Positions 1-64,000 of a stretch of DNA of 64,000 nucleotides are shown here, piece after piece. Location: NCBI GenBank assembly GCA_947487205.1, contig CANKVU010000021.1, forward strand, positions 1 to 64,000, in the 5' to 3' direction. A program made the translations under genes and the position numbers. Position 1 is the stretch's first letter, and every line of letters begins with the position of its first letter. The notes under the pieces were generated by a model, which worked only from the letters and a program-made list of their open reading frames with translations, was not told the origin of the DNA and did no database searches. The stretch is from an uncultured Paracoccaceae bacterium. Lineage in GTDB: Bacteria > Pseudomonadota > Alphaproteobacteria > Rhodobacterales > Rhodobacteraceae.

Positions 1-76
1 TCTTGCCGTGGTCCACGTGACCGATCGTCCCGATGTTCACGTGCGGCTTGTTACGTTCGAATTTCGCCTTCGCCAT
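1..76 (-). CDS. tuf: Elongation factor Tu (N-terminus only, runs off the window)
   Basis: Only the first 25 codons are inside the window. They read [20 protein letters not shown] followed by VDHGK, the EF-Tu N-terminus leading into the GTP-binding P-loop. EF-Tu delivers aminoacyl-tRNA to the ribosome. A GACAGGAGG ribosome binding site lies 5 nt upstream of the ATG. It is the last gene of the rpsL-rpsG-fusA-tuf operon and is separated from fusA by 60 nt that contain a strong hairpin. Confidence 0.95.
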
Positions 77-99
77 GATGGCCTCCTGTCGTTCGTCGG

Positions 100-123
100 G
101 CGGACCGGGGCACCCCGGTCCGC
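100..123 (-). other. Perfect 11-bp hairpin between fusA and tuf
   Basis: Bases 100-110 and 113-123 are exactly complementary (GCGGACCGGGG pairing with CCCCGGTCCGC) around a 2-nt loop. No T-run follows on the minus strand and tuf starts 24 nt later, so an intrinsic terminator is unlikely. A role in mRNA processing, stability or partial attenuation before tuf is an inference. Confidence 0.6.
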
Positions 124-136
124 GCATGCCTGACGC

Positions 137-2278
137 TTACGCGTATTTCGCCTGGATCTCTTCCGAGATGTTCTGCGGCACCGGCTCGTAATGGTCGAAC
201 TGCATCGTGAACTGCGCGCGGCCCGAGGACATCGAGCGCAGGTTGTTGATGTAGCCGAACATGTTCGCCAGCGGAACGAAGCTGTCGATGACGATCGCGT
301 TGCCGCGCGGCTCCTGGCCCTGCACCTGGCCCCGGCGCGAGGTCAGGTCGCCGATCACGTTCCCGGTGTACTCTTCCGGGGTGACCACCTCGACCTTCAT
401 GATCGGTTCCAGAAGCAGCGCGCCGGCCTTCCTGAGGCCCTCGCGCATGCACATCCGGCTGGCGATCTCGAAGGCCAGGACCGACGAATCCACGTCGTGG
501 AACTTGCCGTCGACCAGCGCCACCTTGAAGTCGATCACCGGGAAGCCCGCGATCGGACCGGAATCCATCACCGACTTGATGCCCTTCTCGACGCCGGGGA
601 CGTATTCCTTCGGCACCGAGCCACCGACGATGCGGCTCTCGAAGGAATAGCCCTCGCCCGGTTCGGTCGGCGAGATCTCCAGCTGCACCTCGGCGAACTG
701 GCCCGAGCCGCCCGACTGCTTCTTGTGGGTGTAGGTGTGGGTGATCTTCTGCTTGATCGTCTCGCGGTAGGCGACCTGCGGCGCGCCGATATTGGCCTCG
801 ACCTTGAACTCCCGCTTGAGGCGGTCGACCAGGATGTCGAGGTGCAATTCGCCCATGCCCTTCATGATCGTCTGGCCCGATTCGATATCGGTCTCGACCC
901 GGAACGAGGGATCCTCGGCGGCGAGGCGCTGCAGGCCGGCGGACATCTTCTCCTGGTCGGCCTTGGTCTTGGGCTCGACCGCGATCTCGATGACCGGATC
1001 GGGGAAGGTCATGGTCTCCAGAACGACCTGCTTCTGCGCGTCGCAGAGCGTGTCGCCCGTCGTCGTCTCCTTGAGGCCGGCCAGCGCGATGATGTCGCCC
1101 GACCCCGCCCAGTCGATCTCCTCGCGGGAATTGGAGTGCATCATCATCATCCGGCCGATGCGCTCGCGCTTGCCCTTGGTCGAGTTGATGACGGAGCCGC
1201 CCTTCTCCAGGAGGCCCGAATAGATCCGCGTGAAGGTCAGCGAGCCCACGAACGGGTCGTTCATGATCTTGAAGGCCAGGCCGGCAAACGGCTGCTCGTC
1301 GCCCGGACGCCGCTCGATGTTGCGCGTCTCGGTCTCGTCATCCGGCGCGAAGCCCATGTAGGGCGGCACGTCGAGCGGTCCCGGCAGATAGTCGATGACC
1401 GCGTTCAGGAGCGGCTGCACGCCCTTGTTCTTGAACGCCGAACCGGCCAGCACGGGAACGAAGGACAGGCTGAGCGTGCCCTTGCGGATCAGCCCGCGCA
1501 GCGTCGACTCGTCGGGCTCCTCGCCCTCGAGGTAGGCCATCATCGCGTCGTCGTCGACTTCGACGGCGGCCTCGATGAGGTTGCCGCGCCATTCGGCGGC
1601 CAGACGCTGCAGGTCCTCGCGGATGTCCTGGATCACCCAGGAGGCGCCCAGATCCTCGCCCTTCCAGACCCATTCCTTCATGGTCACGAGGTCGACGATG
1701 CCCTCGAGCTTGTCCTCGGCCCCGATCGGCAGCTGGACGGGCACGGCATTGGCGCCGGTGCGGTCCTTGATCATCTTCACGCAGTTGAAGAAGTCGGCGC
1801 CGATCTTGTCCATCTTGTTGACGAACACGATGCGCGGCACCTTGTAGCGGTCGGCCTGGCGCCAGACGGTCTCGGTCTGGGGCTCGACGCCGGCATTGGC
1901 GTCCAGCACGCAGATCGCGCCGTCGAGGACCGCGAGCGACCGCTCGACCTCGATGGTGAAGTCGACGTGACCCGGCGTGTCGATGATGTTGAAGCGGAAC
2001 CGCGCCTCTTCCGGCGTGTCGCCGTAGATGCCCGTGGAGTTCTTGCCGTCCTCGGTGCGGAACCAGAAGGTCGTGGTCGCGGCCGAGGTGATGGTGATCC
2101 CCCGCTCCTGCTCCTGCTCCATCCAGTCCATGGTGGCGGCGCCGTCATGCACCTCGCCGATCTTGTGCGACTTGCCGGTATAGAACAGGATGCGCTCGGT
2201 GCAGGTGGTCTTGCCGGCATCGATGTGGGCCATGATGCCGAAATTGCGGTAGCGGTCGAGCGAGTATTCGCGGGCCAT
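137..2278 (-). CDS. fusA: Elongation factor G
   Basis: A 713-residue translocation GTPase that moves tRNA and mRNA through the ribosome after peptide bond formation. The G1 P-loop AHIDAGKTT is at residues 17-25, DTPGHVDF and NKMD follow in the G domain, and the length is normal for bacterial EF-G. The ATG at 2278 has a GAGGA ribosome binding site. It is third in the str operon, 29 nt after rpsG and 60 nt before tuf. No unusual residue was noticed. Confidence 0.98.
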
Positions 2279-2307
2279 TTGGACAGATCCTCAGGCTAGA
2301 GTACGGG

Positions 2308-2790
<483 letters not shown>

Positions 2791-3162
2791 TTATTTCGGA
2801 CGCTTCGCGCCGTATTTGGAGCGACGCTGTTTGCGGTTCTTGACGCCCTGCGTGTCCAATACGCCGCGCAGGATATGATAGCGGACGCCCGGAAGGTCCT
2901 TCACCCGGCCACCCCGGATCAGGACCACCGAGTGCTCCTGCAGGTTGTGGCTCTCGCCCGGGATGTAGCTGATCACTTCGTAACCATTGGTCAGCCGCAC
3001 CTTGGCGACCTTCCGCATGGCCGAGTTCGGCTTCTTCGGCGTCGTCGTGTAGACGCGCGTGCAGACGCCGCGCTTCTGCGGGCAGGATTCCAGGTGCAGC
3101 GACTTCGAGCGCTTGACTTTGGGCTGCCGCGGCTTGCGGATCAGCTGCTGGATCGTTGGCAT
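2791..3162 (-). CDS. rpsL: 30S ribosomal protein S12
   Basis: A 123-residue decoding-centre protein. The start chosen is [13 protein letters not shown] at 3162; the frame stays open upstream to 3270 but those 36 codons do not resemble S12. TPKKPNS (K43) and GGRVKDLPG (K88) carry the wild-type lysines at the usual streptomycin-resistance positions. It is the first gene of the str operon, about 220 nt downstream of the predicted transcription start. Confidence 0.97.
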
Positions 3163-3391
3163 TCCGGTTTCATTCCCCGTGTTGCAACACTTGTCTGTTT
3201 CGTCTGGGGCGCGCGCGCACCCCGCTTCGTCTGTCGCGCCGCACGCGTCCGCACAACGCAAATGCCGCATGGAGGCCGAAGGCCCACGCGGCAGGTATCC
3301 AGAGGATCGGGGCCGTCAGCCCGGATCGTGACCACTTCCATCAATTTGACACCGCCCCGGAGAAACGAGTCTCCGTCAGCGCGGTTGGGGC
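3163..3391 (-). other. Long 5' leader of the str operon
   Basis: About 220 nt lie between the promoter at 3392-3420 and the rpsL start. An extension of the rpsL frame covers part of it, but its composition (Cys- and Ala-rich, no S12 similarity) argues against translation. I see no recognisable riboswitch. It may hold leader structures for translational control, which is an inference from length only. Confidence 0.45.
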
Positions 3392-3420
3392 CGTATAAAG
3401 GTCGTGCCCGGGTGTGTCAA
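3392..3420 (-). promoter_or_regulatory. Sigma70-type promoter of the rpsL-rpsG-fusA-tuf operon
   Basis: Reading the minus strand, a perfect TTGACA (3415-3420) is followed after 17 nt by TATACG (3392-3397). Hexamers and spacing are near consensus. The predicted start near 3385 gives a leader of about 220 nt before rpsL, and no other gene lies between. Confidence 0.75.
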
Positions 3421-3796
3421 CAGCACCCCCTGCCGTTGGCGCGGCGCGCGTCACCGCCCAAGCCGCGCGGATCCCGTCAATCCCGTCAACGACTTGGCAC
3501 GAGTGTCGGCCGCCGCGCCACCCCGTAATCGGTGCCGGGGACCCGGCCGCGCCCCGATCGCGCCCGCAGGCCACGCCCACGGAGAATCCCTTCCGCGCCC
3601 TCCCGGGGGAGCGGACCCGACCGCCCGGCCCGAGCGCGGCGTCATCCGGTTGCGGCGGGTGACCGGGACGATCGCGCGCGAGGTCGAGGCGAGGATGCGG
3701 CACCGCTCCGGGGGTCGCCGATCGGCACCGGCGCGCAATTCCCAGGGCTCAGCGGCTCGGTTCCGGGCCGGTCCCGGCGCTGGCGGCGGCCATTCA
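3421..3796. other. GC-rich stretch without a convincing gene
   Basis: Between the str promoter and the decayed gene at 3862-5041 there are about 375 bases with open frames in several registers. None has a plausible start, ribosome binding site and family resemblance. It is probably non-coding or decayed DNA. Confidence 0.5.
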
Positions 3797-3865
3797 TCAG
3801 GACCGGGCGGCGTAGCGGCCGCGGCGGGCGTCGATCTCTTCCTTCGTGAAGGTGATGTCGCTCAT
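3797..3865 (-). pseudogene. 22-codon remnant coupled to the decayed esterase
   Basis: A 22-codon frame, MSDITFTKEEIDARRGRYAA plus RS, starts with an ATG that overlaps the last in-frame stop of the decayed gene upstream (ATGA at 3862-3865). The sequence looks like the N-terminus of a larger acidic/basic helical protein cut short by a stop. I do not recognise the family. It could also be a real micropeptide, but its position at the end of a decayed gene favours a remnant. Confidence 0.35.
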
Positions 3866-5041
3866 GGTGTCCCACCTCGCACAGGGTTGCGCACCAGCCA
3901 CGCGCGGGCCAGGTCCGCAGCTTCGACCCGCCCGGGGCCGGCGGCAATGGCATGCGCCGCGAGCGCGGTGCCCCCTCGGCCCGGCGCGGGGCGAGGCCGC
4001 CATGGGGGTCCGCGTCCCCGGTCATGCTCAGGATCTGCCGGCCCGACAGGTCCGCCAGCGGCAGCGCCGCCAGCGGCATCGGCGCCCGCAACTGGAATGC
4101 CCGCCGGATCAGGCCGGGAGGAAGCTCCGCCATTGCGGCGGCGAAACTCGCGCCGTTCGAACAGCCCAGCACCGTGATGTCGGCGGCCGCCTGGCCAAAG
4201 GCGCGCACCGCCTCGGGCAAGAACGCATGGAACGCCGCCGCCCCGGCGCGGGCGTTCGGGCCTGTGGAGGCGGTGCGTGACGGGCAGATCCCGCCGGGCG
4301 ATCCTCTCCTCGCCCGGCAGGGCGAAGTGCGGCAGCACGACGCGCAGGTCGCAGGCGCGCGCCGCCCCCTTTCCCAGGTGGTCGGGGTCGTCCGCCGCCA
4401 TGCCCGGCCCGTCGGTCGCGTGTTCGATCAGGAGGCCGGCGGGCTCGCGAACATGGAGCGAGAGGAAGTACCTGCGGTCGTGCACCGTGGCCAGCCCGTC
4501 GCGGCCCGGCAGCGCCAGCCGCATCCCGCCCAGCGCCTCGGCGTCGGCGCCACGGAAGGCCACGTGGTCGACGATGCCGGTGCCGGGCAGGCCCGCGATG
4601 AAGCCGGACGCGTCGCGGACATCCACCGCGTCGGGCAGCGGCGCCGCGGCGGCAGCATCGGCGCCCACCAGCCTGACGATGATGCGGTCGGGATCCTTCA
4701 GGCGCAGCACCCGCTCGCCGAATTCCCGCGACGGTCCCTCGACCGGCACTCCGGCCGCGAGCGCCCGCGTCGGCCAGGTGCCGATCGCGTCGCGCGGCGC
4801 CGCCAGGCCGATTTGGCGACCCGACCCTGTCCGACGCGCCCCGGTGCGCCGGCCTCCCACACCAGAGGCGTCGCGAGCGAGCCCGGGCCCGCGCCCCGAT
4901 CGCCCCAGATCAGGTGCAGCTGTTCGCCATCCTCCTAGCCGCCCGTCCGCCTGACCAGGCGCAGCCCGAGGACGCGTCATGGAAATCGACATTGGCCTGG
5001 ACCCGCCGCGTGATCGCCGTGACGTGGTGGATGCCGGACAT
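3862..5041 (-). pseudogene. Decayed ring-cleaving (VOC/glyoxalase-fold) dioxygenase fused to a carboxylesterase
   Basis: The gene starts with a good ribosome binding site (GAGGAAGG) and MSGIHHVTAITRRVQANVDF, the classic N-terminus of VOC ring-cleaving dioxygenases, then changes frame. About 4800-4920 encodes QLHLIWGDRGAGPGSL in a second frame. About 4370-4790 encodes AGVPVEGPSREFGERVLRL and YFLSLHVREPAGLLIEHATD, the family's C-terminal part, in a third. From about 4220 to 4020 another frame gives VLGCSNGASFAAAM and LSGRQILSMTGDADPHGG, the nucleophile elbow and acid region of a phospholipase/carboxylesterase. The last stretch (ALAAHAIAAG...DLARAWL) is in yet another frame. At least four frame changes and an apparent deletion of the esterase N-half mean it cannot make the full protein. 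Known relatives of this fusion act on hydroquinone-type rings; that is family knowledge, not shown here. Confidence 0.8.
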
Positions 5042-5198
5042 CGTCTCGCCCTTCCTCGGGCCCTGTGCCGACATATCTAAGGTCATACCCCGCGGCCCCA
5101 ACGGCCTGGTCCCGCCCCCCGCCGTCGCGGCGTCCGAACGCCGTGCCGCTGGCCGGCGCCACGGCCGGGCCTAGGATCGAGGCGAAAGGAGACCTTCG

Positions 5199-5471
5199 AT
5201 GCGCTGGAATCCCGCCCTCGCCCCTGGCTGCCCCCACGCGGTCGGCATCGCCGGGCGGAAATCTCGACCCGGGCGGATGATGCCGTTCCGCCCGATGGCG
5301 CGGGGCGGGCCGACGCTGAACCGGCCCAGGGACATCTGGTGGACCGTCGTCGCCTCCCGCCCTGACGGGGTCGAGCAGGCCGGGGAGGAATCGCGCGCCG
5401 CCCGGCGGGGCCGGGGCCAGTTCGACCTGCCGGGCGGCGACCGGGACGGGCTGATCCCGCTGCCCGATTGA
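5199..5471 (+). CDS. Small hypothetical protein, doubtful
   Basis: A 90-residue frame with an excellent ribosome binding site (AAAGGAG, 8 nt before the ATG) and third-position GC near that of neighbouring genes. The product (MRWNPALAPGCPHAVGI...NRPRDIWWTVVASRPDG...) has no signal peptide or membrane segment and matches no family I recognise. The middle is arginine- and glycine-rich, as read-through of a shifted frame often is. It lies 79 nt upstream of the Hen1-like gene on the same strand. It may be a real partner gene, a lineage-specific protein or a frameshifted remnant. Confidence 0.35.
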   Translation: MRWNPALAPGCPHAVGIAGRKSRPGRMMPFRPMARGGPTLNRPRDIWWTVVASRPDGVEQAGEESRAARRGRGQFDLPGGDRDGLIPLPD

Positions 5472-5550
5472 GCCCGCGCCGCCGCCCCGCGCCCCGGCTC
5501 GCCCGGGCCCCGCGCATGACCGTCCCCCGCCCCGTCCGGGAGGGCGCGGC

Positions 5551-6180
5551 ATGACGACCTGGATGCACGAGGAACGCCTCGCGGCCGTCCTGGGCGCGGT
5601 CGTCGACAGCGGCGCGGCGAGCGTGCTCGATCTCGGCTGCGGCGACGGCGACCTGCTGCTGCGCCTCGCGGCCCTGCCCGGCATCGACCGCGTGCTGGGG
5701 GTCGATCTGTGCCCGGTCGCGCTCGACCGGCTGCGCGCGCGCCTGGCCGCGCGGGGCGTCACCGCGCGGGTGGATCTGATCCACGGCTCGGTGACCTTGC
5801 CCGTGGCGGAGCGGTCGCGCTTCGACTGCGCCGTGCTGGTCGAGACGATCGAGCATCTCGATCCCGACAGCCTGTCGGGGCTGGAGCGCGCCGTCTTCGC
5901 GGCGATGCGTCCGCCGACCGTGATCATCACCACACCGAACGCCGAGTTCAACGCGCTTCTGGGCGTGCCCGCCCATCGACGGCGCCATCCCGGCCACCGC
6001 TTCGAATGGTCCCGCGCGCGCTTCGGCCGCTGGGCGGGCGGCGTGGCGGCGCGCGCGGCCTACGACGTGGCCTGCCACGACATCGCGGGACGCCATCCCG
6101 ACCTCGGCGGCGCAAGCCAGATGGCGGTGTTCCGGGCGCGCGGCGCACCCCCCGCGCGCCCGCCCCGGTCGGGGCCGTGA
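5551..6180 (+). CDS. hen1: Free-standing Hen1-type RNA 3'-terminal ribose 2'-O-methyltransferase
   Basis: A 209-residue SAM-dependent methyltransferase. Motif I is DLGCGDG (27-33) with the acidic strand-2 residue in GVDLCP (50-55). The Hen1 signature is complete: VETIEH (E98, E101, H102), then TTPNAEFN (127-134), then HPGHRFEWSR with H146 and H149, then GASQMAVF near the end. In HEN1/Hen1 enzymes, two Glu and two His bind the divalent metal that holds the 3'-terminal 2'-OH and 3'-OH, so this protein should methylate RNA 3' ends. Bacterial Hen1 of the Pnkp/Hen1 RNA repair system is about 465 residues, with an N-terminal domain that contacts Pnkp; that domain is absent here and no Pnkp is in the window. 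A GGGAGGG ribosome binding site precedes the ATG. rlmE follows on the same strand. Confidence 0.88.
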   Translation: MTTWMHEERLAAVLGAVVDSGAASVLDLGCGDGDLLLRLAALPGIDRVLGVDLCPVALDRLRARLAARGVTARVDLIHGSVTLPVAERSRFDCAVLVETIEHLDPDSLSGLERAVFAAMRPPTVIITTPNAEFNALLGVPAHRRRHPGHRFEWSRARFGRWAGGVAARAAYDVACHDIAGRHPDLGGASQMAVFRARGAPPARPPRSGP

Positions 6181-6269
6181 CCGCCCCGCCATGGCGGCCG
6201 CGCGCATTCCGCGATGACAGCCGCGCCCCGGCCCACTAGATCATGGTCACGCAACGGCGCGAGGACCTC

Positions 6270-6971
6270 ATGGACAGGCGGAGCAGCGGACGCGGGCAGC
6301 GCGACCTGACGGTAAAGGTGAAGACGGCCCGGGGGCGGAAATCGTCCTCGACGCGATGGTTGCAGCGGCAGCTGAACGACCCTTACGTCAAGCGCGCCAA
6401 GGAAGAGGGTTTCCGCGGCCGCGCCGCCTTCAAGATCATCGAGCTCGACGACAGGTACCGCTTCCTCGTCCCCGGCGCGCGGGTCGTCGATCTGGGATGC
6501 GCCCCCGGGGGCTGGTGCCAGGTCGCCGCCGCGCGCGTGAACGCGGCCGGGGACGCGGCGGGCAAGCCGCGCGGCTACGTGCTCGGGATCGACCTGCAGG
6601 AGGTCGATCCGGTGCGCGGCGCCGACATCCACCAGCTCGACTTCCTCTCCGAGGGGGCGGACGCGCAGATCAAGGCGTGGCTCGGCGGGACGGCCGATGT
6701 CGTCATGTCCGACATGGCTGCCGCGTCCTCGGGTCACAAGCAGACCGACCACCTGCGGATCGTCGCGCTCTGCGAGGCGGCCGCGCAGCTGTCCTTCGAC
6801 GTGCTGGAGCCGGGCGGCACCTTCGTCGCCAAGGTCCTGCAGGGCGGAACCGAGGCCGGTCTTCAGGCGGAGCTGAAGCGCCGCTTCGACGGCGTGGCCA
6901 ACGTCAAGCCGCCCGCAAGCCGCAAGGACAGCGCCGAGAAGTTCGTCGTCGCCCGGGGTTTCCGCGGCTGA
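6270..6971 (+). CDS. rlmE: 23S rRNA (uridine-2'-O)-methyltransferase RlmE (FtsJ/RrmJ)
   Basis: Methylates the ribose 2'-O of a uridine in the A-loop of 23S rRNA on the 50S subunit. The 233-residue product shows the FtsJ fold: [11 protein letters not shown] with the first catalytic Lys, [15 protein letters not shown] for SAM binding, MSDMA with the catalytic Asp, FVAKVLQGG with the second Lys, and [19 protein letters not shown] at the end. A lysine/arginine-rich N-terminal extension is typical of alphaproteobacteria. I chose the ATG at 6270 because GAGGA lies 6 nt upstream. An in-frame ATG at 6243 has no ribosome binding site. It is 89 nt after the Hen1 gene. Confidence 0.95.
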
Positions 6972-7112
6972 TCCACGCCCCCGGATCCGCGCGCGGACCG
7001 CCCCGGCGGCGGTCGCGCGCCCCCGCCCGACCCTCCCGCGTCGCCAGATCGCGCCCCCCAGCCCCGAACGGCCCGGCATCGGCGGATGCCCCCCGCCGGG
7101 CAGGGATCGCGC

Positions 7113-7141
7113 TTGACTCCACGGCGCTGCCGATCAATTGT
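7113..7141 (+). promoter_or_regulatory. Candidate promoter of the catabolic operon
   Basis: TTGACT (7113-7118) and AATTGT (7136-7141) are 17 nt apart, followed by an AT-richer stretch (7131-7162) unlike its surroundings. The start codon of the first gene is at 7178, giving a leader of about 30 nt. The -35 box is good and the -10 box is weak. Confidence 0.45.
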
Positions 7142-7149
7142 CCGGACAT
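7140..7149. promoter_or_regulatory. Candidate operator palindrome TGTCCGGACA
   Basis: A perfect 10-bp palindrome overlaps the expected transcription start of the operon. A related half-site (ATGGAC) follows at 7150-7155. The operon encodes its own GntR-family regulator, so this is a natural candidate operator. That assignment is inference. Confidence 0.4.
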
Positions 7150-7177
7150 ATGGACTTTTAATCGGGCGGAGGATCGG

Positions 7178-7684
7178 ATGCGCAAAGTCGGGCCAAACAG
7201 GTTCAGGGGCGAGATCGGGCTGTATTTCGAGGATTTCGAGGTCGGCCACGTCTACGAGCACCGGCCGGGCCGGACGCTGACCGATCAGGACAACATCCAG
7301 TTCTCGCTGATGACGATGAACTACCACCCGATGCATTGCGACGCCCATTTCGCCGCCCAGAGCGAATTCGGAAAGCTGCTGATCAACAGCGGCCTGACGG
7401 TCGCGACCGTGCTCGGCATGTCCGTGCCCGAGGTCTCGGGCAAGGCGGTGGCCAATCTCGGCTGGGAGGAGATCCGGCTGATGGCGCCGGTCTTCGCCGG
7501 GGACACGATCTATGCCGAAAGCGAGGTGCTGGACAAGCGCGAGAGCAGATCGCGCCCCGGACAGGGGATCGTCAAGGTCCGCACGCTGGGCCGCAAGCAC
7601 GACGACACCGTCTTCATGAGCTTCGAGCGCACCGCCCTCATCAAGAGCCGGGCGGCCGACGAGGAGACGGCCACGAATTACTGA
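7178..7684 (+). CDS. MaoC-family (single hotdog) enoyl-CoA hydratase, probably for a C5 or branched acyl-CoA
   Basis: A 168-residue single-hotdog protein with the MaoC motif: GRTLTDQDNIQFSLMTMNYH then PMHCDAHFA, where the Asp/Asn and His of the hydratase pair lie. It is followed by FGKLLINSGLTVATVLGMSV and LMAPVFAGDTIYAESEVLD. Relatives that sit next to CitE-like lyases and CoA-transferases hydrate itaconyl-CoA or mesaconyl-CoA to citramalyl-CoA, or analogous methyl-branched substrates. It is first in the operon, with GGAGGATCGG just upstream of the ATG. The family is firm; the exact substrate is inferred from neighbours. Confidence 0.85.
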   Translation: MRKVGPNRFRGEIGLYFEDFEVGHVYEHRPGRTLTDQDNIQFSLMTMNYHPMHCDAHFAAQSEFGKLLINSGLTVATVLGMSVPEVSGKAVANLGWEEIRLMAPVFAGDTIYAESEVLDKRESRSRPGQGIVKVRTLGRKHDDTVFMSFERTALIKSRAADEETATNY

Positions 7685-7733
7685 GATCGATCGCGGCGGT
7701 CCCGACCGGCCGCCCAGAGGGAGGAGAGACGAC

Positions 7734-8726
7734 ATGAAGAGCACACGACTTGCGGCCGTGTTCGCGGCCGGCACCATGCTGGCGGGCGCCGCCCCGGCCG
7801 AGGACCTGGTCCTGCCGAGCGAGGTCGCCGCGACCCACTGGAAGACCGAGTACATGGACCGCTTCGCCGACGAGGTGGGCCAGGCGACGGGCGGCGACAT
7901 CGACGTGAAGGTCTTCCCCGCCGGCCAGATCTATTCCGACCAGGCCGCGCTCGCCGCCCTGGGGACCGGCGCCGTGCAGATGGTATGGCCCGTCTCCGTG
8001 CGGCTGGAGACGGTCGCCCCCGCGACGGGCGTCATCAACCTACCCTTCGCCATCAGCGACGAGATGATGGCCGATGCCTGCATGAAGGCCGGCGTGCGCG
8101 ACCTTCTGACCGGGGAATTGCAGAATGCCGGCCTGCGGGTCCTGGGGCTGCTGCGGACGGCGGACCTCTACTTCGTCTTCTCCGACCGGCAGGTCGCCTC
8201 GATGGAGGATCTGGAGGGCGCCAAGGTCCGCGTCACCGGCGGGCGCGTGGTGCAGGACACGATGCGCGCGCTCGGCATCTCGCCGGTCTCGATGGCCGCC
8301 TCGGAAATGTCCACCGCGCTCAGCCAGGGCGCCATCGACGGCGTGTTCACCTCGCCGGCCGGCTGGGCCGAGATGATCGGGATGACCGGCCAAAATGCCT
8401 TCTACGTTCCCGGCTTCTCGATCCTGACCTACGCGATCGTGGTCGACGACGCCTGGTTCCAGGCCCTGCCCGAGGACCAGCGCGCGGCGATCCAGGACAG
8501 CATCGACGGCATCGCCGAGACCCAGTGGAGCGAAGCGATCGAGAAGGACGCCGAGGCGCTGGAGAAGATGACCGCCCAGGGCGCCACGCTCGTGACCGCC
8601 GATGCCGAGCAAATCGCGGCCTGGAAGGAGCTGACCGGCCAGACCTCGGCGAGCTTCTCCGAGGCCTATCCCGAGGCCGCGCAGGCCTTCCAGGATCTGG
8701 AGGACCGGTGTGGCGTCTCCGGCTGA
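7734..8726 (+). CDS. TRAP transporter periplasmic solute-binding subunit (DctP family)
   Basis: A 330-residue periplasmic protein with a signal peptide (positively charged start, hydrophobic core, likely cleavage after AGAAPA near residue 22). The DctP fold shows in FADEVGQATGGDIDVKVFPA and in LEGAKVRVTGGRVVQDTMRA, which contains the Arg that normally salt-bridges the carboxylate of the ligand. It captures an organic acid and delivers it to the membrane subunits encoded next. GAGGAGAG precedes the ATG. The downstream permease gene starts inside its last codons. The ligand is probably the dicarboxylate degraded by this operon. Confidence 0.92.
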   Translation: MKSTRLAAVFAAGTMLAGAAPAEDLVLPSEVAATHWKTEYMDRFADEVGQATGGDIDVKVFPAGQIYSDQAALAALGTGAVQMVWPVSVRLETVAPATGVINLPFAISDEMMADACMKAGVRDLLTGELQNAGLRVLGLLRTADLYFVFSDRQVASMEDLEGAKVRVTGGRVVQDTMRALGISPVSMAASEMSTALSQGAIDGVFTSPAGWAEMIGMTGQNAFYVPGFSILTYAIVVDDAWFQALPEDQRAAIQDSIDGIAETQWSEAIEKDAEALEKMTAQGATLVTADAEQIAAWKELTGQTSASFSEAYPEAAQAFQDLEDRCGVSG

Positions 8727-9270
8727 CGGCAACGGCCCCGGCCCGGCGCCCCGCCCGCCGCTCTGGGACCGGTTCGAGCGCGGCCCCCTCACCGCGCTCG
8801 CCACGATCATGTTCCTCGCCGCGACGCTCGTCATGCTGGTCGAGGCGGGCGGCCGCGCCTTCTTCGACCACAGCTGGTTCTGGGCCGAGGAGGCCGTGCG
8901 GTTCCTGATCGTCTGGGCCTTCTTCCTCACCCTCGGCGCCGCCGGCGCCGGCGGCTACCACATCCGCAGCGACCTCGCCGTCCGGCTCCTCGGCCGCCGC
9001 CTCAGGGTGGTGGCCGGGGCGCTGGCCGCCCTTATCGGCCTCGGGTTCTCCGCCATCCTGTTCTGGGGCGCGATCCCGCAGGTGCGGCGCTACTACACGA
9101 TGGGGATGCTGTCGGAATCGAACCTCGAACTGCCGATGTGGCTGGTCTTCATGGCGATGCCGATCGGGGCGCTCCTGTTCGGAGTGTTCTACCTGCGCCT
9201 GCTGGCCCGCGCGGTCCGGGGACAGGATCCGTTCGGCCAGGACGACGACGGCGTCGCGGGGAAGTTCTGA
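8710..9270 (+). CDS. TRAP transporter small permease (DctQ family)
   Basis: A 186-residue protein with four hydrophobic segments (about residues 22-45, 58-80, 95-118, 140-165), the usual DctQ layout. It starts with GTG at 8710 and overlaps the binding-protein gene by 17 nt. GGAGGA, placed a few nt upstream inside that gene, supports this start. It forms the membrane complex with the large permease and is powered by a sodium gradient. Confidence 0.9.
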   Translation: MASPADGNGPGPAPRPPLWDRFERGPLTALATIMFLAATLVMLVEAGGRAFFDHSWFWAEEAVRFLIVWAFFLTLGAAGAGGYHIRSDLAVRLLGRRLRVVAGALAALIGLGFSAILFWGAIPQVRRYYTMGMLSESNLELPMWLVFMAMPIGALLFGVFYLRLLARAVRGQDPFGQDDDGVAGKF

Positions 9271-9273
9271 GCC

Positions 9274-10542
9274 ATGATCCTCGCCGCAGCCCTCGTCCTC
9301 ATCCTGTGCCTCCTGGCGGTCGGCGCCCATGTCGCCGCCGTGCTGGGTCTGGTGACGGCCGCGATCGTCCTGTCGGTCAGCGGCGTCCCGGCCACCGTGA
9401 TCGCGCAGACGGCCTTCTCCTCGGTCAATTCCTACCCGCTGATCGCCATCCCGATGTTCATCCTGGCCGGCAACCTGATGATGCGCGGCCAGATCGCCGC
9501 GCTGATGATCGACTTCGTGGGCTCGCTGGTGCGCGCCGTCCGCGGCGGCCTGGCGCTGACGGTGCTGACCGCCTCGGTGTTCTTCGCCGCCGTCTCCGGC
9601 TCCTCGGTGGGATCGGCGGCCGCGATCGGGCGTTCCACCGTCGCCGGGCTGCGGGAGGAGCGCTACCCGCCGCGCTTCGCCGCCGCCATCGTCGCGGTGG
9701 GGGGAACGCTCGGCCTCATGATCCCGCCGTCGCTGGGCTTCATCCTCATCGGCTCCATCGTCGGCCTGCCCATCGACCGGCTCTTCATCGCCGGCCTGCT
9801 GCCCGGGATCATGGAGGCGGCCCTCCTGTCCTGCGCCACGTTCTGGCTCAGCCGCCGGGGCGGATACGGCGCCAAGGCCGCGGCGCCGGACTGGTCCGGC
9901 TTCGCCCGGCTCCTGCCGCGGACCCTGCCCGCGCTCCTGATGCCGGTGCTGGTCCTGGGCGCGATCTATACCGGCTTCATGACGCCGACCGAGGTCTCGG
10001 CCTTCGCGGCGGCCTATGCCGCGCTCCTGTGCCTCGTCGTCTACCGCTCGGTGGACCTGCGGGGGATCTGGGCCACCGCGCGCGAAAGCCTGCTGCAGAC
10101 CTCGATGATCTTCGCCGTCGTGATGGGCGGCAGCCTCCTCGGGTTCATCCTGGCGCGGATGGGCGTGTCGGCGCAGCTCGTCACCACGCTCGAGGATGCG
10201 GGGCTGACATGGTGGCAGTTCCTGATCGTGGTCAACCTGGTCCTGCTGGTGATGGGCATGTTCCTCGACGGGATCGCGCTCATCGTGCTGACCGCGCCGC
10301 TCCTGTTCCCGATGGCGCAGGCCCTGGGCATCGACCCGGTCCATTTCGCCGTGATCATGGTCGCCAACGTGGAGATCGCGACCCTGACGCCGCCGATCGG
10401 GCTCAACCTCTTCGTGATGAGCGGCATCGCCCGCATCCCCGTCCACGAGGTCGCCCGCGGCGTGCTGCCCTTCTATGCCGTGCGCCTCGTGGGGCTGGCG
10501 CTCATCTCGTTCGTGCCGGCGATCTCGCTGGCGCTCGTCTGA
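9274..10542 (+). CDS. TRAP transporter large permease (DctM family)
   Basis: A 422-residue membrane protein of about 12 helices. Typical DctM features are PLIAIPMFILAGNLMMRGQ, the Gly/Ser-rich SVFFAAVSGSSVGSAAAIG loop, LGLMIPPSLGFILIGSI and LTPPIGLNLFVMSGIA. It is the transport channel of the tripartite carrier, begins 3 nt after the small permease stop, and is followed 16 nt later by the MmgE/PrpD gene. Confidence 0.95.
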   Translation: MILAAALVLILCLLAVGAHVAAVLGLVTAAIVLSVSGVPATVIAQTAFSSVNSYPLIAIPMFILAGNLMMRGQIAALMIDFVGSLVRAVRGGLALTVLTASVFFAAVSGSSVGSAAAIGRSTVAGLREERYPPRFAAAIVAVGGTLGLMIPPSLGFILIGSIVGLPIDRLFIAGLLPGIMEAALLSCATFWLSRRGGYGAKAAAPDWSGFARLLPRTLPALLMPVLVLGAIYTGFMTPTEVSAFAAAYAALLCLVVYRSVDLRGIWATARESLLQTSMIFAVVMGGSLLGFILARMGVSAQLVTTLEDAGLTWWQFLIVVNLVLLVMGMFLDGIALIVLTAPLLFPMAQALGIDPVHFAVIMVANVEIATLTPPIGLNLFVMSGIARIPVHEVARGVLPFYAVRLVGLALISFVPAISLALV

Positions 10543-10558
10543 CCCCAGGGAGGCTCCC

Positions 10559-11974
10559 ATGAAGGATACCACCGACCCCCGCCCGACCGAGCCGATGGCC
10601 GTCCGGCTGGCGGATTTCGCCGGCGCGCTCCGCCCCGACGACATCCCCGCCGAGGTGGCCGAGCGCGCCCGGCTCCTGATGCTCGACGCCCTCGGGATCG
10701 CGCTCGCCTCGACCCAGTACGATTTCGCGCACCGCGCCCATGCCGCGCTGTGCGACCTCGGCGCGGGCGGCCCCCGCCGGGCGATCGGGTTCGGCACCGC
10801 GCTCCAGGCGCGCGACGCGGCGATGCTGAACGGCCTCCTGATCCACGGGCTCGATTACGACGACACCCATACCGCCGGCGTGATCCACGCCACCGCCTCG
10901 ATCCTGCCCGCCGCGCTCACCATGGCGCTGGAGACCGGCGCCGCGGGAGAGGAGATGCAGACCGCCTACATCGCCGGAATGGAGGTCGCGACCCGGCTCG
11001 GCGCCGTCGCCCGCGGCGGCTTCCACCAGGTCGGCTTCCACCCCACGGGCGTCATCGGCATCTTCGGGGCCGTGCTCGCCGCCGGGCGGCTGCGCGGCCT
11101 GACCGCGGCCCAGCTCGCCGCCGCCCAGGGCATCGCCCTTTCCATGGCCGGCGGATCGCTCGAATTCCTGCAGGACGGCGCCTGGACGAAACGGCTGCAT
11201 CCCGGCTGGGCCGCGCAGGCCGCGATCACCGCCGTCGCCATGGCGCGCCGCGGCTTCGTGGCGCCCAGGGCCGTCTACGAGGGCCGTTTCGGCGTCTTCA
11301 ACGCCTATCTGGGCGAGCGGGCGGCGGGACTCGACCTGTCCGTCGCCACCGCCGCCCTCGGCCAGACATGGGAGGTCATGAACGTCGCGGTGAAGCCGAT
11401 GCCGGCCTGCCACTTCACCCATGCCTGCGCCGATGCCGCGGTCGCGCTCCACGACGCCCACGGCCTGTCGGCGGACGACATCGCCGAGGTCGTGGCCCTG
11501 GTCCCCGACGAGGTGATCAAGACCGTCTGCGAACCGCGCGAGACCAAGATCCGGCCCCAGAACAGCTACGACGCGCAATTCTCCATTCCCTACGCCGTGG
11601 CCTCGGGGCTCCTGCGCGGCCGCTTCGGCCTGCCGGACCTGGAGCCCGCCGCCTATGCCGCGCCCGAGGCGCTGGCCTTCATGCCGAAGGTCCGCCACGA
11701 GGCCGACCCGCACTCCCGCTTCCCGACCTACTACTCGGGCGAGGTCGTGGTGCGGACGACCGACGGCCGCGAGCTGCGCCACCGCGAGGACGTGAACCGC
11801 GGCGCCGCCGACCGCCCCCTGAGCGCCGCCGAGATCGCCGCGAAATTCACCGAGAACGCCTGCATGGCCCTGCCCCCCGAGCGCGCCGCGCGCCTGCGCG
11901 ACGCGGTGCTGGGGCTCGACCGGGCCGGCGACCTGGCCCCGCTCGAACGCCTGCTCGCCGGGCAGGCCAACTGA
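10559..11974 (+). CDS. MmgE/PrpD-family protein (2-methylcitrate dehydratase / cis-aconitate decarboxylase fold)
   Basis: A 471-residue protein spanning the whole family, with HGLDYDDTHTAGVIHATASI at about residue 97, GFHPTGVIGIFGAVLAAGRL, and MPACHFTHACADAAVALHDA. Members dehydrate 2-methylcitrate, decarboxylate cis-aconitate to itaconate, or epimerise iminodisuccinate. All act on small di- or tricarboxylates. The chosen ATG at 10559 has AGGGAGG upstream; the frame stays open further upstream but overlaps the permease gene. In this operon it could convert the imported acid into the substrate of the CoA-transferase. The reaction itself cannot be read from sequence. Confidence 0.85.
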   Translation: MKDTTDPRPTEPMAVRLADFAGALRPDDIPAEVAERARLLMLDALGIALASTQYDFAHRAHAALCDLGAGGPRRAIGFGTALQARDAAMLNGLLIHGLDYDDTHTAGVIHATASILPAALTMALETGAAGEEMQTAYIAGMEVATRLGAVARGGFHQVGFHPTGVIGIFGAVLAAGRLRGLTAAQLAAAQGIALSMAGGSLEFLQDGAWTKRLHPGWAAQAAITAVAMARRGFVAPRAVYEGRFGVFNAYLGERAAGLDLSVATAALGQTWEVMNVAVKPMPACHFTHACADAAVALHDAHGLSADDIAEVVALVPDEVIKTVCEPRETKIRPQNSYDAQFSIPYAVASGLLRGRFGLPDLEPAAYAAPEALAFMPKVRHEADPHSRFPTYYSGEVVVRTTDGRELRHREDVNRGAADRPLSAAEIAAKFTENACMALPPERAARLRDAVLGLDRAGDLAPLERLLAGQAN

Positions 11975-11986
11975 GGAGACAGCACC

Positions 11987-13138
11987 ATGAACGACATGCA
12001 GGAACAGGATCGCATGATCCTCGACTCCGTCCACCGCTTCTGCGAGGCCGAGATCGACCCGCAGGTCCACGAACTCGAGGCGCGCGACGAATATCCCGCC
12101 GCGATCGTGGAGAAGATGAAGGAGATGGGCCTCTTCGGCTGCATCATCTCCGAGGAATACGGCGGCCTCGGCCTCTCCACCGAGGTCTATTCCCGCATCA
12201 TCGAACGGATCTCGCGCTCGTGGATGTCGGTCTCGGGGATCATCAACTCCCACCTCATCATGGCCGCGGCGGTGCAGCGCGCCGGCACCGACGCGCAGAA
12301 GGCCGAATTCCTGCCCCGCTTTGCCACCGGCGAGCTGCGCGGCGGCATCGGGCTGACCGAACCCGACGCGGGCACCGACCTGCAGGCGATCCGCACCACC
12401 GCGCGGCGCGACGGCGACGATTACGTGGTCAACGGCACCAAGACCTGGATCACCAATTCCAAGTACGGCAATTGCATCGCGCTGCTGGTCAAGACCGACC
12501 CCAAGGCCGAGCCGCGCCACCGCGGCATGTCTCTCCTGCTGGCGGAGAAGGGCCCCGGCTTCAACGTCGCCCGCAAGCTCGAGAAGCTCGGCTATCGCGG
12601 CATCGACACCTGCGAGCTGGAATTCAAGGATTACCGCGTCCCCGCCGACCGGCTGATCGGCGGCGCGGAGGGACGCGGCCTCCAGCAGATCCTGTCGGGG
12701 CTGGAACTCGGCCGCATCAACGTCGCCGCGCGCGGCGTCGGCGTGGCACAGGCCGCGCTCGACGAGGCGACGGCCTACAGCCAGACCCGCAAGACCTTCG
12801 GCAAGCCGATCTGCGAGCACCAGGCGATCCAGCTGCAGCTGGGCGAGATGGCCACCCGGACCGAGGCGGCCCGCCTCCTGACGCTGTCGGCGGCGCGCGC
12901 CTACGACCGCGGCGAGCGCTGCGACATGGAGGCGGGAATGGCGAAATACGCCGCCACCGAGGCGGCGCTCGAAAACGCCATCGCCGCGATGCGGATCCAT
13001 GGCGGCTACGGCTATTCCAAGGAATACAACGTCGAGCGACTCTATCGCGACGCGCCCCTCCTGACCATCGGCGAGGGCACCAACGAGCTTCAGCGCATCA
13101 TCATCGCCAAGCAGCAGATCGAAAGGAACCCGGCATGA
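11987..13138 (+). CDS. Acyl-CoA dehydrogenase
   Basis: A 383-residue FAD enzyme with the standard layout: N-terminal helices, ELRGGIGLTEPDAGTDLQAI and KTWITNSKYGNCIALLVKTD in the beta domain, and a C-terminal helical domain with RKTFGKPICEHQAIQLQLGE and the FAD/CoA signature GGYGYSKEYNVERLYRDAPL. The Glu of IGEGTNE is the usual catalytic base. Family members oxidise saturated acyl-CoA to enoyl-CoA, and next to a MaoC hydratase a methylsuccinyl-CoA-like substrate fits. A gAGGAGA ribosome binding site is present. It overlaps the CoA-transferase gene by ATGA. Confidence 0.93.
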   Translation: MNDMQEQDRMILDSVHRFCEAEIDPQVHELEARDEYPAAIVEKMKEMGLFGCIISEEYGGLGLSTEVYSRIIERISRSWMSVSGIINSHLIMAAAVQRAGTDAQKAEFLPRFATGELRGGIGLTEPDAGTDLQAIRTTARRDGDDYVVNGTKTWITNSKYGNCIALLVKTDPKAEPRHRGMSLLLAEKGPGFNVARKLEKLGYRGIDTCELEFKDYRVPADRLIGGAEGRGLQQILSGLELGRINVAARGVGVAQAALDEATAYSQTRKTFGKPICEHQAIQLQLGEMATRTEAARLLTLSAARAYDRGERCDMEAGMAKYAATEAALENAIAAMRIHGGYGYSKEYNVERLYRDAPLLTIGEGTNELQRIIIAKQQIERNPA

Positions 13139-14313
13139 CCCTGCCACTCGACGGGCTGCGCGTCCTCGCGGTCGAGCAATACGGCGCCGGCCCCTTCGGC
13201 ACCCAGCACCTCGCCGATCTCGGCGCCGAGGTCATCAAGATCGAGAACGCCGCGCATGGCGGCGACGTGGGCCGGCTCGTCGGCCCCCACTTCTTCGGCG
13301 AGGGCGACAGCCACTTCTTCCAGGCCTTCAACCGCAACAAGCGCTCGATCACCCTCGACCTGAAATCCGACGCGGGCCGCGATGCGCTCCATGCCCTCGT
13401 GCGCGACGCCGACGCCGTCTTCAACAACCTGCGCGGCGACCTGCCCGCCAAGCTCGGCCTCGACTACGCCGCCCTGGGAGAGGTGAAGCGCGACATCGTC
13501 TGCTGTCACCTCTCGGCCTACGGGCGCGACGGCGAGCGGGCCGACTGGCCGGGCTACGACTACCTCATGCAGGCCGAGGCGGGCTATCTCTCCGTCACCG
13601 GCGAGCCGGGGCAGCCGCCCTCCCGCTTCGGCCTCTCGATCGTCGACATGATGACCGGCACCATGTCCGCGCTGGCACTCGTCTCCGCCGTGCTGGGCGC
13701 GCGGCAGACCGGCCAGGGGCGCGACATCGACACCTCGCTCTACGAAGTGGCGATGCACAACCTCAACTACCTCGCCACCTGGTATCTGAACGAGGGCGTC
13801 AATACCGGCCGCCACCCGCGCTCGGCCCACCCCTCCCTCACGCCCTCGCAACTCTACAAGACCGGCGACGGCTGGGTCTTCATCATGTGCAACAAGGAGA
13901 AGTTCTGGGCCGTGCTCTGCGACGCCATCGGCAAGCCGGAGTGGAAGACGGATGACCGCTTCGGCGACTTCAAGGCCCGCCTCGCCCATCGCGACGAGCT
14001 GACGGAGGCGCTCGACGCCGTGCTCCTGACCGACACGACCGAGGCCTGGATGGGCAAGTTCGGCGGCCGCGTCCCCGCCTCGCCGGTCCACGACATCGGC
14101 TCCGCCCTCGACGCCCCGTTCGCCCGCGCGCGCGGCACCATCGCCCGGGTGCCGCACCCCACGCGGGGCACCATCGGAACCGTCGCCTGCCCCATCCGCT
14201 GTCCCGGAGAGACGCCGCCGCTACGTCCCGGACCGGCGCTCGGGGCCGACAACGACGACATCCTCGGGGCAATCGGTATGCTGCGGGCGGACCGGAACGA
14301 AACCGTGGGGTGA
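13135..14313 (+). CDS. Family III (CaiB/BaiF) CoA-transferase
   Basis: A 392-residue CoA-transferase. The N-terminus is LDGLRVLAVEQYGAGPFGTQ, followed by HLADLGAEVIKIE, NRNKRSITLDLKSDAGRDAL and PGYDYLMQAEAGYLSVTGEP. The catalytic Asp that forms the aspartyl-CoA anhydride/thioester intermediate is D171 in SIVDMMTGT. GQGRDIDTSLYEVAMHNL follows. It moves CoA, usually from succinyl-CoA, to a free carboxylic acid and so activates the operon's substrate. The ATG overlaps the dehydrogenase stop (ATGA), indicating translational coupling. Confidence 0.92.
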   Translation: MTLPLDGLRVLAVEQYGAGPFGTQHLADLGAEVIKIENAAHGGDVGRLVGPHFFGEGDSHFFQAFNRNKRSITLDLKSDAGRDALHALVRDADAVFNNLRGDLPAKLGLDYAALGEVKRDIVCCHLSAYGRDGERADWPGYDYLMQAEAGYLSVTGEPGQPPSRFGLSIVDMMTGTMSALALVSAVLGARQTGQGRDIDTSLYEVAMHNLNYLATWYLNEGVNTGRHPRSAHPSLTPSQLYKTGDGWVFIMCNKEKFWAVLCDAIGKPEWKTDDRFGDFKARLAHRDELTEALDAVLLTDTTEAWMGKFGGRVPASPVHDIGSALDAPFARARGTIARVPHPTRGTIGTVACPIRCPGETPPLRPGPALGADNDDILGAIGMLRADRNETVG

Positions 14314-14318
14314 ACACG

Positions 14319-15080
14319 ATGGACAGAGAGACGCGGTTCGGAGAGCGCACCCGCTACGCCGCCCTCGCCGAGGCCATTCTGGAGGACATCCAGTCGGGGC
14401 GCTATCCGGTGGGCAGCCTGCTGCCCCCGGAAGTGGATCTGAGCCGCGAATTCGACGTCTCGCGCCATACCGTGCGCGAGGCGCTGCGCCGGCTGGTGGA
14501 TCTGGGGCTCCTGTCGCGCCAGGCCGGCGTCGGCACCACCGTGCGGACGGACCGGATCGCGTCCCGCTACGTCCAGATGGGCGAGGACGCGACCGCGCTC
14601 ATGCGCTACGTGCGGGACGTGAGCCTGCGGATCACCGCCACCGACGACGCGATCGCCACGGGCGACCTGGCGCGGCTCATCGGCTCGCCCGAGGGCAAGG
14701 CCTGGCTGCACCTGTCGGGGGAGCGGTTCATGGGCGACGACCCGACGCCCATCGCCCTGACCGAGATCTGGATCGCCCGCTCCTATCGCGGCGTCGTGGA
14801 CGGCGTCACCACCCCCTCCGAGCCGATCTATTCCCTGATCGAGCGCCGCTACGGGCTGACGACGGTGGAGATCCGGCAGAACATCGAGGCGGTGAGCCTG
14901 CCGCCCGCCGCGACGGCGCGGCTGGGCGTCGAGCCGGGCGCGCCGGGGCTGCGCATCACCCGGACCTACGTCGCCGCCTCGGGCGACATCTACGAGACGG
15001 CCATCTCGCTGCATCCGGGCGACCGCTTCAGCTATTCGAACACGTTCCGCGTCGAGTCGAAGACGGCGCACGGATCATGA
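14319..15080 (+). CDS. GntR-family transcriptional regulator (HutC/UTRA subfamily)
   Basis: A 253-residue regulator. The N-terminal winged helix-turn-helix is YAALAEAILEDIQSGRYPVG ... LLPPEVDLSREFDVSRHTVR EALRRL. The C-terminal UTRA ligand-binding domain includes GERFMGDDPTPIALTEIWIA and ends GDRFSYSNTFRVE. It likely senses a pathway intermediate and represses this operon, perhaps at the palindrome at 7140-7149. I chose ATG at 14319 (GGGGTGA upstream). A GTG at 14310 overlapping the previous stop is an alternative that would add three residues. Confidence 0.9.
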   Translation: MDRETRFGERTRYAALAEAILEDIQSGRYPVGSLLPPEVDLSREFDVSRHTVREALRRLVDLGLLSRQAGVGTTVRTDRIASRYVQMGEDATALMRYVRDVSLRITATDDAIATGDLARLIGSPEGKAWLHLSGERFMGDDPTPIALTEIWIARSYRGVVDGVTTPSEPIYSLIERRYGLTTVEIRQNIEAVSLPPAATARLGVEPGAPGLRITRTYVAASGDIYETAISLHPGDRFSYSNTFRVESKTAHGS

Positions 15081-16279
15081 GGTCGACCTGGGGCATCCTC
15101 GCCGTCACCCTCGCCATCCAGGCCATGATCTCGGCCGCCGCGCTGGCCGGCCCGGTGCTCGCCCCCGACGTGGCGGGCCGGATCGGCACGCGCGCGGCCC
15201 TGGTCGGGGTGCAGGTCGGGATCATCTACGGGGCCGCCGCCCTCGCCAGCCTGGGATCGGGGCGGCTGATCCACGGCCGCGGCGCCGTCCGCACCAGTCA
15301 GCTCGCCCTCGTCCTGGCCGCGGCGGGATTGTCGCTGTCGCTCGCCGGAACGGTCGCGGCGATCGCGGGCGGGGCCGTGCTGATCGGCCTCGGCTACGGC
15401 CTCGTCACGCCGGCCAGCTCCCACCTCCTGGCGCAGAGCACGCCCGCCCACCGGATGGGGTTCGTCTTCTCGGTGAAGCAGACCGGGGTGCCGCTCGGCG
15501 GCATCCTCGCCGGGCTCGCGCTGCCGCCGATCGCGCTGGCGCTCGACTGGCGCTGGGCGGTGGGCCTCGTGATCGCGCTCTGCCTCGGCGTGGCGCTGGG
15601 CGCCCAGCCGGTGCGCGCCGCGCTCGACGGCGACCGCATGCCGGGGCGGCGGGCCTCCTCGGGCGCGAACCCGCTCCGGACGCTGCTCGCCCAGCCCGCG
15701 CTCCGGGGGCTGGCGCTCACCTCCTTCGTCTTCGCGGCCATGCAGCTCATCCTGATGGGCTACCTCGTCACCTTCCTGACCGAGGGGCGCGGCCTGTCGC
15801 TGGCGCTCGCCGGCCTCATCATGGCGATGACGCAGGGCGCCGGCGTCGGCGGCCGCCTCCTCTGGGGGTGGAGCGCCGACCGGTTCGCCTCGGCCCGCCA
15901 GGTCCTGACCCTGCTGGCCGCCCTGTCGGCCCTCTGCGCGGGCATCTTCGCCCACGAGGCGGCGGGCGGCGGCGTCGTCCTGCTCGGCGCGGTGTCGGCG
16001 GTCTTCGGCGCCGCCGCGATCGGCTGGAACGGCGTCTTCCTGGCCGAGGTGGCCCGCATCGCCCCGAGCGGCACCGTCGCCGCCGCCACCGGGGCCGCGC
16101 TCTTCATGACCTATGCCGGCGTCGTGGCCGGTCCGCCGGCCTTCTCGTACCTGGCCACGCGGTTCGGCTACGGGCCGGCCTTCACCGCCGCGAGCGTGAT
16201 GATGACGCTCATGGCCCTCGCGCTTCTCGTCGGGGGCCGTCCCCGGCCCTCGCTCCGCTGCAGGGAAACCCCGCCATGA
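15077..16279 (+). CDS. Major facilitator superfamily transporter
   Basis: A 400-residue protein with 12 predicted helices and the MFS pattern of two six-helix halves, for example GLGYGLVTPASSHLLAQSTP and FSVKQTGVPLGGILAGLALP in the first half. GWSADRFASARQ in the second is the loop motif. It overlaps the GntR gene (ATGA) and the CitE-like gene (ATGA), so it belongs to the operon. It is a second carrier besides the TRAP system and might export a by-product or import a related acid. Confidence 0.88.
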   Translation: MRSTWGILAVTLAIQAMISAAALAGPVLAPDVAGRIGTRAALVGVQVGIIYGAAALASLGSGRLIHGRGAVRTSQLALVLAAAGLSLSLAGTVAAIAGGAVLIGLGYGLVTPASSHLLAQSTPAHRMGFVFSVKQTGVPLGGILAGLALPPIALALDWRWAVGLVIALCLGVALGAQPVRAALDGDRMPGRRASSGANPLRTLLAQPALRGLALTSFVFAAMQLILMGYLVTFLTEGRGLSLALAGLIMAMTQGAGVGGRLLWGWSADRFASARQVLTLLAALSALCAGIFAHEAAGGGVVLLGAVSAVFGAAAIGWNGVFLAEVARIAPSGTVAAATGAALFMTYAGVVAGPPAFSYLATRFGYGPAFTAASVMMTLMALALLVGGRPRPSLRCRETPP

Positions 16280-17085
16280 ACGACGCCCGTTCCTTCCTCT
16301 TCGTGCCCGGCGACCGGCCCGACCGCTTCGACAAGGCCGTGGCGGCGGGCGCCGATTGCACCATCCTCGACCTCGAGGACGCCGTCCGGCCCGACGACAA
16401 GGCCGCGGCGCGGCACGCCGTGGCCGCGTGGCTGCGCGGCGGCCATCGCGGCGCCGTCCGCTTGAACCCCGCCGATACCGACTTCCACGACGCGGACCTG
16501 CACCTCCTGGACGAGCCGACGCTCACGGCGGTGCTGCTGCCCAAGGCCGAAAGCGCGGCCGAATGCCGGGCGGTGCTCGCGCGGATGCCCGCCGGCGTCC
16601 CCCTCCTGCCGCTGATCGAGACGGCGACCGGCCTGCTCGCCGCGCCCCGGATCGCGGCCGTGGACGGGGTGGCGCGGCTGCTCTTCGGGTCGGTGGACTT
16701 CATGGCCGATTGCGGGATCGGCGACGAGGCCGCCGGCCTCGTCCATGCCCGCAGCGCCCTCGTCGTCGCCTCCGCCGCGGCGGGGATCGCGGGGCCGGTG
16801 GACGGTGTGACGCTGGCGCTCGACGACGCCGACCGGCTGGCGGCGGATTGCGCCGCCGCGCGCGGCCTGGGCATGGCGGGCAAGCTCTGCATCCATCCGC
16901 GCCAGGTCGCCGGCGTCAATCGCGGCTTCCGCCCCTCCCGAGACGAGGTCGCGACCGCCCGCCGCATCGTCGCGGCGGCCGAGGCGACCGGCTCCAGGGG
17001 CGCGATCCGCCTCGACGGCCGGCTGGTGGACCGGCCGGTCGTCGACCGGGCCTATCGCGTCATCGCCCAGTCCGACGAGGCGTGA
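16276..17085 (+). CDS. CitE-like (HpcH/HpaI superfamily) acyl-CoA lyase, citramalyl-CoA lyase candidate
   Basis: A 269-residue TIM-barrel lyase. The N-terminus is SFLFVPGDRPDRFDKAVAAG, followed by CTILDLEDAVRPDDK. Metal and substrate residues sit in VRLNPADTD (Arg), PLIETATGL (Glu) and FGSVDFMADCGIG (Asp). KLCIHPRQVAGVN is near the end. CitE-like enzymes cleave citramalyl-, malyl- or methylmalyl-CoA to acetyl-CoA or propionyl-CoA plus a 2-oxoacid. The gene closes the operon and gives it its logic: CoA activation, hydration, then cleavage. The start overlaps the MFS stop. Confidence 0.9.
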   Translation: MNDARSFLFVPGDRPDRFDKAVAAGADCTILDLEDAVRPDDKAAARHAVAAWLRGGHRGAVRLNPADTDFHDADLHLLDEPTLTAVLLPKAESAAECRAVLARMPAGVPLLPLIETATGLLAAPRIAAVDGVARLLFGSVDFMADCGIGDEAAGLVHARSALVVASAAAGIAGPVDGVTLALDDADRLAADCAAARGLGMAGKLCIHPRQVAGVNRGFRPSRDEVATARRIVAAAEATGSRGAIRLDGRLVDRPVVDRAYRVIAQSDEA

Positions 17086-17086
17086 C

Positions 17087-17476
17087 ATGGATCAAGGCTG
17101 CGACCGGCCCGCGCGCCCGCCCCTGGGCTTCCACGATGTCTGCGCCCGCTACGGGGTCACGCCGCGGGCCCTGCGCTACTACGAATCGCTCGAGATCCTG
17201 TCGCCCTGGCGCATGGGTCCCCAACGGCTCTACGACGCGCGCCAGCAGGTCCGGCTGGAACTGACGCTGCGCGGGCGCCGCTATCGGCTAAAGCTTGAGG
17301 AGATCCGCCAGATCATCGACCTCTACGACAGCGAGGGCGCGGCCGGACAGGCCCGCCGCTGGTGCGCGGCGGTTCGCCGGCAACGCGACGCGCTGCGCGC
17401 CGAACGGGCCGAATCGCGCCGCGTCCTGGAGGAGATGGAGGCGACGCTGCGCGCGGCCCGGACCGCGGATGCCTGA
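17087..17476 (+). CDS. MerR-family transcriptional regulator
   Basis: A 129-residue regulator starting one nt after the lyase stop. The MerR DNA-binding domain is GFHDVCARYGVTPRALRYYE then SLEILSPWRMGPQRLYDAR. The rest is a dimerisation coiled coil (about residues 75-128) rich in Arg, Glu and Ala, with no metal-binding cysteine pair at the C-terminus. It resembles the branched-chain/organic-acid MerR group more than metal sensors. The following methyltransferase gene overlaps it by 8 nt. Targets are unknown. Confidence 0.85.
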   Translation: MDQGCDRPARPPLGFHDVCARYGVTPRALRYYESLEILSPWRMGPQRLYDARQQVRLELTLRGRRYRLKLEEIRQIIDLYDSEGAAGQARRWCAAVRRQRDALRAERAESRRVLEEMEATLRAARTADA

Positions 17477-18140
17477 GCGCGGCGCGCCGAACCCGGTGCT
17501 CGCGCACATCCTGGCGGAGCTCGGCGACGCCCGCCGCGTCCTCGATCTGGGCTGCGGCGCCGGCGGCCTGCTGCGCGCGCTCGCCCGGCGCGGCTTCGCG
17601 GTCTCCGGCGCGGATCCGCAACCCGCGATGATCGCCCGCGCCGGCGCCGCCTGCCCCGGCGCGTACCTGGTCCCGGCCGGGGCCGAGGACCTGCCGTTCG
17701 CCGACGCGTCCGCCGACGCCGCGATCTTCCTCAACGCGCTGCATCACGTCCCCGCCGCGCACATGGATCGCGCGGTCGCCGAGGCCGCGCGCTGCATCCG
17801 CCCCGGCGGCCGGCTGGTGGTCGTCGAACCGCTCGCCGAAGGCCCTCTCTTCGAGGTGCTGCGCGGCATCGACGACGAGACCGCGATCCGCGGTCTGGCC
17901 CAAGACGCGCTCGATCGCTGCGGCCTCGCGCCCTGCCGCGACGTGACCTTCGAGCGCCGGGACCGCCACGAGGGCGCCGACGCGTTCATGGACCGCCTCG
18001 TCGCCGCGGATCCCGGACGGGCGGCGGCGGCCGGCGCCGCCCGCGACGCGATCCGGGCCGCCCTGGCGCAGTGGGCGGAGCGGGACGGCGAAACGCTGAT
18101 CCTGCGTCAGCCGATGCGCCTTCGCAGTTTCGCGGTATAG
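17469..18140 (+). CDS. Class I SAM-dependent methyltransferase, unknown substrate
   Basis: A 223-residue UbiE/Methyltransf_11-type enzyme: RRVLDLGCGAGGLLRALARR is motif I, SGADPQPAMIARA is strand 2, LPFADASADAAIFLNALHHV and RPGGRLVVVEPLAEGPLFE complete the fold. Its start lies inside the MerR gene (8-nt overlap), so the two are probably translated together. The C-terminal third, which would select the substrate, is not recognisable to me. Confidence 0.85.
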   Translation: MPERGAPNPVLAHILAELGDARRVLDLGCGAGGLLRALARRGFAVSGADPQPAMIARAGAACPGAYLVPAGAEDLPFADASADAAIFLNALHHVPAAHMDRAVAEAARCIRPGGRLVVVEPLAEGPLFEVLRGIDDETAIRGLAQDALDRCGLAPCRDVTFERRDRHEGADAFMDRLVAADPGRAAAAGAARDAIRAALAQWAERDGETLILRQPMRLRSFAV

Positions 18141-18336
18141 CCGCCCGGTCGCAGAACCCGCCCGAAGGGCCGGGAAGCGGCCGTGGTGAAAAAGAAACCG
18201 GGGCACGATGACATCAGCCCGCCGATCGAAGGCGCCCCGCACCGCATCCCGCGGTTTTGCTCGCTGCAGACTCGCCTGGCCCTGCAGGCCATCGCGCAGC
18301 CCGGCGGTCGGCCGGATATGATCAAGGGGAAGATCG

Positions 18337-18422
18337 TGGTGCCCAGGAGAGGACTCGAACCTCCACGTCCATACGGACACTAGCACCTGAAGCTAGCGCG
18401 TCTACCATTCCGCCACCTGGGC
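18337..18422 (-). tRNA. tRNA-Leu (anticodon CAG)
   Basis: 86 nt on the minus strand including an encoded 3' CCA (18337-18339). The acceptor arms GCCCAGG (18416-18422) and CCTGGGC (complement of 18341-18347) pair fully. The anticodon stem-loop is CTAGC-TTCAGGT-GCTAG, giving CAG, which reads CUG. A long variable arm (TGTCCGTATGGACG) marks a class II leucine tRNA, and GGTTCGAGTCC forms the T loop. Confidence 0.97.
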
Positions 18423-18439
18423 AGGTGTCGTGAGGCTGC

Positions 18440-18468
18440 GAGGTAACGGCCGGGCAAGGGAGTGTCAA
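18440..18468 (-). promoter_or_regulatory. Promoter of tRNA-Leu
   Basis: On the minus strand a perfect TTGACA (18463-18468) is followed after 17 nt by TACCTC (18440-18445). A start near 18433 would lie about 11 nt before the mature tRNA. The -10 box is poor, but the spacing and location fit. Confidence 0.55.
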
Positions 18469-18557
18469 CGGGATTTCCGAACCTTTCCGCGGCTCGCGGC
18501 TTGTCCTGTCGGACCTCGCATCCTACACCCGGTCCGGTCGCATAGGAGGGCCCAGAC

Positions 18558-19580
18558 ATGACGCTCGTCACCATCTTCGGCGGCACGGGATTCGTCGGCC
18601 GCTACGTCGCCCGCCGGATGGCGAAGGAGGGGTGGCGGGTCCGCTGCGCCTGCCGCCGTCCCAACGATTCGCCCTTCGTCCGGACCTACGGCGTCGTCGG
18701 CCAGGTGGAGCCGGTGTTCTGCAACGTGCGCGACGACGACAGCGTGCGGAACGTGACCCGCGGCGCCGACGCGGTGGTCAATTGCGTCGGCATCCTGGCC
18801 GAGGCGCGGCGCCAGACCTTCGAGGCCCTGCAGCATTCCGGGGCCGCGCGGATCGCCCGCATCGCCGCCGAGGAAGGCGTGTCGAACCTCGTCCAGGTCT
18901 CGGCCATCGGCGCGGACGAGGACGCCCCCAGCGAATATGCACGGACCAAGGGGCTGGGCGAGAAGGCGGTGCGGGAGGCGTTCCCGAACGCGGTGATCCT
19001 GCGCCCCTCGATCATCTTCGGCCACGAGGACGGGTTCTTCAACCGGTTCGCGGGCATGGCGCGGGTGGCGCCGGTGCTGCCGCTCGTCGGGGCCGGGACC
19101 CGGTTCCAGCCGGTCTATGTCGACGACGTGGCCGCCGCGATCCAGATGGGCATCGAGGGCAAGGCCGAGCCCGGGATCTACGAACTCGGCGGGCCGGACG
19201 TGTCGACCTTCCGCGAATGGATGGAGGAGATGCTCGCCATCATCAAGCGCCGCGCCCTCATCGTGAACACGCCCACGCCCGTGGCCCGGTTGCTGGGCCG
19301 GGGCTTCGACCTGGTGCGATCGGCCACCGGCGGGCTGGTGCGCGGGCCGCTCACCCTCGACCAGGTGCGCAACCTCTCGCAGGACAACATCGTCCATGAC
19401 GGGGCCAGGACGTTCGCGGATCTCGGCATCACGCCGCTTTCGACCGAGGCCGTGCTGCCCGATTACCTGTGGCGCTTCCGCCCCTCGGGGCAATACGCCG
19501 CCTCGAACGAATCGGCCTCGAACCTGCGCTCGGGACCCGGCGGCGTGAAGGGCGGCGAGAACCGGGCCGGCTTCTCCTGA
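18558..19580 (+). CDS. NDUFA9-like NAD(P)-binding protein (extended/atypical SDR)
   Basis: A 340-residue Rossmann protein: MTLVTIFGGTGFVGRYVARR is the nucleotide-binding N-terminus. NCVGILAEARRQTFEALQHS and ARTKGLGEKAVREAFPNAVI place it in the atypical SDR group related to the complex I accessory subunit NDUFA9. Alphaproteobacterial members are proposed to associate with complex I or quinone/lipid metabolism. The ATG has GGAGGGC upstream. It is convergent with uppP, with 4 nt between the stop codons. Confidence 0.85.
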   Translation: MTLVTIFGGTGFVGRYVARRMAKEGWRVRCACRRPNDSPFVRTYGVVGQVEPVFCNVRDDDSVRNVTRGADAVVNCVGILAEARRQTFEALQHSGAARIARIAAEEGVSNLVQVSAIGADEDAPSEYARTKGLGEKAVREAFPNAVILRPSIIFGHEDGFFNRFAGMARVAPVLPLVGAGTRFQPVYVDDVAAAIQMGIEGKAEPGIYELGGPDVSTFREWMEEMLAIIKRRALIVNTPTPVARLLGRGFDLVRSATGGLVRGPLTLDQVRNLSQDNIVHDGARTFADLGITPLSTEAVLPDYLWRFRPSGQYAASNESASNLRSGPGGVKGGENRAGFS

Positions 19581-19584
19581 CCGC

Positions 19585-20388
19585 TCACGAATAGGCGTAG
19601 GCCAGAAGCGCCACGCCAAGGAGCATGCGGTAGATCACGTACGGGGTGAAGCTGGTGAACCGCAGGAAGCGGAACATCAGCTTCAGCGTCGCCCAGGCGG
19701 CCACGAAGGACAGGACCGCGACGATCGCCCCGTCGCGGGCGAGCCCCACATCCGCCTGCCCGATCACGTCGAGGCCCAGGATCGCGGCCGATGCGAGGAT
19801 CGTCGGGATCGACATCAGCATAGAGAGCCGCGCCGCCTCGGTCCGCTCGTAGCCCAGCGCCCGCGCGCCCGAGATCGTGATCCCCGACCGCGACGTGCCG
19901 GGGATCAGCGCGAGCGTCTGGCACACCCCCATGATGACCGCGTGGCGCAGCGTCCAGTGCTCGGCCCGCCGCGCCGACCCGCCGTGCCGGTCGGCCCAGA
20001 ACAGGACGAGGCCGAAGAGGATCGTCATCCACCCGATCAGCGCCACCGACCGCAGCATGTCTCCGACCCCGGCCACCTGGATGACCAGCCCCGCCAGCAC
20101 GACCGGCACGGTCGCCACGGCGAGGCACAGCGCCAGCCACGCCCCCGGCCCCTCCACCCGCCCCCGCAGGAGCGACGGCACCCCGCCGGCCGCGAGCCGG
20201 ACGTCGGACCAGAAGAACGCGACCACGGCGCCCAGCGTGCCCACATGGGCGGCCACGTCGATCGCCAGGCCCTGGTCGGGCATTCCCGTCAGCGCCGGCA
20301 GCAGGACCAGGTGGCCGGAGGACGACACCGGCAGGAACTCGGTCACGCCCTGGACGATCGCGACGAGGATCAGGTGGAATAGCGACAT
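19585..20388 (-). CDS. uppP: Undecaprenyl-diphosphatase
   Basis: A 267-residue membrane protein that recycles undecaprenyl pyrophosphate to the monophosphate for peptidoglycan and polysaccharide synthesis. It has eight hydrophobic segments and both family motifs: QGVTEFLPVSSSGHL near the N-terminus and ALIPGTSRSGITISGA at about residue 160. I placed the start at MSLFHLILVAIVQG (20388). The frame is open to 20439 but the extra residues are hydrophilic and not conserved in kind. It is divergent from gltD and convergent with the NDUFA9-like gene. Confidence 0.93.
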   Translation of the reverse strand: MSLFHLILVAIVQGVTEFLPVSSSGHLVLLPALTGMPDQGLAIDVAAHVGTLGAVVAFFWSDVRLAAGGVPSLLRGRVEGPGAWLALCLAVATVPVVLAGLVIQVAGVGDMLRSVALIGWMTILFGLVLFWADRHGGSARRAEHWTLRHAVIMGVCQTLALIPGTSRSGITISGARALGYERTEAARLSMLMSIPTILASAAILGLDVIGQADVGLARDGAIVAVLSFVAAWATLKLMFRFLRFTSFTPYVIYRMLLGVALLAYAYS

Positions 20389-20468
20389 GGGGGATCGGAC
20401 ATCTCTTGAACGGCGCGCGGACCCTATGACGAACCGCATCGCTCGCCCAGATCCAATATTATCACCGG

Positions 20469-20489
20469 ATCGGCCATTTAATCGGCCAT
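20469..20489. repeat. Tandem direct repeat ATCGGCCAT (two copies, 12-bp period)
   Basis: ATCGGCCAT occurs at 20469-20477 and again at 20481-20489, separated by TTA. A 12-bp period near one helical turn in a divergent intergenic region suggests a protein-binding site. No known motif is matched by eye. Confidence 0.5.
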
Positions 20490-20610
20490 GAAACCCGGAT
20501 CACGGCGGATGTCCGCCGCGAATCCTTAATATTAGGTAAGCAATACGGACTTTACCGCTCGTTTAGACTTTTCTCGCGGGGCGGGATGGGGTATGCGCGA
20601 AGCGTCAGCT

Positions 20611-20617
20611 GGAGGAG
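20611..20617 (+). promoter_or_regulatory. Ribosome binding site that fixes the TTG start of gltD
   Basis: GGAGGAG lies 6 nt before TTG at 20624. The next in-frame ATG, at 20639, has no purine-rich stretch at a suitable distance. Confidence 0.7.
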
Positions 20618-20623
20618 CGCACC

Positions 20624-22057
20624 TTGGCTAGCGAAAAGATGCTGAAATTCACCACCGTGGGCCGGGACATGCCCGAAAAGCGGGCGCCGGATCTTCGTCG
20701 GACCGATTTTGCCGAAATCTACGGCGAATTCGCGACCGAGAAGGCGGGTCAGCAGGCCGGGCGCTGCTCGCAATGCGGCGTGCCCTATTGCCAGTCGCAT
20801 TGCCCGCTGCACAACAACATCCCCGACTGGCTGCGCCTGACCGCCGAGGGGCGGCTTCAGGAGGCCTACGAGGTCAGCCAGGAGACCAACACCTTCCCCG
20901 AGATCTGCGGCCGGATCTGTCCCCAGGACCGGCTGTGCGAGGGCAATTGCGTGATCGAGCAGGCCGGCCACGGCACCGTCACGATCGGCGCGGTGGAGAA
21001 GTACATCAACGACACCGCCTGGGACGAGGGCTGGGTCAAGCCGATCCGACCCGCCTCGGAACGCCCTGAAAAGGTTGCCATCATAGGGTCCGGCCCCGGC
21101 GGGCTCGCCTGTGCCGACATGCTGCGGCGCGCGGGCGTGCAGGTCACCGTGTTCGACCGCCACGACCGGGCCGGAGGGCTCATGACCTATGGCATTCCCG
21201 GCTTCAAGCTGGAGAAGGACGTGGTGATGAAGCGCGTCCGGCAGCTGGAGGAGGGCGGCGTGTCCTTCCGGCTGAATTGCGAGGTGGGACGCGACATCAC
21301 CTTCGAGGAGATCCGCGCCGGCCACGACGCGGTGCTGATCGCGACCGGCGTCTACAAGACCCGCGACCTGCAGGCCCCCGGCGTGGGGGCGGAGGGGATC
21401 GTGCGCGCGATCGACTACCTGACCGCGTCGAACCGCAAGTCGTTCGGCGACGCGGTGCCCGAATTCGAGAGCGGCGAACTGAACGCCGAGGGCAAGCGCG
21501 TCATCGTGATCGGCGGCGGCGACACGGCCATGGATTGCGTCCGGACGGCCGTCCGGCAAGGCGCGACATCGGTCAAGTGCCTGTATCGGCGGGACCGCGA
21601 GAACATGCCGGGATCGCAGCGCGAAGTCTCCAACGCCGAGGAAGAAGGCGTTGACTTCGTTTGGCTTTCCGCCCCCAAGGGGTTCAGCGGCAATCGCGTC
21701 GAGGGCGTCGTCGTCTCCAAGATGCGGCTGGGCCAGCCCGACGCGACGGGCCGCCAGGTGCCCGAGGTGATCGAGGGCGCGGATTACACCGAGCAGGCCG
21801 ACCTGGTGATCAAGGCGCTGGGTTTCGAGCCCGAGGACCTGCCGAAGCTCTGGGGGGTCGAGGGGCTGGACGTGACGCGCTGGGGCACCGTGCTGGCCGA
21901 TTTCCAGACCCACGAGACGAGCCTGCAAGGGGTCTATGCCTGCGGCGACATCCAGCGCGGCGCGAGCCTGGTCGTCTGGGCGATCCGCGACGGGCGCGAG
22001 GCGGCGCAGGCGATCCTGGCGCAGCTTGCCGGCAGCGCCGCCGTGGCGGCGGAATAG
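20624..22057 (+). CDS. gltD: Glutamate synthase (NADPH) small subunit
   Basis: A 477-residue flavoprotein that passes electrons from NADPH to the large subunit. The N-terminal cysteine clusters that hold the 4Fe-4S centres are visible as CSQCGVPYCQSHCP and CGRICPQDRLCEGNC. FAD binding is at VAIIGSGPGGLACADMLRRA, and NADPH binding at VIVIGGGDTAMDCVR. YACGDIQRGASLVVWAIRDG closes the FAD domain. Translation most likely starts at TTG 20624 (MASEKMLKFTTVG). gltB follows after 330 nt on the same strand, the reverse of the enterobacterial gltBD order. Confidence 0.95.
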   Translation: MASEKMLKFTTVGRDMPEKRAPDLRRTDFAEIYGEFATEKAGQQAGRCSQCGVPYCQSHCPLHNNIPDWLRLTAEGRLQEAYEVSQETNTFPEICGRICPQDRLCEGNCVIEQAGHGTVTIGAVEKYINDTAWDEGWVKPIRPASERPEKVAIIGSGPGGLACADMLRRAGVQVTVFDRHDRAGGLMTYGIPGFKLEKDVVMKRVRQLEEGGVSFRLNCEVGRDITFEEIRAGHDAVLIATGVYKTRDLQAPGVGAEGIVRAIDYLTASNRKSFGDAVPEFESGELNAEGKRVIVIGGGDTAMDCVRTAVRQGATSVKCLYRRDRENMPGSQREVSNAEEEGVDFVWLSAPKGFSGNRVEGVVVSKMRLGQPDATGRQVPEVIEGADYTEQADLVIKALGFEPEDLPKLWGVEGLDVTRWGTVLADFQTHETSLQGVYACGDIQRGASLVVWAIRDGREAAQAILAQLAGSAAVAAE

Positions 22058-22387
22058 TCGCCGGACCGGCGCCGGGCCCGCGCCGGGCGCCGGCCGGGCC
22101 ATTGCCGGGCGCGGGTCCCGGCGGAGGCCGGACAGGCGCCGGGCGCGCGTCGGGACAGGCGCCGGCGCACCGGGCGGTGCCCGTCCCGAAATGAGACAGT
22201 CCTGTTGACCTGGTCGCGCCGGTCGGTGCGACCGACCACCACGCCGGGCGCGACCGGCACCCACACCGCCCTATCTTCGTCCGACGAGGCATGGGGACTA
22301 CGCGGCGCCGGCCCGGGGGGGCCGCGCCGGACCGCATCATCCGCCGCACCGGCCAGGGGCCGGCCGGCCCCGCAGGGGAGAGACGAG
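22058..22387. other. GC-rich, repetitive gap between gltD and gltB
   Basis: 330 bases hold many copies of GCGCCGGG-like words and two 13-bp copies of GGACAGGCGCCGG (22130-22142 and 22153-22165). There are small hairpins at 22171-22183 (CGGGC-GGT-GCCCG) and near 22221-22233 (GGTCG-GTG-CGACC). A frame open in phase with gltB has no ribosome binding site and no gltB similarity. No gene is supported. Confidence 0.55.
22130..22165. repeat. Direct repeat GGACAGGCGCCGG (two copies, 23-bp period)
   Basis: Identical 13-bp units lie at 22130-22142 and 22153-22165 between gltD and gltB. With only two copies it is not an array. It may be slippage in GC-rich DNA or a remnant of a short palindromic repeat family. 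Confidence 0.45.
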
Positions 22388-26938
<4,551 letters not shown>

Positions 26939-26962
26939 GCGCGGGGCGCGCGGCGGGGCCGC

Positions 26963-27298
26963 TCAGCCGCCGCCGGCGTCCTCGGGCGGGCGGATGGCCC
27001 CTGCCCCCGCGCCGTCGGAGGCCGAGGCGCCGGGGCCGCCCGGGGCCGCCGGGCCCGGGGCGGGGCCCGATCCCGCCGCCGGGGCGGGCGGCGGCGCCGC
27101 GGCGGCCGCCTCGGTCGCCAGTTCCACCAGCGGCCGGATCGCGGCGGCGCAATCCGAGATGCTGGTGCGGCCGCAATCGACGGCGACGGTGCCGCCGGGC
27201 AGGTCGAGCTGGATGCGCGGCCCCCGGTCGCCCGGATCGGTCTGCGCGGCGGCGGGACCGGCGGCGAGGACGGCGGCGAGAACGAGCGGGCGGACCAT
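26963..27298 (-). CDS. Small secreted protein with an Ala/Pro/Gly-rich tail
   Basis: A 111-residue protein with a clear signal peptide (MVRPLVLAAVLAAGPAAAQT, cleavage likely after AAA-Q). A short domain follows with two cysteines (VDCGRTSISDCAAAIRPLVE), and then a tail of Pro, Ala and Gly that looks disordered. The ATG at 27298 has AGGAG upstream; the longer open frame lacks a ribosome binding site. The two Cys could form a periplasmic disulfide. It ends 25 nt from the gltB stop, convergent. No function is assigned. Confidence 0.65.
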   Translation of the reverse strand: MVRPLVLAAVLAAGPAAAQTDPGDRGPRIQLDLPGGTVAVDCGRTSISDCAAAIRPLVELATEAAAAAPPPAPAAGSGPAPGPAAPGGPGASASDGAGAGAIRPPEDAGGG

Positions 27299-27431
27299 GG
27301 CGGATCTCCTCTGGGTTGAACGGGCTTCGGGGATAGCGCCCCTGCCCTCCCTCGGTTCCGGTCCGCGCCCCTCTGGCTCCCCCCCTGTCGGCGCGCTAGC
27401 TCCGCGAGGACACGGCGAAAGGACATCGCAC

Positions 27432-27707
27432 ATGACGGATCACCTGCTCATCGAGGCGCTCGACCGGCTGGAGGCCGGGGATTGGGACGAGGCGCACCGG
27501 ATCGTCCAGGATTTCGACGGCACCGGCGCGGCGTGGCTGCACGCCCACCTGCACCGGGTGGAGGGCGACGCGGAGAACGCCCGCCACTGGTACGGCAAGG
27601 CCAGCATGGCGCCGTTCGAGGGCGACGTGACCGAGGAACGCTATGCCCTGCGCCAGGAACTGACATCGGGCACGACCGGCGCCATGGGCCAGCCGCCGCA
27701 GGAGTAG
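27432..27707 (+). CDS. Conserved small protein, TPR-like helical hairpins
   Basis: A 91-residue protein: LIEALDRLEAGDWDEAHRIV and AAWLHAHLHRVEGDAENARH read like two helix-turn-helix repeats of the TPR kind. It has no signal peptide or membrane segment. The ATG at 27432 has AAAGGAC upstream. The family is, as far as I know, widespread and uncharacterised in proteobacteria. It is divergent from the small secreted protein. Confidence 0.75.
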   Translation: MTDHLLIEALDRLEAGDWDEAHRIVQDFDGTGAAWLHAHLHRVEGDAENARHWYGKASMAPFEGDVTEERYALRQELTSGTTGAMGQPPQE

Positions 27708-27759
27708 CGCGCGACAGGCGGGCCGACCCGAACGGCCGGCCCGCGCGACCGCGCGCCGT

Positions 27760-28464
27760 TCAGCCGCGCCGGCGCCCGAAGGCGGCGCCGGCGAGCGCCA
27801 GCGCCCCGGCGAGAAGCGGCAGCGAGGCGGGCACCGGGATCGGGCTGGGCGTCACCGGGTCCGGGGTGGGATCGGGCGCGCCGCCCGGCGAGAAGGCGGT
27901 GATCAGCCGCGTCCAGTCGCCCGGGCTGCTGGCGGTCCAGCCGATCTCGACATCCGGCCCGTCGAAGATTGTGGTGTCGCCCGCCTCGAGCCCGCGAAGG
28001 CCGAAATCGTTGTAATCGATCCCCGGCAGCCCCAGCACGTCGCTGGCGAAGAGGTTCCGGTCGGCGGTGATGAAGGCGAAGATCTGGCTGTCGAGCGAGA
28101 CGGTCGTCTCCACCCGGCGAGCGGAGCCGTTGCCCGGATCCCATTGCAGGTAATGGCTGGACACGATCGTGCCCGCGCGCAGCACGAAATCGTCGCCCGC
28201 GCGGCCGACGAAATCGGCGTCCGGGTCGAAGACGCGGTCCACCCGCAGATCCTCCGTCAGGGTGACGTTCTGCACCTCGTCCCAGGCCAGGAGCACGCCG
28301 TCATTGGGATTGCGCGCCACCGGGTCGGGAATGTCAGACAGGTCGGATGCGATCACGCAGGCATTTGCCCCCGTGCAGGCCCCCAGATCGACGAGCGTGG
28401 CATGCGCCGTCGTGGCCGCGGCCAGCATTGCCGCGCCCGCAGCCGGTATCAGGGTCAATTTCAT
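27760..28464 (-). CDS. VPLPA/PEP-CTERM-type exported protein
   Basis: A 234-residue exported protein with an N-terminal signal peptide (MKLTLIPAAGAAMLAAATTA) and a C-terminal sorting tail: IPVPASLPLLAGALALAG then AAFGRRRG. This is the VPLPA variant of the PEP-CTERM tripartite signal (motif, hydrophobic helix, arginines), normally processed by a rhombosortase or exosortase-like enzyme at the inner membrane. The Asp-rich central part suggests a beta-rich, possibly Ca-binding surface protein. The processing enzyme is not in this window. Mapped start 28464, with a possible promoter at 28528-28557. Confidence 0.8.
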   Translation of the reverse strand: MKLTLIPAAGAAMLAAATTAHATLVDLGACTGANACVIASDLSDIPDPVARNPNDGVLLAWDEVQNVTLTEDLRVDRVFDPDADFVGRAGDDFVLRAGTIVSSHYLQWDPGNGSARRVETTVSLDSQIFAFITADRNLFASDVLGLPGIDYNDFGLRGLEAGDTTIFDGPDVEIGWTASSPGDWTRLITAFSPGGAPDPTPDPVTPSPIPVPASLPLLAGALALAGAAFGRRRG

Positions 28465-28500
28465 GGATGTATCCCCCGTGATTCCACTCCATCGCCGGCG

Positions 28501-28518
28501 GGCGGCGGCGCCGCCGCC
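28501..28518. repeat. Perfect 18-bp GC palindrome in the leader of the CTERM gene
   Basis: GGCGGCGGC at 28501-28509 is followed directly by its exact complement GCCGCCGCC. If transcription starts near 28520 the palindrome would form the 5' end of the mRNA, about 40 nt before the start codon. It could stabilise the message or affect initiation. Confidence 0.5.
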
Positions 28519-28527
28519 GGTGGATAC

Positions 28528-28557
28528 AAAATATGTCAAAAGACATCTTTCACGCAA
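28528..28557 (-). promoter_or_regulatory. Candidate promoter of the CTERM-protein gene
   Basis: On the minus strand TTGCGT (28552-28557) and TATTTT (28528-28533) are 18 nt apart, within the only AT-rich patch of this region. A hairpin-forming ATGTC-AAAA-GACAT (28533-28546) lies in the spacer and could be an operator. Confidence 0.45.
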
Positions 28558-28635
28558 TATTGAAAGCTTCCCGCGCCGTCTCGCGGGGCGCGGCCTCGCT
28601 TCACAGCCCGCGCGGCGGCGGATATGAGGGGTCGG

Positions 28636-29379
28636 ATGGCGAAGGCGGCGAACAGACGGAAACCGGCCCGGCAGGCCGCCCCGAAGCGCCCGCCCCGGCG
28701 CGCGCCCACGGCGGCGGGGATCGGGCGCTGGGCGGTGCGGATCGGCCTGGGGCTGGTCGCCGCGGTGGTGGGGCTGGTCGCGCTCCTGTCGGTGGCGAAC
28801 CCGCCCCTGACCCCCTACATGGCGGCCGAATCGCGGCGGCTGGGGGGCGTGTCGCACGAATGGGTGGCGATGGAGGAGATCGCGCCGGTCATGGCCCGTT
28901 CGGCGGTCGCCGCCGAGGACGCGCGGTTCTGCGCCCATTGGGGGTTCGACGTGGCGGCGATCCGGGCCGCGATCGCGGCGGGCGGCGAGCGCGGCGCCTC
29001 GACCCTGACGCAGCAGGTGGTCAAGAACGTGTTCCTCTGGCACGGGCGGAGCTGGCCGCGCAAGGCGCTGGAGGCGGTGCTGACGCCGCTGGTGGAGCTG
29101 TTCTGGTCGAAGCGGCGCATCCTCGAAGTGTACCTGAACGTGGCCGAGTTCGGCGAGGGCGTGTTCGGCGTGGAGCGGGCGGCGCAGGAGAGCTTCGGCG
29201 TGGCGGCGGCGGATCTCGGCGGCGCGCAGGCCGCCCGGCTGGCCGCGATCCTGCCCGATCCCAAGGACCGTTCGGCCGCCCGGCCCTCGGACTTCGTCGC
29301 GCGCCGCGCGGCCGGCATCCGCGACGGGGCGGCGACGATCGCCCGCGACGGGCGGGCGGCCTGCTTCGCCCCGGGTTGA
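28636..29379 (+). CDS. mtgA: Monofunctional biosynthetic peptidoglycan transglycosylase
   Basis: A 247-residue GT51 enzyme that polymerises lipid II into glycan strands at the periplasmic face. A basic N-terminus is followed by one membrane segment (IGLGLVAAVVGLVALLSVA). The catalytic domain has AVAAEDARFCAHWGFD with the catalytic Glu, GASTLTQQVVKNVFLW and KRRILEVYLNVAEFGEGVFG. I chose ATG 28636 (GAGGGG upstream). An in-frame ATG at 28624 adds four residues but has no ribosome binding site. mtgA, the GST gene and queG follow in one direction. Confidence 0.93.
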   Translation: MAKAANRRKPARQAAPKRPPRRAPTAAGIGRWAVRIGLGLVAAVVGLVALLSVANPPLTPYMAAESRRLGGVSHEWVAMEEIAPVMARSAVAAEDARFCAHWGFDVAAIRAAIAAGGERGASTLTQQVVKNVFLWHGRSWPRKALEAVLTPLVELFWSKRRILEVYLNVAEFGEGVFGVERAAQESFGVAAADLGGAQAARLAAILPDPKDRSAARPSDFVARRAAGIRDGAATIARDGRAACFAPG

Positions 29380-29438
29380 ACGTGGCCGCCCGGCGCGGCA
29401 GAGAGGAGGCGCGCGCGCGCCCCGGCCCGGAGACCCCC

Positions 29439-30104
29439 ATGTACCGCCTCTATCACATGCCGCTCTCGCCGTTCTGCCGGAAGGTCCGCCTGATGCTGGG
29501 CGAGAAGCGCATCGAGGTGGAGCTGGTCGAGGAACGCTACTGGGAGCGGGACGCCGATTTCCTGCGCCGCAACCCCGCCGGCAAGGTGCCGGTCCTGCGC
29601 GCCGAGGGGCGCTTCCTGCCCGAGAGCGCGGCGATCTGCGAATATCTCGAGGAGCGCCATCCCGATCCGGCGCTGCTGCCGACGGGGATCGACGACCGTT
29701 TCGAGGTGCGCCGGCTCTGCGGGTGGTTCGACGACAAGTTCTTCCACGAGGTGACGGCGAACCTGATGTACGAGCGGGTGATGCGGAAGCTGACCGGGGC
29801 GGGCTACCCGGTATCGGCCAACGTCAAGGCCGGCGCGCGGGCGATCAAGTTCCACCTCGACTACATGGCGTGGCTTCTGGAGAAGCGGCGCTGGCTGGCC
29901 GGCGACACGCTGACGCTGGCCGATTTCACCGCCGCGGCGCACCTCTCCGCGCTCGACTATACCTCGGACGTGGACTGGACGCGGGCCGAGGCGGTGAAGG
30001 ATTGGTACGCCAAGATCAAGTCGCGCCCCGCCTTCCGCGGCATCCTGGCCGACGCGGTGCCGGGCTTCCCCCCGCCGGTCCATTACGCCGACCTCGATTT
30101 CTGA
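29439..30104 (+). CDS. Glutathione S-transferase family protein
   Basis: A 221-residue protein with an N-terminal thioredoxin fold. [16 protein letters not shown] holds the active-site Ser/Cys, and [20 protein letters not shown] includes the cis-Pro and the ES pair that bind glutathione. A helical C-terminal domain follows ([20 protein letters not shown]). The ATG at 29439 is followed by the conserved [17 protein letters not shown]. The substrate is unknown; relatives range from stress detoxification to reductive dehalogenation. Confidence 0.88.
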
Positions 30105-30160
30105 GCCGCATCCCCGGGCCGGACCGGCGCGTCCGGCCCCCGAGACGACAGGAGGCCGAC

Positions 30161-30427
30161 ATGGCCGAGACGAGCGAGGCGCAGACCTGTCCCGCGGCTT
30201 CGGGCCGTCCGGCCGGGCCGGGATCCCTCGGGATCTTCGACGGCATCGGGCTGCCCCGGATCCTGCGCTGGCGCCCCGTGGTGTCGAGCGCCGGATACCC
30301 GCCGTCGGCGCTGGCGAGCCTGGGGATCGGCACCGTCTGCGACGGCCTCCGGCGCGCCGCGGCCTGCGTCTTGGTGGCTGCCGGGCCGGGGGGCGGCCGG
30401 GCGCCGGGCCGCCGGGCCGCGCGGTGA
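30161..30427 (+). CDS. Small hypothetical protein, uncertain
   Basis: An 88-residue frame between the GST gene and queG, with a very good ribosome binding site (GACAGGAGG, 5 nt before the ATG) and GC-rich third positions. The product is Gly/Ala/Arg-rich with no recognisable domain. Its stop overlaps the GTG of queG (GTGA), which suggests translational coupling. It could be lineage-specific, or a truncated gene whose start still drives queG translation. Confidence 0.45.
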
Positions 30428-31506
30428 GGCCGGTGGGCCGCCCCGATTTGGACCCCGCGGCGCTGAAGGCCGAGCTCGGCCGGGCGGCCGAGGCGGCGGG
30501 ATTCGTGCGGATGGGGGTCTGCCGGCCCGACGCGATCCCCGAGGCGGCCGGGCGGCTGCGCGCCTTCCTGGAGGCGGGGCGGCACGGGCAGATGGGCTGG
30601 ATGGCCGATCGCGCGGCGTGGCGCGGCGACCCGCAGGTGCTGTGGCCCGCCGCGCGGTCGGTGGTGATGCTGGCCGAATCCTATACCCCCGGCCACGACC
30701 CGCTGGAGGACACGCGCCTGCCCGGACGCGGCGCGGTCAGCGTCTATGCCCAGGGGCGCGATTACCACGACGTGGTCAAGAAGCGGCTGAAGCGGGTCGG
30801 GCGCTGGCTGATCGACCGCGCCGGACAGCCCGGCCGGGCCGACCCGGAGATCAAGGTGTTCGTCGATACCGCGCCGGTGATGGAGAAGCCGCTGGCGCAG
30901 GCCGCGGGACTTGGCTGGCAGGGCAAGCACACGAACCTGCTGGGCCGCGACATCGGCAATTGGGTGTTCCTGGGGGCGATCTTCACCAATCTGGACCTGC
31001 CCCCCGACGCGCCCGAGAGCGAGCATTGCGGCAGCTGCCGGCGGTGCCTCGACATCTGCCCGACGGACGCGTTCCCCGCCCCCTTCCAGCTCGATGCGCG
31101 GCGCTGCGTCAGCTACCTGACGATCGAGCACAAGGGGCCGGTCGATCCCGAACTGCGCCCCGGCATCGGCAACCGCATCTATGGCTGCGACGATTGCCTG
31201 GCCGTCTGCCCGTGGAACAAGTTCGCCGTGGAGGCGCGGGACATGCGCCTGGCACCGCAGCCGGGGCGGCGGGCGCCGGACCTGGCCGAGATGGCGGCCC
31301 TCGACGATGCCGGCTTCCGCGACCGCTTCGCCGGCTCGCCGATCAAGCGGATCGGGCGCGACCGCTTCGTCCGCAACGTCTGCTACGCGATCGGCAATTC
31401 GGGCCTGCCCTCGCTGTCCCACGCGGTGGCGGCGCTGACGGAGGACCCCGATCCCGGTGTCGCCGACGCGGCCCGCTGGGCCCGGATGCGGCTGCGGGCG
31501 AGATGA
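30424..31506 (+). CDS. queG: Epoxyqueuosine reductase
   Basis: A 360-residue cobalamin-dependent iron-sulfur enzyme that makes the last step of queuosine biosynthesis in tRNA. The N-terminal cobalamin-binding part includes [20 protein letters not shown] and [20 protein letters not shown]. Two 4Fe-4S motifs are visible: [16 protein letters not shown] and [13 protein letters not shown], with SYLTIEHKG between them. A short HEAT-like C-terminus follows. It starts at GTG 30424, overlapping the upstream stop. Confidence 0.95.
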
Positions 31507-31516
31507 GGGACGCGCC

Positions 31517-32533
31517 ATGGTGGTGAAACGGATCCTGCACCGGGCGGCGCTCGGCGGGGAGTGGGTGATCGACAATGTGCTCTTTCGCGGGCGGCCGGAA
31601 CGACCGGTTCTCGACGCCTATCGCGGCTATGCCACGCCGGAGGGCCTGGTCCTGCGCGCCCGCGTCATGGCGGCCCTGCGGCGCACCACGCCCGAGCCGG
31701 AACAGAGCCGCTGGCGGAACCTGCGCGAGATGGCGTCCCTGTTCCTGACCCGCGAAGCCGCCGGCGTGGCGGTCGTGGCGCCCCAGAGCGGCGGCGTCAG
31801 GGCCGAGAGCGACGACGAGGGATACGTGACGCTGCGCCTGCCCGGCCGCTTCGCGCCCGGCTGGCAGCAGGTCGCGCTGGAAATCGACGGCGATCCGGAG
31901 AGCCGGGTTCCCGCCCACGCGCTGGTGCCCGGCCCCGAGGCGCGGTTCGGCGTGGTGTCGGACATCGACGACACGATGATGCAGACCGGCGCCTATTCGC
32001 TGGCGCGCAACCTCTGGACCACCTTCACCGGCAGCTACCGGACGCGCCGGGTGTTTCCCGACGCGGTGCGGCTGATGGATCACCTGGCCGCGCACGGGCG
32101 CAACCCGGTCTTCTACGTCAGTTCCAGCCCCTGGAACCTGCACGCCTTCCTCGAACAGGTGTTCGACCGGGCCGGGCTGGTGGCGGGGCCGATGTTCCTG
32201 CGCGATTACGGGATCGGGCGCGACCAGTTCATCACCCGCGGCCATGGCAGCCACAAAAGCGACGCGATCGACCGCATCCTGGGCGCCAATCCCGGCCTGC
32301 CCTTTGTCCTGATCGGCGATACCGGGCAGAAGGATGCCGCCATCTACCGCGACGCCTGCCGCCGCCATCCGGGGCGGGTCCGGGCGGTGATCCTGCGCGA
32401 GCCGCGCCCCGGCGCGCCGGTGACCGCCCGCGCCGCGATGGAGGAGATGGAGGCGATGGGGGTGATCGTCCTGCACGGCGCCGACTTCGCCGCGGTGGAT
32501 CGAAGCCTGGAGGCGTCGGGGCTCGACCCCTGA
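31517..32533 (+). CDS. APP1-type phosphatidate phosphatase-like protein
   Basis: A 338-residue protein of the HAD-fold APP1 family (DUF2183). The catalytic motif is VVSDIDDTMMQTGAY with the DxDxT aspartates at residues 149-153. FYVSSSPWNLHAFLEQVFDR carries the second motif, and IGDTGQKDAAIYRDACRR the metal-binding end. The N-terminal half is a beta-rich domain of unknown role. Yeast APP1 dephosphorylates phosphatidic acid; bacterial substrates are not known. The ATG at 31517 is 10 nt after queG. A double palindrome follows the stop. Confidence 0.85.
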   Translation: MVVKRILHRAALGGEWVIDNVLFRGRPERPVLDAYRGYATPEGLVLRARVMAALRRTTPEPEQSRWRNLREMASLFLTREAAGVAVVAPQSGGVRAESDDEGYVTLRLPGRFAPGWQQVALEIDGDPESRVPAHALVPGPEARFGVVSDIDDTMMQTGAYSLARNLWTTFTGSYRTRRVFPDAVRLMDHLAAHGRNPVFYVSSSPWNLHAFLEQVFDRAGLVAGPMFLRDYGIGRDQFITRGHGSHKSDAIDRILGANPGLPFVLIGDTGQKDAAIYRDACRRHPGRVRAVILREPRPGAPVTARAAMEEMEAMGVIVLHGADFAAVDRSLEASGLDP

Positions 32534-32537
32534 GGGG

Positions 32538-32562
32538 GCGGCGCCGGGCGGGCCGGCGCCGC
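32538..32562. terminator. GC-rich hairpin between convergent genes
   Basis: GCGGCGCCGG (32538-32547) pairs perfectly with CCGGCGCCGC (32553-32562) around a 5-nt loop, 5 nt after the stop of the APP1-like gene. It precedes the AT-rich palindrome at 32566-32586, which supplies the T/A tracts. The two together sit between convergent genes and may terminate both. Confidence 0.55.
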
Positions 32563-32565
32563 GGA

Positions 32566-32586
32566 CAAATTTTCGACGAAAATTTG
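32566..32586. terminator. AT-rich perfect palindrome, core AATTTTCGACGAAAATT (copy 1)
   Basis: Ten bases CAAATTTTCG are followed by one A and their exact complement CGAAAATTTG. It lies between the ends of the APP1-like gene and tpiA. The same 17-nt core occurs at 60256-60272, also just past a gene end. It may be a bidirectional terminator or a dispersed palindromic repeat. Confidence 0.55.
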
Positions 32587-32605
32587 CGCTCCCCCCGGGC
32601 CGGGG

Positions 32606-33361
32606 TCAGGCGGCGTCGAGGGCCGCGATGATGCCGCCGAAATCGTCCGCCTTCAGCGAGGCGCCACCGATCAGGGCGCCGTCCACGTTCTCGACCGCGA
32701 AGATCTCGGCGGCGTTGTCGGGCTTCACCGAGCCGCCGTAGAGCAGGCGCACCGAGCGGCCGACGCCCGCGCCGAAACGCTTCTCCAGCCGGCGGCGGAT
32801 CTCGTCGTGGACCTCGCCGATCTGGTCGGCGGTGGCGACCTTGCCGGTACCGATCGCCCAGACCGGCTCGTAGGCCACGACGAGGTTCAGGCCCGTCGCC
32901 TGGTCGGGCAGCGATCCGGCGAGCTGGCCGCCGATGATGTCGATCGTGTTCGACGCCTCCCGCTCGGCCAGGGTCTCGCCCACGCAGACGATGGCGGTGA
33001 GCCCCGCCGCCCAGGCCGCCTGGGTCTTGGCGCGCACGATCGCGTCGGTCTCGCCGTGATCGGCGCGGCGCTCGGAATGGCCCAGGATGACGTGGCTGGC
33101 GCCCGCATCGGCCAGCATCGCGGCCGACACGTCGCCGGTATGGGCGCCCGTCTCCTCCCAGTGGCAATCCTGCCCGCCGACGGCGATGCTGGTGCCCGCG
33201 ACCGCCCCGGCCAGGCGGTGGACCAGGGTCGCGGGGGGGCAGATCAGCAGCTCGGACCGGGCCTCGCCATGCGCGCCGGCCAGCGTCTCGACCATGCCGA
33301 GCGTGTCGGCGGTTCCGTTCATCTTCCAGTTTCCGGCGGCGAGCTTGCGTCTGTCGGCCAT
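32606..33361 (-). CDS. tpiA: Triosephosphate isomerase
   Basis: A 251-residue TIM barrel that interconverts dihydroxyacetone phosphate and glyceraldehyde 3-phosphate. It has AAGNWKMNG with the active-site Lys, [11 protein letters not shown] with the electrophilic His, [14 protein letters not shown] with the catalytic Glu, and [11 protein letters not shown] for phosphate binding. GAGCGCC lies before the ATG at 33361. It is convergent with the APP1-like gene. Confidence 0.96.
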
Positions 33362-33466
33362 GGGGCGCTCCTGTCTGGTTCGGGTCCGGGGTACCGGCTT
33401 TCGGCCCCCGTCGAAAGGTGGTCGCTCGGGGGACGAACGCGGCGGGGGTGCGCCGCGATCCCCCGA

Positions 33467-34585
33467 TCAGCGGAGCCGCGCCGCGAGCGCGGCGCTGCGC
33501 GCCTCCACGCGGGGATCGGGGGCGCCGGGGCGCGGGGCGTCGTTCAGGGTCGTGAACCAGTGCTCGGGGGGATTGCGGCCGCGCCGGTTGCCGGGAAACG
33601 ACAGCCCCCGCAGCACCGCCTCGGCGGCGGGGGGCAGGCGGTCGGGGATCGCGTGCCCGGCGAGCGTGGCCCAGATCCCGGTCCAGAGCCGGCCCACGGA
33701 CCACGGGTTGTAGCCGCCGCCGCCCAGCACCAGGAGCCGCGGCGCCATCGGCATCAGCGCGGCGAGCAGCGCCCGGTGGGCGTTGTTGGTCATCGACAGG
33801 CGCGACAGCGGGTCCTCCTCCACCGCGTCGGCGCCGCATTGCAGGACGATGGCGTCGGGGCGGTGGCGGGCCACCGCCGGCAGGATCACGCGTTCCGCGG
33901 CGAGGGCCAGGTCGGCGTCGCCGGCGCCGCGGGGCAGCGGCAGGTTCCAGACATTGCCCGCGCCCCGATCCTCCAGCGCGCCGGTGAAGGGCCAGCGGCG
34001 CTCCTCGTGGGTGGAGACGAGGAGCACCTCGGGCGTGTCGCGGAAGGCGTGATCGACGCCGTCGCAATGATGCGCGTCGATGTCGACATAGGCCACGCGC
34101 CGCGCGCCGTGGTAGCGCAGGCTGAGGATGCCCAGGACGGGGTCGTTCAGGTAGCAGAACCCGTTGGCCCGGTCCGGCATCCCGTGATGGGTGCCGCCGC
34201 CCGGGTTGTGGACGATGCCGCCGGCGCGGAGCAGCGCCCCGGCCATGATCGAGCCGCCCGCCGCGGTCGCGGGGCGGCGGAACACCTCGCGGTAGACGGG
34301 GTTCGCCGCGGTGCCGAGGTTGTGGCGCGCCCGGGTGGCGGCGTCGACGCCCTGCTCGGCCTCGGCGCGGGCCAGGGCGGCGATGTAGTCGGGCGTGTGG
34401 AAGGCGTGGAGGGCGGCGGGCCGCGCGCGGGGCGAGGCGATGTAGCGCTCCGGCGGCAGCCAGCCCAGCGCGCGCGCCAGGTCGATCACGGTCGAGACGC
34501 GCGGCACCCGCAAGGGGTGGAGCGGGCCGTAGCTCGACCCGCGATAGATGGTGGAGCCGACGAACCGGATCATCGGGGGCGCCAT
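33467..34585 (-). CDS. Histone deacetylase-family amidohydrolase (AcuC-like)
   Basis: A 372-residue zinc hydrolase. [40 protein letters not shown] (His pair), [16 protein letters not shown] (zinc-binding Asp and His), [20 protein letters not shown] and [16 protein letters not shown] are all HDAC/AcuC signatures. Family members remove acetyl groups from lysines or polyamines, or act in acetoin metabolism; which applies here is unknown. I used the ATG at 34585; [12 protein letters not shown] at 34573 is the alternative. It is divergent from the Nudix gene. Confidence 0.88.
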
Positions 34586-34654
34586 GGACCGGCCGTCAAC
34601 GAAATCTTCATCACGATCCGCAGGTATGGCGGCGCGGCCCGCGTTCAACACGGG

Positions 34655-34682
34655 TTGATCGGTCGATTCGCCGCGGTAGGAT
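34655..34682 (+). promoter_or_regulatory. Candidate promoter of the Nudix-DUF1178 pair
   Basis: TTGATC (34655-34660) and TAGGAT (34677-34682) are 16 nt apart, 66 nt upstream of the Nudix start codon, in the divergent intergenic region. Confidence 0.4.
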
Positions 34683-34748
34683 CGGTCGAAGGCGGGAAAC
34701 GACCGGCCGGCAGCGTACCGGACCGGCGGCGGCGGCGGGAGGCAAGGG

Positions 34749-35222
34749 ATGGGCAGACGCGCGGGCGGCGCCAGGCCGGTGGCCCTGACGGATCTGGGCA
34801 AGCGGGACATGCGGGCCCAGTTCGCCGCGCTGTGCTGGCGCCGGCGGCAGGGCGAGCTCGAGGTCGTGCTGGTGACGAGCCGCGACAGCGGGCGATGGAT
34901 CATCCCCAAGGGCTGGCCGATGGACGGCCGCACCCCCGCCGAGGCCGCCGCGATCGAGGCGCGGGAGGAGGCCGGCGTGACCGGCATCGCCTCGGAACGG
35001 TGCCTGGGCGTCTTCACCTATGCCAAGCGGCGGCTCGCCGGGGACCTGCCGGTGATCGTGGCCGTGTTCCCCGTCGAGGTGACCGCGACCCTCGCGACCT
35101 GGAGCGAGCACAAGGCGCGCAGCCGCCGCTGGGTCGGTCTGAAGAAGGCTGCGCGGCTCGTCTCCGACCCGGACCTGGCGCGGTTGCTGCAGGACCCGAC
35201 CCTGCCCGGAACGCTGCGGTGA
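34749..35222 (+). CDS. Nudix hydrolase (DIPP-like group)
   Basis: A 157-residue protein. VVLVTSRDSGRWIIPKGWPM leads into the Nudix helix, which ends REEAGVTG. The first Glu and the Arg of the strict Nudix box are Arg61 and Ile69 here, while E70, E73 and E74 that bind metal are kept. This pattern is usual for alphaproteobacterial proteins resembling diphosphoinositol polyphosphate/diadenosine polyphosphate hydrolases. It likely cleaves a nucleoside diphosphate-linked compound. Its stop overlaps the GTG start of the DUF1178 gene. Confidence 0.88.
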   Translation: MGRRAGGARPVALTDLGKRDMRAQFAALCWRRRQGELEVVLVTSRDSGRWIIPKGWPMDGRTPAEAAAIEAREEAGVTGIASERCLGVFTYAKRRLAGDLPVIVAVFPVEVTATLATWSEHKARSRRWVGLKKAARLVSDPDLARLLQDPTLPGTLR

Positions 35223-35605
35223 TCCGCTACGACCTGAGATGCGTCGCCGGCCACGCCTTCGACAGCTGGTTCGGCTCCGCCGCCGCCTTCGACACGCTGG
35301 CGGCGCGCGGCGCGATCGTCTGCCCCGAATGCGGCACGGATGCGGTCGAGAAGGCGCCGATGGCCCCGCGCGTCGTCACCGCCCCGGCGCCCGAGCGGCC
35401 CATCGACCGACTGCGCCGCCATCTGGAGGAGGAGGCCGATTACGTCGGCCGCGACTTCGCCGCCGAGGCCCGGGCGATCCATCGCGGCGAGGCGCCGGAC
35501 CGCCCGATCTGGGGCGAGGCGCGCGGATCGGAGGCGCGCGAGCTCGCCGAGGAGGGTGTGGCGGTGCTGCCCCTGCCCTTCCGCCGCCGCTCGGGCCTGC
35601 AATGA
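35219..35605 (+). CDS. DUF1178-family protein
   Basis: A 128-residue protein starting IRYDLRCVAGHAFDSWFGSA with a second cysteine pair in VCPECGTDAVEKAPMAPRV. C8/H12 and C35/C38 could form a small zinc ribbon. The C-terminal half is charged and ends with VLPLPFRRRSGLQ. The family is common in alphaproteobacteria and has no known function. It starts with GTG overlapping the Nudix stop, so the two are coupled. Confidence 0.9.
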   Translation: MIRYDLRCVAGHAFDSWFGSAAAFDTLAARGAIVCPECGTDAVEKAPMAPRVVTAPAPERPIDRLRRHLEEEADYVGRDFAAEARAIHRGEAPDRPIWGEARGSEARELAEEGVAVLPLPFRRRSGLQ

Positions 35606-35624
35606 GCGGCGCCGCGCCCGCCGC

Positions 35625-36959
35625 TCAGACGCCGTAGATCGCGCCCACCCGGTCGATCGCGGCCTCGACCGACATCTCCTCGCTGTCGCCGGTCCGCCGG
35701 TCGGTCAGCTCGACCACGCCCGCGGCCAGCCCGCGCGGCCCCGCGGTGATCCGCCAGGGCAGGCCGATCAGGTCCATCGTGGCGAATTTCGCCCCCGCCC
35801 GCTCCTCCCGGTCGTCATAGAGGGGGTCGAGCCCCTTCGCCTTCAGCGCCGCCTCGACCCGCTCGCAGGCCGCGTCGCAGGCGCCGTCGCCCTGGCGCAG
35901 GTTGACGATGCCGCAATGGAACGGCGTCACCCCCTCGGGCCAGATAATGCCGGCCTCGTCGTGATGGGCCTCGATCAGCGCGCCCACCAGCCGGCTGACC
36001 CCGATCCCGTGGGAGCCCATGTGCACCGGGACCACCTGCCCGTCGGGCCCCGAGACGGTGGCGCCCATGGGCTCGGAATACTTGGTCCCGAAATAGAAGA
36101 TCTGACCGACCTCGATCCCGCGGGAGGTCCGGCGGCGATCCTCGGGGATCTCGGCGAAGCGGGCCGCGTCGTGGGTCTCGTCGGTGCGGGCATAGGGCGC
36201 GGTCCAGTCCGCGCAGATCGCGCGCAGCGCCGCGGCGTCGTCGTAGTCGATCTGCCGGTCGCCGAGCCTCAGGTCGGTGATCGCGGCATCGTAGAACACC
36301 TCCGATTCGCCGGTCTCGGCCAGGACCAGGAATTCGTGCGTGTCGTCGCCGCCGATCGGCCCCGAATCGGCGCGCATCGGGATCGCCGTCAGGCCCATCC
36401 GCTCGTAGGAGCGCAGGTAGCTGACCATGTGCCGGTCATAGGCCACCATCGCGTCCTCGCGGCTGAGGTCGAACGTGTAGCCGTCCTTCATGTAGAATTC
36501 GCGCCCCCGCATGACGCCGAAGCGCGGCCGCACCTCGTCGCGGAACTTCCACTGGATGTGGTAGAGCGTCATCGGCAGGTCGCGGTAGGAGGCCACGTGG
36601 GAGCGGAAGATGTCGGTGATCATCTCCTCGTTCGTGGGCCCGTAGAGCAGGTCGCGCTCGTGGCGGTCGCGCAGGCGCAGCATCTCGGGCCCGTAGGCGT
36701 CGTAGCGGCCCGATTCGCGCCACAGGTCGGCGGATTGCAGCGTCGGCATCAGCATCGGCACATGGCCCGCGCGCTGCTGCTCCTCGTGCACGATCCGCTC
36801 GATGTTCCTGAGCACGCGGTAGCCCAGCGGCAGCCACGAATAGATCCCCGCCGCGGCCTGCTTGATCATGCCCGCCCGGAGCATCAGCCGGTGGCTGGCG
36901 ATCTGCGCCTCCGACGGCGTTTCCTTCAGGACGGGCAGGAAATAGCGGCTGAGGCGCAT
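35625..36959 (-). CDS. proS: Prolyl-tRNA synthetase, alphaproteobacterial short type
   Basis: A 444-residue class II synthetase that charges tRNA-Pro. It has the start [20 protein letters not shown] and motif 1 region [15 protein letters not shown]. Motif 2 is [20 protein letters not shown], and [20 protein letters not shown] is motif 3. The C-terminal anticodon-binding domain begins near residue 350. The INS editing domain of enterobacterial ProRS is absent, as usual in alphaproteobacteria, where a separate protein deacylates Ala-tRNA-Pro. The start at 36959 is preceded by GAGAGGGAG. Confidence 0.95.
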
Positions 36960-37022
36960 GGGGCGGGCTCCCTCTCTCCAAGGCCCCGTTTGGCTAGGCC
37001 ATCGCGCCCCCTGCCGCAAGTG

Positions 37023-37067
37023 CCCTTCACCCTTTGCGAAAATACCCTCCCCGAAGGGTCGGGCCGG
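37023..37067. other. AT-containing element past the glycosyltransferase, upstream of proS
   Basis: CCCTTCACCCTTTGCGAAAA then TACCCTCCCCGAAGGG contains complementary ends (CCCTTC/GAAGGG), and a GAGGGTATTTTCGCAAAGGG stretch on the minus strand. From memory, similar TATTTT-containing elements are frequent at gene boundaries in Rhodobacteraceae. No gene lies in 36960-37089. Confidence 0.35.
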
Positions 37068-37089
37068 GGCCCGCAGCCCCCCGCGGGGG

Positions 37090-37890
37090 TCATTCGCGCC
37101 AGTGATCGGCCACCCAGGGCGCGGGGCGGATGAAGTGGCGCAGGTGGTGCAGGGCGGTCTGGTCGTAGCGGCCGCGCGCCAGGTCGGCCAGGTGGTCGCG
37201 CGCCGAGCCCGCCCGGCCCTTGCCGTAGCGCCCCTCGATCGCGTGCTGCGGCGTCAGCTGGCCGGGAAAGATGACGATCCGCGCCCCGGCCGGCAGCGTC
37301 GGCGCCAGCGCGTAGTTCAGCGGGAAGGGCCGGCGGCAATGGCGGCGGAAATGCACCACCCAGCCGCGCGGGAACAGCCCGACACCGCCCGGCGCGTTGC
37401 GGGTGACGAAGCGCTGCTCGAACCCGTATTCGGCGGCGATGCCGGCGGGATCGGCGGCGAAGCGGCGCTGCAGCGGCGCGAGCTTGCCCACGGGGAAGCG
37501 GAACACGCTGGTCTGTCCCAGCCGCTCCAGCGGATTGGCGGGGTTGCGCGACAGGATCACGTCGTCGGGGTCGCCGTGATCGAAGAACGCGTCGAGCGAT
37601 CCCGTCACCACCAGGTCGAGGTCGAGGAACAGGACCGGCCCCGCAAGGTCGCCCAGCCGCTCCCCCCAGAGCCGCGACTTGGGCCAGATGCCGCGCGTCG
37701 TCTTCGGGATCTCGTAATCGATCTCGGGCAGCGGCTGCGTCTCGACCTCCGCGCGGATGCCGCGGGGGTCGTCGCAGAAGCACACGAAGCGGAACGGCGG
37801 CGTGATGTTGCGCGCCACCATCGCCCAGAGGCGGTTGATGTAGGGCGGGCCGTACTTGCGGCCCCAGTTGATGCAGACGACCTGTTTCAT
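37090..37890 (-). CDS. Glycosyltransferase-like protein
   Basis: A 266-residue cytoplasmic protein with a nucleotide-sugar-type Rossmann start ([20 protein letters not shown]) and a DxD motif in [20 protein letters not shown], the metal-binding signature of retracting GT-A transferases. No membrane segment is seen. It probably adds a sugar to a cell-surface polymer. The acceptor is unknown and no polysaccharide operon surrounds it. Confidence 0.75.
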
Positions 37891-38000
37891 CGCCGCGCGA
37901 TGTAGCCCCGCGGGGCCGCCGCGGCGAGCCCCCTTCGTCTTGCACGACGGCGGGTCATCGGGGACAAGGGGGGGTCCCGTCCCCCGGAGCCCGACCGACG

Positions 38001-39101
38001 ATGGCCCTGCCCGTCCGCGACCAGATGAAGTACTGGGGTGCCGCGCTCGCGGTGTTCCTCTTGCTGCTGTGGTGGCTGGGCGACGTGATCCTGCCCTTCG
38101 TGCTGGGCGCGGCGGTGGCCTACCTGCTCGACCCGGTGGCCGACCGGCTGCAGAAGCTGGGGCTCAGCCGCGCGCTGGCGGTGGCGATCATCACCATCGC
38201 CATGATCCTGCTGTTCGTGGCCCTGGTGATCCTGGTGATCCCGACCCTGATCGGCCAGGCCGTGTCGCTGGGCGAGCGGATCGCCAACCTCATCGACGAG
38301 GCACCCGAGACGGTGAGCGGCCTGCAGGTCTGGCTGTCCGACACTTACCCCGCCATGGTGGAGCGGTTCCCGGAGGCCGGCGATCTGGAGGCGACGCTGC
38401 AGCGGATCCTGGGCAATGCCGCCGAGGCCGTGCGCCAGCGCGCGGGCTCGCTGATCGAGGGCGCGCTCGCCTCGGTCTCGGGGGTGTTCAACGTGATCGT
38501 GCTGTTCGTGATCGTGCCGGTCGTGGCGGTCTACCTGCTGATCGACTGGGACCGGATCATGGACCAGATCGACAGCCTGCTGCCGCGCGAGCACGCCCCC
38601 ACGCTGCGGAACCTCGCCCGCGAGATCGACCGGACGCTGGCCTCCTTCGTGCGCGGACAGGGGCTCGTCTGCCTGATCCTGGGCAGCTATTACGCGCTGG
38701 CGCTGGGGCTGGTGGGGCTGCAATTCGGCTTCATCATCGGGGCGATCGCGGGGTTTTTGACCTTCATCCCCTATGTCGGCGCGCTGGTGGGGGGGGTGCT
38801 GGCGATCGGGCTGGCGCTGTTCCAGTTCTGGGGCGACTGGCTGTGGCTCGTCGCCGTCTGGGCGATCTTCCAGTCGGGCCAGTTCGTGGAGGGCAATTTC
38901 CTGACTCCGAAGCTGGTGGGCGATTCGGTCGGCCTGCACCCGGTCTGGCTCCTCTTCGCGCTGTCGGCCTTCGGCTCGCTCTTCGGCTTCGTGGGGTTGC
39001 TGGTGGCGGTGCCGGTGGCCGCCGCGATGGGGGTGATCGCGCGGTTCCTGACCCGGCGCTACCGGCAGAGCGCGCTCTATCGCGGGACGAACGCGGAATG
39101 A
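38001..39101 (+). CDS. AI-2E family transporter (PerM-type permease)
   Basis: A 366-residue protein with about eight membrane helices. The family pattern is clear: a first pair of helices around residues 12-45, the long central soluble part, and C-terminal helices with FLTFIPYVGALVGGVLAIGL and EGNFLTPKLVGDSVGLHPVW. Members export or exchange varied solutes and the AI-2 role holds for few. The gene overlaps hdaA by ATGA, and hdaA in turn overlaps ppk1. Confidence 0.88.
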   Translation: MALPVRDQMKYWGAALAVFLLLLWWLGDVILPFVLGAAVAYLLDPVADRLQKLGLSRALAVAIITIAMILLFVALVILVIPTLIGQAVSLGERIANLIDEAPETVSGLQVWLSDTYPAMVERFPEAGDLEATLQRILGNAAEAVRQRAGSLIEGALASVSGVFNVIVLFVIVPVVAVYLLIDWDRIMDQIDSLLPREHAPTLRNLAREIDRTLASFVRGQGLVCLILGSYYALALGLVGLQFGFIIGAIAGFLTFIPYVGALVGGVLAIGLALFQFWGDWLWLVAVWAIFQSGQFVEGNFLTPKLVGDSVGLHPVWLLFALSAFGSLFGFVGLLVAVPVAAAMGVIARFLTRRYRQSALYRGTNAE

Positions 39102-39813
39102 CGCCCGAACAGCTCGCCCTCGACCTTGCGCCGCGCCCGGCGCTGGGACGCGAGAGCTTCGTCGCGACGCGCTCGAACGCGCGCGCCCGCGCGATGGTCG
39201 AGGGCGGGCGCTGGCCCGGCGGGCGGCTGGCGCTGACCGGCCCGGCGGCGTCGGGCAAGACCCATCTCGCCCATGTCTGGGCGGGCGATGCCGGGGCGCT
39301 GATCGTCGGCGCCCGCGACCTGCCCCGCTACGACATCGCGACGCTCGCGGGCGCGGGCCGGATCGCCGTCGAGGACGTGCCCGCCATCGCCGGGAACCGC
39401 GCGGCCGAGACGGGGCTGTTCCACCTCTACAACCGCCTGCAGGCGGAACGCGGGCGGCTTCTGGTCACCGGGCGGGAGGCGCCGTCGCATTGGCCGCTGG
39501 ACCTGCCGGACCTGCGCTCGCGCCTGTCGGCGCTGATGGTGGCCGAGCTTCTGGCGCCCGACGACGCGCTTCTGGGGGCGCTCCTGGAAAAGCAGTTCGT
39601 CGATCGCAACCTCGCCCCGCCGGACGCGGTGCTGCGCTTCCTCGTCACCCGGATGACGCGCTCGGCCGAGGCGGCGCGCGACGTGGCCGCCGAGATCGAC
39701 CGCCTGTCGCTCGCCCGGCGGCGCCCCGTCACCGTGCCGCTGGCCAAGCTGGCGCTGGAGCGGCTGGCGGCGGCGCCATCGCCGTGTCACACTTTCCCGC
39801 CAGAAGACGCATC

Positions 39814-39817
<4 letters not shown>
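39098..39817 (+). CDS. hdaA: DnaA-regulatory inactivator-like AAA+ protein (HdaA)
   Basis: A 239-residue protein related to the ATPase part of DnaA without its DNA-binding domain. Walker A is LTGPAASGKTHLAHVWAGDA, AGRIAVEDVPAI is the Walker B-like region, and LPDLRSRLSALMVAELLAPD matches DnaA sensor regions. The start TPEQLALDLAP carries the clamp-binding QLALDL motif by which Hda-type proteins bind the sliding clamp to inactivate DnaA-ATP. ATGA overlaps occur on both sides. Confidence 0.9.
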
Positions 39818-41986
<2,169 letters not shown>

Positions 41987-41991
<5 letters not shown>

Positions 41992-42000
41992 CGGGTCAGG
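41987..42000. terminator. Small symmetric hairpin containing both stop codons of ppk1 and the Hint gene
   Basis: CCTGAC-GG-GTCAGG is a 6-bp inverted repeat. The TGA of ppk1 (41989-41991) lies in the left arm and the stop of the opposite gene (TCA on the plus strand, 41996-41998) in the right. It is too short to be called a strong terminator. Confidence 0.4.
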
Positions 42001-42619
42001 CCGGGGTCGGCAGGTAGGCCTGCGGCGAGAGCGCCGCGTAGGGCGCGGCCGGGAACGGGTCGCGCCGCTCGGCCAGGGCGGGGAAGACCCGCAGCAGGTC
42101 GGCGCGCGCGTCGCGGTCGAGCCGGTCGAGGCGCGCGGCCTCGGGCCGGTAGGAGCCGATCCAGAGCCCGGCGGCCGAGATCACCTCGTGCCGGTCGAAG
42201 GCCAGCGCATAGAGCGGCCTGTCGTCCTGGGTGCGGTCGCGCCAGGCCGCGTCGGTGCCCCGCGCGAGCGCCGCGGCCGGCACGAAGGCGGCCGGCGCGT
42301 CGAGATCGGCGCCGAGCAGGTAGGCGGGCAGCAGCACCGGCTGTCCGGGCCCGAGCGCGGCGGTCCGGGCGGGCATCATCGGCCCGACGGCGCGGGGCGC
42401 GAGCCGGATCGCTGCCGCGTCCGGGTCGGCCGCCACGGCGGCGGCGAGCGACAGGCGCAGCACCAGCCGCAGCGGGCGCAGGCCGTTGTCGCGGGTCACG
42501 CACAGATCGCCGGGGCGCAGAAGGTCGGCGCGGCGCAGGCCGCACGGGGTGCGGATCTGGGTGTCGCCCGAGACGCCCGGCAGGCGATCTGGATCGGGAT
42601 CGGGATCGGTGAGGCGCAT
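41996..42619 (-). CDS. Hint-domain protein (Hint_2 type)
   Basis: A 207-residue protein whose N-terminal half matches Hedgehog/intein-type Hint_2 domains: TQIRTPCGLRRADLLRPGDL then CVTRDNGLRPLRLVLRLS. The remainder (PVLLPAYLLGADLDAPAAF, FDRHEVISAAGLWIGSYRP) is also typical of the Rhodobacterales Hint_2 family, in which the domain often stands alone or caps large repeat proteins. No Ca-binding repeats precede it. ATG 42619 is preceded by GCAGGGAT at a good distance; ATG 42625 lies too close to it. It is convergent with ppk1, 4 nt apart. Confidence 0.75.
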   Translation of the reverse strand: MRLTDPDPDPDRLPGVSGDTQIRTPCGLRRADLLRPGDLCVTRDNGLRPLRLVLRLSLAAAVAADPDAAAIRLAPRAVGPMMPARTAALGPGQPVLLPAYLLGADLDAPAAFVPAAALARGTDAAWRDRTQDDRPLYALAFDRHEVISAAGLWIGSYRPEAARLDRLDRDARADLLRVFPALAERRDPFPAAPYAALSPQAYLPTPA

Positions 42620-42736
42620 CGGCATCCCTGCTCGTTGGACGCGGAGATCATGCGCGCCCCCTGCGGCGAAAATGCGGCGGAACGCGGGCCCCGCGGGGGC
42701 CGTTGAGGCCATTCCGCACGTCCCGGAGGGCGCCCC

Positions 42737-43168
42737 ATGCGCAGCACGTTCGACCGTATCCGGCAGGCGCTCCTCTTCGAGGCGATCGGGCTGTGCCTGT
42801 CCGTCCCGCTGGGCAGCCTGCTGCTGGGCCATTCGCTGGCCGAGATCGGCGTCTTCGCCGCCATCGCCAGCGTCGCGGCGACGGTCTGGAACTATGTCTA
42901 CAACCTCGCCTTCGACACGCTGCTGCGACGCTGGACCGGCAGCGTCCGCAAGAGCGTGCCCGTGCGGGTCCTGCACGCGGTGGTGTTCGAGACGGTGCTG
43001 GTCCTGGCGCTGCTGCCGGTGGCGGCGTGGTGGCTGGGGGTGGGGCTGTGGCCGGCCTTCGTCGCCGATGCGGGGCTGTCGGCGTTCTACCTCGTCTATG
43101 CGTTCGTCTTCACCTGGGCCTACGACGCGCTGTTCCCGGCCCCGGCCGCAGAAGCCCGCGCGCGATGA
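42737..43168 (+). CDS. PACE-family multidrug efflux protein
   Basis: A 143-residue protein with four membrane helices in two tandem transmembrane pairs, the PACE (BTP) layout: RIRQALLFEAIGLCLSVPLG, then WNYVYNLAFDTLLRRWTG, then RVLHAVVFETVLVLALLPV, then YLVYAFVFTWAYDALFP. Family members export chlorhexidine and other biocides or short diamines. GGAGGGCG precedes the ATG. Its 3' end overlaps the convergent membrane-protein gene by 59 bp. Confidence 0.9.
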   Translation: MRSTFDRIRQALLFEAIGLCLSVPLGSLLLGHSLAEIGVFAAIASVAATVWNYVYNLAFDTLLRRWTGSVRKSVPVRVLHAVVFETVLVLALLPVAAWWLGVGLWPAFVADAGLSAFYLVYAFVFTWAYDALFPAPAAEARAR

Positions 43169-43952
43169 CCAGAAGGGCGCCCGTCAGCACCAGCGGCAGC
43201 ACCGCGAGGCGGACGATGAACACCGCCAGCAGGCCGATCAGGCTGGCGATCAGCTCGTCGGCGCGCTCGGAGAGGTTCACCGCGAGCTGCTGGTAGCTTT
43301 CCACCTGGCCCATCATCGCGCGCCAGCCGCCCGGCGCCTCGGCCAGGGCGTCGTCCTCGACGGTGGCGGTGATCTCGGCTACGATGCGCTGGTGGTCGGC
43401 CCAGCTGCGTTCGGTCAGGGCGTCGGCGGCGAGGCCCGACAGGAGGAAGGCCAGCGGCAGGCCGAGGCCCAGGACCGCGCCGTAGGTGGCGAGCCGGCGC
43501 GGGAGCCCGCCCACGCCCCGCCCCGCCCCGGCGAGGAGCGCCCCCAGCAGGGCGCCGAGCGCCACCATCGCGAACCCCACCGCGCCGAGCGGCCCCATGG
43601 CGACGGCGATGGCGGCGGCGGCCAGCATCACCGCGAAGACCACGCCCGCGATCCGCTCCACCGTGTCGTCGAGCGGTTCCAGGAATTTCAGGGGTTGAGC
43701 CGATCCCTGCCCGACGAGCGACACGCCGACCTCCAGCTCCTGCGCGGAGGAGAGGAAGGCGTTGAGCGTCCGGAGCGTCACGTAGGTCGCCGTGGCGCCC
43801 ACCGCGATCTGGCGGGCATAGCGCTCCGCCGCGCCGGTCTGCGGCAGGTCGCGGTGGTGGATCGCCGCCCAGAGCGACAGGGCGGCGACCACGAGCAGGA
43901 AGAGGGCGCGGAGGCTAGATGTCCGCGCGGATGGTCTCGTTTCTCGGGTCAT
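43110..43952 (-). CDS. Membrane protein of unknown function
   Basis: A 280-residue protein with an N-terminal membrane segment (LRALFLLVVAALSLWAAIHH), a soluble part of about 60 residues, a Gly/Ala-rich double helix near 125-160, one around 175, and a C-terminal one (LIASLIGLLAVFIVRLAVLP). I do not recognise the family. The ATG at 43952 has GAGGA upstream and lies inside the end of the dehydrogenase gene (38-nt overlap), so the two are likely one transcript. Its 3' end overlaps the PACE gene by 59 bp. Confidence 0.75.
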   Translation of the reverse strand: MTRETRPSARTSSLRALFLLVVAALSLWAAIHHRDLPQTGAAERYARQIAVGATATYVTLRTLNAFLSSAQELEVGVSLVGQGSAQPLKFLEPLDDTVERIAGVVFAVMLAAAAIAVAMGPLGAVGFAMVALGALLGALLAGAGRGVGGLPRRLATYGAVLGLGLPLAFLLSGLAADALTERSWADHQRIVAEITATVEDDALAEAPGGWRAMMGQVESYQQLAVNLSERADELIASLIGLLAVFIVRLAVLPLVLTGALLVIARGLLRPGPGTARRRPR

Positions 43953-46416
43953 GGGGGCTGTCCTCGACGATCTCCGCGTCCCAGAGCTCGCGGAACATCC
44001 GCAGCTTGAGCCTTTGGCCCGGCTTGGCAAGCTCGGGGCGGACATAGCCCATGCCGATGGAGCGACCCGAGGCCGGCGCGTAGCCGCCCGAGGTCAGGCG
44101 GCCCACCATGGCGTCGCCGTCGAAGAGCGCCTCGCGGCCCCAGGGATCGGCGTCGCCCGGCCCGTCGATCAGCAGGGTCACGCATGTCGAGCGGATGCCC
44201 TTCGACTCCATCTGCGCCTTGCCGCGGAAGTCCTTGAAGAGGTCCACGAAGCGGTCGAGACCGGCCTCGAGCGGGGTGGCGTCGCGGCCCAGCTCGTGGC
44301 CGAAGGCGCGGTAGGACTTCTCCTGCCGGAGCCAGTTCTGCGCCCGCGCGCCCACGGGTTTGAGGCCGTGGGGTTCCCCGACCTCCATCAGCCGGTCCCA
44401 GAGATAGGCCTGCATCTCGATCGGATGGTGCAGCTCCCAGCCGAGCTCGCCGGTATAGGCGACGCGGAGCGCCATGACCGGGCACATGCCGAGCTCGATG
44501 TTCCGCATCGAGAGCCACGGGAAGCGGGTGTTGCCGAGCGCCGTGGCGGGATCGGCGTCGCGGACGAGGGGGCCCAGCACGTCGCGGGTCTTAGGACCGG
44601 CGATGGCGAAGACGCCCCATTGGGTCGTCACGTCCTGGACCATGACGAAGCCGCCGCCCTGGCCCATGAAGTCCTCGGCCGATTTCCTCAGGTGGTCGCC
44701 GTCATAGGCCGCCCAGGCGCCGGCGGAGACGAGGTAGTAGTCGTTCTCGCCACGCCGGACGATGGTGTACTCGGTGCGAACCGTGCCGGCGTCGGTGAGG
44801 GCGTAGGTGAGGTTCACCCGGCCGACCTTGGGCAGGCGGTTGCAGGTCAGCCAGTCGAGGAAGGCGGTGGCGCCGGGGCCCGCGACGACATGCTTGGCGA
44901 AGGCGGTGGCATCGATGAGGCCGACGCCCTTGCGGATCGCCTCGGCCTCGGAGCGGGCATGCTCCCACCACGCGCCGCGGCGGAAGGAGCGCGACTTGTA
45001 GTCGAAATTGTCGTCGGCACCCGCGGGGCCGTAATAGTTCGGCCGCTCCCAGCCGTTGACGCAGCCGAACTGGGCGCCGAGCGCCTTCTGACGCTCATAG
45101 GCGGGCGCGGTGCGGAGGGGCCGGCAGGCGGGGCGCTCCTCGTCGGGGTGGTGGAGGATGTAGACGTGCTCGTAGGCCTCCTCGTCCTTGCGGGCGGAAT
45201 ATTCCGTCGTGATCCAGTCCCCGAAGCGGCGCGGATCGAGGGAGGCCATGTCGATCTCGGCCTCGCCCTCGACCATCATCTGGGCGAGGTAGTGCCCCGC
45301 CCCGCCGGCCGCGGTGATGCCGAAGGAGAACCCCTCGGCCAGCCACATGTTGCGCAGGCCCGGCGCCGGGCCGATCAACGGATTGCCGTCGGGCGTGTAG
45401 CAGATCGGGCCGTTGAAATCGTCCTTTAGCCCCACCTCCTCGGAGGAGGGGATGCGATGGATGAAGGACATGTATTCCTCCTCGATCCGCTCCAGGTCGA
45501 GGGGGAACAGGTCGGCGCGGAAGCTGTTGGGGACGCCGTATTCGAAGCGGGCGGGCGCATTGCGCTCGTAGGGGCCCAGGATCCAGCCGCCCCGCTCCTC
45601 GCGCACGTACCATTTGGCATCGGCGTCGCGCAGGACGGGGTGCTGGGGATTGTGCTTGCGCCATTCGGCGAGCGCGGGGTCGGGCTCGGTGACGATGTAC
45701 TGGTGCTCCACCGGGATCGCCGGGATCTTGATGCCGAGCTGGCGGGCGGTGCGCTGGGCGTGGTTGCCGGTGGCGGTGACGACATGCTCGGCCTCGACCG
45801 TCGCCGTCTCCTCGGTGGGGACGAGGTTGCCGCCCTTCTCGGCCATTTTGGTCAGGCTCACGCGCCAGGCGGCGCCGGTCCATTCGTAGGCGTCGACCTG
45901 CCACCTGCGCTCCACCGTGACGCCGCGCTGGCGGGCGCCCTTGGCCATGGCCATGGTGACGTCGGCGGGGTTGATGTAGCCGTCGGTGGGGTGGAGGAGC
46001 CCGCCCTCCAGGTCGTCGGTGCGGACCAGCGGATAGCGCTCCTTGATCTGGGCGGGGCTCAGCCATTCGAAGGGGACGCCGACGCTCTCGGCGGTGGCGG
46101 CGTAGAGCATGTATTCGTCCATCCGCGCCGTCGACTGCGCCATCCGCAGGTTGCCCACCACGTAGAAGCCGGCATTGAGGCCGGTCTCCTCCTCCAGCGT
46201 CTTGTAGAAGCGGATGGAGTAATCGTGGATCCAGGTGGTGGCGTAGGACATGTTGAAATAGGGCAGCAGCCCGGCGGCGTGCCAGGTGGAGCCGGAGGTC
46301 AGCTCGTCGCGTTCGAGGAGCATCACGTCGGTCCAGCCCGCCTTCGCCAGGTGGTAGGCGATGGAGGTCCCCACCGCGCCGCCGCCGACCACCAGCGCCT
46401 TCACATGCGTCTTCAT
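43915..46416 (-). CDS. Dimethylglycine/sarcosine dehydrogenase-like flavoprotein with GcvT domain
   Basis: An 833-residue fusion. An N-terminal FAD oxidase domain (ALVVGGGAVGTSIAYHLAKA) carries STWHAAGL, whose H46 is at the place of the histidine that links FAD covalently in DMGDH and sarcosine dehydrogenase. The C-terminal half is an aminomethyltransferase (GcvT) fold with TYALTDAGTVRTEYTIVRR and RVAYTGELGWELHHP. It should oxidatively demethylate an N-methylglycine and pass the one-carbon unit to tetrahydrofolate. Which methylated amine is used is not certain. The start is ATG 46416. Confidence 0.9.
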   Translation of the reverse strand: MKTHVKALVVGGGAVGTSIAYHLAKAGWTDVMLLERDELTSGSTWHAAGLLPYFNMSYATTWIHDYSIRFYKTLEEETGLNAGFYVVGNLRMAQSTARMDEYMLYAATAESVGVPFEWLSPAQIKERYPLVRTDDLEGGLLHPTDGYINPADVTMAMAKGARQRGVTVERRWQVDAYEWTGAAWRVSLTKMAEKGGNLVPTEETATVEAEHVVTATGNHAQRTARQLGIKIPAIPVEHQYIVTEPDPALAEWRKHNPQHPVLRDADAKWYVREERGGWILGPYERNAPARFEYGVPNSFRADLFPLDLERIEEEYMSFIHRIPSSEEVGLKDDFNGPICYTPDGNPLIGPAPGLRNMWLAEGFSFGITAAGGAGHYLAQMMVEGEAEIDMASLDPRRFGDWITTEYSARKDEEAYEHVYILHHPDEERPACRPLRTAPAYERQKALGAQFGCVNGWERPNYYGPAGADDNFDYKSRSFRRGAWWEHARSEAEAIRKGVGLIDATAFAKHVVAGPGATAFLDWLTCNRLPKVGRVNLTYALTDAGTVRTEYTIVRRGENDYYLVSAGAWAAYDGDHLRKSAEDFMGQGGGFVMVQDVTTQWGVFAIAGPKTRDVLGPLVRDADPATALGNTRFPWLSMRNIELGMCPVMALRVAYTGELGWELHHPIEMQAYLWDRLMEVGEPHGLKPVGARAQNWLRQEKSYRAFGHELGRDATPLEAGLDRFVDLFKDFRGKAQMESKGIRSTCVTLLIDGPGDADPWGREALFDGDAMVGRLTSGGYAPASGRSIGMGYVRPELAKPGQRLKLRMFRELWDAEIVEDSPHDPRNETIRADI

Positions 46417-46547
46417 CGCCCGCTCCCGTTCCTGCGTTCGCCCCGGTTTTGCGCCGCGGCGGCTTTCGGGACGCGTATCGCGCCGACCGACAAGGGGCGA
46501 AAAGCGACACGCAGGCGGGCCGGGCGGCGGGCGTGGGTCGGCGGGGG

Positions 46548-47225
46548 TCAGGCGGCGGCGTCGCGGAAGAAGGCGGCGAGGCGGCTTCCGGTCGCGGCGG
46601 CATCGAGCGGCAGCGCCAGATCGTCCCGCGCCCCGGCCAGCAGATCGTCGGGCACCGTGCCCTGCCCCACCTCGACGATCATGTCGGCGATGCAGGCGGC
46701 CGGGAATTCGGGATGCGGTTGCAGCGTCAGCGTGCGCGGGCCGATCCTGAGGCCCGCATGGCGCGTGAAGGGGTTCGAGGCGACGGTGTCGGCCCCGGGC
46801 GGGGGCACGACCACCTGGTCCTGGTGCCAGGCGTTGAGATGGACCGTGGCGCCGTCCCAATCGTAGGCGCGGCGGCCGACGGCCCAGCCGCCGCCGAATT
46901 TCTCGACCCGCCCGCCCAGGGCCTGGGCGATGATCTGGTGGCCGAAGCAGATCCCCACCAGCGGGCGGCGGCCATGGACCGCGCGCAGGAACGATTCGAG
47001 CGGCGCGATCCAGTCATGCGGCTCGTAGGCGCCGTGGCGCGAGCCGGAGACGAGCCAGCCGTCGCAGGAATCTGGATCATCGGGCACGTCGCCCTCGAAG
47101 CAGCGATGCACCGACCACGCGAAGCCGGGCCCCAGCAGGTCGGCGTAGAGGCGGGGATAGTCGCCGTGCCGCGCGACGAGCGCGTCGCGCATGACGCCGC
47201 ATTGCAGCAGCCCGATCCGCATCAT
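46548..47225 (-). CDS. Class I glutamine amidotransferase
   Basis: A 225-residue protein with the catalytic triad visible: C93 in [18 protein letters not shown], and the His and Glu of [11 protein letters not shown]. It is a free-standing GATase of the GMP-synthase-like type. Relatives include gamma-glutamyl hydrolases of polyamine breakdown and amidotransferase subunits. The ATG at 47225 overlaps the apt stop (ATGA) and has GAGGGGG upstream. It is 131 nt upstream of the dehydrogenase start, on the same strand. Confidence 0.88.
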
Positions 47226-47761
47226 TCCCCCTCGAAGCTGCAGAGCGCCTCCACCCGGTGGCCCAGCGCCTCGATCCGGGCGCGGCCGCCCAGGTCGGGC
47301 AGGTCGACGACGAAGGCGCAGCCGACGATCCGCGCGCCCAGCCGCTCGCAGAGCGTCACCCCCGCCGCGGCGGTGCCGCCCGTGGCCAGGAGGTCGTCGA
47401 CGAGCAGCACCCGCTCGCCCTCGGCGAACGCGTCGTCGTGGACCTCCATCACCGCCTCGCCGTATTCGAGCTGGTAGGCCTCGGAGAGGGTCGCGCGGGG
47501 CAGCTTGCCCTGCTTGCGGATCGGCACGAAGCCGACATTGAGCTGGTGGGCGATCGCGCCGCCGAGGATGAAGCCGCGGCTTTCGAGCGCCGCGACCTTG
47601 TCGAACCGCTCGTCCGCGAAGGGGTGGAGCAGCTGGTCGATGCAGATCCGGAAGCCGCGCGGGTCGGCGAAGAGGGTGGTCACGTCGCGGAACAGGATCC
47701 CCGGCTGGGGAAAGTCGGGGATCGTGCGGATGTAGTCCCGAACGGATTTCTTCGGCGGCAT
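47222..47761 (-). CDS. apt: Adenine phosphoribosyltransferase
   Basis: A 179-residue purine salvage enzyme making AMP from adenine and [24 protein letters not shown] is the N-terminus, [18 protein letters not shown] the hood region, and [17 protein letters not shown] the PRPP-binding loop. ATG 47761 has GAGGAG upstream; upstream in-frame residues are Pro-rich and unlike Apt. It is coupled to the GATase gene. Confidence 0.95.
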
Positions 47762-47860
47762 CGGAGGCTCCTCGGGGCTGGGCGGCGGTCGCGCCTCACC
47801 TAGCACCCGTCCCGGCCGGAGCAAAGGCGGTCGGACGCGCCGGCGCCCGACCGGACGGGC

Positions 47861-48934
<1,074 letters not shown>

Positions 48935-48942
48935 GGTTCGCG

Positions 48943-48948
48943 CTCCTT
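48943..48948 (-). promoter_or_regulatory. Ribosome binding site supporting the TTG start of recA
   Basis: AAGGAG on the minus strand lies 8 nt from TTG 48934; there is no similar site before the in-frame ATG at 48910. Confidence 0.65.
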
Positions 48949-48984
48949 ATTTCATGCCGGCCCGCGGGCGGCAATCATCGCGTT

Positions 48985-48999
48985 GTTCTCTTCCTGTTC
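48985..48999 (-). promoter_or_regulatory. LexA (SOS) box upstream of recA
   Basis: GAACAGGAAGAGAAC on the minus strand is an exact match to the alphaproteobacterial SOS box, GAAC-N7-GAAC. A second, imperfect GAAC pair lies at 49004-49026. A possible promoter, TTGCAA-N17-CATGTT, lies just upstream, so the box would sit downstream of the -10. LexA is expected to repress recA here. Confidence 0.8.
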
Positions 49000-49086
49000 C
49001 GGTCGAACATGGGGGCAAAAAGAGAACATTGCAAGAATCCTCTCGCATCGCGGCGCCCGGGATCGCCCCGTGTCGCGGCGACGTGA

Positions 49087-51087
49087 TCAATCCAGGCAGC
49101 CCCGCACGGTGGAGATGAGATCGGGCAACGAGAACGGCTTGGGCAGGAAGCGCGACTCGGCCAGCGTCGCCTGCTGCTCGGCGAAGCTCTCCTCGGCATA
49201 GCCCGACATGAACACGACCCGCGTCCCGGGCCGCTGCTCCAGCGCCTCGGTGACCCAGGAGGGGCCGTTGCGGCCGGGCATGATCACGTCGCTGAGGAAC
49301 ACGTCGATGTGCAGGTCGGGATCGGCGAGCACGTCGAGCGCCGATTCGGCGCAATCGGCCTCGATCACCGAGAAGCCGCTCATCCGGAGGGCGCGGGCGG
49401 CGAAGGCGCGCACCGAGGCCTCGTCCTCGACCAGCAGGACGGCGCCCGAGCCGGGCTGGTCCATGACCGGCGGCTTCGCCTCGGCCTCCACCGGGTCGGC
49501 CGCCGTTTCGGCCTGGGCGGGGAAGTAGAGGGTGAAGGTCGTGCCCACCCCCACCTCGCTGTCGGCGAAGATGTAGCCGCCCGATTGCTTGACGATGCCG
49601 TAGGCGGTGGACAGGCCCAGCCCGGTGCCCTCGCCCGGCTTCTTGGTGGTGAAGAACGGCTCGAAGATCTTGTCGAGCTTGTCGGCGGGGATGCCGATGC
49701 CGCGATCGGAGACGCGGATCACGGCGTAGCAGCCCGCCGGCATCTCCACCCGGCCGCGCACGAGGGGCGCGTCGAGGCGGTCCATGTCGGTCTCCACCTC
49801 GATCTGTCCGCCATCGGGCATGGCGTCGCGGGCGTTCACGACCAGGTTCATGATCACCTGTTCGAGCTGGCGGCGGTCGGCGCGCACCCGCCGCAGGTCG
49901 CGGCGGTGGTGGAAGGAGAGCCGCACCCGCTCGCCCACGAGGCGGTTCAGCAGGTGGGTGAGGTCCGACAGCGTGGCCCGCAGGTCGATCGATTCGGGGC
50001 GCAGGTTCTGCTTGCGCGAATAGGCCAGCAGCTGGCGCACCAGGCTCGCCGCGCGGTTGGCGTTCTGGTTGATCTGGTCGAGGTCGGAGAAATCCGGGTC
50101 GCCGGGATCGTGGCGCATCAGCAACAGGTCGCAATGGCCGTTGATCGCCGTCAGGAGATTGTTGAAATCGTGCGCGATCCCGCCGGCGAGCTGGCCGATC
50201 GCGTGCATCTTCTGGCTCTGGACGAATTGCGCCTCGAGGGTCTTGAGCTCGGTGGCGTCGTTCAGCACCCCGACCAGCCGTGCCTCGCCGTCGCGGCGCA
50301 CGCCGTCGAGGGTGATCTGGATGTAGGTGTCCTTGCCCGGCCGGACCGCGCGCACGACCTCGGGGCGGTGGACGGCGCGCCCGGCGAAAGCATCGTCGAG
50401 CCAGTCCATGATCGGCCGGCCCAGCCCCTCCACCAGGCGGGAGAGCAGGACGCGCTCCTCGGGGCCGACGCCGAGCAGCGCGCGCGCCGCGGCGTTGGCG
50501 ACGATCACGGCGCCGGTGTCGTCGAGCTCGATCAGGGGCACCGGCAGGGCGTCCACGTCGCGGGCCCGCCCGCGCCCCGCGCCCGCGCCGTCCGGGGGGC
50601 CGATCCGCCACAGGAGGTCGCTGTGGCCCACCCGCGTCACCGTCAGCGTGCCCTCGGGGCCCGCGGGCAGGGCCCGGGCGGCCCGCCCCTCCCCCAGCGC
50701 GCGGCCGCGCAGCGCCGCCAGCGCCTGGTCGGGATCGGCCAGCGCCCGGGCGAGGCGGATGTCGAAGTCGCGCTCGCCCGCGGCGTTGCGCCACAGCAGC
50801 GTGCCGGCGGCGTCGGTCAGCAGCACCGGATCGGCGCCCGCGCCGTCGGTCGCGCGCAGCAGCGTCATCATGCCGCGGCGCAGGAGCCGGCGGCGGGCGC
50901 CCATCGCGACGATCACGATCGCCACGGTGAAGAGCGTCGAGGAGATCGCCGCGGCGACCAGCCCGCCGGTCGCGCCGGGCAGGAAGAGCGCCGCGATGGC
51001 CCCCAGCACCGCCAGCACCACGAGGGGCGCGGCGTGGCCGACATGCGCGGCGGCGGTGGCGTCTGGTGTCACTCGGATTTCTGTCAT
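49087..51087 (-). CDS. cckA: Hybrid histidine kinase CckA (cell-cycle/motility phosphorelay)
   Basis: A 666-residue hybrid kinase. Two membrane segments lie near residues 20-62, followed by PAS-like domains, the H-box [20 protein letters not shown], and the catalytic ATPase with [20 protein letters not shown] and [20 protein letters not shown]. The C-terminal receiver domain has [13 protein letters not shown] and [16 protein letters not shown] with the phospho-accepting Asp. CckA passes phosphate through ChpT to CtrA. In Rhodobacterales this relay controls motility and gene transfer agents rather than viability. A CtrA-type site precedes the gene. Confidence 0.93.
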
Positions 51088-51134
51088 GACGCTGGTCGGC
51101 CCCCTGGTGCGTCGTGACCCTGGGCCGGCTTGCG

Positions 51135-51149
51135 TTAACACAGCGTTAA
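51135..51149. promoter_or_regulatory. CtrA-type binding site TTAA-N7-TTAA upstream of cckA
   Basis: TTAACACAGCGTTAA is a full CtrA site with exact 7-nt spacing, in a genome where TTAA is rare. It lies 48 nt upstream of the cckA start, and its right half contains the stop codon of the upstream methyltransferase gene (51146-51148). This suggests feedback of the CckA-ChpT-CtrA relay on its own kinase. The control is inferred. Confidence 0.6.
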
Positions 51150-52294
51150 TCAAGATCCGCCCGCAGCACGGCGGCATAGAAGCCGTCGCCGCCGTCGAGG
51201 GGGGTGAGGCGGCGCTCCGCCTCGGGGCGGAACCGCGGCAGGGGCGCGGCACGGACCCGGTCGCCGTTCTCGGCCTCGAGCAGGGAACAGGTGGCGTAGA
51301 CGAGCGCGCCGCCGGGGGCCACGCGCGCGGCGGCGCCGGCCAGGACCCGGTCCTGCAGCGCCATCAGCTCGGCCAGGCGGTCGGGGGAGAAGCGGATCTT
51401 GCCCTCGGGGCTGCGGCGCCAGGCGCCGCTGCCCGAGCAGGGCGCGTCGACCAGCACCACGTCGTAGGCGGGCGCGAGGTCGCCGGCCGCCACCCGCTCG
51501 ACCGACCTGCCGGCGCGCGCGGCGCGCGCCGGCAGGTCGCGCATCCGCGCCGGATCGGCGTCGTGGGCGTGGTAGAGGGCGGCGTGGCGGGCGGCCATGG
51601 CGAGCGTCTTGCCGCCGCCCCCCGCGCAGTAATCGAGCACCCGCGCGGCGCCCGCGAGCGGCACCATGTCGGCCACCGCCTGGCTGGCGGCGTCCTGCAC
51701 CTCCACCAGGCCGTCGCGGTAGGCGGCGGCGAGATGCACCCGCCGGGCGCCCGCCGTCACCTCGAGCGCGGTGGGCGACAGCGGATGCGGGCGGGTCTCG
51801 ACCCCCTCGGCCGCGAGCGCGCGGGCCGCGCCCGCCGGGTCGGTGCGGGCGAGGTTGGCGCGCAGGAAGACGGGCGCGCGGTGGCGCAGCGCCTCGGTCA
51901 CGGCGGCGCGGGCGGGGCCGAGGGCCCGATCGAGTTCGGGCAGGAGCCAGTCGGGCACATCGGGATGCGGGCCGGCCGGGGCCACGGCGCGCTCGGCCCC
52001 GGTCAGCGGCGCGGGCGCATAGCCCTGGCCGGTGAAGAGCGTGTCGGGGTCGATGCCGCGGTCGCGCAGGAGGCCGATCATCCGCGCGCGCCCGTCCGTG
52101 CCGCCGCCCGACGCCGCCGCGCTCCACCACCGGCGGAGGGCGTCGAAGACGTGGTCGCGCACCGCGGCGCGGTCCTTGGACCCGGCATGGCGGGCGCCGC
52201 GCGCCCAGCGCGTCAGGACGCGCTCGGCCGGTTCCCCGGCGGCGATGCGGTCGAGCAGATCGGCCGCCGCCTGGACGCGGGCGCCCGGCGTCAC
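51146..52294 (-). CDS. RsmB/NOP-family rRNA cytosine-C5 methyltransferase
   Basis: A 382-residue m5C RNA methyltransferase. An N-terminal NusB-like region begins the protein. The SAM domain shows VLDYCAGGGGKTLAMAARHA, VLVDAPCSGSGAWRRSPEGK with one catalytic Cys, and LVYATCSLLEAEN with the second. The target is most likely 16S rRNA, as for RsmB. It ends 59 nt before cckA and may be cotranscribed with it. Start at 52294. Confidence 0.9.
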   Translation of the reverse strand: MTPGARVQAAADLLDRIAAGEPAERVLTRWARGARHAGSKDRAAVRDHVFDALRRWWSAAASGGGTDGRARMIGLLRDRGIDPDTLFTGQGYAPAPLTGAERAVAPAGPHPDVPDWLLPELDRALGPARAAVTEALRHRAPVFLRANLARTDPAGAARALAAEGVETRPHPLSPTALEVTAGARRVHLAAAYRDGLVEVQDAASQAVADMVPLAGAARVLDYCAGGGGKTLAMAARHAALYHAHDADPARMRDLPARAARAGRSVERVAAGDLAPAYDVVLVDAPCSGSGAWRRSPEGKIRFSPDRLAELMALQDRVLAGAAARVAPGGALVYATCSLLEAENGDRVRAAPLPRFRPEAERRLTPLDGGDGFYAAVLRADLD

Positions 52295-52357
52295 CGGGCG
52301 CCGCCCGGGCGCGGGGCGGGACGGGGCGCCGTCATCTGGCGGGACCGGGGCGCGGCC

Positions 52358-53848
<1,491 letters not shown>

Positions 53849-53899
53849 TCATGGGCCGGACGGGAAGGAAAGCCCCGGCGCGGGCGGGGCGGGCGCCGG

Positions 53900-54445
53900 T
53901 CAGCCCCAGGCGGACAGGAGCGGCCCCTCCGCCCCGAAGACCGGATCGGTCCCGGGCCGGGGCACGTCGCGGAGCGCGGCGCGGGCGGCCGCGTCCGCCG
54001 GCCCGGCGCGGTCGCCGCGCGTCGTGGTGAACGCCTCCTGCCCGGGGGGATAGGCGCCGCAGACCGCGAAGCCGTCGCCGGCGGCGGCACGGCAATGGCC
54101 GGTCCCCGCGGGCAGGACCAGGACATCGCCGGCCTCCACCCGGACCGCCCCGCGGGAGGGGCCGCCGAGGATCAGGTCGGCCCAGCCGGCCACGCAGCCC
54201 AGCGCCTCGTGCGCGTCGGGGTGGAAATGGTGGTAGTCGAAGACCGACCCCGTCCAGGTGCCGCCCCAGCCGTTCGCGCGGAAGAGCGCCTCCATTGCCC
54301 GCGGGGCGAGCGGGGCCGCCACCGCGCCGGCCATGACGAGGACGGGCAGGTCGGGGTGGTTCGGGACGGCGCCGTCGGGGCCGAAGGCGAGGTGCCGGAT
54401 CGTCGCGTCGTCGCGCGGGCGGGCGGTGTCGGTGGGGTCGGTCAT
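53900..54445 (-). CDS. Cupin-domain protein (YjlB-like)
   Basis: A 181-residue single-cupin protein. [20 protein letters not shown] gives the metal-binding histidines and Glu, and [20 protein letters not shown] supplies the second cupin motif with its His. The YjlB group has no assigned reaction. It is divergent from sspB and 90 nt upstream of guaB, with no link beyond position. Confidence 0.82.
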
Positions 54446-54566
54446 GGGCGGTCTTCCTGTGGGGCCGGGTCCAACGGGGCGGCCCGCGGTCGGGGTCCGC
54501 GCCGCCGGGATCCGGCGCCCGTTGCGCGGCCCCGGGGGGTCGCGCGCCCATCCGGGCGAAAGCCGG

Positions 54567-54595
54567 TTTCCAATTCTGCGCGAACTTTCTATTGT
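54567..54595 (+). promoter_or_regulatory. Candidate promoter of sspB
   Basis: TTTCCA (54567-54572) and TATTGT (54590-54595) are 17 nt apart, about 30 nt upstream of the sspB ATG, in the one AT-rich part of the divergent region. Confidence 0.5.
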
Positions 54596-54624
54596 CGACC
54601 CGACCCTTCAAGCCGGAGCGCCAG

Positions 54625-55095
54625 ATGGCCCGCACGATCGACTACGGTAACCTGATGCACGCCGCCATGCGCGGCCTGATCCGGAAGATCCTGTCGGATG
54701 TGCAGCGCGACGGGCTGCCGGGGGAGCACCATTTCTTCATCACCTTCGACACGCTGCACCCCGACGTGGAGATCGCCGACTGGCTGTCGGACCGTTATCC
54801 GGGCGAGATGACCGTGGTGATGCAGCACTGGTACGACGGCCTGGAGATCAGCGACGAGGGCTTCTCGGTCACGCTGAACTTCGGCGAGACGCCGGAGCCG
54901 CTCTATATCCCGTTCGAATCGATCCGCACCTTCGTCGACCCGTCGGTGGAATTCGGCCTGCGCTTCGAGAGCCAGGAGGGAGAGGGCGACGGCGCCGCGA
55001 TGATCGAGATCGACGACGGCGCCGAGGACGAGGAGGGGGCGGAGCCGGCCCCCAAGGAGGCCGAGATCGTCAGCCTGGACAAGTTCCGCAAGTAG
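54625..55095 (+). CDS. sspB: SspB-type ClpXP adaptor
   Basis: A 156-residue adaptor that tethers ssrA-tagged and other substrates to ClpXP. The core is [40 protein letters not shown] and [20 protein letters not shown], followed by an acidic linker and the ClpX-binding tail [12 protein letters not shown]. This is the alphaproteobacterial form. The ATG at 54625 has GGAG upstream; the frame is open from a TTG at 54592 but without a ribosome binding site. Confidence 0.9.
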
Positions 55096-55153
55096 ACGCG
55101 GGACCGCGCCCGCGCTATTGCGGCGGCAATTCTGGCCACGGAGACGCGCGCGC

Positions 55154-56548
55154 ATGACCGACACCCGCACCGAGACGGACAGCTTCGGCCCCCTGGAGGT
55201 TCCGGCAGACAGGTACTGGGGCGCCCAGACCCAGCGGTCGATCGGCAATTTCCCCATCGGCTGGGAACGCCAGCCGGTCGCCATCGTGCGGGCGCTGGGC
55301 GTCATCAAGCGGGCCTGCGCGGAGGCCAACAAGGCCAGCGGCAAGCTGGAGGCGCGGCTCGCCGACGCGATGATCGAGGCCGCGCAGGAGGTGATCGACG
55401 GGAAGCTCGACGACCATTTCCCGCTGGTCGTCTGGCAGACCGGGTCGGGCACCCAGTCGAACATGAACGCCAACGAGGTGGTGTCGAACCGCGCCATCGA
55501 GATGCTGGGCGGCGAGATGGGCTCGAAGGACCCCGTCCATCCCAACGACCATTGCAACATGGGGCAATCGTCGAACGACACGTTCCCCACCGCGATGCAT
55601 ATCGCCACCGCGATGACGGCGCGCGACGTGCTGATCCCGGGGCTGGAGAAGCTGGCCGCCGCGCTGGAGACGAAGGCGGAGGCGTTCAAGGACATCATCA
55701 AGATCGGGCGCACCCACACGATGGACGCCACGCCCCTGACGCTGGGGCAGGAATTCTCCGGCTATGCCCATCAGGTGCGGATGGGGATCGAGCGGGTGAA
55801 GGGCGCCCTGCCCCGCATCCACCAGCTGGCCCAGGGCGGCACGGCGGTGGGCACCGGCCTGAACACGCGCGCCGGCTGGGCCGAGGAGGTGGCCGAGACG
55901 ATGGGCCGCATCACCGGCCTGCCCTTCGAGACGGCGCCGAACAAGTTCGAGGCGCTGGCCAGCCACGACAGCATGGTGGAGATGTCGGGGGCGCTGAAGA
56001 CGGTGGCGGCCAGCGTCTTCAAGATCGCGAACGACATCCGCCTCCTGGGGTCGGGGCCGCGCTGCGGGCTGGGCGAGCTGATGCTGCCCGAGAACGAGCC
56101 GGGCAGCTCGATCATGCCGGGCAAGGTGAACCCCACCCAGGTGGAGGCGATCACCCAGGTGGCGGCCCATGTCATGGGCAACGACGCCGCCGTGGGCTTC
56201 GCCGGCAGCCAGGGGCAGTTCGAGCTGAACGTGTTCAAGCCGATGATCGCCTACAACGTGCTGCAATCCATGCAGCTTCTGGGCGATGCGGCGACGGCCT
56301 TCACCGACAATTGCGTGGCGGGCATCGAGGCCGACGAGGAGCGGATCGGCCGGCTGATGCGCGAGAGCCTGATGCTGGTGACCGCGCTCGCCCCCACGAT
56401 CGGCTACGACAACGCGACCAAGGTGGCCAAGACCGCGCACAAGAACGGCACGACCCTGAAGGAGGAGGCGGTCAATCTCGGCTTCGTGGATGCCGAGACC
56501 TTCGAGGAGGTGGTGCGCCCCGAGCAGATGATCGGACCGAAATCGTGA
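55154..56548 (+). CDS. fumC: Fumarate hydratase class II
   Basis: A 464-residue oxygen-stable fumarase of the TCA cycle, in the aspartase/fumarase superfamily. [60 protein letters not shown] and the signature [16 protein letters not shown] are present. The ATG at 55154 has GGAGACG upstream. The DUF4169 gene begins within its stop (GTGA). Confidence 0.97.
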
Positions 56549-56721
56549 CCCGGATCGTGAACCTGAACCGGGCGCGGAAATCCCGCGCCCTGATCGCGGC
56601 GCGCAAGGCGGCCGACGAGAACGCGGTCAAGTTCGGCCGCAGCCGGGCCGACCGCACGCGGCTGGAGGCGGAGGCCCGGAAGCTGCGCGCCGCGCTCGAG
56701 GGTCACAAGCGGGAGACATGA
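56545..56721 (+). CDS. DUF4169-family small protein
   Basis: A 58-residue, highly basic protein, [20 protein letters not shown] then [20 protein letters not shown], ending GHKRET. It matches the alphaproteobacterial DUF4169 pattern (IVNLNRxRK, NAxxFGRSxAxR). It starts with GTG overlapping the fumC stop and overlaps the next gene by ATGA. The function is unknown; high Arg/Lys suggests nucleic acid contact. Confidence 0.85.
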
Positions 56722-56984
56722 GCGGCCCGCCGGTCAAGCATTCGCTGTCGCTCAGGGGGCACCGCACCTCGGTCTCGCTCGAGGACCCGTTCTGGATCGA
56801 GTTCCGCCGCATCGCCGCCCGCGAGGGGCGCGCGCTGAACGACCTGGCCGCCGAGATCGACGCCGCCCGCGCCCCGGAGGTCGGGCTGGCCTCGGCGATC
56901 CGGGTCTTCGTGCTGGAGCGGGTGCGGGCCGAGCGCGATCAGCCGAGCAGCGCCAGCGCCGGGAACGTCTCCAGGAGCCAGTAG
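56718..56984 (+). CDS. Ribbon-helix-helix (RHH_4) protein
   Basis: An 88-residue protein with an RHH_4 domain: VKHSLSLRGHRTSVSLEDPF is the strand and WIEFRRIAAREGRALNDLAA the helices, with LASAIRVFVLERV at the end. It often travels with DUF4169 and fumC in Rhodobacterales. It is a likely DNA-binding dimer with unknown target. ATGA overlap upstream. Its 3' end overlaps the convergent ccdA gene by 46 bp. Confidence 0.85.
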   Translation: MSGPPVKHSLSLRGHRTSVSLEDPFWIEFRRIAAREGRALNDLAAEIDAARAPEVGLASAIRVFVLERVRAERDQPSSASAGNVSRSQ

Positions 56985-57682
56985 GAAAAGGCCGAGAAGG
57001 CCCCGGTCAGAAGCGCCAGCCCGACGAGGAGGAGGAGCGCGCCCATCGCCTTCTCGATCGCGCCCATGTGCCGCTTCAGCCGGTTCAGGACGCCGGTGGC
57101 CTTCTGCAGGAAGATCGCCGCCAGCAGGAACGGGATGCCCAGCCCCGCGGCATAGACCGCCAGGAGCGTGGTGCCGCGGGCGAGGTCGGCCTCGGAGGCC
57201 GCCATGCTGAGGATCGCGCCCAGTTGCGGGCCGATGCAGGGGGTCCAGCCGAAGGCGAAGGCGAGGCCCAGGACATAGGCGCCCAGCGCCGAGCCGCCCC
57301 GCTCGCCCGCGTCGAGCCGCGCCTCGCGGTCGAGGAGGGGGATGCGGAAGACGTTCAGGAAATGCAGCCCGAAGACGATGACCACCACGCCGGACATCCG
57401 CGCGAAGAGGGTCTGGTACTGCAGGAAGAAGGCGCCGAAGGCCGAGGCGGTGAAGCCCAGCAGCAGGAAGACCGTCGAGAGGCCGAGGACGAAGAACAGG
57501 GCCGGCAGGATCGCCCGCCGGCCCCTGTCGGAGGGGTCGTTGAGCGTCACCCCGCCCATATAGGCCAGGTAGGGCGGCACGATCGGCAGCACGCAGGGGC
57601 TGAGGAACGACAACAGCCCCGCGGCGAGCGCGATGGCCATGGCCGGCAGCAGCGCCGCGTCGATGATGTCGAAGCCGATCAT
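56939..57682 (-). CDS. ccdA: Cytochrome c biogenesis protein CcdA
   Basis: A 247-residue membrane protein with six helices that carries reducing power from thioredoxin to periplasmic thiol proteins for cytochrome c maturation. The redox cysteines lie in the first and fourth helices, LLSFLSPCVLPIVPPYLAYM and FAFGWTPCIGPQLGAIL. The 3' end overlaps the RHH gene by 46 bp. It is divergent from the TusA-like gene. Confidence 0.93.
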   Translation of the reverse strand: MIGFDIIDAALLPAMAIALAAGLLSFLSPCVLPIVPPYLAYMGGVTLNDPSDRGRRAILPALFFVLGLSTVFLLLGFTASAFGAFFLQYQTLFARMSGVVVIVFGLHFLNVFRIPLLDREARLDAGERGGSALGAYVLGLAFAFGWTPCIGPQLGAILSMAASEADLARGTTLLAVYAAGLGIPFLLAAIFLQKATGVLNRLKRHMGAIEKAMGALLLLVGLALLTGAFSAFSYWLLETFPALALLG

Positions 57683-57750
57683 GCCCCTCCCCTATCCCAG
57701 GCGGGCGGGCGCGTCACGCCGGCCGCGCCTCACATCCCCGTGGCGCCGGC

Positions 57751-57779
57751 TGGACAAGCGCGCCGGCCCGCGCGATAGG
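57751..57779 (+). promoter_or_regulatory. Candidate promoter of the TusA-like gene
   Basis: TGGACA (57751-57756) and GATAGG (57774-57779) are 17 nt apart. The start codon is only 8 nt past the -10 box, so the transcript would be almost leaderless. Confidence 0.35.
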
Positions 57780-57787
57780 CGGGGGCC

Positions 57788-58030
57788 ATGGACCACGACG
57801 CCGACCTCGACGCGATCGGGCTGCTCTGCCCCCTGCCGGTGCTGAAGGCGCGCAAGCGGCTGCAGGCGCTCGCCCCCGGCCAGGTCCTGCGGATCCGGGC
57901 CGACGATCCGGCCGCGGTGGTGGACGTGCCGCATTTCTGCGCCGAGGGCGGCCACGACCTGCTGGCCGTCGAGGAGGCGGGGGCGGCGCGGCATTTCCTG
58001 GTCCGCAAGGGTCAGGGCCGCGGCGCGTAG
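57788..58030 (+). CDS. TusA-family sulfur carrier protein
   Basis: An 80-residue protein with the defining CPLP motif: DAIGLLCPLPVLKARKRLQA holds the sulfur-carrying Cys at residue 14. ADDPAAVVDVPHFCAEGGHD follows. It likely receives sulfane sulfur for tRNA thiolation or cofactor synthesis, though CcdA next door might point to redox work. Its 3' end overlaps the convergent lipoprotein gene by 19 bp. Confidence 0.9.
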   Translation: MDHDADLDAIGLLCPLPVLKARKRLQALAPGQVLRIRADDPAAVVDVPHFCAEGGHDLLAVEEAGAARHFLVRKGQGRGA

Positions 58031-58377
58031 GCGAGCGGCCCCGAGGGCGCCCCGAGCGTGACCCACGGCGCCTGCGTCGTGGGCGCGAGCGGCAGGCGCG
58101 GCACGGTCGCGGTGCGCGCCACCCGCACCGGCCAGGGATGCGGGCAGCCCCGCAACGGCGCCGACCACGGCCCTGCCCCGGCCTCCCGCACCGCGGCGCA
58201 GAGCGTGCCGTCCGACATCCGCGCCGTCACCGTGTCGCGATAGAGCGTCACCTGCCGCGGCACGGCCGCCCCCGCGCCGCCCCGCATCGTCCCCGCGCCG
58301 CCCGGCCCGGGCGGCGGCGGCGCGGCGCAGCCGGCCAGAAGGAGCAGCAGGGTCGGCAGGGCGGCGCGCAGGAGCAT
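58012..58377 (-). CDS. Small outer/inner-membrane lipoprotein
   Basis: A 121-residue protein with a textbook lipobox: MLLRAALPTLLLLLAGC, with C17 as the lipidated residue. A Pro/Gly/Ala-rich linker and a domain with two more cysteines (GTLCAAVREAG, LRGCPHPWPV) follow. GAAGG precedes the ATG. The family is not recognised. It follows the SLC13 permease by 14 nt on the same strand and overlaps the TusA-like gene tail to tail. Confidence 0.8.
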   Translation of the reverse strand: MLLRAALPTLLLLLAGCAAPPPPGPGGAGTMRGGAGAAVPRQVTLYRDTVTARMSDGTLCAAVREAGAGPWSAPLRGCPHPWPVRVARTATVPRLPLAPTTQAPWVTLGAPSGPLAYAPRP

Positions 58378-58391
58378 GGTCGGACCTTCGA

Positions 58392-60170
58392 TCACAGGGG
58401 CCAGATCAGCGGAATGGCGAGGCTCGCCGATACCGCGAGCAGCAGGTTCATCGGGATCCCGACCTTGAGGTAGTCTGTGAAGCGGTAGCCGCCGGGGCCG
58501 AAGACCAGCGTGTTGGTCTGGTAGCCGATCGGGGTGGAGAAGGCCGAGGAGGCCGCGAACATCACCGCCACCACCAGCGGGCGCGGATCGTGGCCGAGCG
58601 AGAGGGCGAGCTCGATCGCGATGGGCGTCAGGATCACGCCCACGGCGTTGTTCGACACCATCTCGGTCAGGACCGAGGCCATGAGGTAGACGGCGAAGAC
58701 CACGAGCGCCGGCGGCAGCGCCGCGAGGCCCGGCGCGATCGTCTCGGCCACCAGCGCGACCGCGCCCGATTCCTGCAGCCCCACGCCGACCGCGAGCATC
58801 GCGAAGATGAGGGCGAGCAGGCGCCCCTCGACGAAGGAGAACGCCTCGTCGGCATCGACGCAGCGGCCGAGCAGGATCACCGCGACGGCGACCACGGCGA
58901 GGCCCAGGATCGGCGCCACGTCGAGCGCCGACAGCACCACCACCGCGGCGAGCGCGCCGATCGCGATGGGCGCGCGGGCGCGGCGATAGGCCTGCTCGGT
59001 CGGGTGCGAGATGTCGATGAGGTCCATGTCGGTGGCGAGCCGGCGGATGTCGCCCGGCGCCCCCTCCAGCAGCAGGGTGTCGCCGACGCGGACCACCACC
59101 TCGTCGAGCTGGCGGCCGATATTCTGGTTCCGCCGGTGCACCGCCAGCGGATAGACCCCGTAACGGCGCCGCAGCCGCATCGCGCCCAGCGACCGGCCGA
59201 TCATCCGGCAGCCCGGCGTGATCAGCACCTCGACGGTCGCCGTCTCGACCGAGGAGAGGCGATCGACGCCGCGCAGGTCCTTGTTGCGCTTGAGGCTGAG
59301 CAGTTCGGCCATCTCGGTCCTGAGGACGACGCGGTCGCCCTCGCGCAGTTCGACCGAGCCGAGATCGCGGCGCAGCGACGCGTCGCCGCGCAGGACGTCG
59401 ATGACGCGGCCGCCCTCGCGGCGGAACATGTCCACCTCGAGCACCTTGCCGCCCACGAGCGACGAGCCCTCGGGGATCGCGACCTCGGTGAAGTACTTCA
59501 TCCGCCGGCGGTCGTTCAGCATGCCGCTGAGCGAGTCCCGCGAGGGCAGCAGCCGCCGACCGACGAAGGCGAGATAGGCCCCGCCGACGGCGATCTGGAC
59601 GAGGCCCAGGGGCGCGATCTCGAAGATCGAGAACGGGGCGAGGCCCTGGCTGCGCGCGACGCCGTCGACGAGCAGGTTCGTCGAGGTCCCAATCAGCGTC
59701 AGCGTGCCGCCGAGGATGGCGGCGTAGGAGAGCGGGATCAGCACCTTGGAGGGCTGCACGTTCATCCGCTTGGCGAGCTGGGTGAAGACCGGGATCATCA
59801 CCACCACGACGGGGGTGTTGTTCATGAAGGCCGAGCCGACCGAGACGGCGGCCAGGGACTGGACGAGCGTCTTTCTGGGGCGGCGCGCGGCGCGGCTGTC
59901 GGCCAGTTCGGTCAGGTATTGCAGCGCCCCGGTCCGCACCAGCCCGCCCATGATCAGGAACATCGCCGCGATGGTCCAGGGGGCGGGGTTCGACAGCACC
60001 GCCAGGGCGGCGTCGTAGGGCAGCAGCCCCACGGCGAACATCGCCGCCGCGCCGGCGATCGCGACCACCTCGGTGGGATAGCTCTCGCGCGCGAAGAACG
60101 CGAACATCACCAGCACGATGGCGAAGGCCACCAGGGCGCTGGCGGCGGGGGAGAGGGCAATCTCGATCAT
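58392..60170 (-). CDS. SLC13/DASS-family permease with two RCK_C (TrkA_C) domains
   Basis: A 592-residue membrane protein. The N-terminal half has helices and the motif AFMNNTPVVVVMIPVFTQLA, the SNT-like signature of the family. Two soluble RCK_C domains follow (about residues 205-375), containing EGSSLVGGKVLEVDMFRREG and NIGRQLDEVVVRVGDTLLLE. The C-terminal half repeats the pattern (EMVSNNAVGVILTPIAIELA and STPIGYQTNTLVFGPGGYRF). Such proteins carry dicarboxylates, sulfate or other anions with sodium. GGGAG precedes ATG 60170. Confidence 0.9.
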   Translation of the reverse strand: MIEIALSPAASALVAFAIVLVMFAFFARESYPTEVVAIAGAAAMFAVGLLPYDAALAVLSNPAPWTIAAMFLIMGGLVRTGALQYLTELADSRAARRPRKTLVQSLAAVSVGSAFMNNTPVVVVMIPVFTQLAKRMNVQPSKVLIPLSYAAILGGTLTLIGTSTNLLVDGVARSQGLAPFSIFEIAPLGLVQIAVGGAYLAFVGRRLLPSRDSLSGMLNDRRRMKYFTEVAIPEGSSLVGGKVLEVDMFRREGGRVIDVLRGDASLRRDLGSVELREGDRVVLRTEMAELLSLKRNKDLRGVDRLSSVETATVEVLITPGCRMIGRSLGAMRLRRRYGVYPLAVHRRNQNIGRQLDEVVVRVGDTLLLEGAPGDIRRLATDMDLIDISHPTEQAYRRARAPIAIGALAAVVVLSALDVAPILGLAVVAVAVILLGRCVDADEAFSFVEGRLLALIFAMLAVGVGLQESGAVALVAETIAPGLAALPPALVVFAVYLMASVLTEMVSNNAVGVILTPIAIELALSLGHDPRPLVVAVMFAASSAFSTPIGYQTNTLVFGPGGYRFTDYLKVGIPMNLLLAVSASLAIPLIWPL

Positions 60171-60253
60171 GTCTCCCAACCGGCGGGGGCCAACCGGGGG
60201 AGAATACCCCGTCGCCCGCGCGGCGCAAGCAACCCGTTCGCCCCTGGAGGACG

Positions 60254-60274
60254 CGAATTTTCGACGAAAATTCG
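60254..60274. terminator. AT-rich perfect palindrome, core AATTTTCGACGAAAATT (copy 2)
   Basis: CGAATTTTCG, one A, then CGAAAATTCG: 10-bp arms with a single central base. It shares its 17-nt core with the element at 32568-32584. It lies just past the stop of the YmdB-type gene (minus strand) and 84 nt upstream of the permease start, so a transcription-end role for the YmdB gene fits. Confidence 0.5.
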
Positions 60275-60283
60275 GGCCCGCGG

Positions 60284-61090
60284 TCAGGCGGGCGACAGGC
60301 GGCCGCCGCGGCGGATCATCCGCACCGAGGCGGCGCGGCCGGTGGCCTCGTCCGTCTCCACCAGCAGGCCCGACAGCGTCGCCTCGCCGCGGGCGGGCTC
60401 GAACCGGGCCTTCGGCATGCCGGTGAGGAACCGGCGCAGCGGCTCCTCCTTGTCCATGCCGATGACGCTGTCGTAATCGCCGCACATGCCCGCATCGCTC
60501 TGATAGGCGGTGCCGCCGGGCAGGATCATCGCGTCGGCCGTGGGCACGTGGGTATGGGTGCCCACCACCATCGAGGCGCGGCCGTCGCAGAAATGGCCCA
60601 TCGCCATCTTCTCGGACGTGGCCTCGCAATGCATGTCGACGATCGCGGCCTGCACCGCGCCGCCCAGCGGGGCGTTCCGCAGCACCGGCTCGATCGCGGA
60701 GAAGGGATCGTCGAAGGGCCGCTTCATGAACACCTGGCCCAGCGCCTGGGCCACCAGGACGCGGCGGCCGCGCGCCGTTTCGAAGATCCGCGCGCCGCGC
60801 CCCGGCGCGACCTTGGAATAGTTCAGCGGCCGGACGATCCGCGGCTCGGCCTCGGCGAACTGGAGCATCTCCTTCTGGTCGAAGGCGTGGTCGCCCAGCG
60901 TCACGGCGTCGGCCCCGGCCGCCAGCAGGAGCCGGGCGTGTTCGGGCGAGAGGCCGGCGCCGTTGGTCGCGTTCTCGCCGTTGATCACGCAGAACTCGAC
61001 GTCGAGTTCCGCCTTGAGCGGCCCCAGCCGCTCCTGGATGGCGGTCCGGCCCGCCCGGCCCATCACGTCGCCGAGGAAAAGCAGTCGCAT
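60284..61090 (-). CDS. YmdB-type metallophosphoesterase (TIGR00282)
   Basis: A 268-residue dinuclear metal phosphodiesterase. RLLFLGDVMGRAGRTAIQER, CVINGENATNGAGLSPEHA, VTLGDHAFDQKE, IVDMHCEATSEKMAMGHF and VGTHTHVPTADAMILPGGTA carry the metal ligands. Bacillus YmdB hydrolyses cyclic nucleotides and affects biofilm and motility; the role in alphaproteobacteria is not established. The start at 61090 (MRLLFLGDVMG) fits the family better than the open frame upstream. Confidence 0.93.
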   Translation of the reverse strand: MRLLFLGDVMGRAGRTAIQERLGPLKAELDVEFCVINGENATNGAGLSPEHARLLLAAGADAVTLGDHAFDQKEMLQFAEAEPRIVRPLNYSKVAPGRGARIFETARGRRVLVAQALGQVFMKRPFDDPFSAIEPVLRNAPLGGAVQAAIVDMHCEATSEKMAMGHFCDGRASMVVGTHTHVPTADAMILPGGTAYQSDAGMCGDYDSVIGMDKEEPLRRFLTGMPKARFEPARGEATLSGLLVETDEATGRAASVRMIRRGGRLSPA

Positions 61091-61187
61091 GGGCGCCTGC
61101 CTAGTCCGCCGGGCGGGGTGGCTCAAGCACATTGAGTTCGGCGCGGGCCCGGCCTAAGGCTCTGCCCGCCTGGACATCGGAGCCGCC

Positions 61188-61661
61188 ATGACCCGCCATC
61201 TTCTCGCCGCCGCCCTCCTCTTCTTCGCCCTGCCGGCAACCGCGCACGACTACGCCCTCGGCGCGCTGCGGGTCGATCATCCGGTGGTCTACGCCGCGCC
61301 CCCGACGGCGCGGGCCGCGGCCGGGTACATGACGATCGCGAATTCCGGCGACACCCCCGACCGTCTGACCGGCATCGCCATCGATGCCGGGGACGCGCGC
61401 GCCGAGATCCACCGCTCGGCCATGCGGGACGGGGTGATGACGATGGAGGAGGCCGGCGCGGTCGAGATCCCGGCCGGCGGCGAGGCGGCGCTGGCCCCGG
61501 GCGGCTACCACGTGATGATCCTGGGCCTGCCCGCCGCCCCCCGGGAGGGCGAGACCATCGACGCCACCCTGACCTTCGAGCGGGCCGGCAAGGTCGACGT
61601 GACGTTCCACGTCGAGGCCCGCCCGGCCGCCGGGCAGGAGCAGGACCATTCCCGCCACTGA
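61188..61661 (+). CDS. PCu(A)C periplasmic copper chaperone
   Basis: A 157-residue secreted protein. The signal peptide MTRHLLAAALLFFALPATAH ends near residue 19. The family motif H-x10-M-x21-H-x-M is exact: H75, M86, H108 and M110. It binds Cu(I) and helps load the CuA site of cytochrome c oxidase. A His-containing tail (QEQDHSRH) may add a metal site. It is convergent with the 5-formyl-THF cyclo-ligase, with 3 nt between stops. Confidence 0.92.
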   Translation: MTRHLLAAALLFFALPATAHDYALGALRVDHPVVYAAPPTARAAAGYMTIANSGDTPDRLTGIAIDAGDARAEIHRSAMRDGVMTMEEAGAVEIPAGGEAALAPGGYHVMILGLPAAPREGETIDATLTFERAGKVDVTFHVEARPAAGQEQDHSRH

Positions 61662-61664
61662 CCC

Positions 61665-62210
61665 TCAGGGGCGGATGACCTCGCGCTCGGTGACGATCAG
61701 GTCGAGGGGCGCGTCGGTCGGCTCCTGCGGCAGGTCGCCCGCCTCCTGCGCCGCATAGGCGAAGCCGATGGCGACCGCGCGCCCCCGCGCGCGGAGCCCG
61801 GCGAGCGTGCGGTCGTAGAAGCCGCCGCCATAGCCGAGCCGCCCGCCCCGCCGGTCGAAGGCCACCAGCGGCACGATCAGCACCTCGGGGACGTGCCAGC
61901 GCCCGTCGGCGGGCACCATCGCGCCGAACGGGCCGGCATTCATCGCCGCCCCCGGCGTCCATTCGCGGAAGGCGAGCGGGCTCTCCGGTGCCGCGATCAC
62001 CGGCAGGCAGACCGGGCCGAAGGGCGCCATCGCCGCCATCGCCGGCATCGGGTCGATCTCGGACCGGATGGCGGCGTAGCCGGCGAGCGTCCGGCCCCGG
62101 TAGGGCCGCAGCGCCCCGATCAGCAGATCCGCCGCCCCCGGCCCCGCCGCCGCATGCGCCTGGCGCCGCCGCGCGAAGGCCGCCTGCCGCGCCGCCGCCT
62201 TGGCGCTCAC
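61665..62210 (-). CDS. 5-formyltetrahydrofolate cyclo-ligase
   Basis: A 181-residue enzyme converting 5-formyl-THF to 5,10-methenyl-THF with ATP. AALRPYRGRTLAGYAA is near the N-terminus (in the order LIGALRPYRGRTLAGYAAIR). The signature RGGRLGYGGGFYDRTLAGLR and VPLVAFD are clear. I chose the GTG at 62210, which overlaps the mgtE stop (GTGA); the frame is open upstream but reads inside mgtE. Confidence 0.92.
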   Translation of the reverse strand: MSAKAAARQAAFARRRQAHAAAGPGAADLLIGALRPYRGRTLAGYAAIRSEIDPMPAMAAMAPFGPVCLPVIAAPESPLAFREWTPGAAMNAGPFGAMVPADGRWHVPEVLIVPLVAFDRRGGRLGYGGGFYDRTLAGLRARGRAVAIGFAYAAQEAGDLPQEPTDAPLDLIVTEREVIRP

Positions 62211-63592
62211 AGCAGGATCAGGCCGGTCAGGCCCAGGAAGGCGAAGAAGCCCACCACGTCCGTCACCGTCGTCACGAAGGTGCCGGAGGCTAGCGCGGGA
62301 TCGATCCCGAACTTGTCGAGCACGATCGGCACCATCACGCCGGCCAGTCCCGACACGACGAGGTTGATGACCATGGCCAGCGCGATCACCACCCCCAGCG
62401 TGACGTTGCTGAACCACAGCGCGCCGATGATGCCGATGATCACCGCGAAGGCGGCGCCGTTCAGAAGACCCGCCACCGTCTCGCGCCGCACGACCCGCCA
62501 GGCGTTGGAGCCGGTCAGGTCGCGGGTGGCGATGGCGCGCACCGCGACGGTCATGGATTGGGTGCCGGCGTTGCCGCCCATGGAGGCCACGATCGGCATC
62601 AGCACCGCGGCGGCGACCACGGCGGCCAGCACGTCCTCGAACTGGGCGATGACGAGGGAGGCCAGGATCGCGGTGGCGAGATTGACGAGCAGCCAGGGAA
62701 AGCGCTGGCGCACGATCTGCAGGGTGCGGTCGGCGATCGATTCGTCGCCCACGCCGGCGAGCAGCAGCAGGTCCTCCTCGTTCTCGCGGCTGAGCACGAT
62801 CATCGCGTCGTCGATGGTGATGACGCCGACGAGGCGGTTGTCCTCGTCCACCACCGGCGCCGAGATCAGGTGGTACTGGTTGAACGCATAGGCCACGTCC
62901 TCCTCGTCCTGGGTGGCGGGGATGGTGCGGAACCCGTCCTCCTGCAGGTCGCGCAGGCGCGTCACCCGGTCCGAGGACATGACCTTGCCCAGCGTCACGT
63001 GGCCGATCGGGCGGTAGCGGGGATCGACGAGGACGATGTGGTAGAACTGCTCGGGCAGGTCGAGCGAGGCGCGCATGAAGTCGATCGCGTCGCCCACCGT
63101 CCAGTGCTCGGGCGCGGCCACGACCTCGCGCTGCATGAGCCGCCCGGCCGAGCCCTCGGGGAAGGAGAGCGCCCGTTCGATCGCCATCCGGTCGGGGCGT
63201 TCCAGCGCATCGAGGATCGCCTCCTGCTGGGGGTCGTCGAGCGTTTCGAGCAGGTCGACCACGTCGTCGGATTCGAGCTCCCGCACCGCCTTGGTCAGCA
63301 CCGCGGGCGACAGCGTCTCGATCACGTCCTCGCGGATCGATTCGTCGAGTTCGGAGAGGATCCCGCCGGCGAATTCGGGGCCGTAGATGTGAATGAGCTT
63401 GTGGCGCGGCCCCTCGTCCATCTGCTCCAGGAGGTCGGCGATGTCGGCGGGATGGAGGTGCTCCATCGCGGCAAGGAGCGCGGCGCGATCCTCGGCCTCG
63501 ACCGCCTCGCGGACCTCGCGCATCGTGTCCCGGTTGAGCGCGTAGGCGTCGTCGTCCTCGACCTCGGCAACGTCTTTGACGGGATCGGCCAT
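62207..63592 (-). CDS. mgtE: Magnesium transporter MgtE
   Basis: A 461-residue Mg2+ channel. The cytoplasmic N domain (about 25-140; HLHPADIADLLEQMDEGPRH) and CBS pair (about 145-265; LISAPVVDEDNRLVGVITID) sense Mg2+. A plug helix and five membrane helices follow, with MPIVASMGGNAGTQSMTVAV as the pore motif. The ATG at 63592 has GGAGGAC upstream. The 5-formyl-THF cyclo-ligase is coupled downstream. Confidence 0.95.
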   Translation of the reverse strand: MADPVKDVAEVEDDDAYALNRDTMREVREAVEAEDRAALLAAMEHLHPADIADLLEQMDEGPRHKLIHIYGPEFAGGILSELDESIREDVIETLSPAVLTKAVRELESDDVVDLLETLDDPQQEAILDALERPDRMAIERALSFPEGSAGRLMQREVVAAPEHWTVGDAIDFMRASLDLPEQFYHIVLVDPRYRPIGHVTLGKVMSSDRVTRLRDLQEDGFRTIPATQDEEDVAYAFNQYHLISAPVVDEDNRLVGVITIDDAMIVLSRENEEDLLLLAGVGDESIADRTLQIVRQRFPWLLVNLATAILASLVIAQFEDVLAAVVAAAVLMPIVASMGGNAGTQSMTVAVRAIATRDLTGSNAWRVVRRETVAGLLNGAAFAVIIGIIGALWFSNVTLGVVIALAMVINLVVSGLAGVMVPIVLDKFGIDPALASGTFVTTVTDVVGFFAFLGLTGLILL

Positions 63593-63731
63593 GGGCGGTC
63601 CTCCGGGAGATGGGGCGGGCTGTCGGCGTCCGTTTAGGCCATGGCCGGGGGCCGGGCCAGAGGCAGGTGCCTTTTCACCGCCCGCCGGGGCATTTATGGC
63701 GGGGCGATCGTCTTGCCCCCGGGGAGGTTTC

Positions 63732-64000
63732 ATGGACCGGATCGTCACCGGACAGCTGCTGCGCTTCGCCGCCGACCCGTTCGCCGGCGCCCCGCCCGCC
63801 GAGACGGTCCGCCACGACGCCCGGGGCGCGGTGCTGATCGCCGAGGGCCGGATCGCCGCCGCCGGGCCCGTCGACGAGATCGCCGCGCGCGCGCCCGGCG
63901 CGGCGCGCGTCGACATGGGCGACCGGCTGATCCTGCCCGGCTTCGTCGACGCGCACATGCACTACCCCCAGACGGGGATCGTCGCCAGCTGGGGCAAGCG
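63732..64000 (+). CDS. guaD: Guanine deaminase (N-terminal part, runs off the window)
   Basis: 89 complete codons are present. The amidohydrolase start IVTGQLLRFAADPFAGAP, an early beta-sandwich (VLIAEGRIAAAGPVDEIA) and LILPGFVDAHMHYPQTGIVA are seen. The HxH pair and following YPQT are typical of guanine deaminase rather than other amidohydrolases. It would convert guanine to xanthine. GGGGAGG precedes the ATG at 63732. It is divergent from mgtE. Confidence 0.85.
   Translation, partial: MDRIVTGQLLRFAADPFAGAPPAETVRHDARGAVLIAEGRIAAAGPVDEIAARAPGAARVDMGDRLILPGFVDAHMHYPQTGIVASWGK

Follow-up and report, generated by a model that had tools for sequence, protein, structure and literature searches.

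The window, a stretch of 64,000 nucleotides from contig CANKVU010000021.1 of an uncultured Paracoccaceae bacterium, contains a gene for a short Hen1-type methyltransferase (Table 1). A sequence-only reading had placed this gene among the Hen1 RNA 3′-end methyltransferases. The assignment was borne out by a match to the bacterial Hen1 profile (TIGR04074, bacter_Hen1; E = 3.2e-54, 184 bits) and by phmmer searches of solved structures, in which Hen1 proteins ranked on top (3jwh, E = 9e-38; 3jwj, E = 1e-37), followed by the human (5wy0) and plant (3htx) proteins. Pfam returned general methyltransferase domains only. The same reading described a protein without the N-terminal domain, and this description also holds: residues 4–195 correspond to profile positions 265–461 of 462, and an HMM of the N-terminal half of Hen1, built from 13 full-length proteins, gave no match within window positions 4001–8000. 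The score of the window protein lies below the curated TIGR04074 cut-off of 340 bits for full-length equivalogs, as expected of a protein in which the N-terminal half is absent. These results confirm that the gene encodes the methyltransferase domain of the Hen1 family, the catalytic half alone.

Table 1. Features of the short hen1 locus, with positions counted along the window
Feature	Position	Strand	Description
ORF upstream of hen1	5199-5471		90 aa; sub-threshold Pirin_C match, E = 0.045
Short Hen1 methyltransferase gene	5551..6180	+	209 aa, ATG start, intact ORF
Presumed SAM-binding motif DLGCGDGD, residues 27-34	5629..5652	+	D27, L28, G29, C30, G31, and G33 invariant in 44/44
Presumed metal-ligand motif ETIEH (E98, E101, H102)	5842..5856	+	Aligns with E..EH of 3jwh/3jwj; invariant in 44/44
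TTPNAEFN motif, residues 127-134	5929..5952	+	T127, T128, P129, N130, and N134 invariant in 44/44
H149 (presumed fourth metal ligand) and R-F-E-W	5995..6009	+	H149, F151, E152, and W153 invariant in 44/44
rlmE (FtsJ family)	6243-6971		Downstream of hen1, gap ~60 nt; FtsJ E = 5e-51

The metal-binding and signature residues noted from the sequence were found in place in an alignment of 44 sequences, comprising the window protein, 42 of the 80 relative loci described below, and one plasmid relative. E98, E101, H102, and H149 are invariant in all 44 and align with the E..EH and H of crystallized bacterial Hen1; we take these positions to be the Hen1 metal ligands, and DLGCGDGD is presumably the SAM-binding motif. 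The AlphaFold2 model of the window protein (pLDDT 93) was compared with the PDB using Foldseek, and ranks 1–11 were all Hen1 (TM by query length 0.77–0.83, 29–35% identity). Judged from the alignment and the overall fold of the model, the predicted metal site is Hen1-like.

Four ORFs tested in the region upstream of hen1 (3642–5471) gave no Pfam match over the cut-off, the sole trace being the weak Pirin_C similarity listed in Table 1, and this interval may have decayed or been rearranged. A search of 5300–6400 for a sigma-70-like promoter or a terminator found neither. The rlmE gene that follows hen1 in the window is near hen1 in none of 80 other loci (the best 80 of 151), and in five of the seven same-genus loci readable in the right direction, rlmE is preceded by a different gene, an exopolyphosphatase by eye (six reverse-orientation loci were left out of this comparison). 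A functional link between hen1 and rlmE is therefore unsupported.

The source genome (4.18 Mb in 82 contigs, 99.8% complete) contains a single Hen1 copy; a second match is weak and partial (E = 2e-4). The best match to the Pnkp profile TIGR04075 in this genome scores 23 bits against a cut-off of 750. The genome-wide check for Pnkp and full-length Hen1 that had been proposed thus found Hen1 once and Pnkp nowhere above the cut-off, so that a full Pnkp/Hen1 operon of which this gene would be a silent duplicate is ruled out. A survey was also made of 394 genomes of the family, in which Hen1 was called at E ≤ 1e-15 and classed as full length when it scored over the family cut-off. Hen1 was found in 31 genomes, 10 with the full-length protein and 21 with just its methyltransferase half (in one of the latter, G356, as two fragments). 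Pnkp exceeded its cut-off in all 10 full-length-Hen1 genomes vs. none of the 21 with short Hen1. Sub-cut-off Pnkp matches in six of these 21 genomes (48–67 bits, inside positions 161–403) were read as unrelated phosphatases. The ATP-dependent RNA ligase profile PF09414, which may miss the divergent bacterial Rnl, matched none of the 21 short-Hen1 genomes and one of the 10 Pnkp genomes. The Piwi profile PF02171 was over its cut-off in none of 64 genomes, including the 21 with short Hen1, and an Argonaute or piRNA-like partner is therefore unsupported; one control genome (G022) gave a sub-cut-off match. The proposal of a free-standing and apparently active Hen1 that would function outside the Pnkp/Hen1 pathway is supported across the lineage by the distribution of Pnkp.

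Plasmid records with a Hen1 match numbered 19. Among the six inspected, five have an annotated full-length hen1, and in four of these five a polynucleotide kinase-phosphatase is annotated within the fetched stretch; the fifth, a Rhodococcus plasmid with an incomplete gene table, has no annotation directly downstream of hen1. On a Deinococcus ficus plasmid (L186:2727-7585), three genes lie between hen1 and pnkp, two with a nucleotidyltransferase domain and one hypothetical, with a 4-nt overlap from each gene to the next.

Relatives of the window gene were obtained from a scan of genome contigs, and the best 80 of 151 were taken as loci. Their products are 50–70% identical to the window protein and 191–279 aa long from the start of the match, some having extra in-frame starts upstream. 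The N-terminal-half HMM matched 25 of 137 loci (the 13 building sequences included), and 0 of the 112 short loci, in a set where some genomes are present twice. In a quick, unrooted Hen1 tree calculated without bootstrap (120 rows after duplicate removal), a single branch with an SH-aLRT value of 98 separates 96 short from 24 full-length rows. The short forms therefore group together, a point for which a tree had been suggested, and short Hen1 is a lineage of its own rather than a truncated copy. The lineage extends beyond the family to Rhizobiales, other Alphaproteobacteria, Thiocapsa (Chromatiaceae), and a Comamonas plasmid. At E ≤ 1e-20, Hen1 was present in 12 of 385 genomes sampled from the class and 11 of 398 from the phylum; six and five of these, respectively, are short forms by the N-terminal-half HMM, with the source genome counted in both samples.

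Nine pairs of relatives gave dN/dS values of 0.08–0.21 by a crude, simple counting method, from which it follows that the short hen1 gene of the lineage is under purifying selection. Three pairs that include the window copy gave 0.23–0.48 at greater protein divergence and are less clear. Within the genus, short hen1 is an accessory gene because a full match occurs in only one of 14 genomes, that of the source organism; 10 others have weak partial methyltransferase matches (E 1e-6 or worse). This pattern points to acquisition of hen1, or to its loss in other members.

Clustering of neighboring ORFs revealed one recurrent immediate partner of short hen1, termed c1. Its product of ~228 aa consists of an N-terminal CxxC...CxxC segment, labeled a zinc ribbon because of how its cysteines are arranged and of a Pfam hit below threshold, and a Methyltransf_23 domain. 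A c1 match lies no more than ~1.2 kb upstream of hen1 in 39 of the 80 loci (best 80 of 151), and in 35 of the 80 the stop codon of c1 and the start codon of hen1 lie in an overlap of exactly 4 nt; when only the 75 whose upstream sequence exceeds 700 nt are considered, c1 is upstream in 36. Culturable relatives with c1 and hen1 together include Maritimibacter sp. HL-12, Rhodovulum steppense, and Roseinatronobacter thiooxidans (loci L056, L103, and L110). At the genome level (c1 called at E ≤ 1e-30, with at most seven first-look candidates scored per genome), c1 was found in 14 of the 394 family genomes, and 12 of those 14 have short Hen1. Expressed by host, c1 occurs in 12 of 21 genomes with short Hen1 vs. 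2 of 373 without it (Fisher p = 1e-15, uncorrected for relatedness), and in none of the 10 with full-length Hen1. Ten of the 12 shared genomes have c1 next to hen1; the two genes are ~120 kb apart in G315 and on separate contigs in G366. The gene immediately before c1 in G366 was identified by eye as mnmA-like, coding for a tRNA thiolase (L173:9694-11474, reverse strand). A lone c1 relative, ~46% identical, is found beside peptide ABC transporter-like genes in G148, a family genome without a Hen1 match (L168:9606-10238, forward strand). The c1 model retrieved sugar C3′-methyltransferases (TcaB9, MtmC, and KijD1) at Foldseek ranks 1–18, with E values of 1e-8 to 5e-7, TM scores (query length) of 0.58–0.71, and 16–19% identity, a likeness at the level of fold only. 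These sugar C3′-methyltransferases carry zinc.

The association is a preference and not an obligation, since 9 of the 21 short-Hen1 genomes have no c1, the tree (76 labeled rows, 36 of them with c1) requires a minimum of 15 changes in whether c1 is linked to hen1, and c1 and Hen1 distances are weakly correlated over all rows. Co-divergence was assessed in 32 of the 35 coupled loci, those with a c1 frame of at least 190 aa. The correlation over all 32 was r = 0.23 (138 of 2000 permutations as high), and a second calculation gave r = 0.17 (449 of 3000). Omission of one row, L118, in which c1 is broken and out of frame, gave r = 0.61 (0 of 5000). Because this dropped row decides the outcome, we do not lean on the correlation. 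The same nearest relative was recovered for c1 and Hen1 in 11 of the 32 loci. The source genome is among those that lack c1: none of the 7 candidates scored, out of 31 from the first look, reached E ≤ 1e-30, and tblastn detected neither c1 nor c4 (below) in positions 1–16000 of the window. The lineage has c1 as its preferred neighbor, a feature beyond the reach of the sequence-only reading, and the window copy stands without it.

A further gene, c4, encodes a spermidine-synthase-like protein and is located upstream of c1 in some loci; most loci do not have it. Its likeness to aminopropyltransferases is weak (E = 3e-4). In L105 and L116, c4 is coupled straight to hen1, and L079 was dropped from this group on finding that the C-terminus reads as c1. 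Conserved c4 (E < 1e-100) occurs in 4 of the 21 short-Hen1 genomes vs. 0 of 43 controls, and weaker matches (E 1e-24 to 1e-29) occur in five more short-Hen1 genomes, the source genome included, and in two controls. Some copies of c4 are shortened, and c4 is for this reason secondary. The clusters represented in at least 8 of 81 loci are Hen1 (together with its reverse-strand reading), c1, c4, and Usp/SulP, the remainder being transporter genes (ABC, TRAP, MFS) by eye; no recurrent biosynthetic gene set was seen among them.

Classical bacterial Hen1 (3jwg, 3jwh, 3jwi, and 3jwj) has the same methyltransferase domain, fold, and metal residues as the short form, and the window protein is 34–35% identical to the crystallized domains. 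The short form differs from it in the absence of the N-terminal half and of Pnkp over the cut-off (21 of 21 genomes), in its place on the opposite side of the tree branch, and in the consensus of its signature, which reads TTPNAEFNxLLGVP in the short-form alignment. The N-terminal half of the classical protein activates the Pnkp ligase, according to Wang et al. 2015 (PMC4411300). The exception in that paper is the authors' own Pnkp1–Rnl–Hen1 complex, a heterohexamer whose hen1 gene is unlinked to its repair partners. The Hen1 of this complex (4xrp) contains a related methyltransferase domain (E = 4e-11 against the window protein); relative to that 436-aa protein, the window domain stands alone, and it is closer to the classical bacterial domain. 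A related small-RNA 3′ methyltransferase domain is also found in animal and plant HEN1/HENMT1 (5wy0, 4xcx, and 3htx), which are more distant from the window protein than classical bacterial Hen1 is; no Piwi domain exceeded the cut-off in any short-Hen1 genome of the 21 searched. Tkaczuk et al. 2006 (PMC1397878) had six HEN1 homologues of bacterial origin (Firmicutes, Cyanobacteria, and Actinobacteria) and urged work on short forms. Free-standing proteobacterial Hen1 and the c1 pairing are not mentioned in the available part of PMC12155479. Neither is described among the literature matches listed, a search that covered titles and the beginnings of abstracts and had most subscription journals and supplements outside its scope. 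The published descriptions of bacterial Hen1 that were found place its work in complexes for RNA repair.

In Hen1 chemistry, the last nucleotide is held by its 2′,3′-diol on a metal ion that two Glu and two His coordinate, and SAM donates the methyl group to the 2′-OH. We propose with a probability of roughly 0.6 that the window gene encodes a metal- and SAM-dependent Hen1-type RNA 3′-terminal ribose 2′-O-methyltransferase, belonging to a catalytic-domain-only lineage that acts outside Pnkp repair. Glu98, Glu101, His102, and His149, together with the metal ion, would bind the free 2′,3′-diol at the RNA 3′ end, and the enzyme would methylate the 2′-OH using SAM. The resulting 2′-O-methyl mark would make the RNA end resistant to nucleases, cyclization, or ligation. 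In the many species where c1 accompanies Hen1, c1 may provide the recognition of the substrate or carry out a second methylation. The lineage should not work in Pnkp/Hen1 repair because the N-terminal half is absent from the protein and Pnkp is absent from the genomes searched. Within the reach of these searches, which found no Pnkp, PF09414, or Piwi over cut-off in any of the 21 short-Hen1 genomes, the mark lies outside the known repair and guide-RNA routes. We favor free RNA 3′-end methylation that protects the ends or prevents them from being processed in other ways.

Methylation of the 3′-terminal 2′-OH is a central stabilizing mark on plant and animal small RNAs. Retention of the catalytic site in a bacterial lineage that has dispensed with the repair machinery implies 3′-end methylation of RNA outside repair, and the c1 pairing provides a concrete lead toward the substrate of short Hen1. 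A more elaborate version, which we put forward as speculative, is that c4, c1, and Hen1 form an undescribed proteobacterial operon for SAM-dependent RNA 3′-end modification, in which c1 recognizes or pre-modifies the terminus and Hen1 adds a 2′-O-methyl cap. If that version is true, bacteria would possess a Pnkp-independent route to mark or protect RNA ends.

The main rival places c4, c1, and Hen1 in a small-molecule pathway, where they would act on a metabolite resembling a nucleotide or a sugar, with Hen1 methylating a ribose hydroxyl on it. The metal site of Hen1 holds a cis-diol and is compatible with a nucleotide-like small molecule. The proximity of the c1 model to sugar C3′-methyltransferases in fold and the faint aminopropyltransferase likeness of c4 favor such a pathway, and Tkaczuk et al. 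2006 (PMC1397878) group the catalytic domain of HEN1 most closely with methyltransferases of small molecules. However, the window protein keeps all of the Hen1 metal and signature residues and its first 11 fold matches are exclusively Hen1, while c4 is missing from most loci and a recurring biosynthetic gene set was not seen; we consider this pathway unlikely.

RNA repair in trans is rather improbable. Short Hen1 would then protect ribotoxin-cut RNA that is healed by other enzymes such as RtcB and general phosphatases, from scattered genes like those of Pnkp1–Rnl–Hen1. That complex provides a precedent for a Hen1 encoded far from its partners (PMC4411300), but its Hen1 is 436 aa (4xrp chain C), more than twice the length of the short form, and the short-Hen1 genomes yielded neither Pnkp over the cut-off nor PF09414 (0 of 21 for each, the latter profile having matched 1 of 10 Pnkp genomes). 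The gene could instead be a relic in the source genome, acquired and left without a working pathway. The lack of the usual neighbor c1 in this genome and of c1 and c4 in window positions 1–16000, the single full match among 14 same-genus genomes, and the disturbed-looking neighborhood, with its lone Pirin_C trace, all fit this explanation. It is nevertheless the least probable of the three, given a reading frame that is intact across 209 codons with every invariant residue kept and a solitary state that is common, eight other short-Hen1 family genomes also being without c1. The preferred reading remains an RNA 3′-end methyltransferase acting outside Pnkp repair.

Phage origin and membership of a known defense family were considered and rejected. 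No match at E ≤ 1e-5 was found among 50,697 phage records, four viral-contig loci match partial stretches only (26–33% identity), and a family of phage tRNA methyltransferases in PHROGs was matched weakly (E = 2.7e-8). The best PADLOC match is mad2 (E = 7e-13, protein residues 7–126), which was read as a shared methyltransferase core because c4 and c1 match mad2 as well.

A universal-stress-protein (Usp) gene is located less than 10 kb from short hen1 in 15 of 80 loci (best 80 of 151; L054, L055, L063, L065, L066, L069, L075, L078, L085, L093, L095, L099, L102, L105, and L118), and a SulP-type anion transporter gene lies beside 14 of the 15. The recurrence of Usp/SulP may reflect a shared mobile stress island. 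A SulP–Usp pair is also present ~2 kb from short hen1 on the Comamonas plasmid, which comes from another class (L132:1612-3967).
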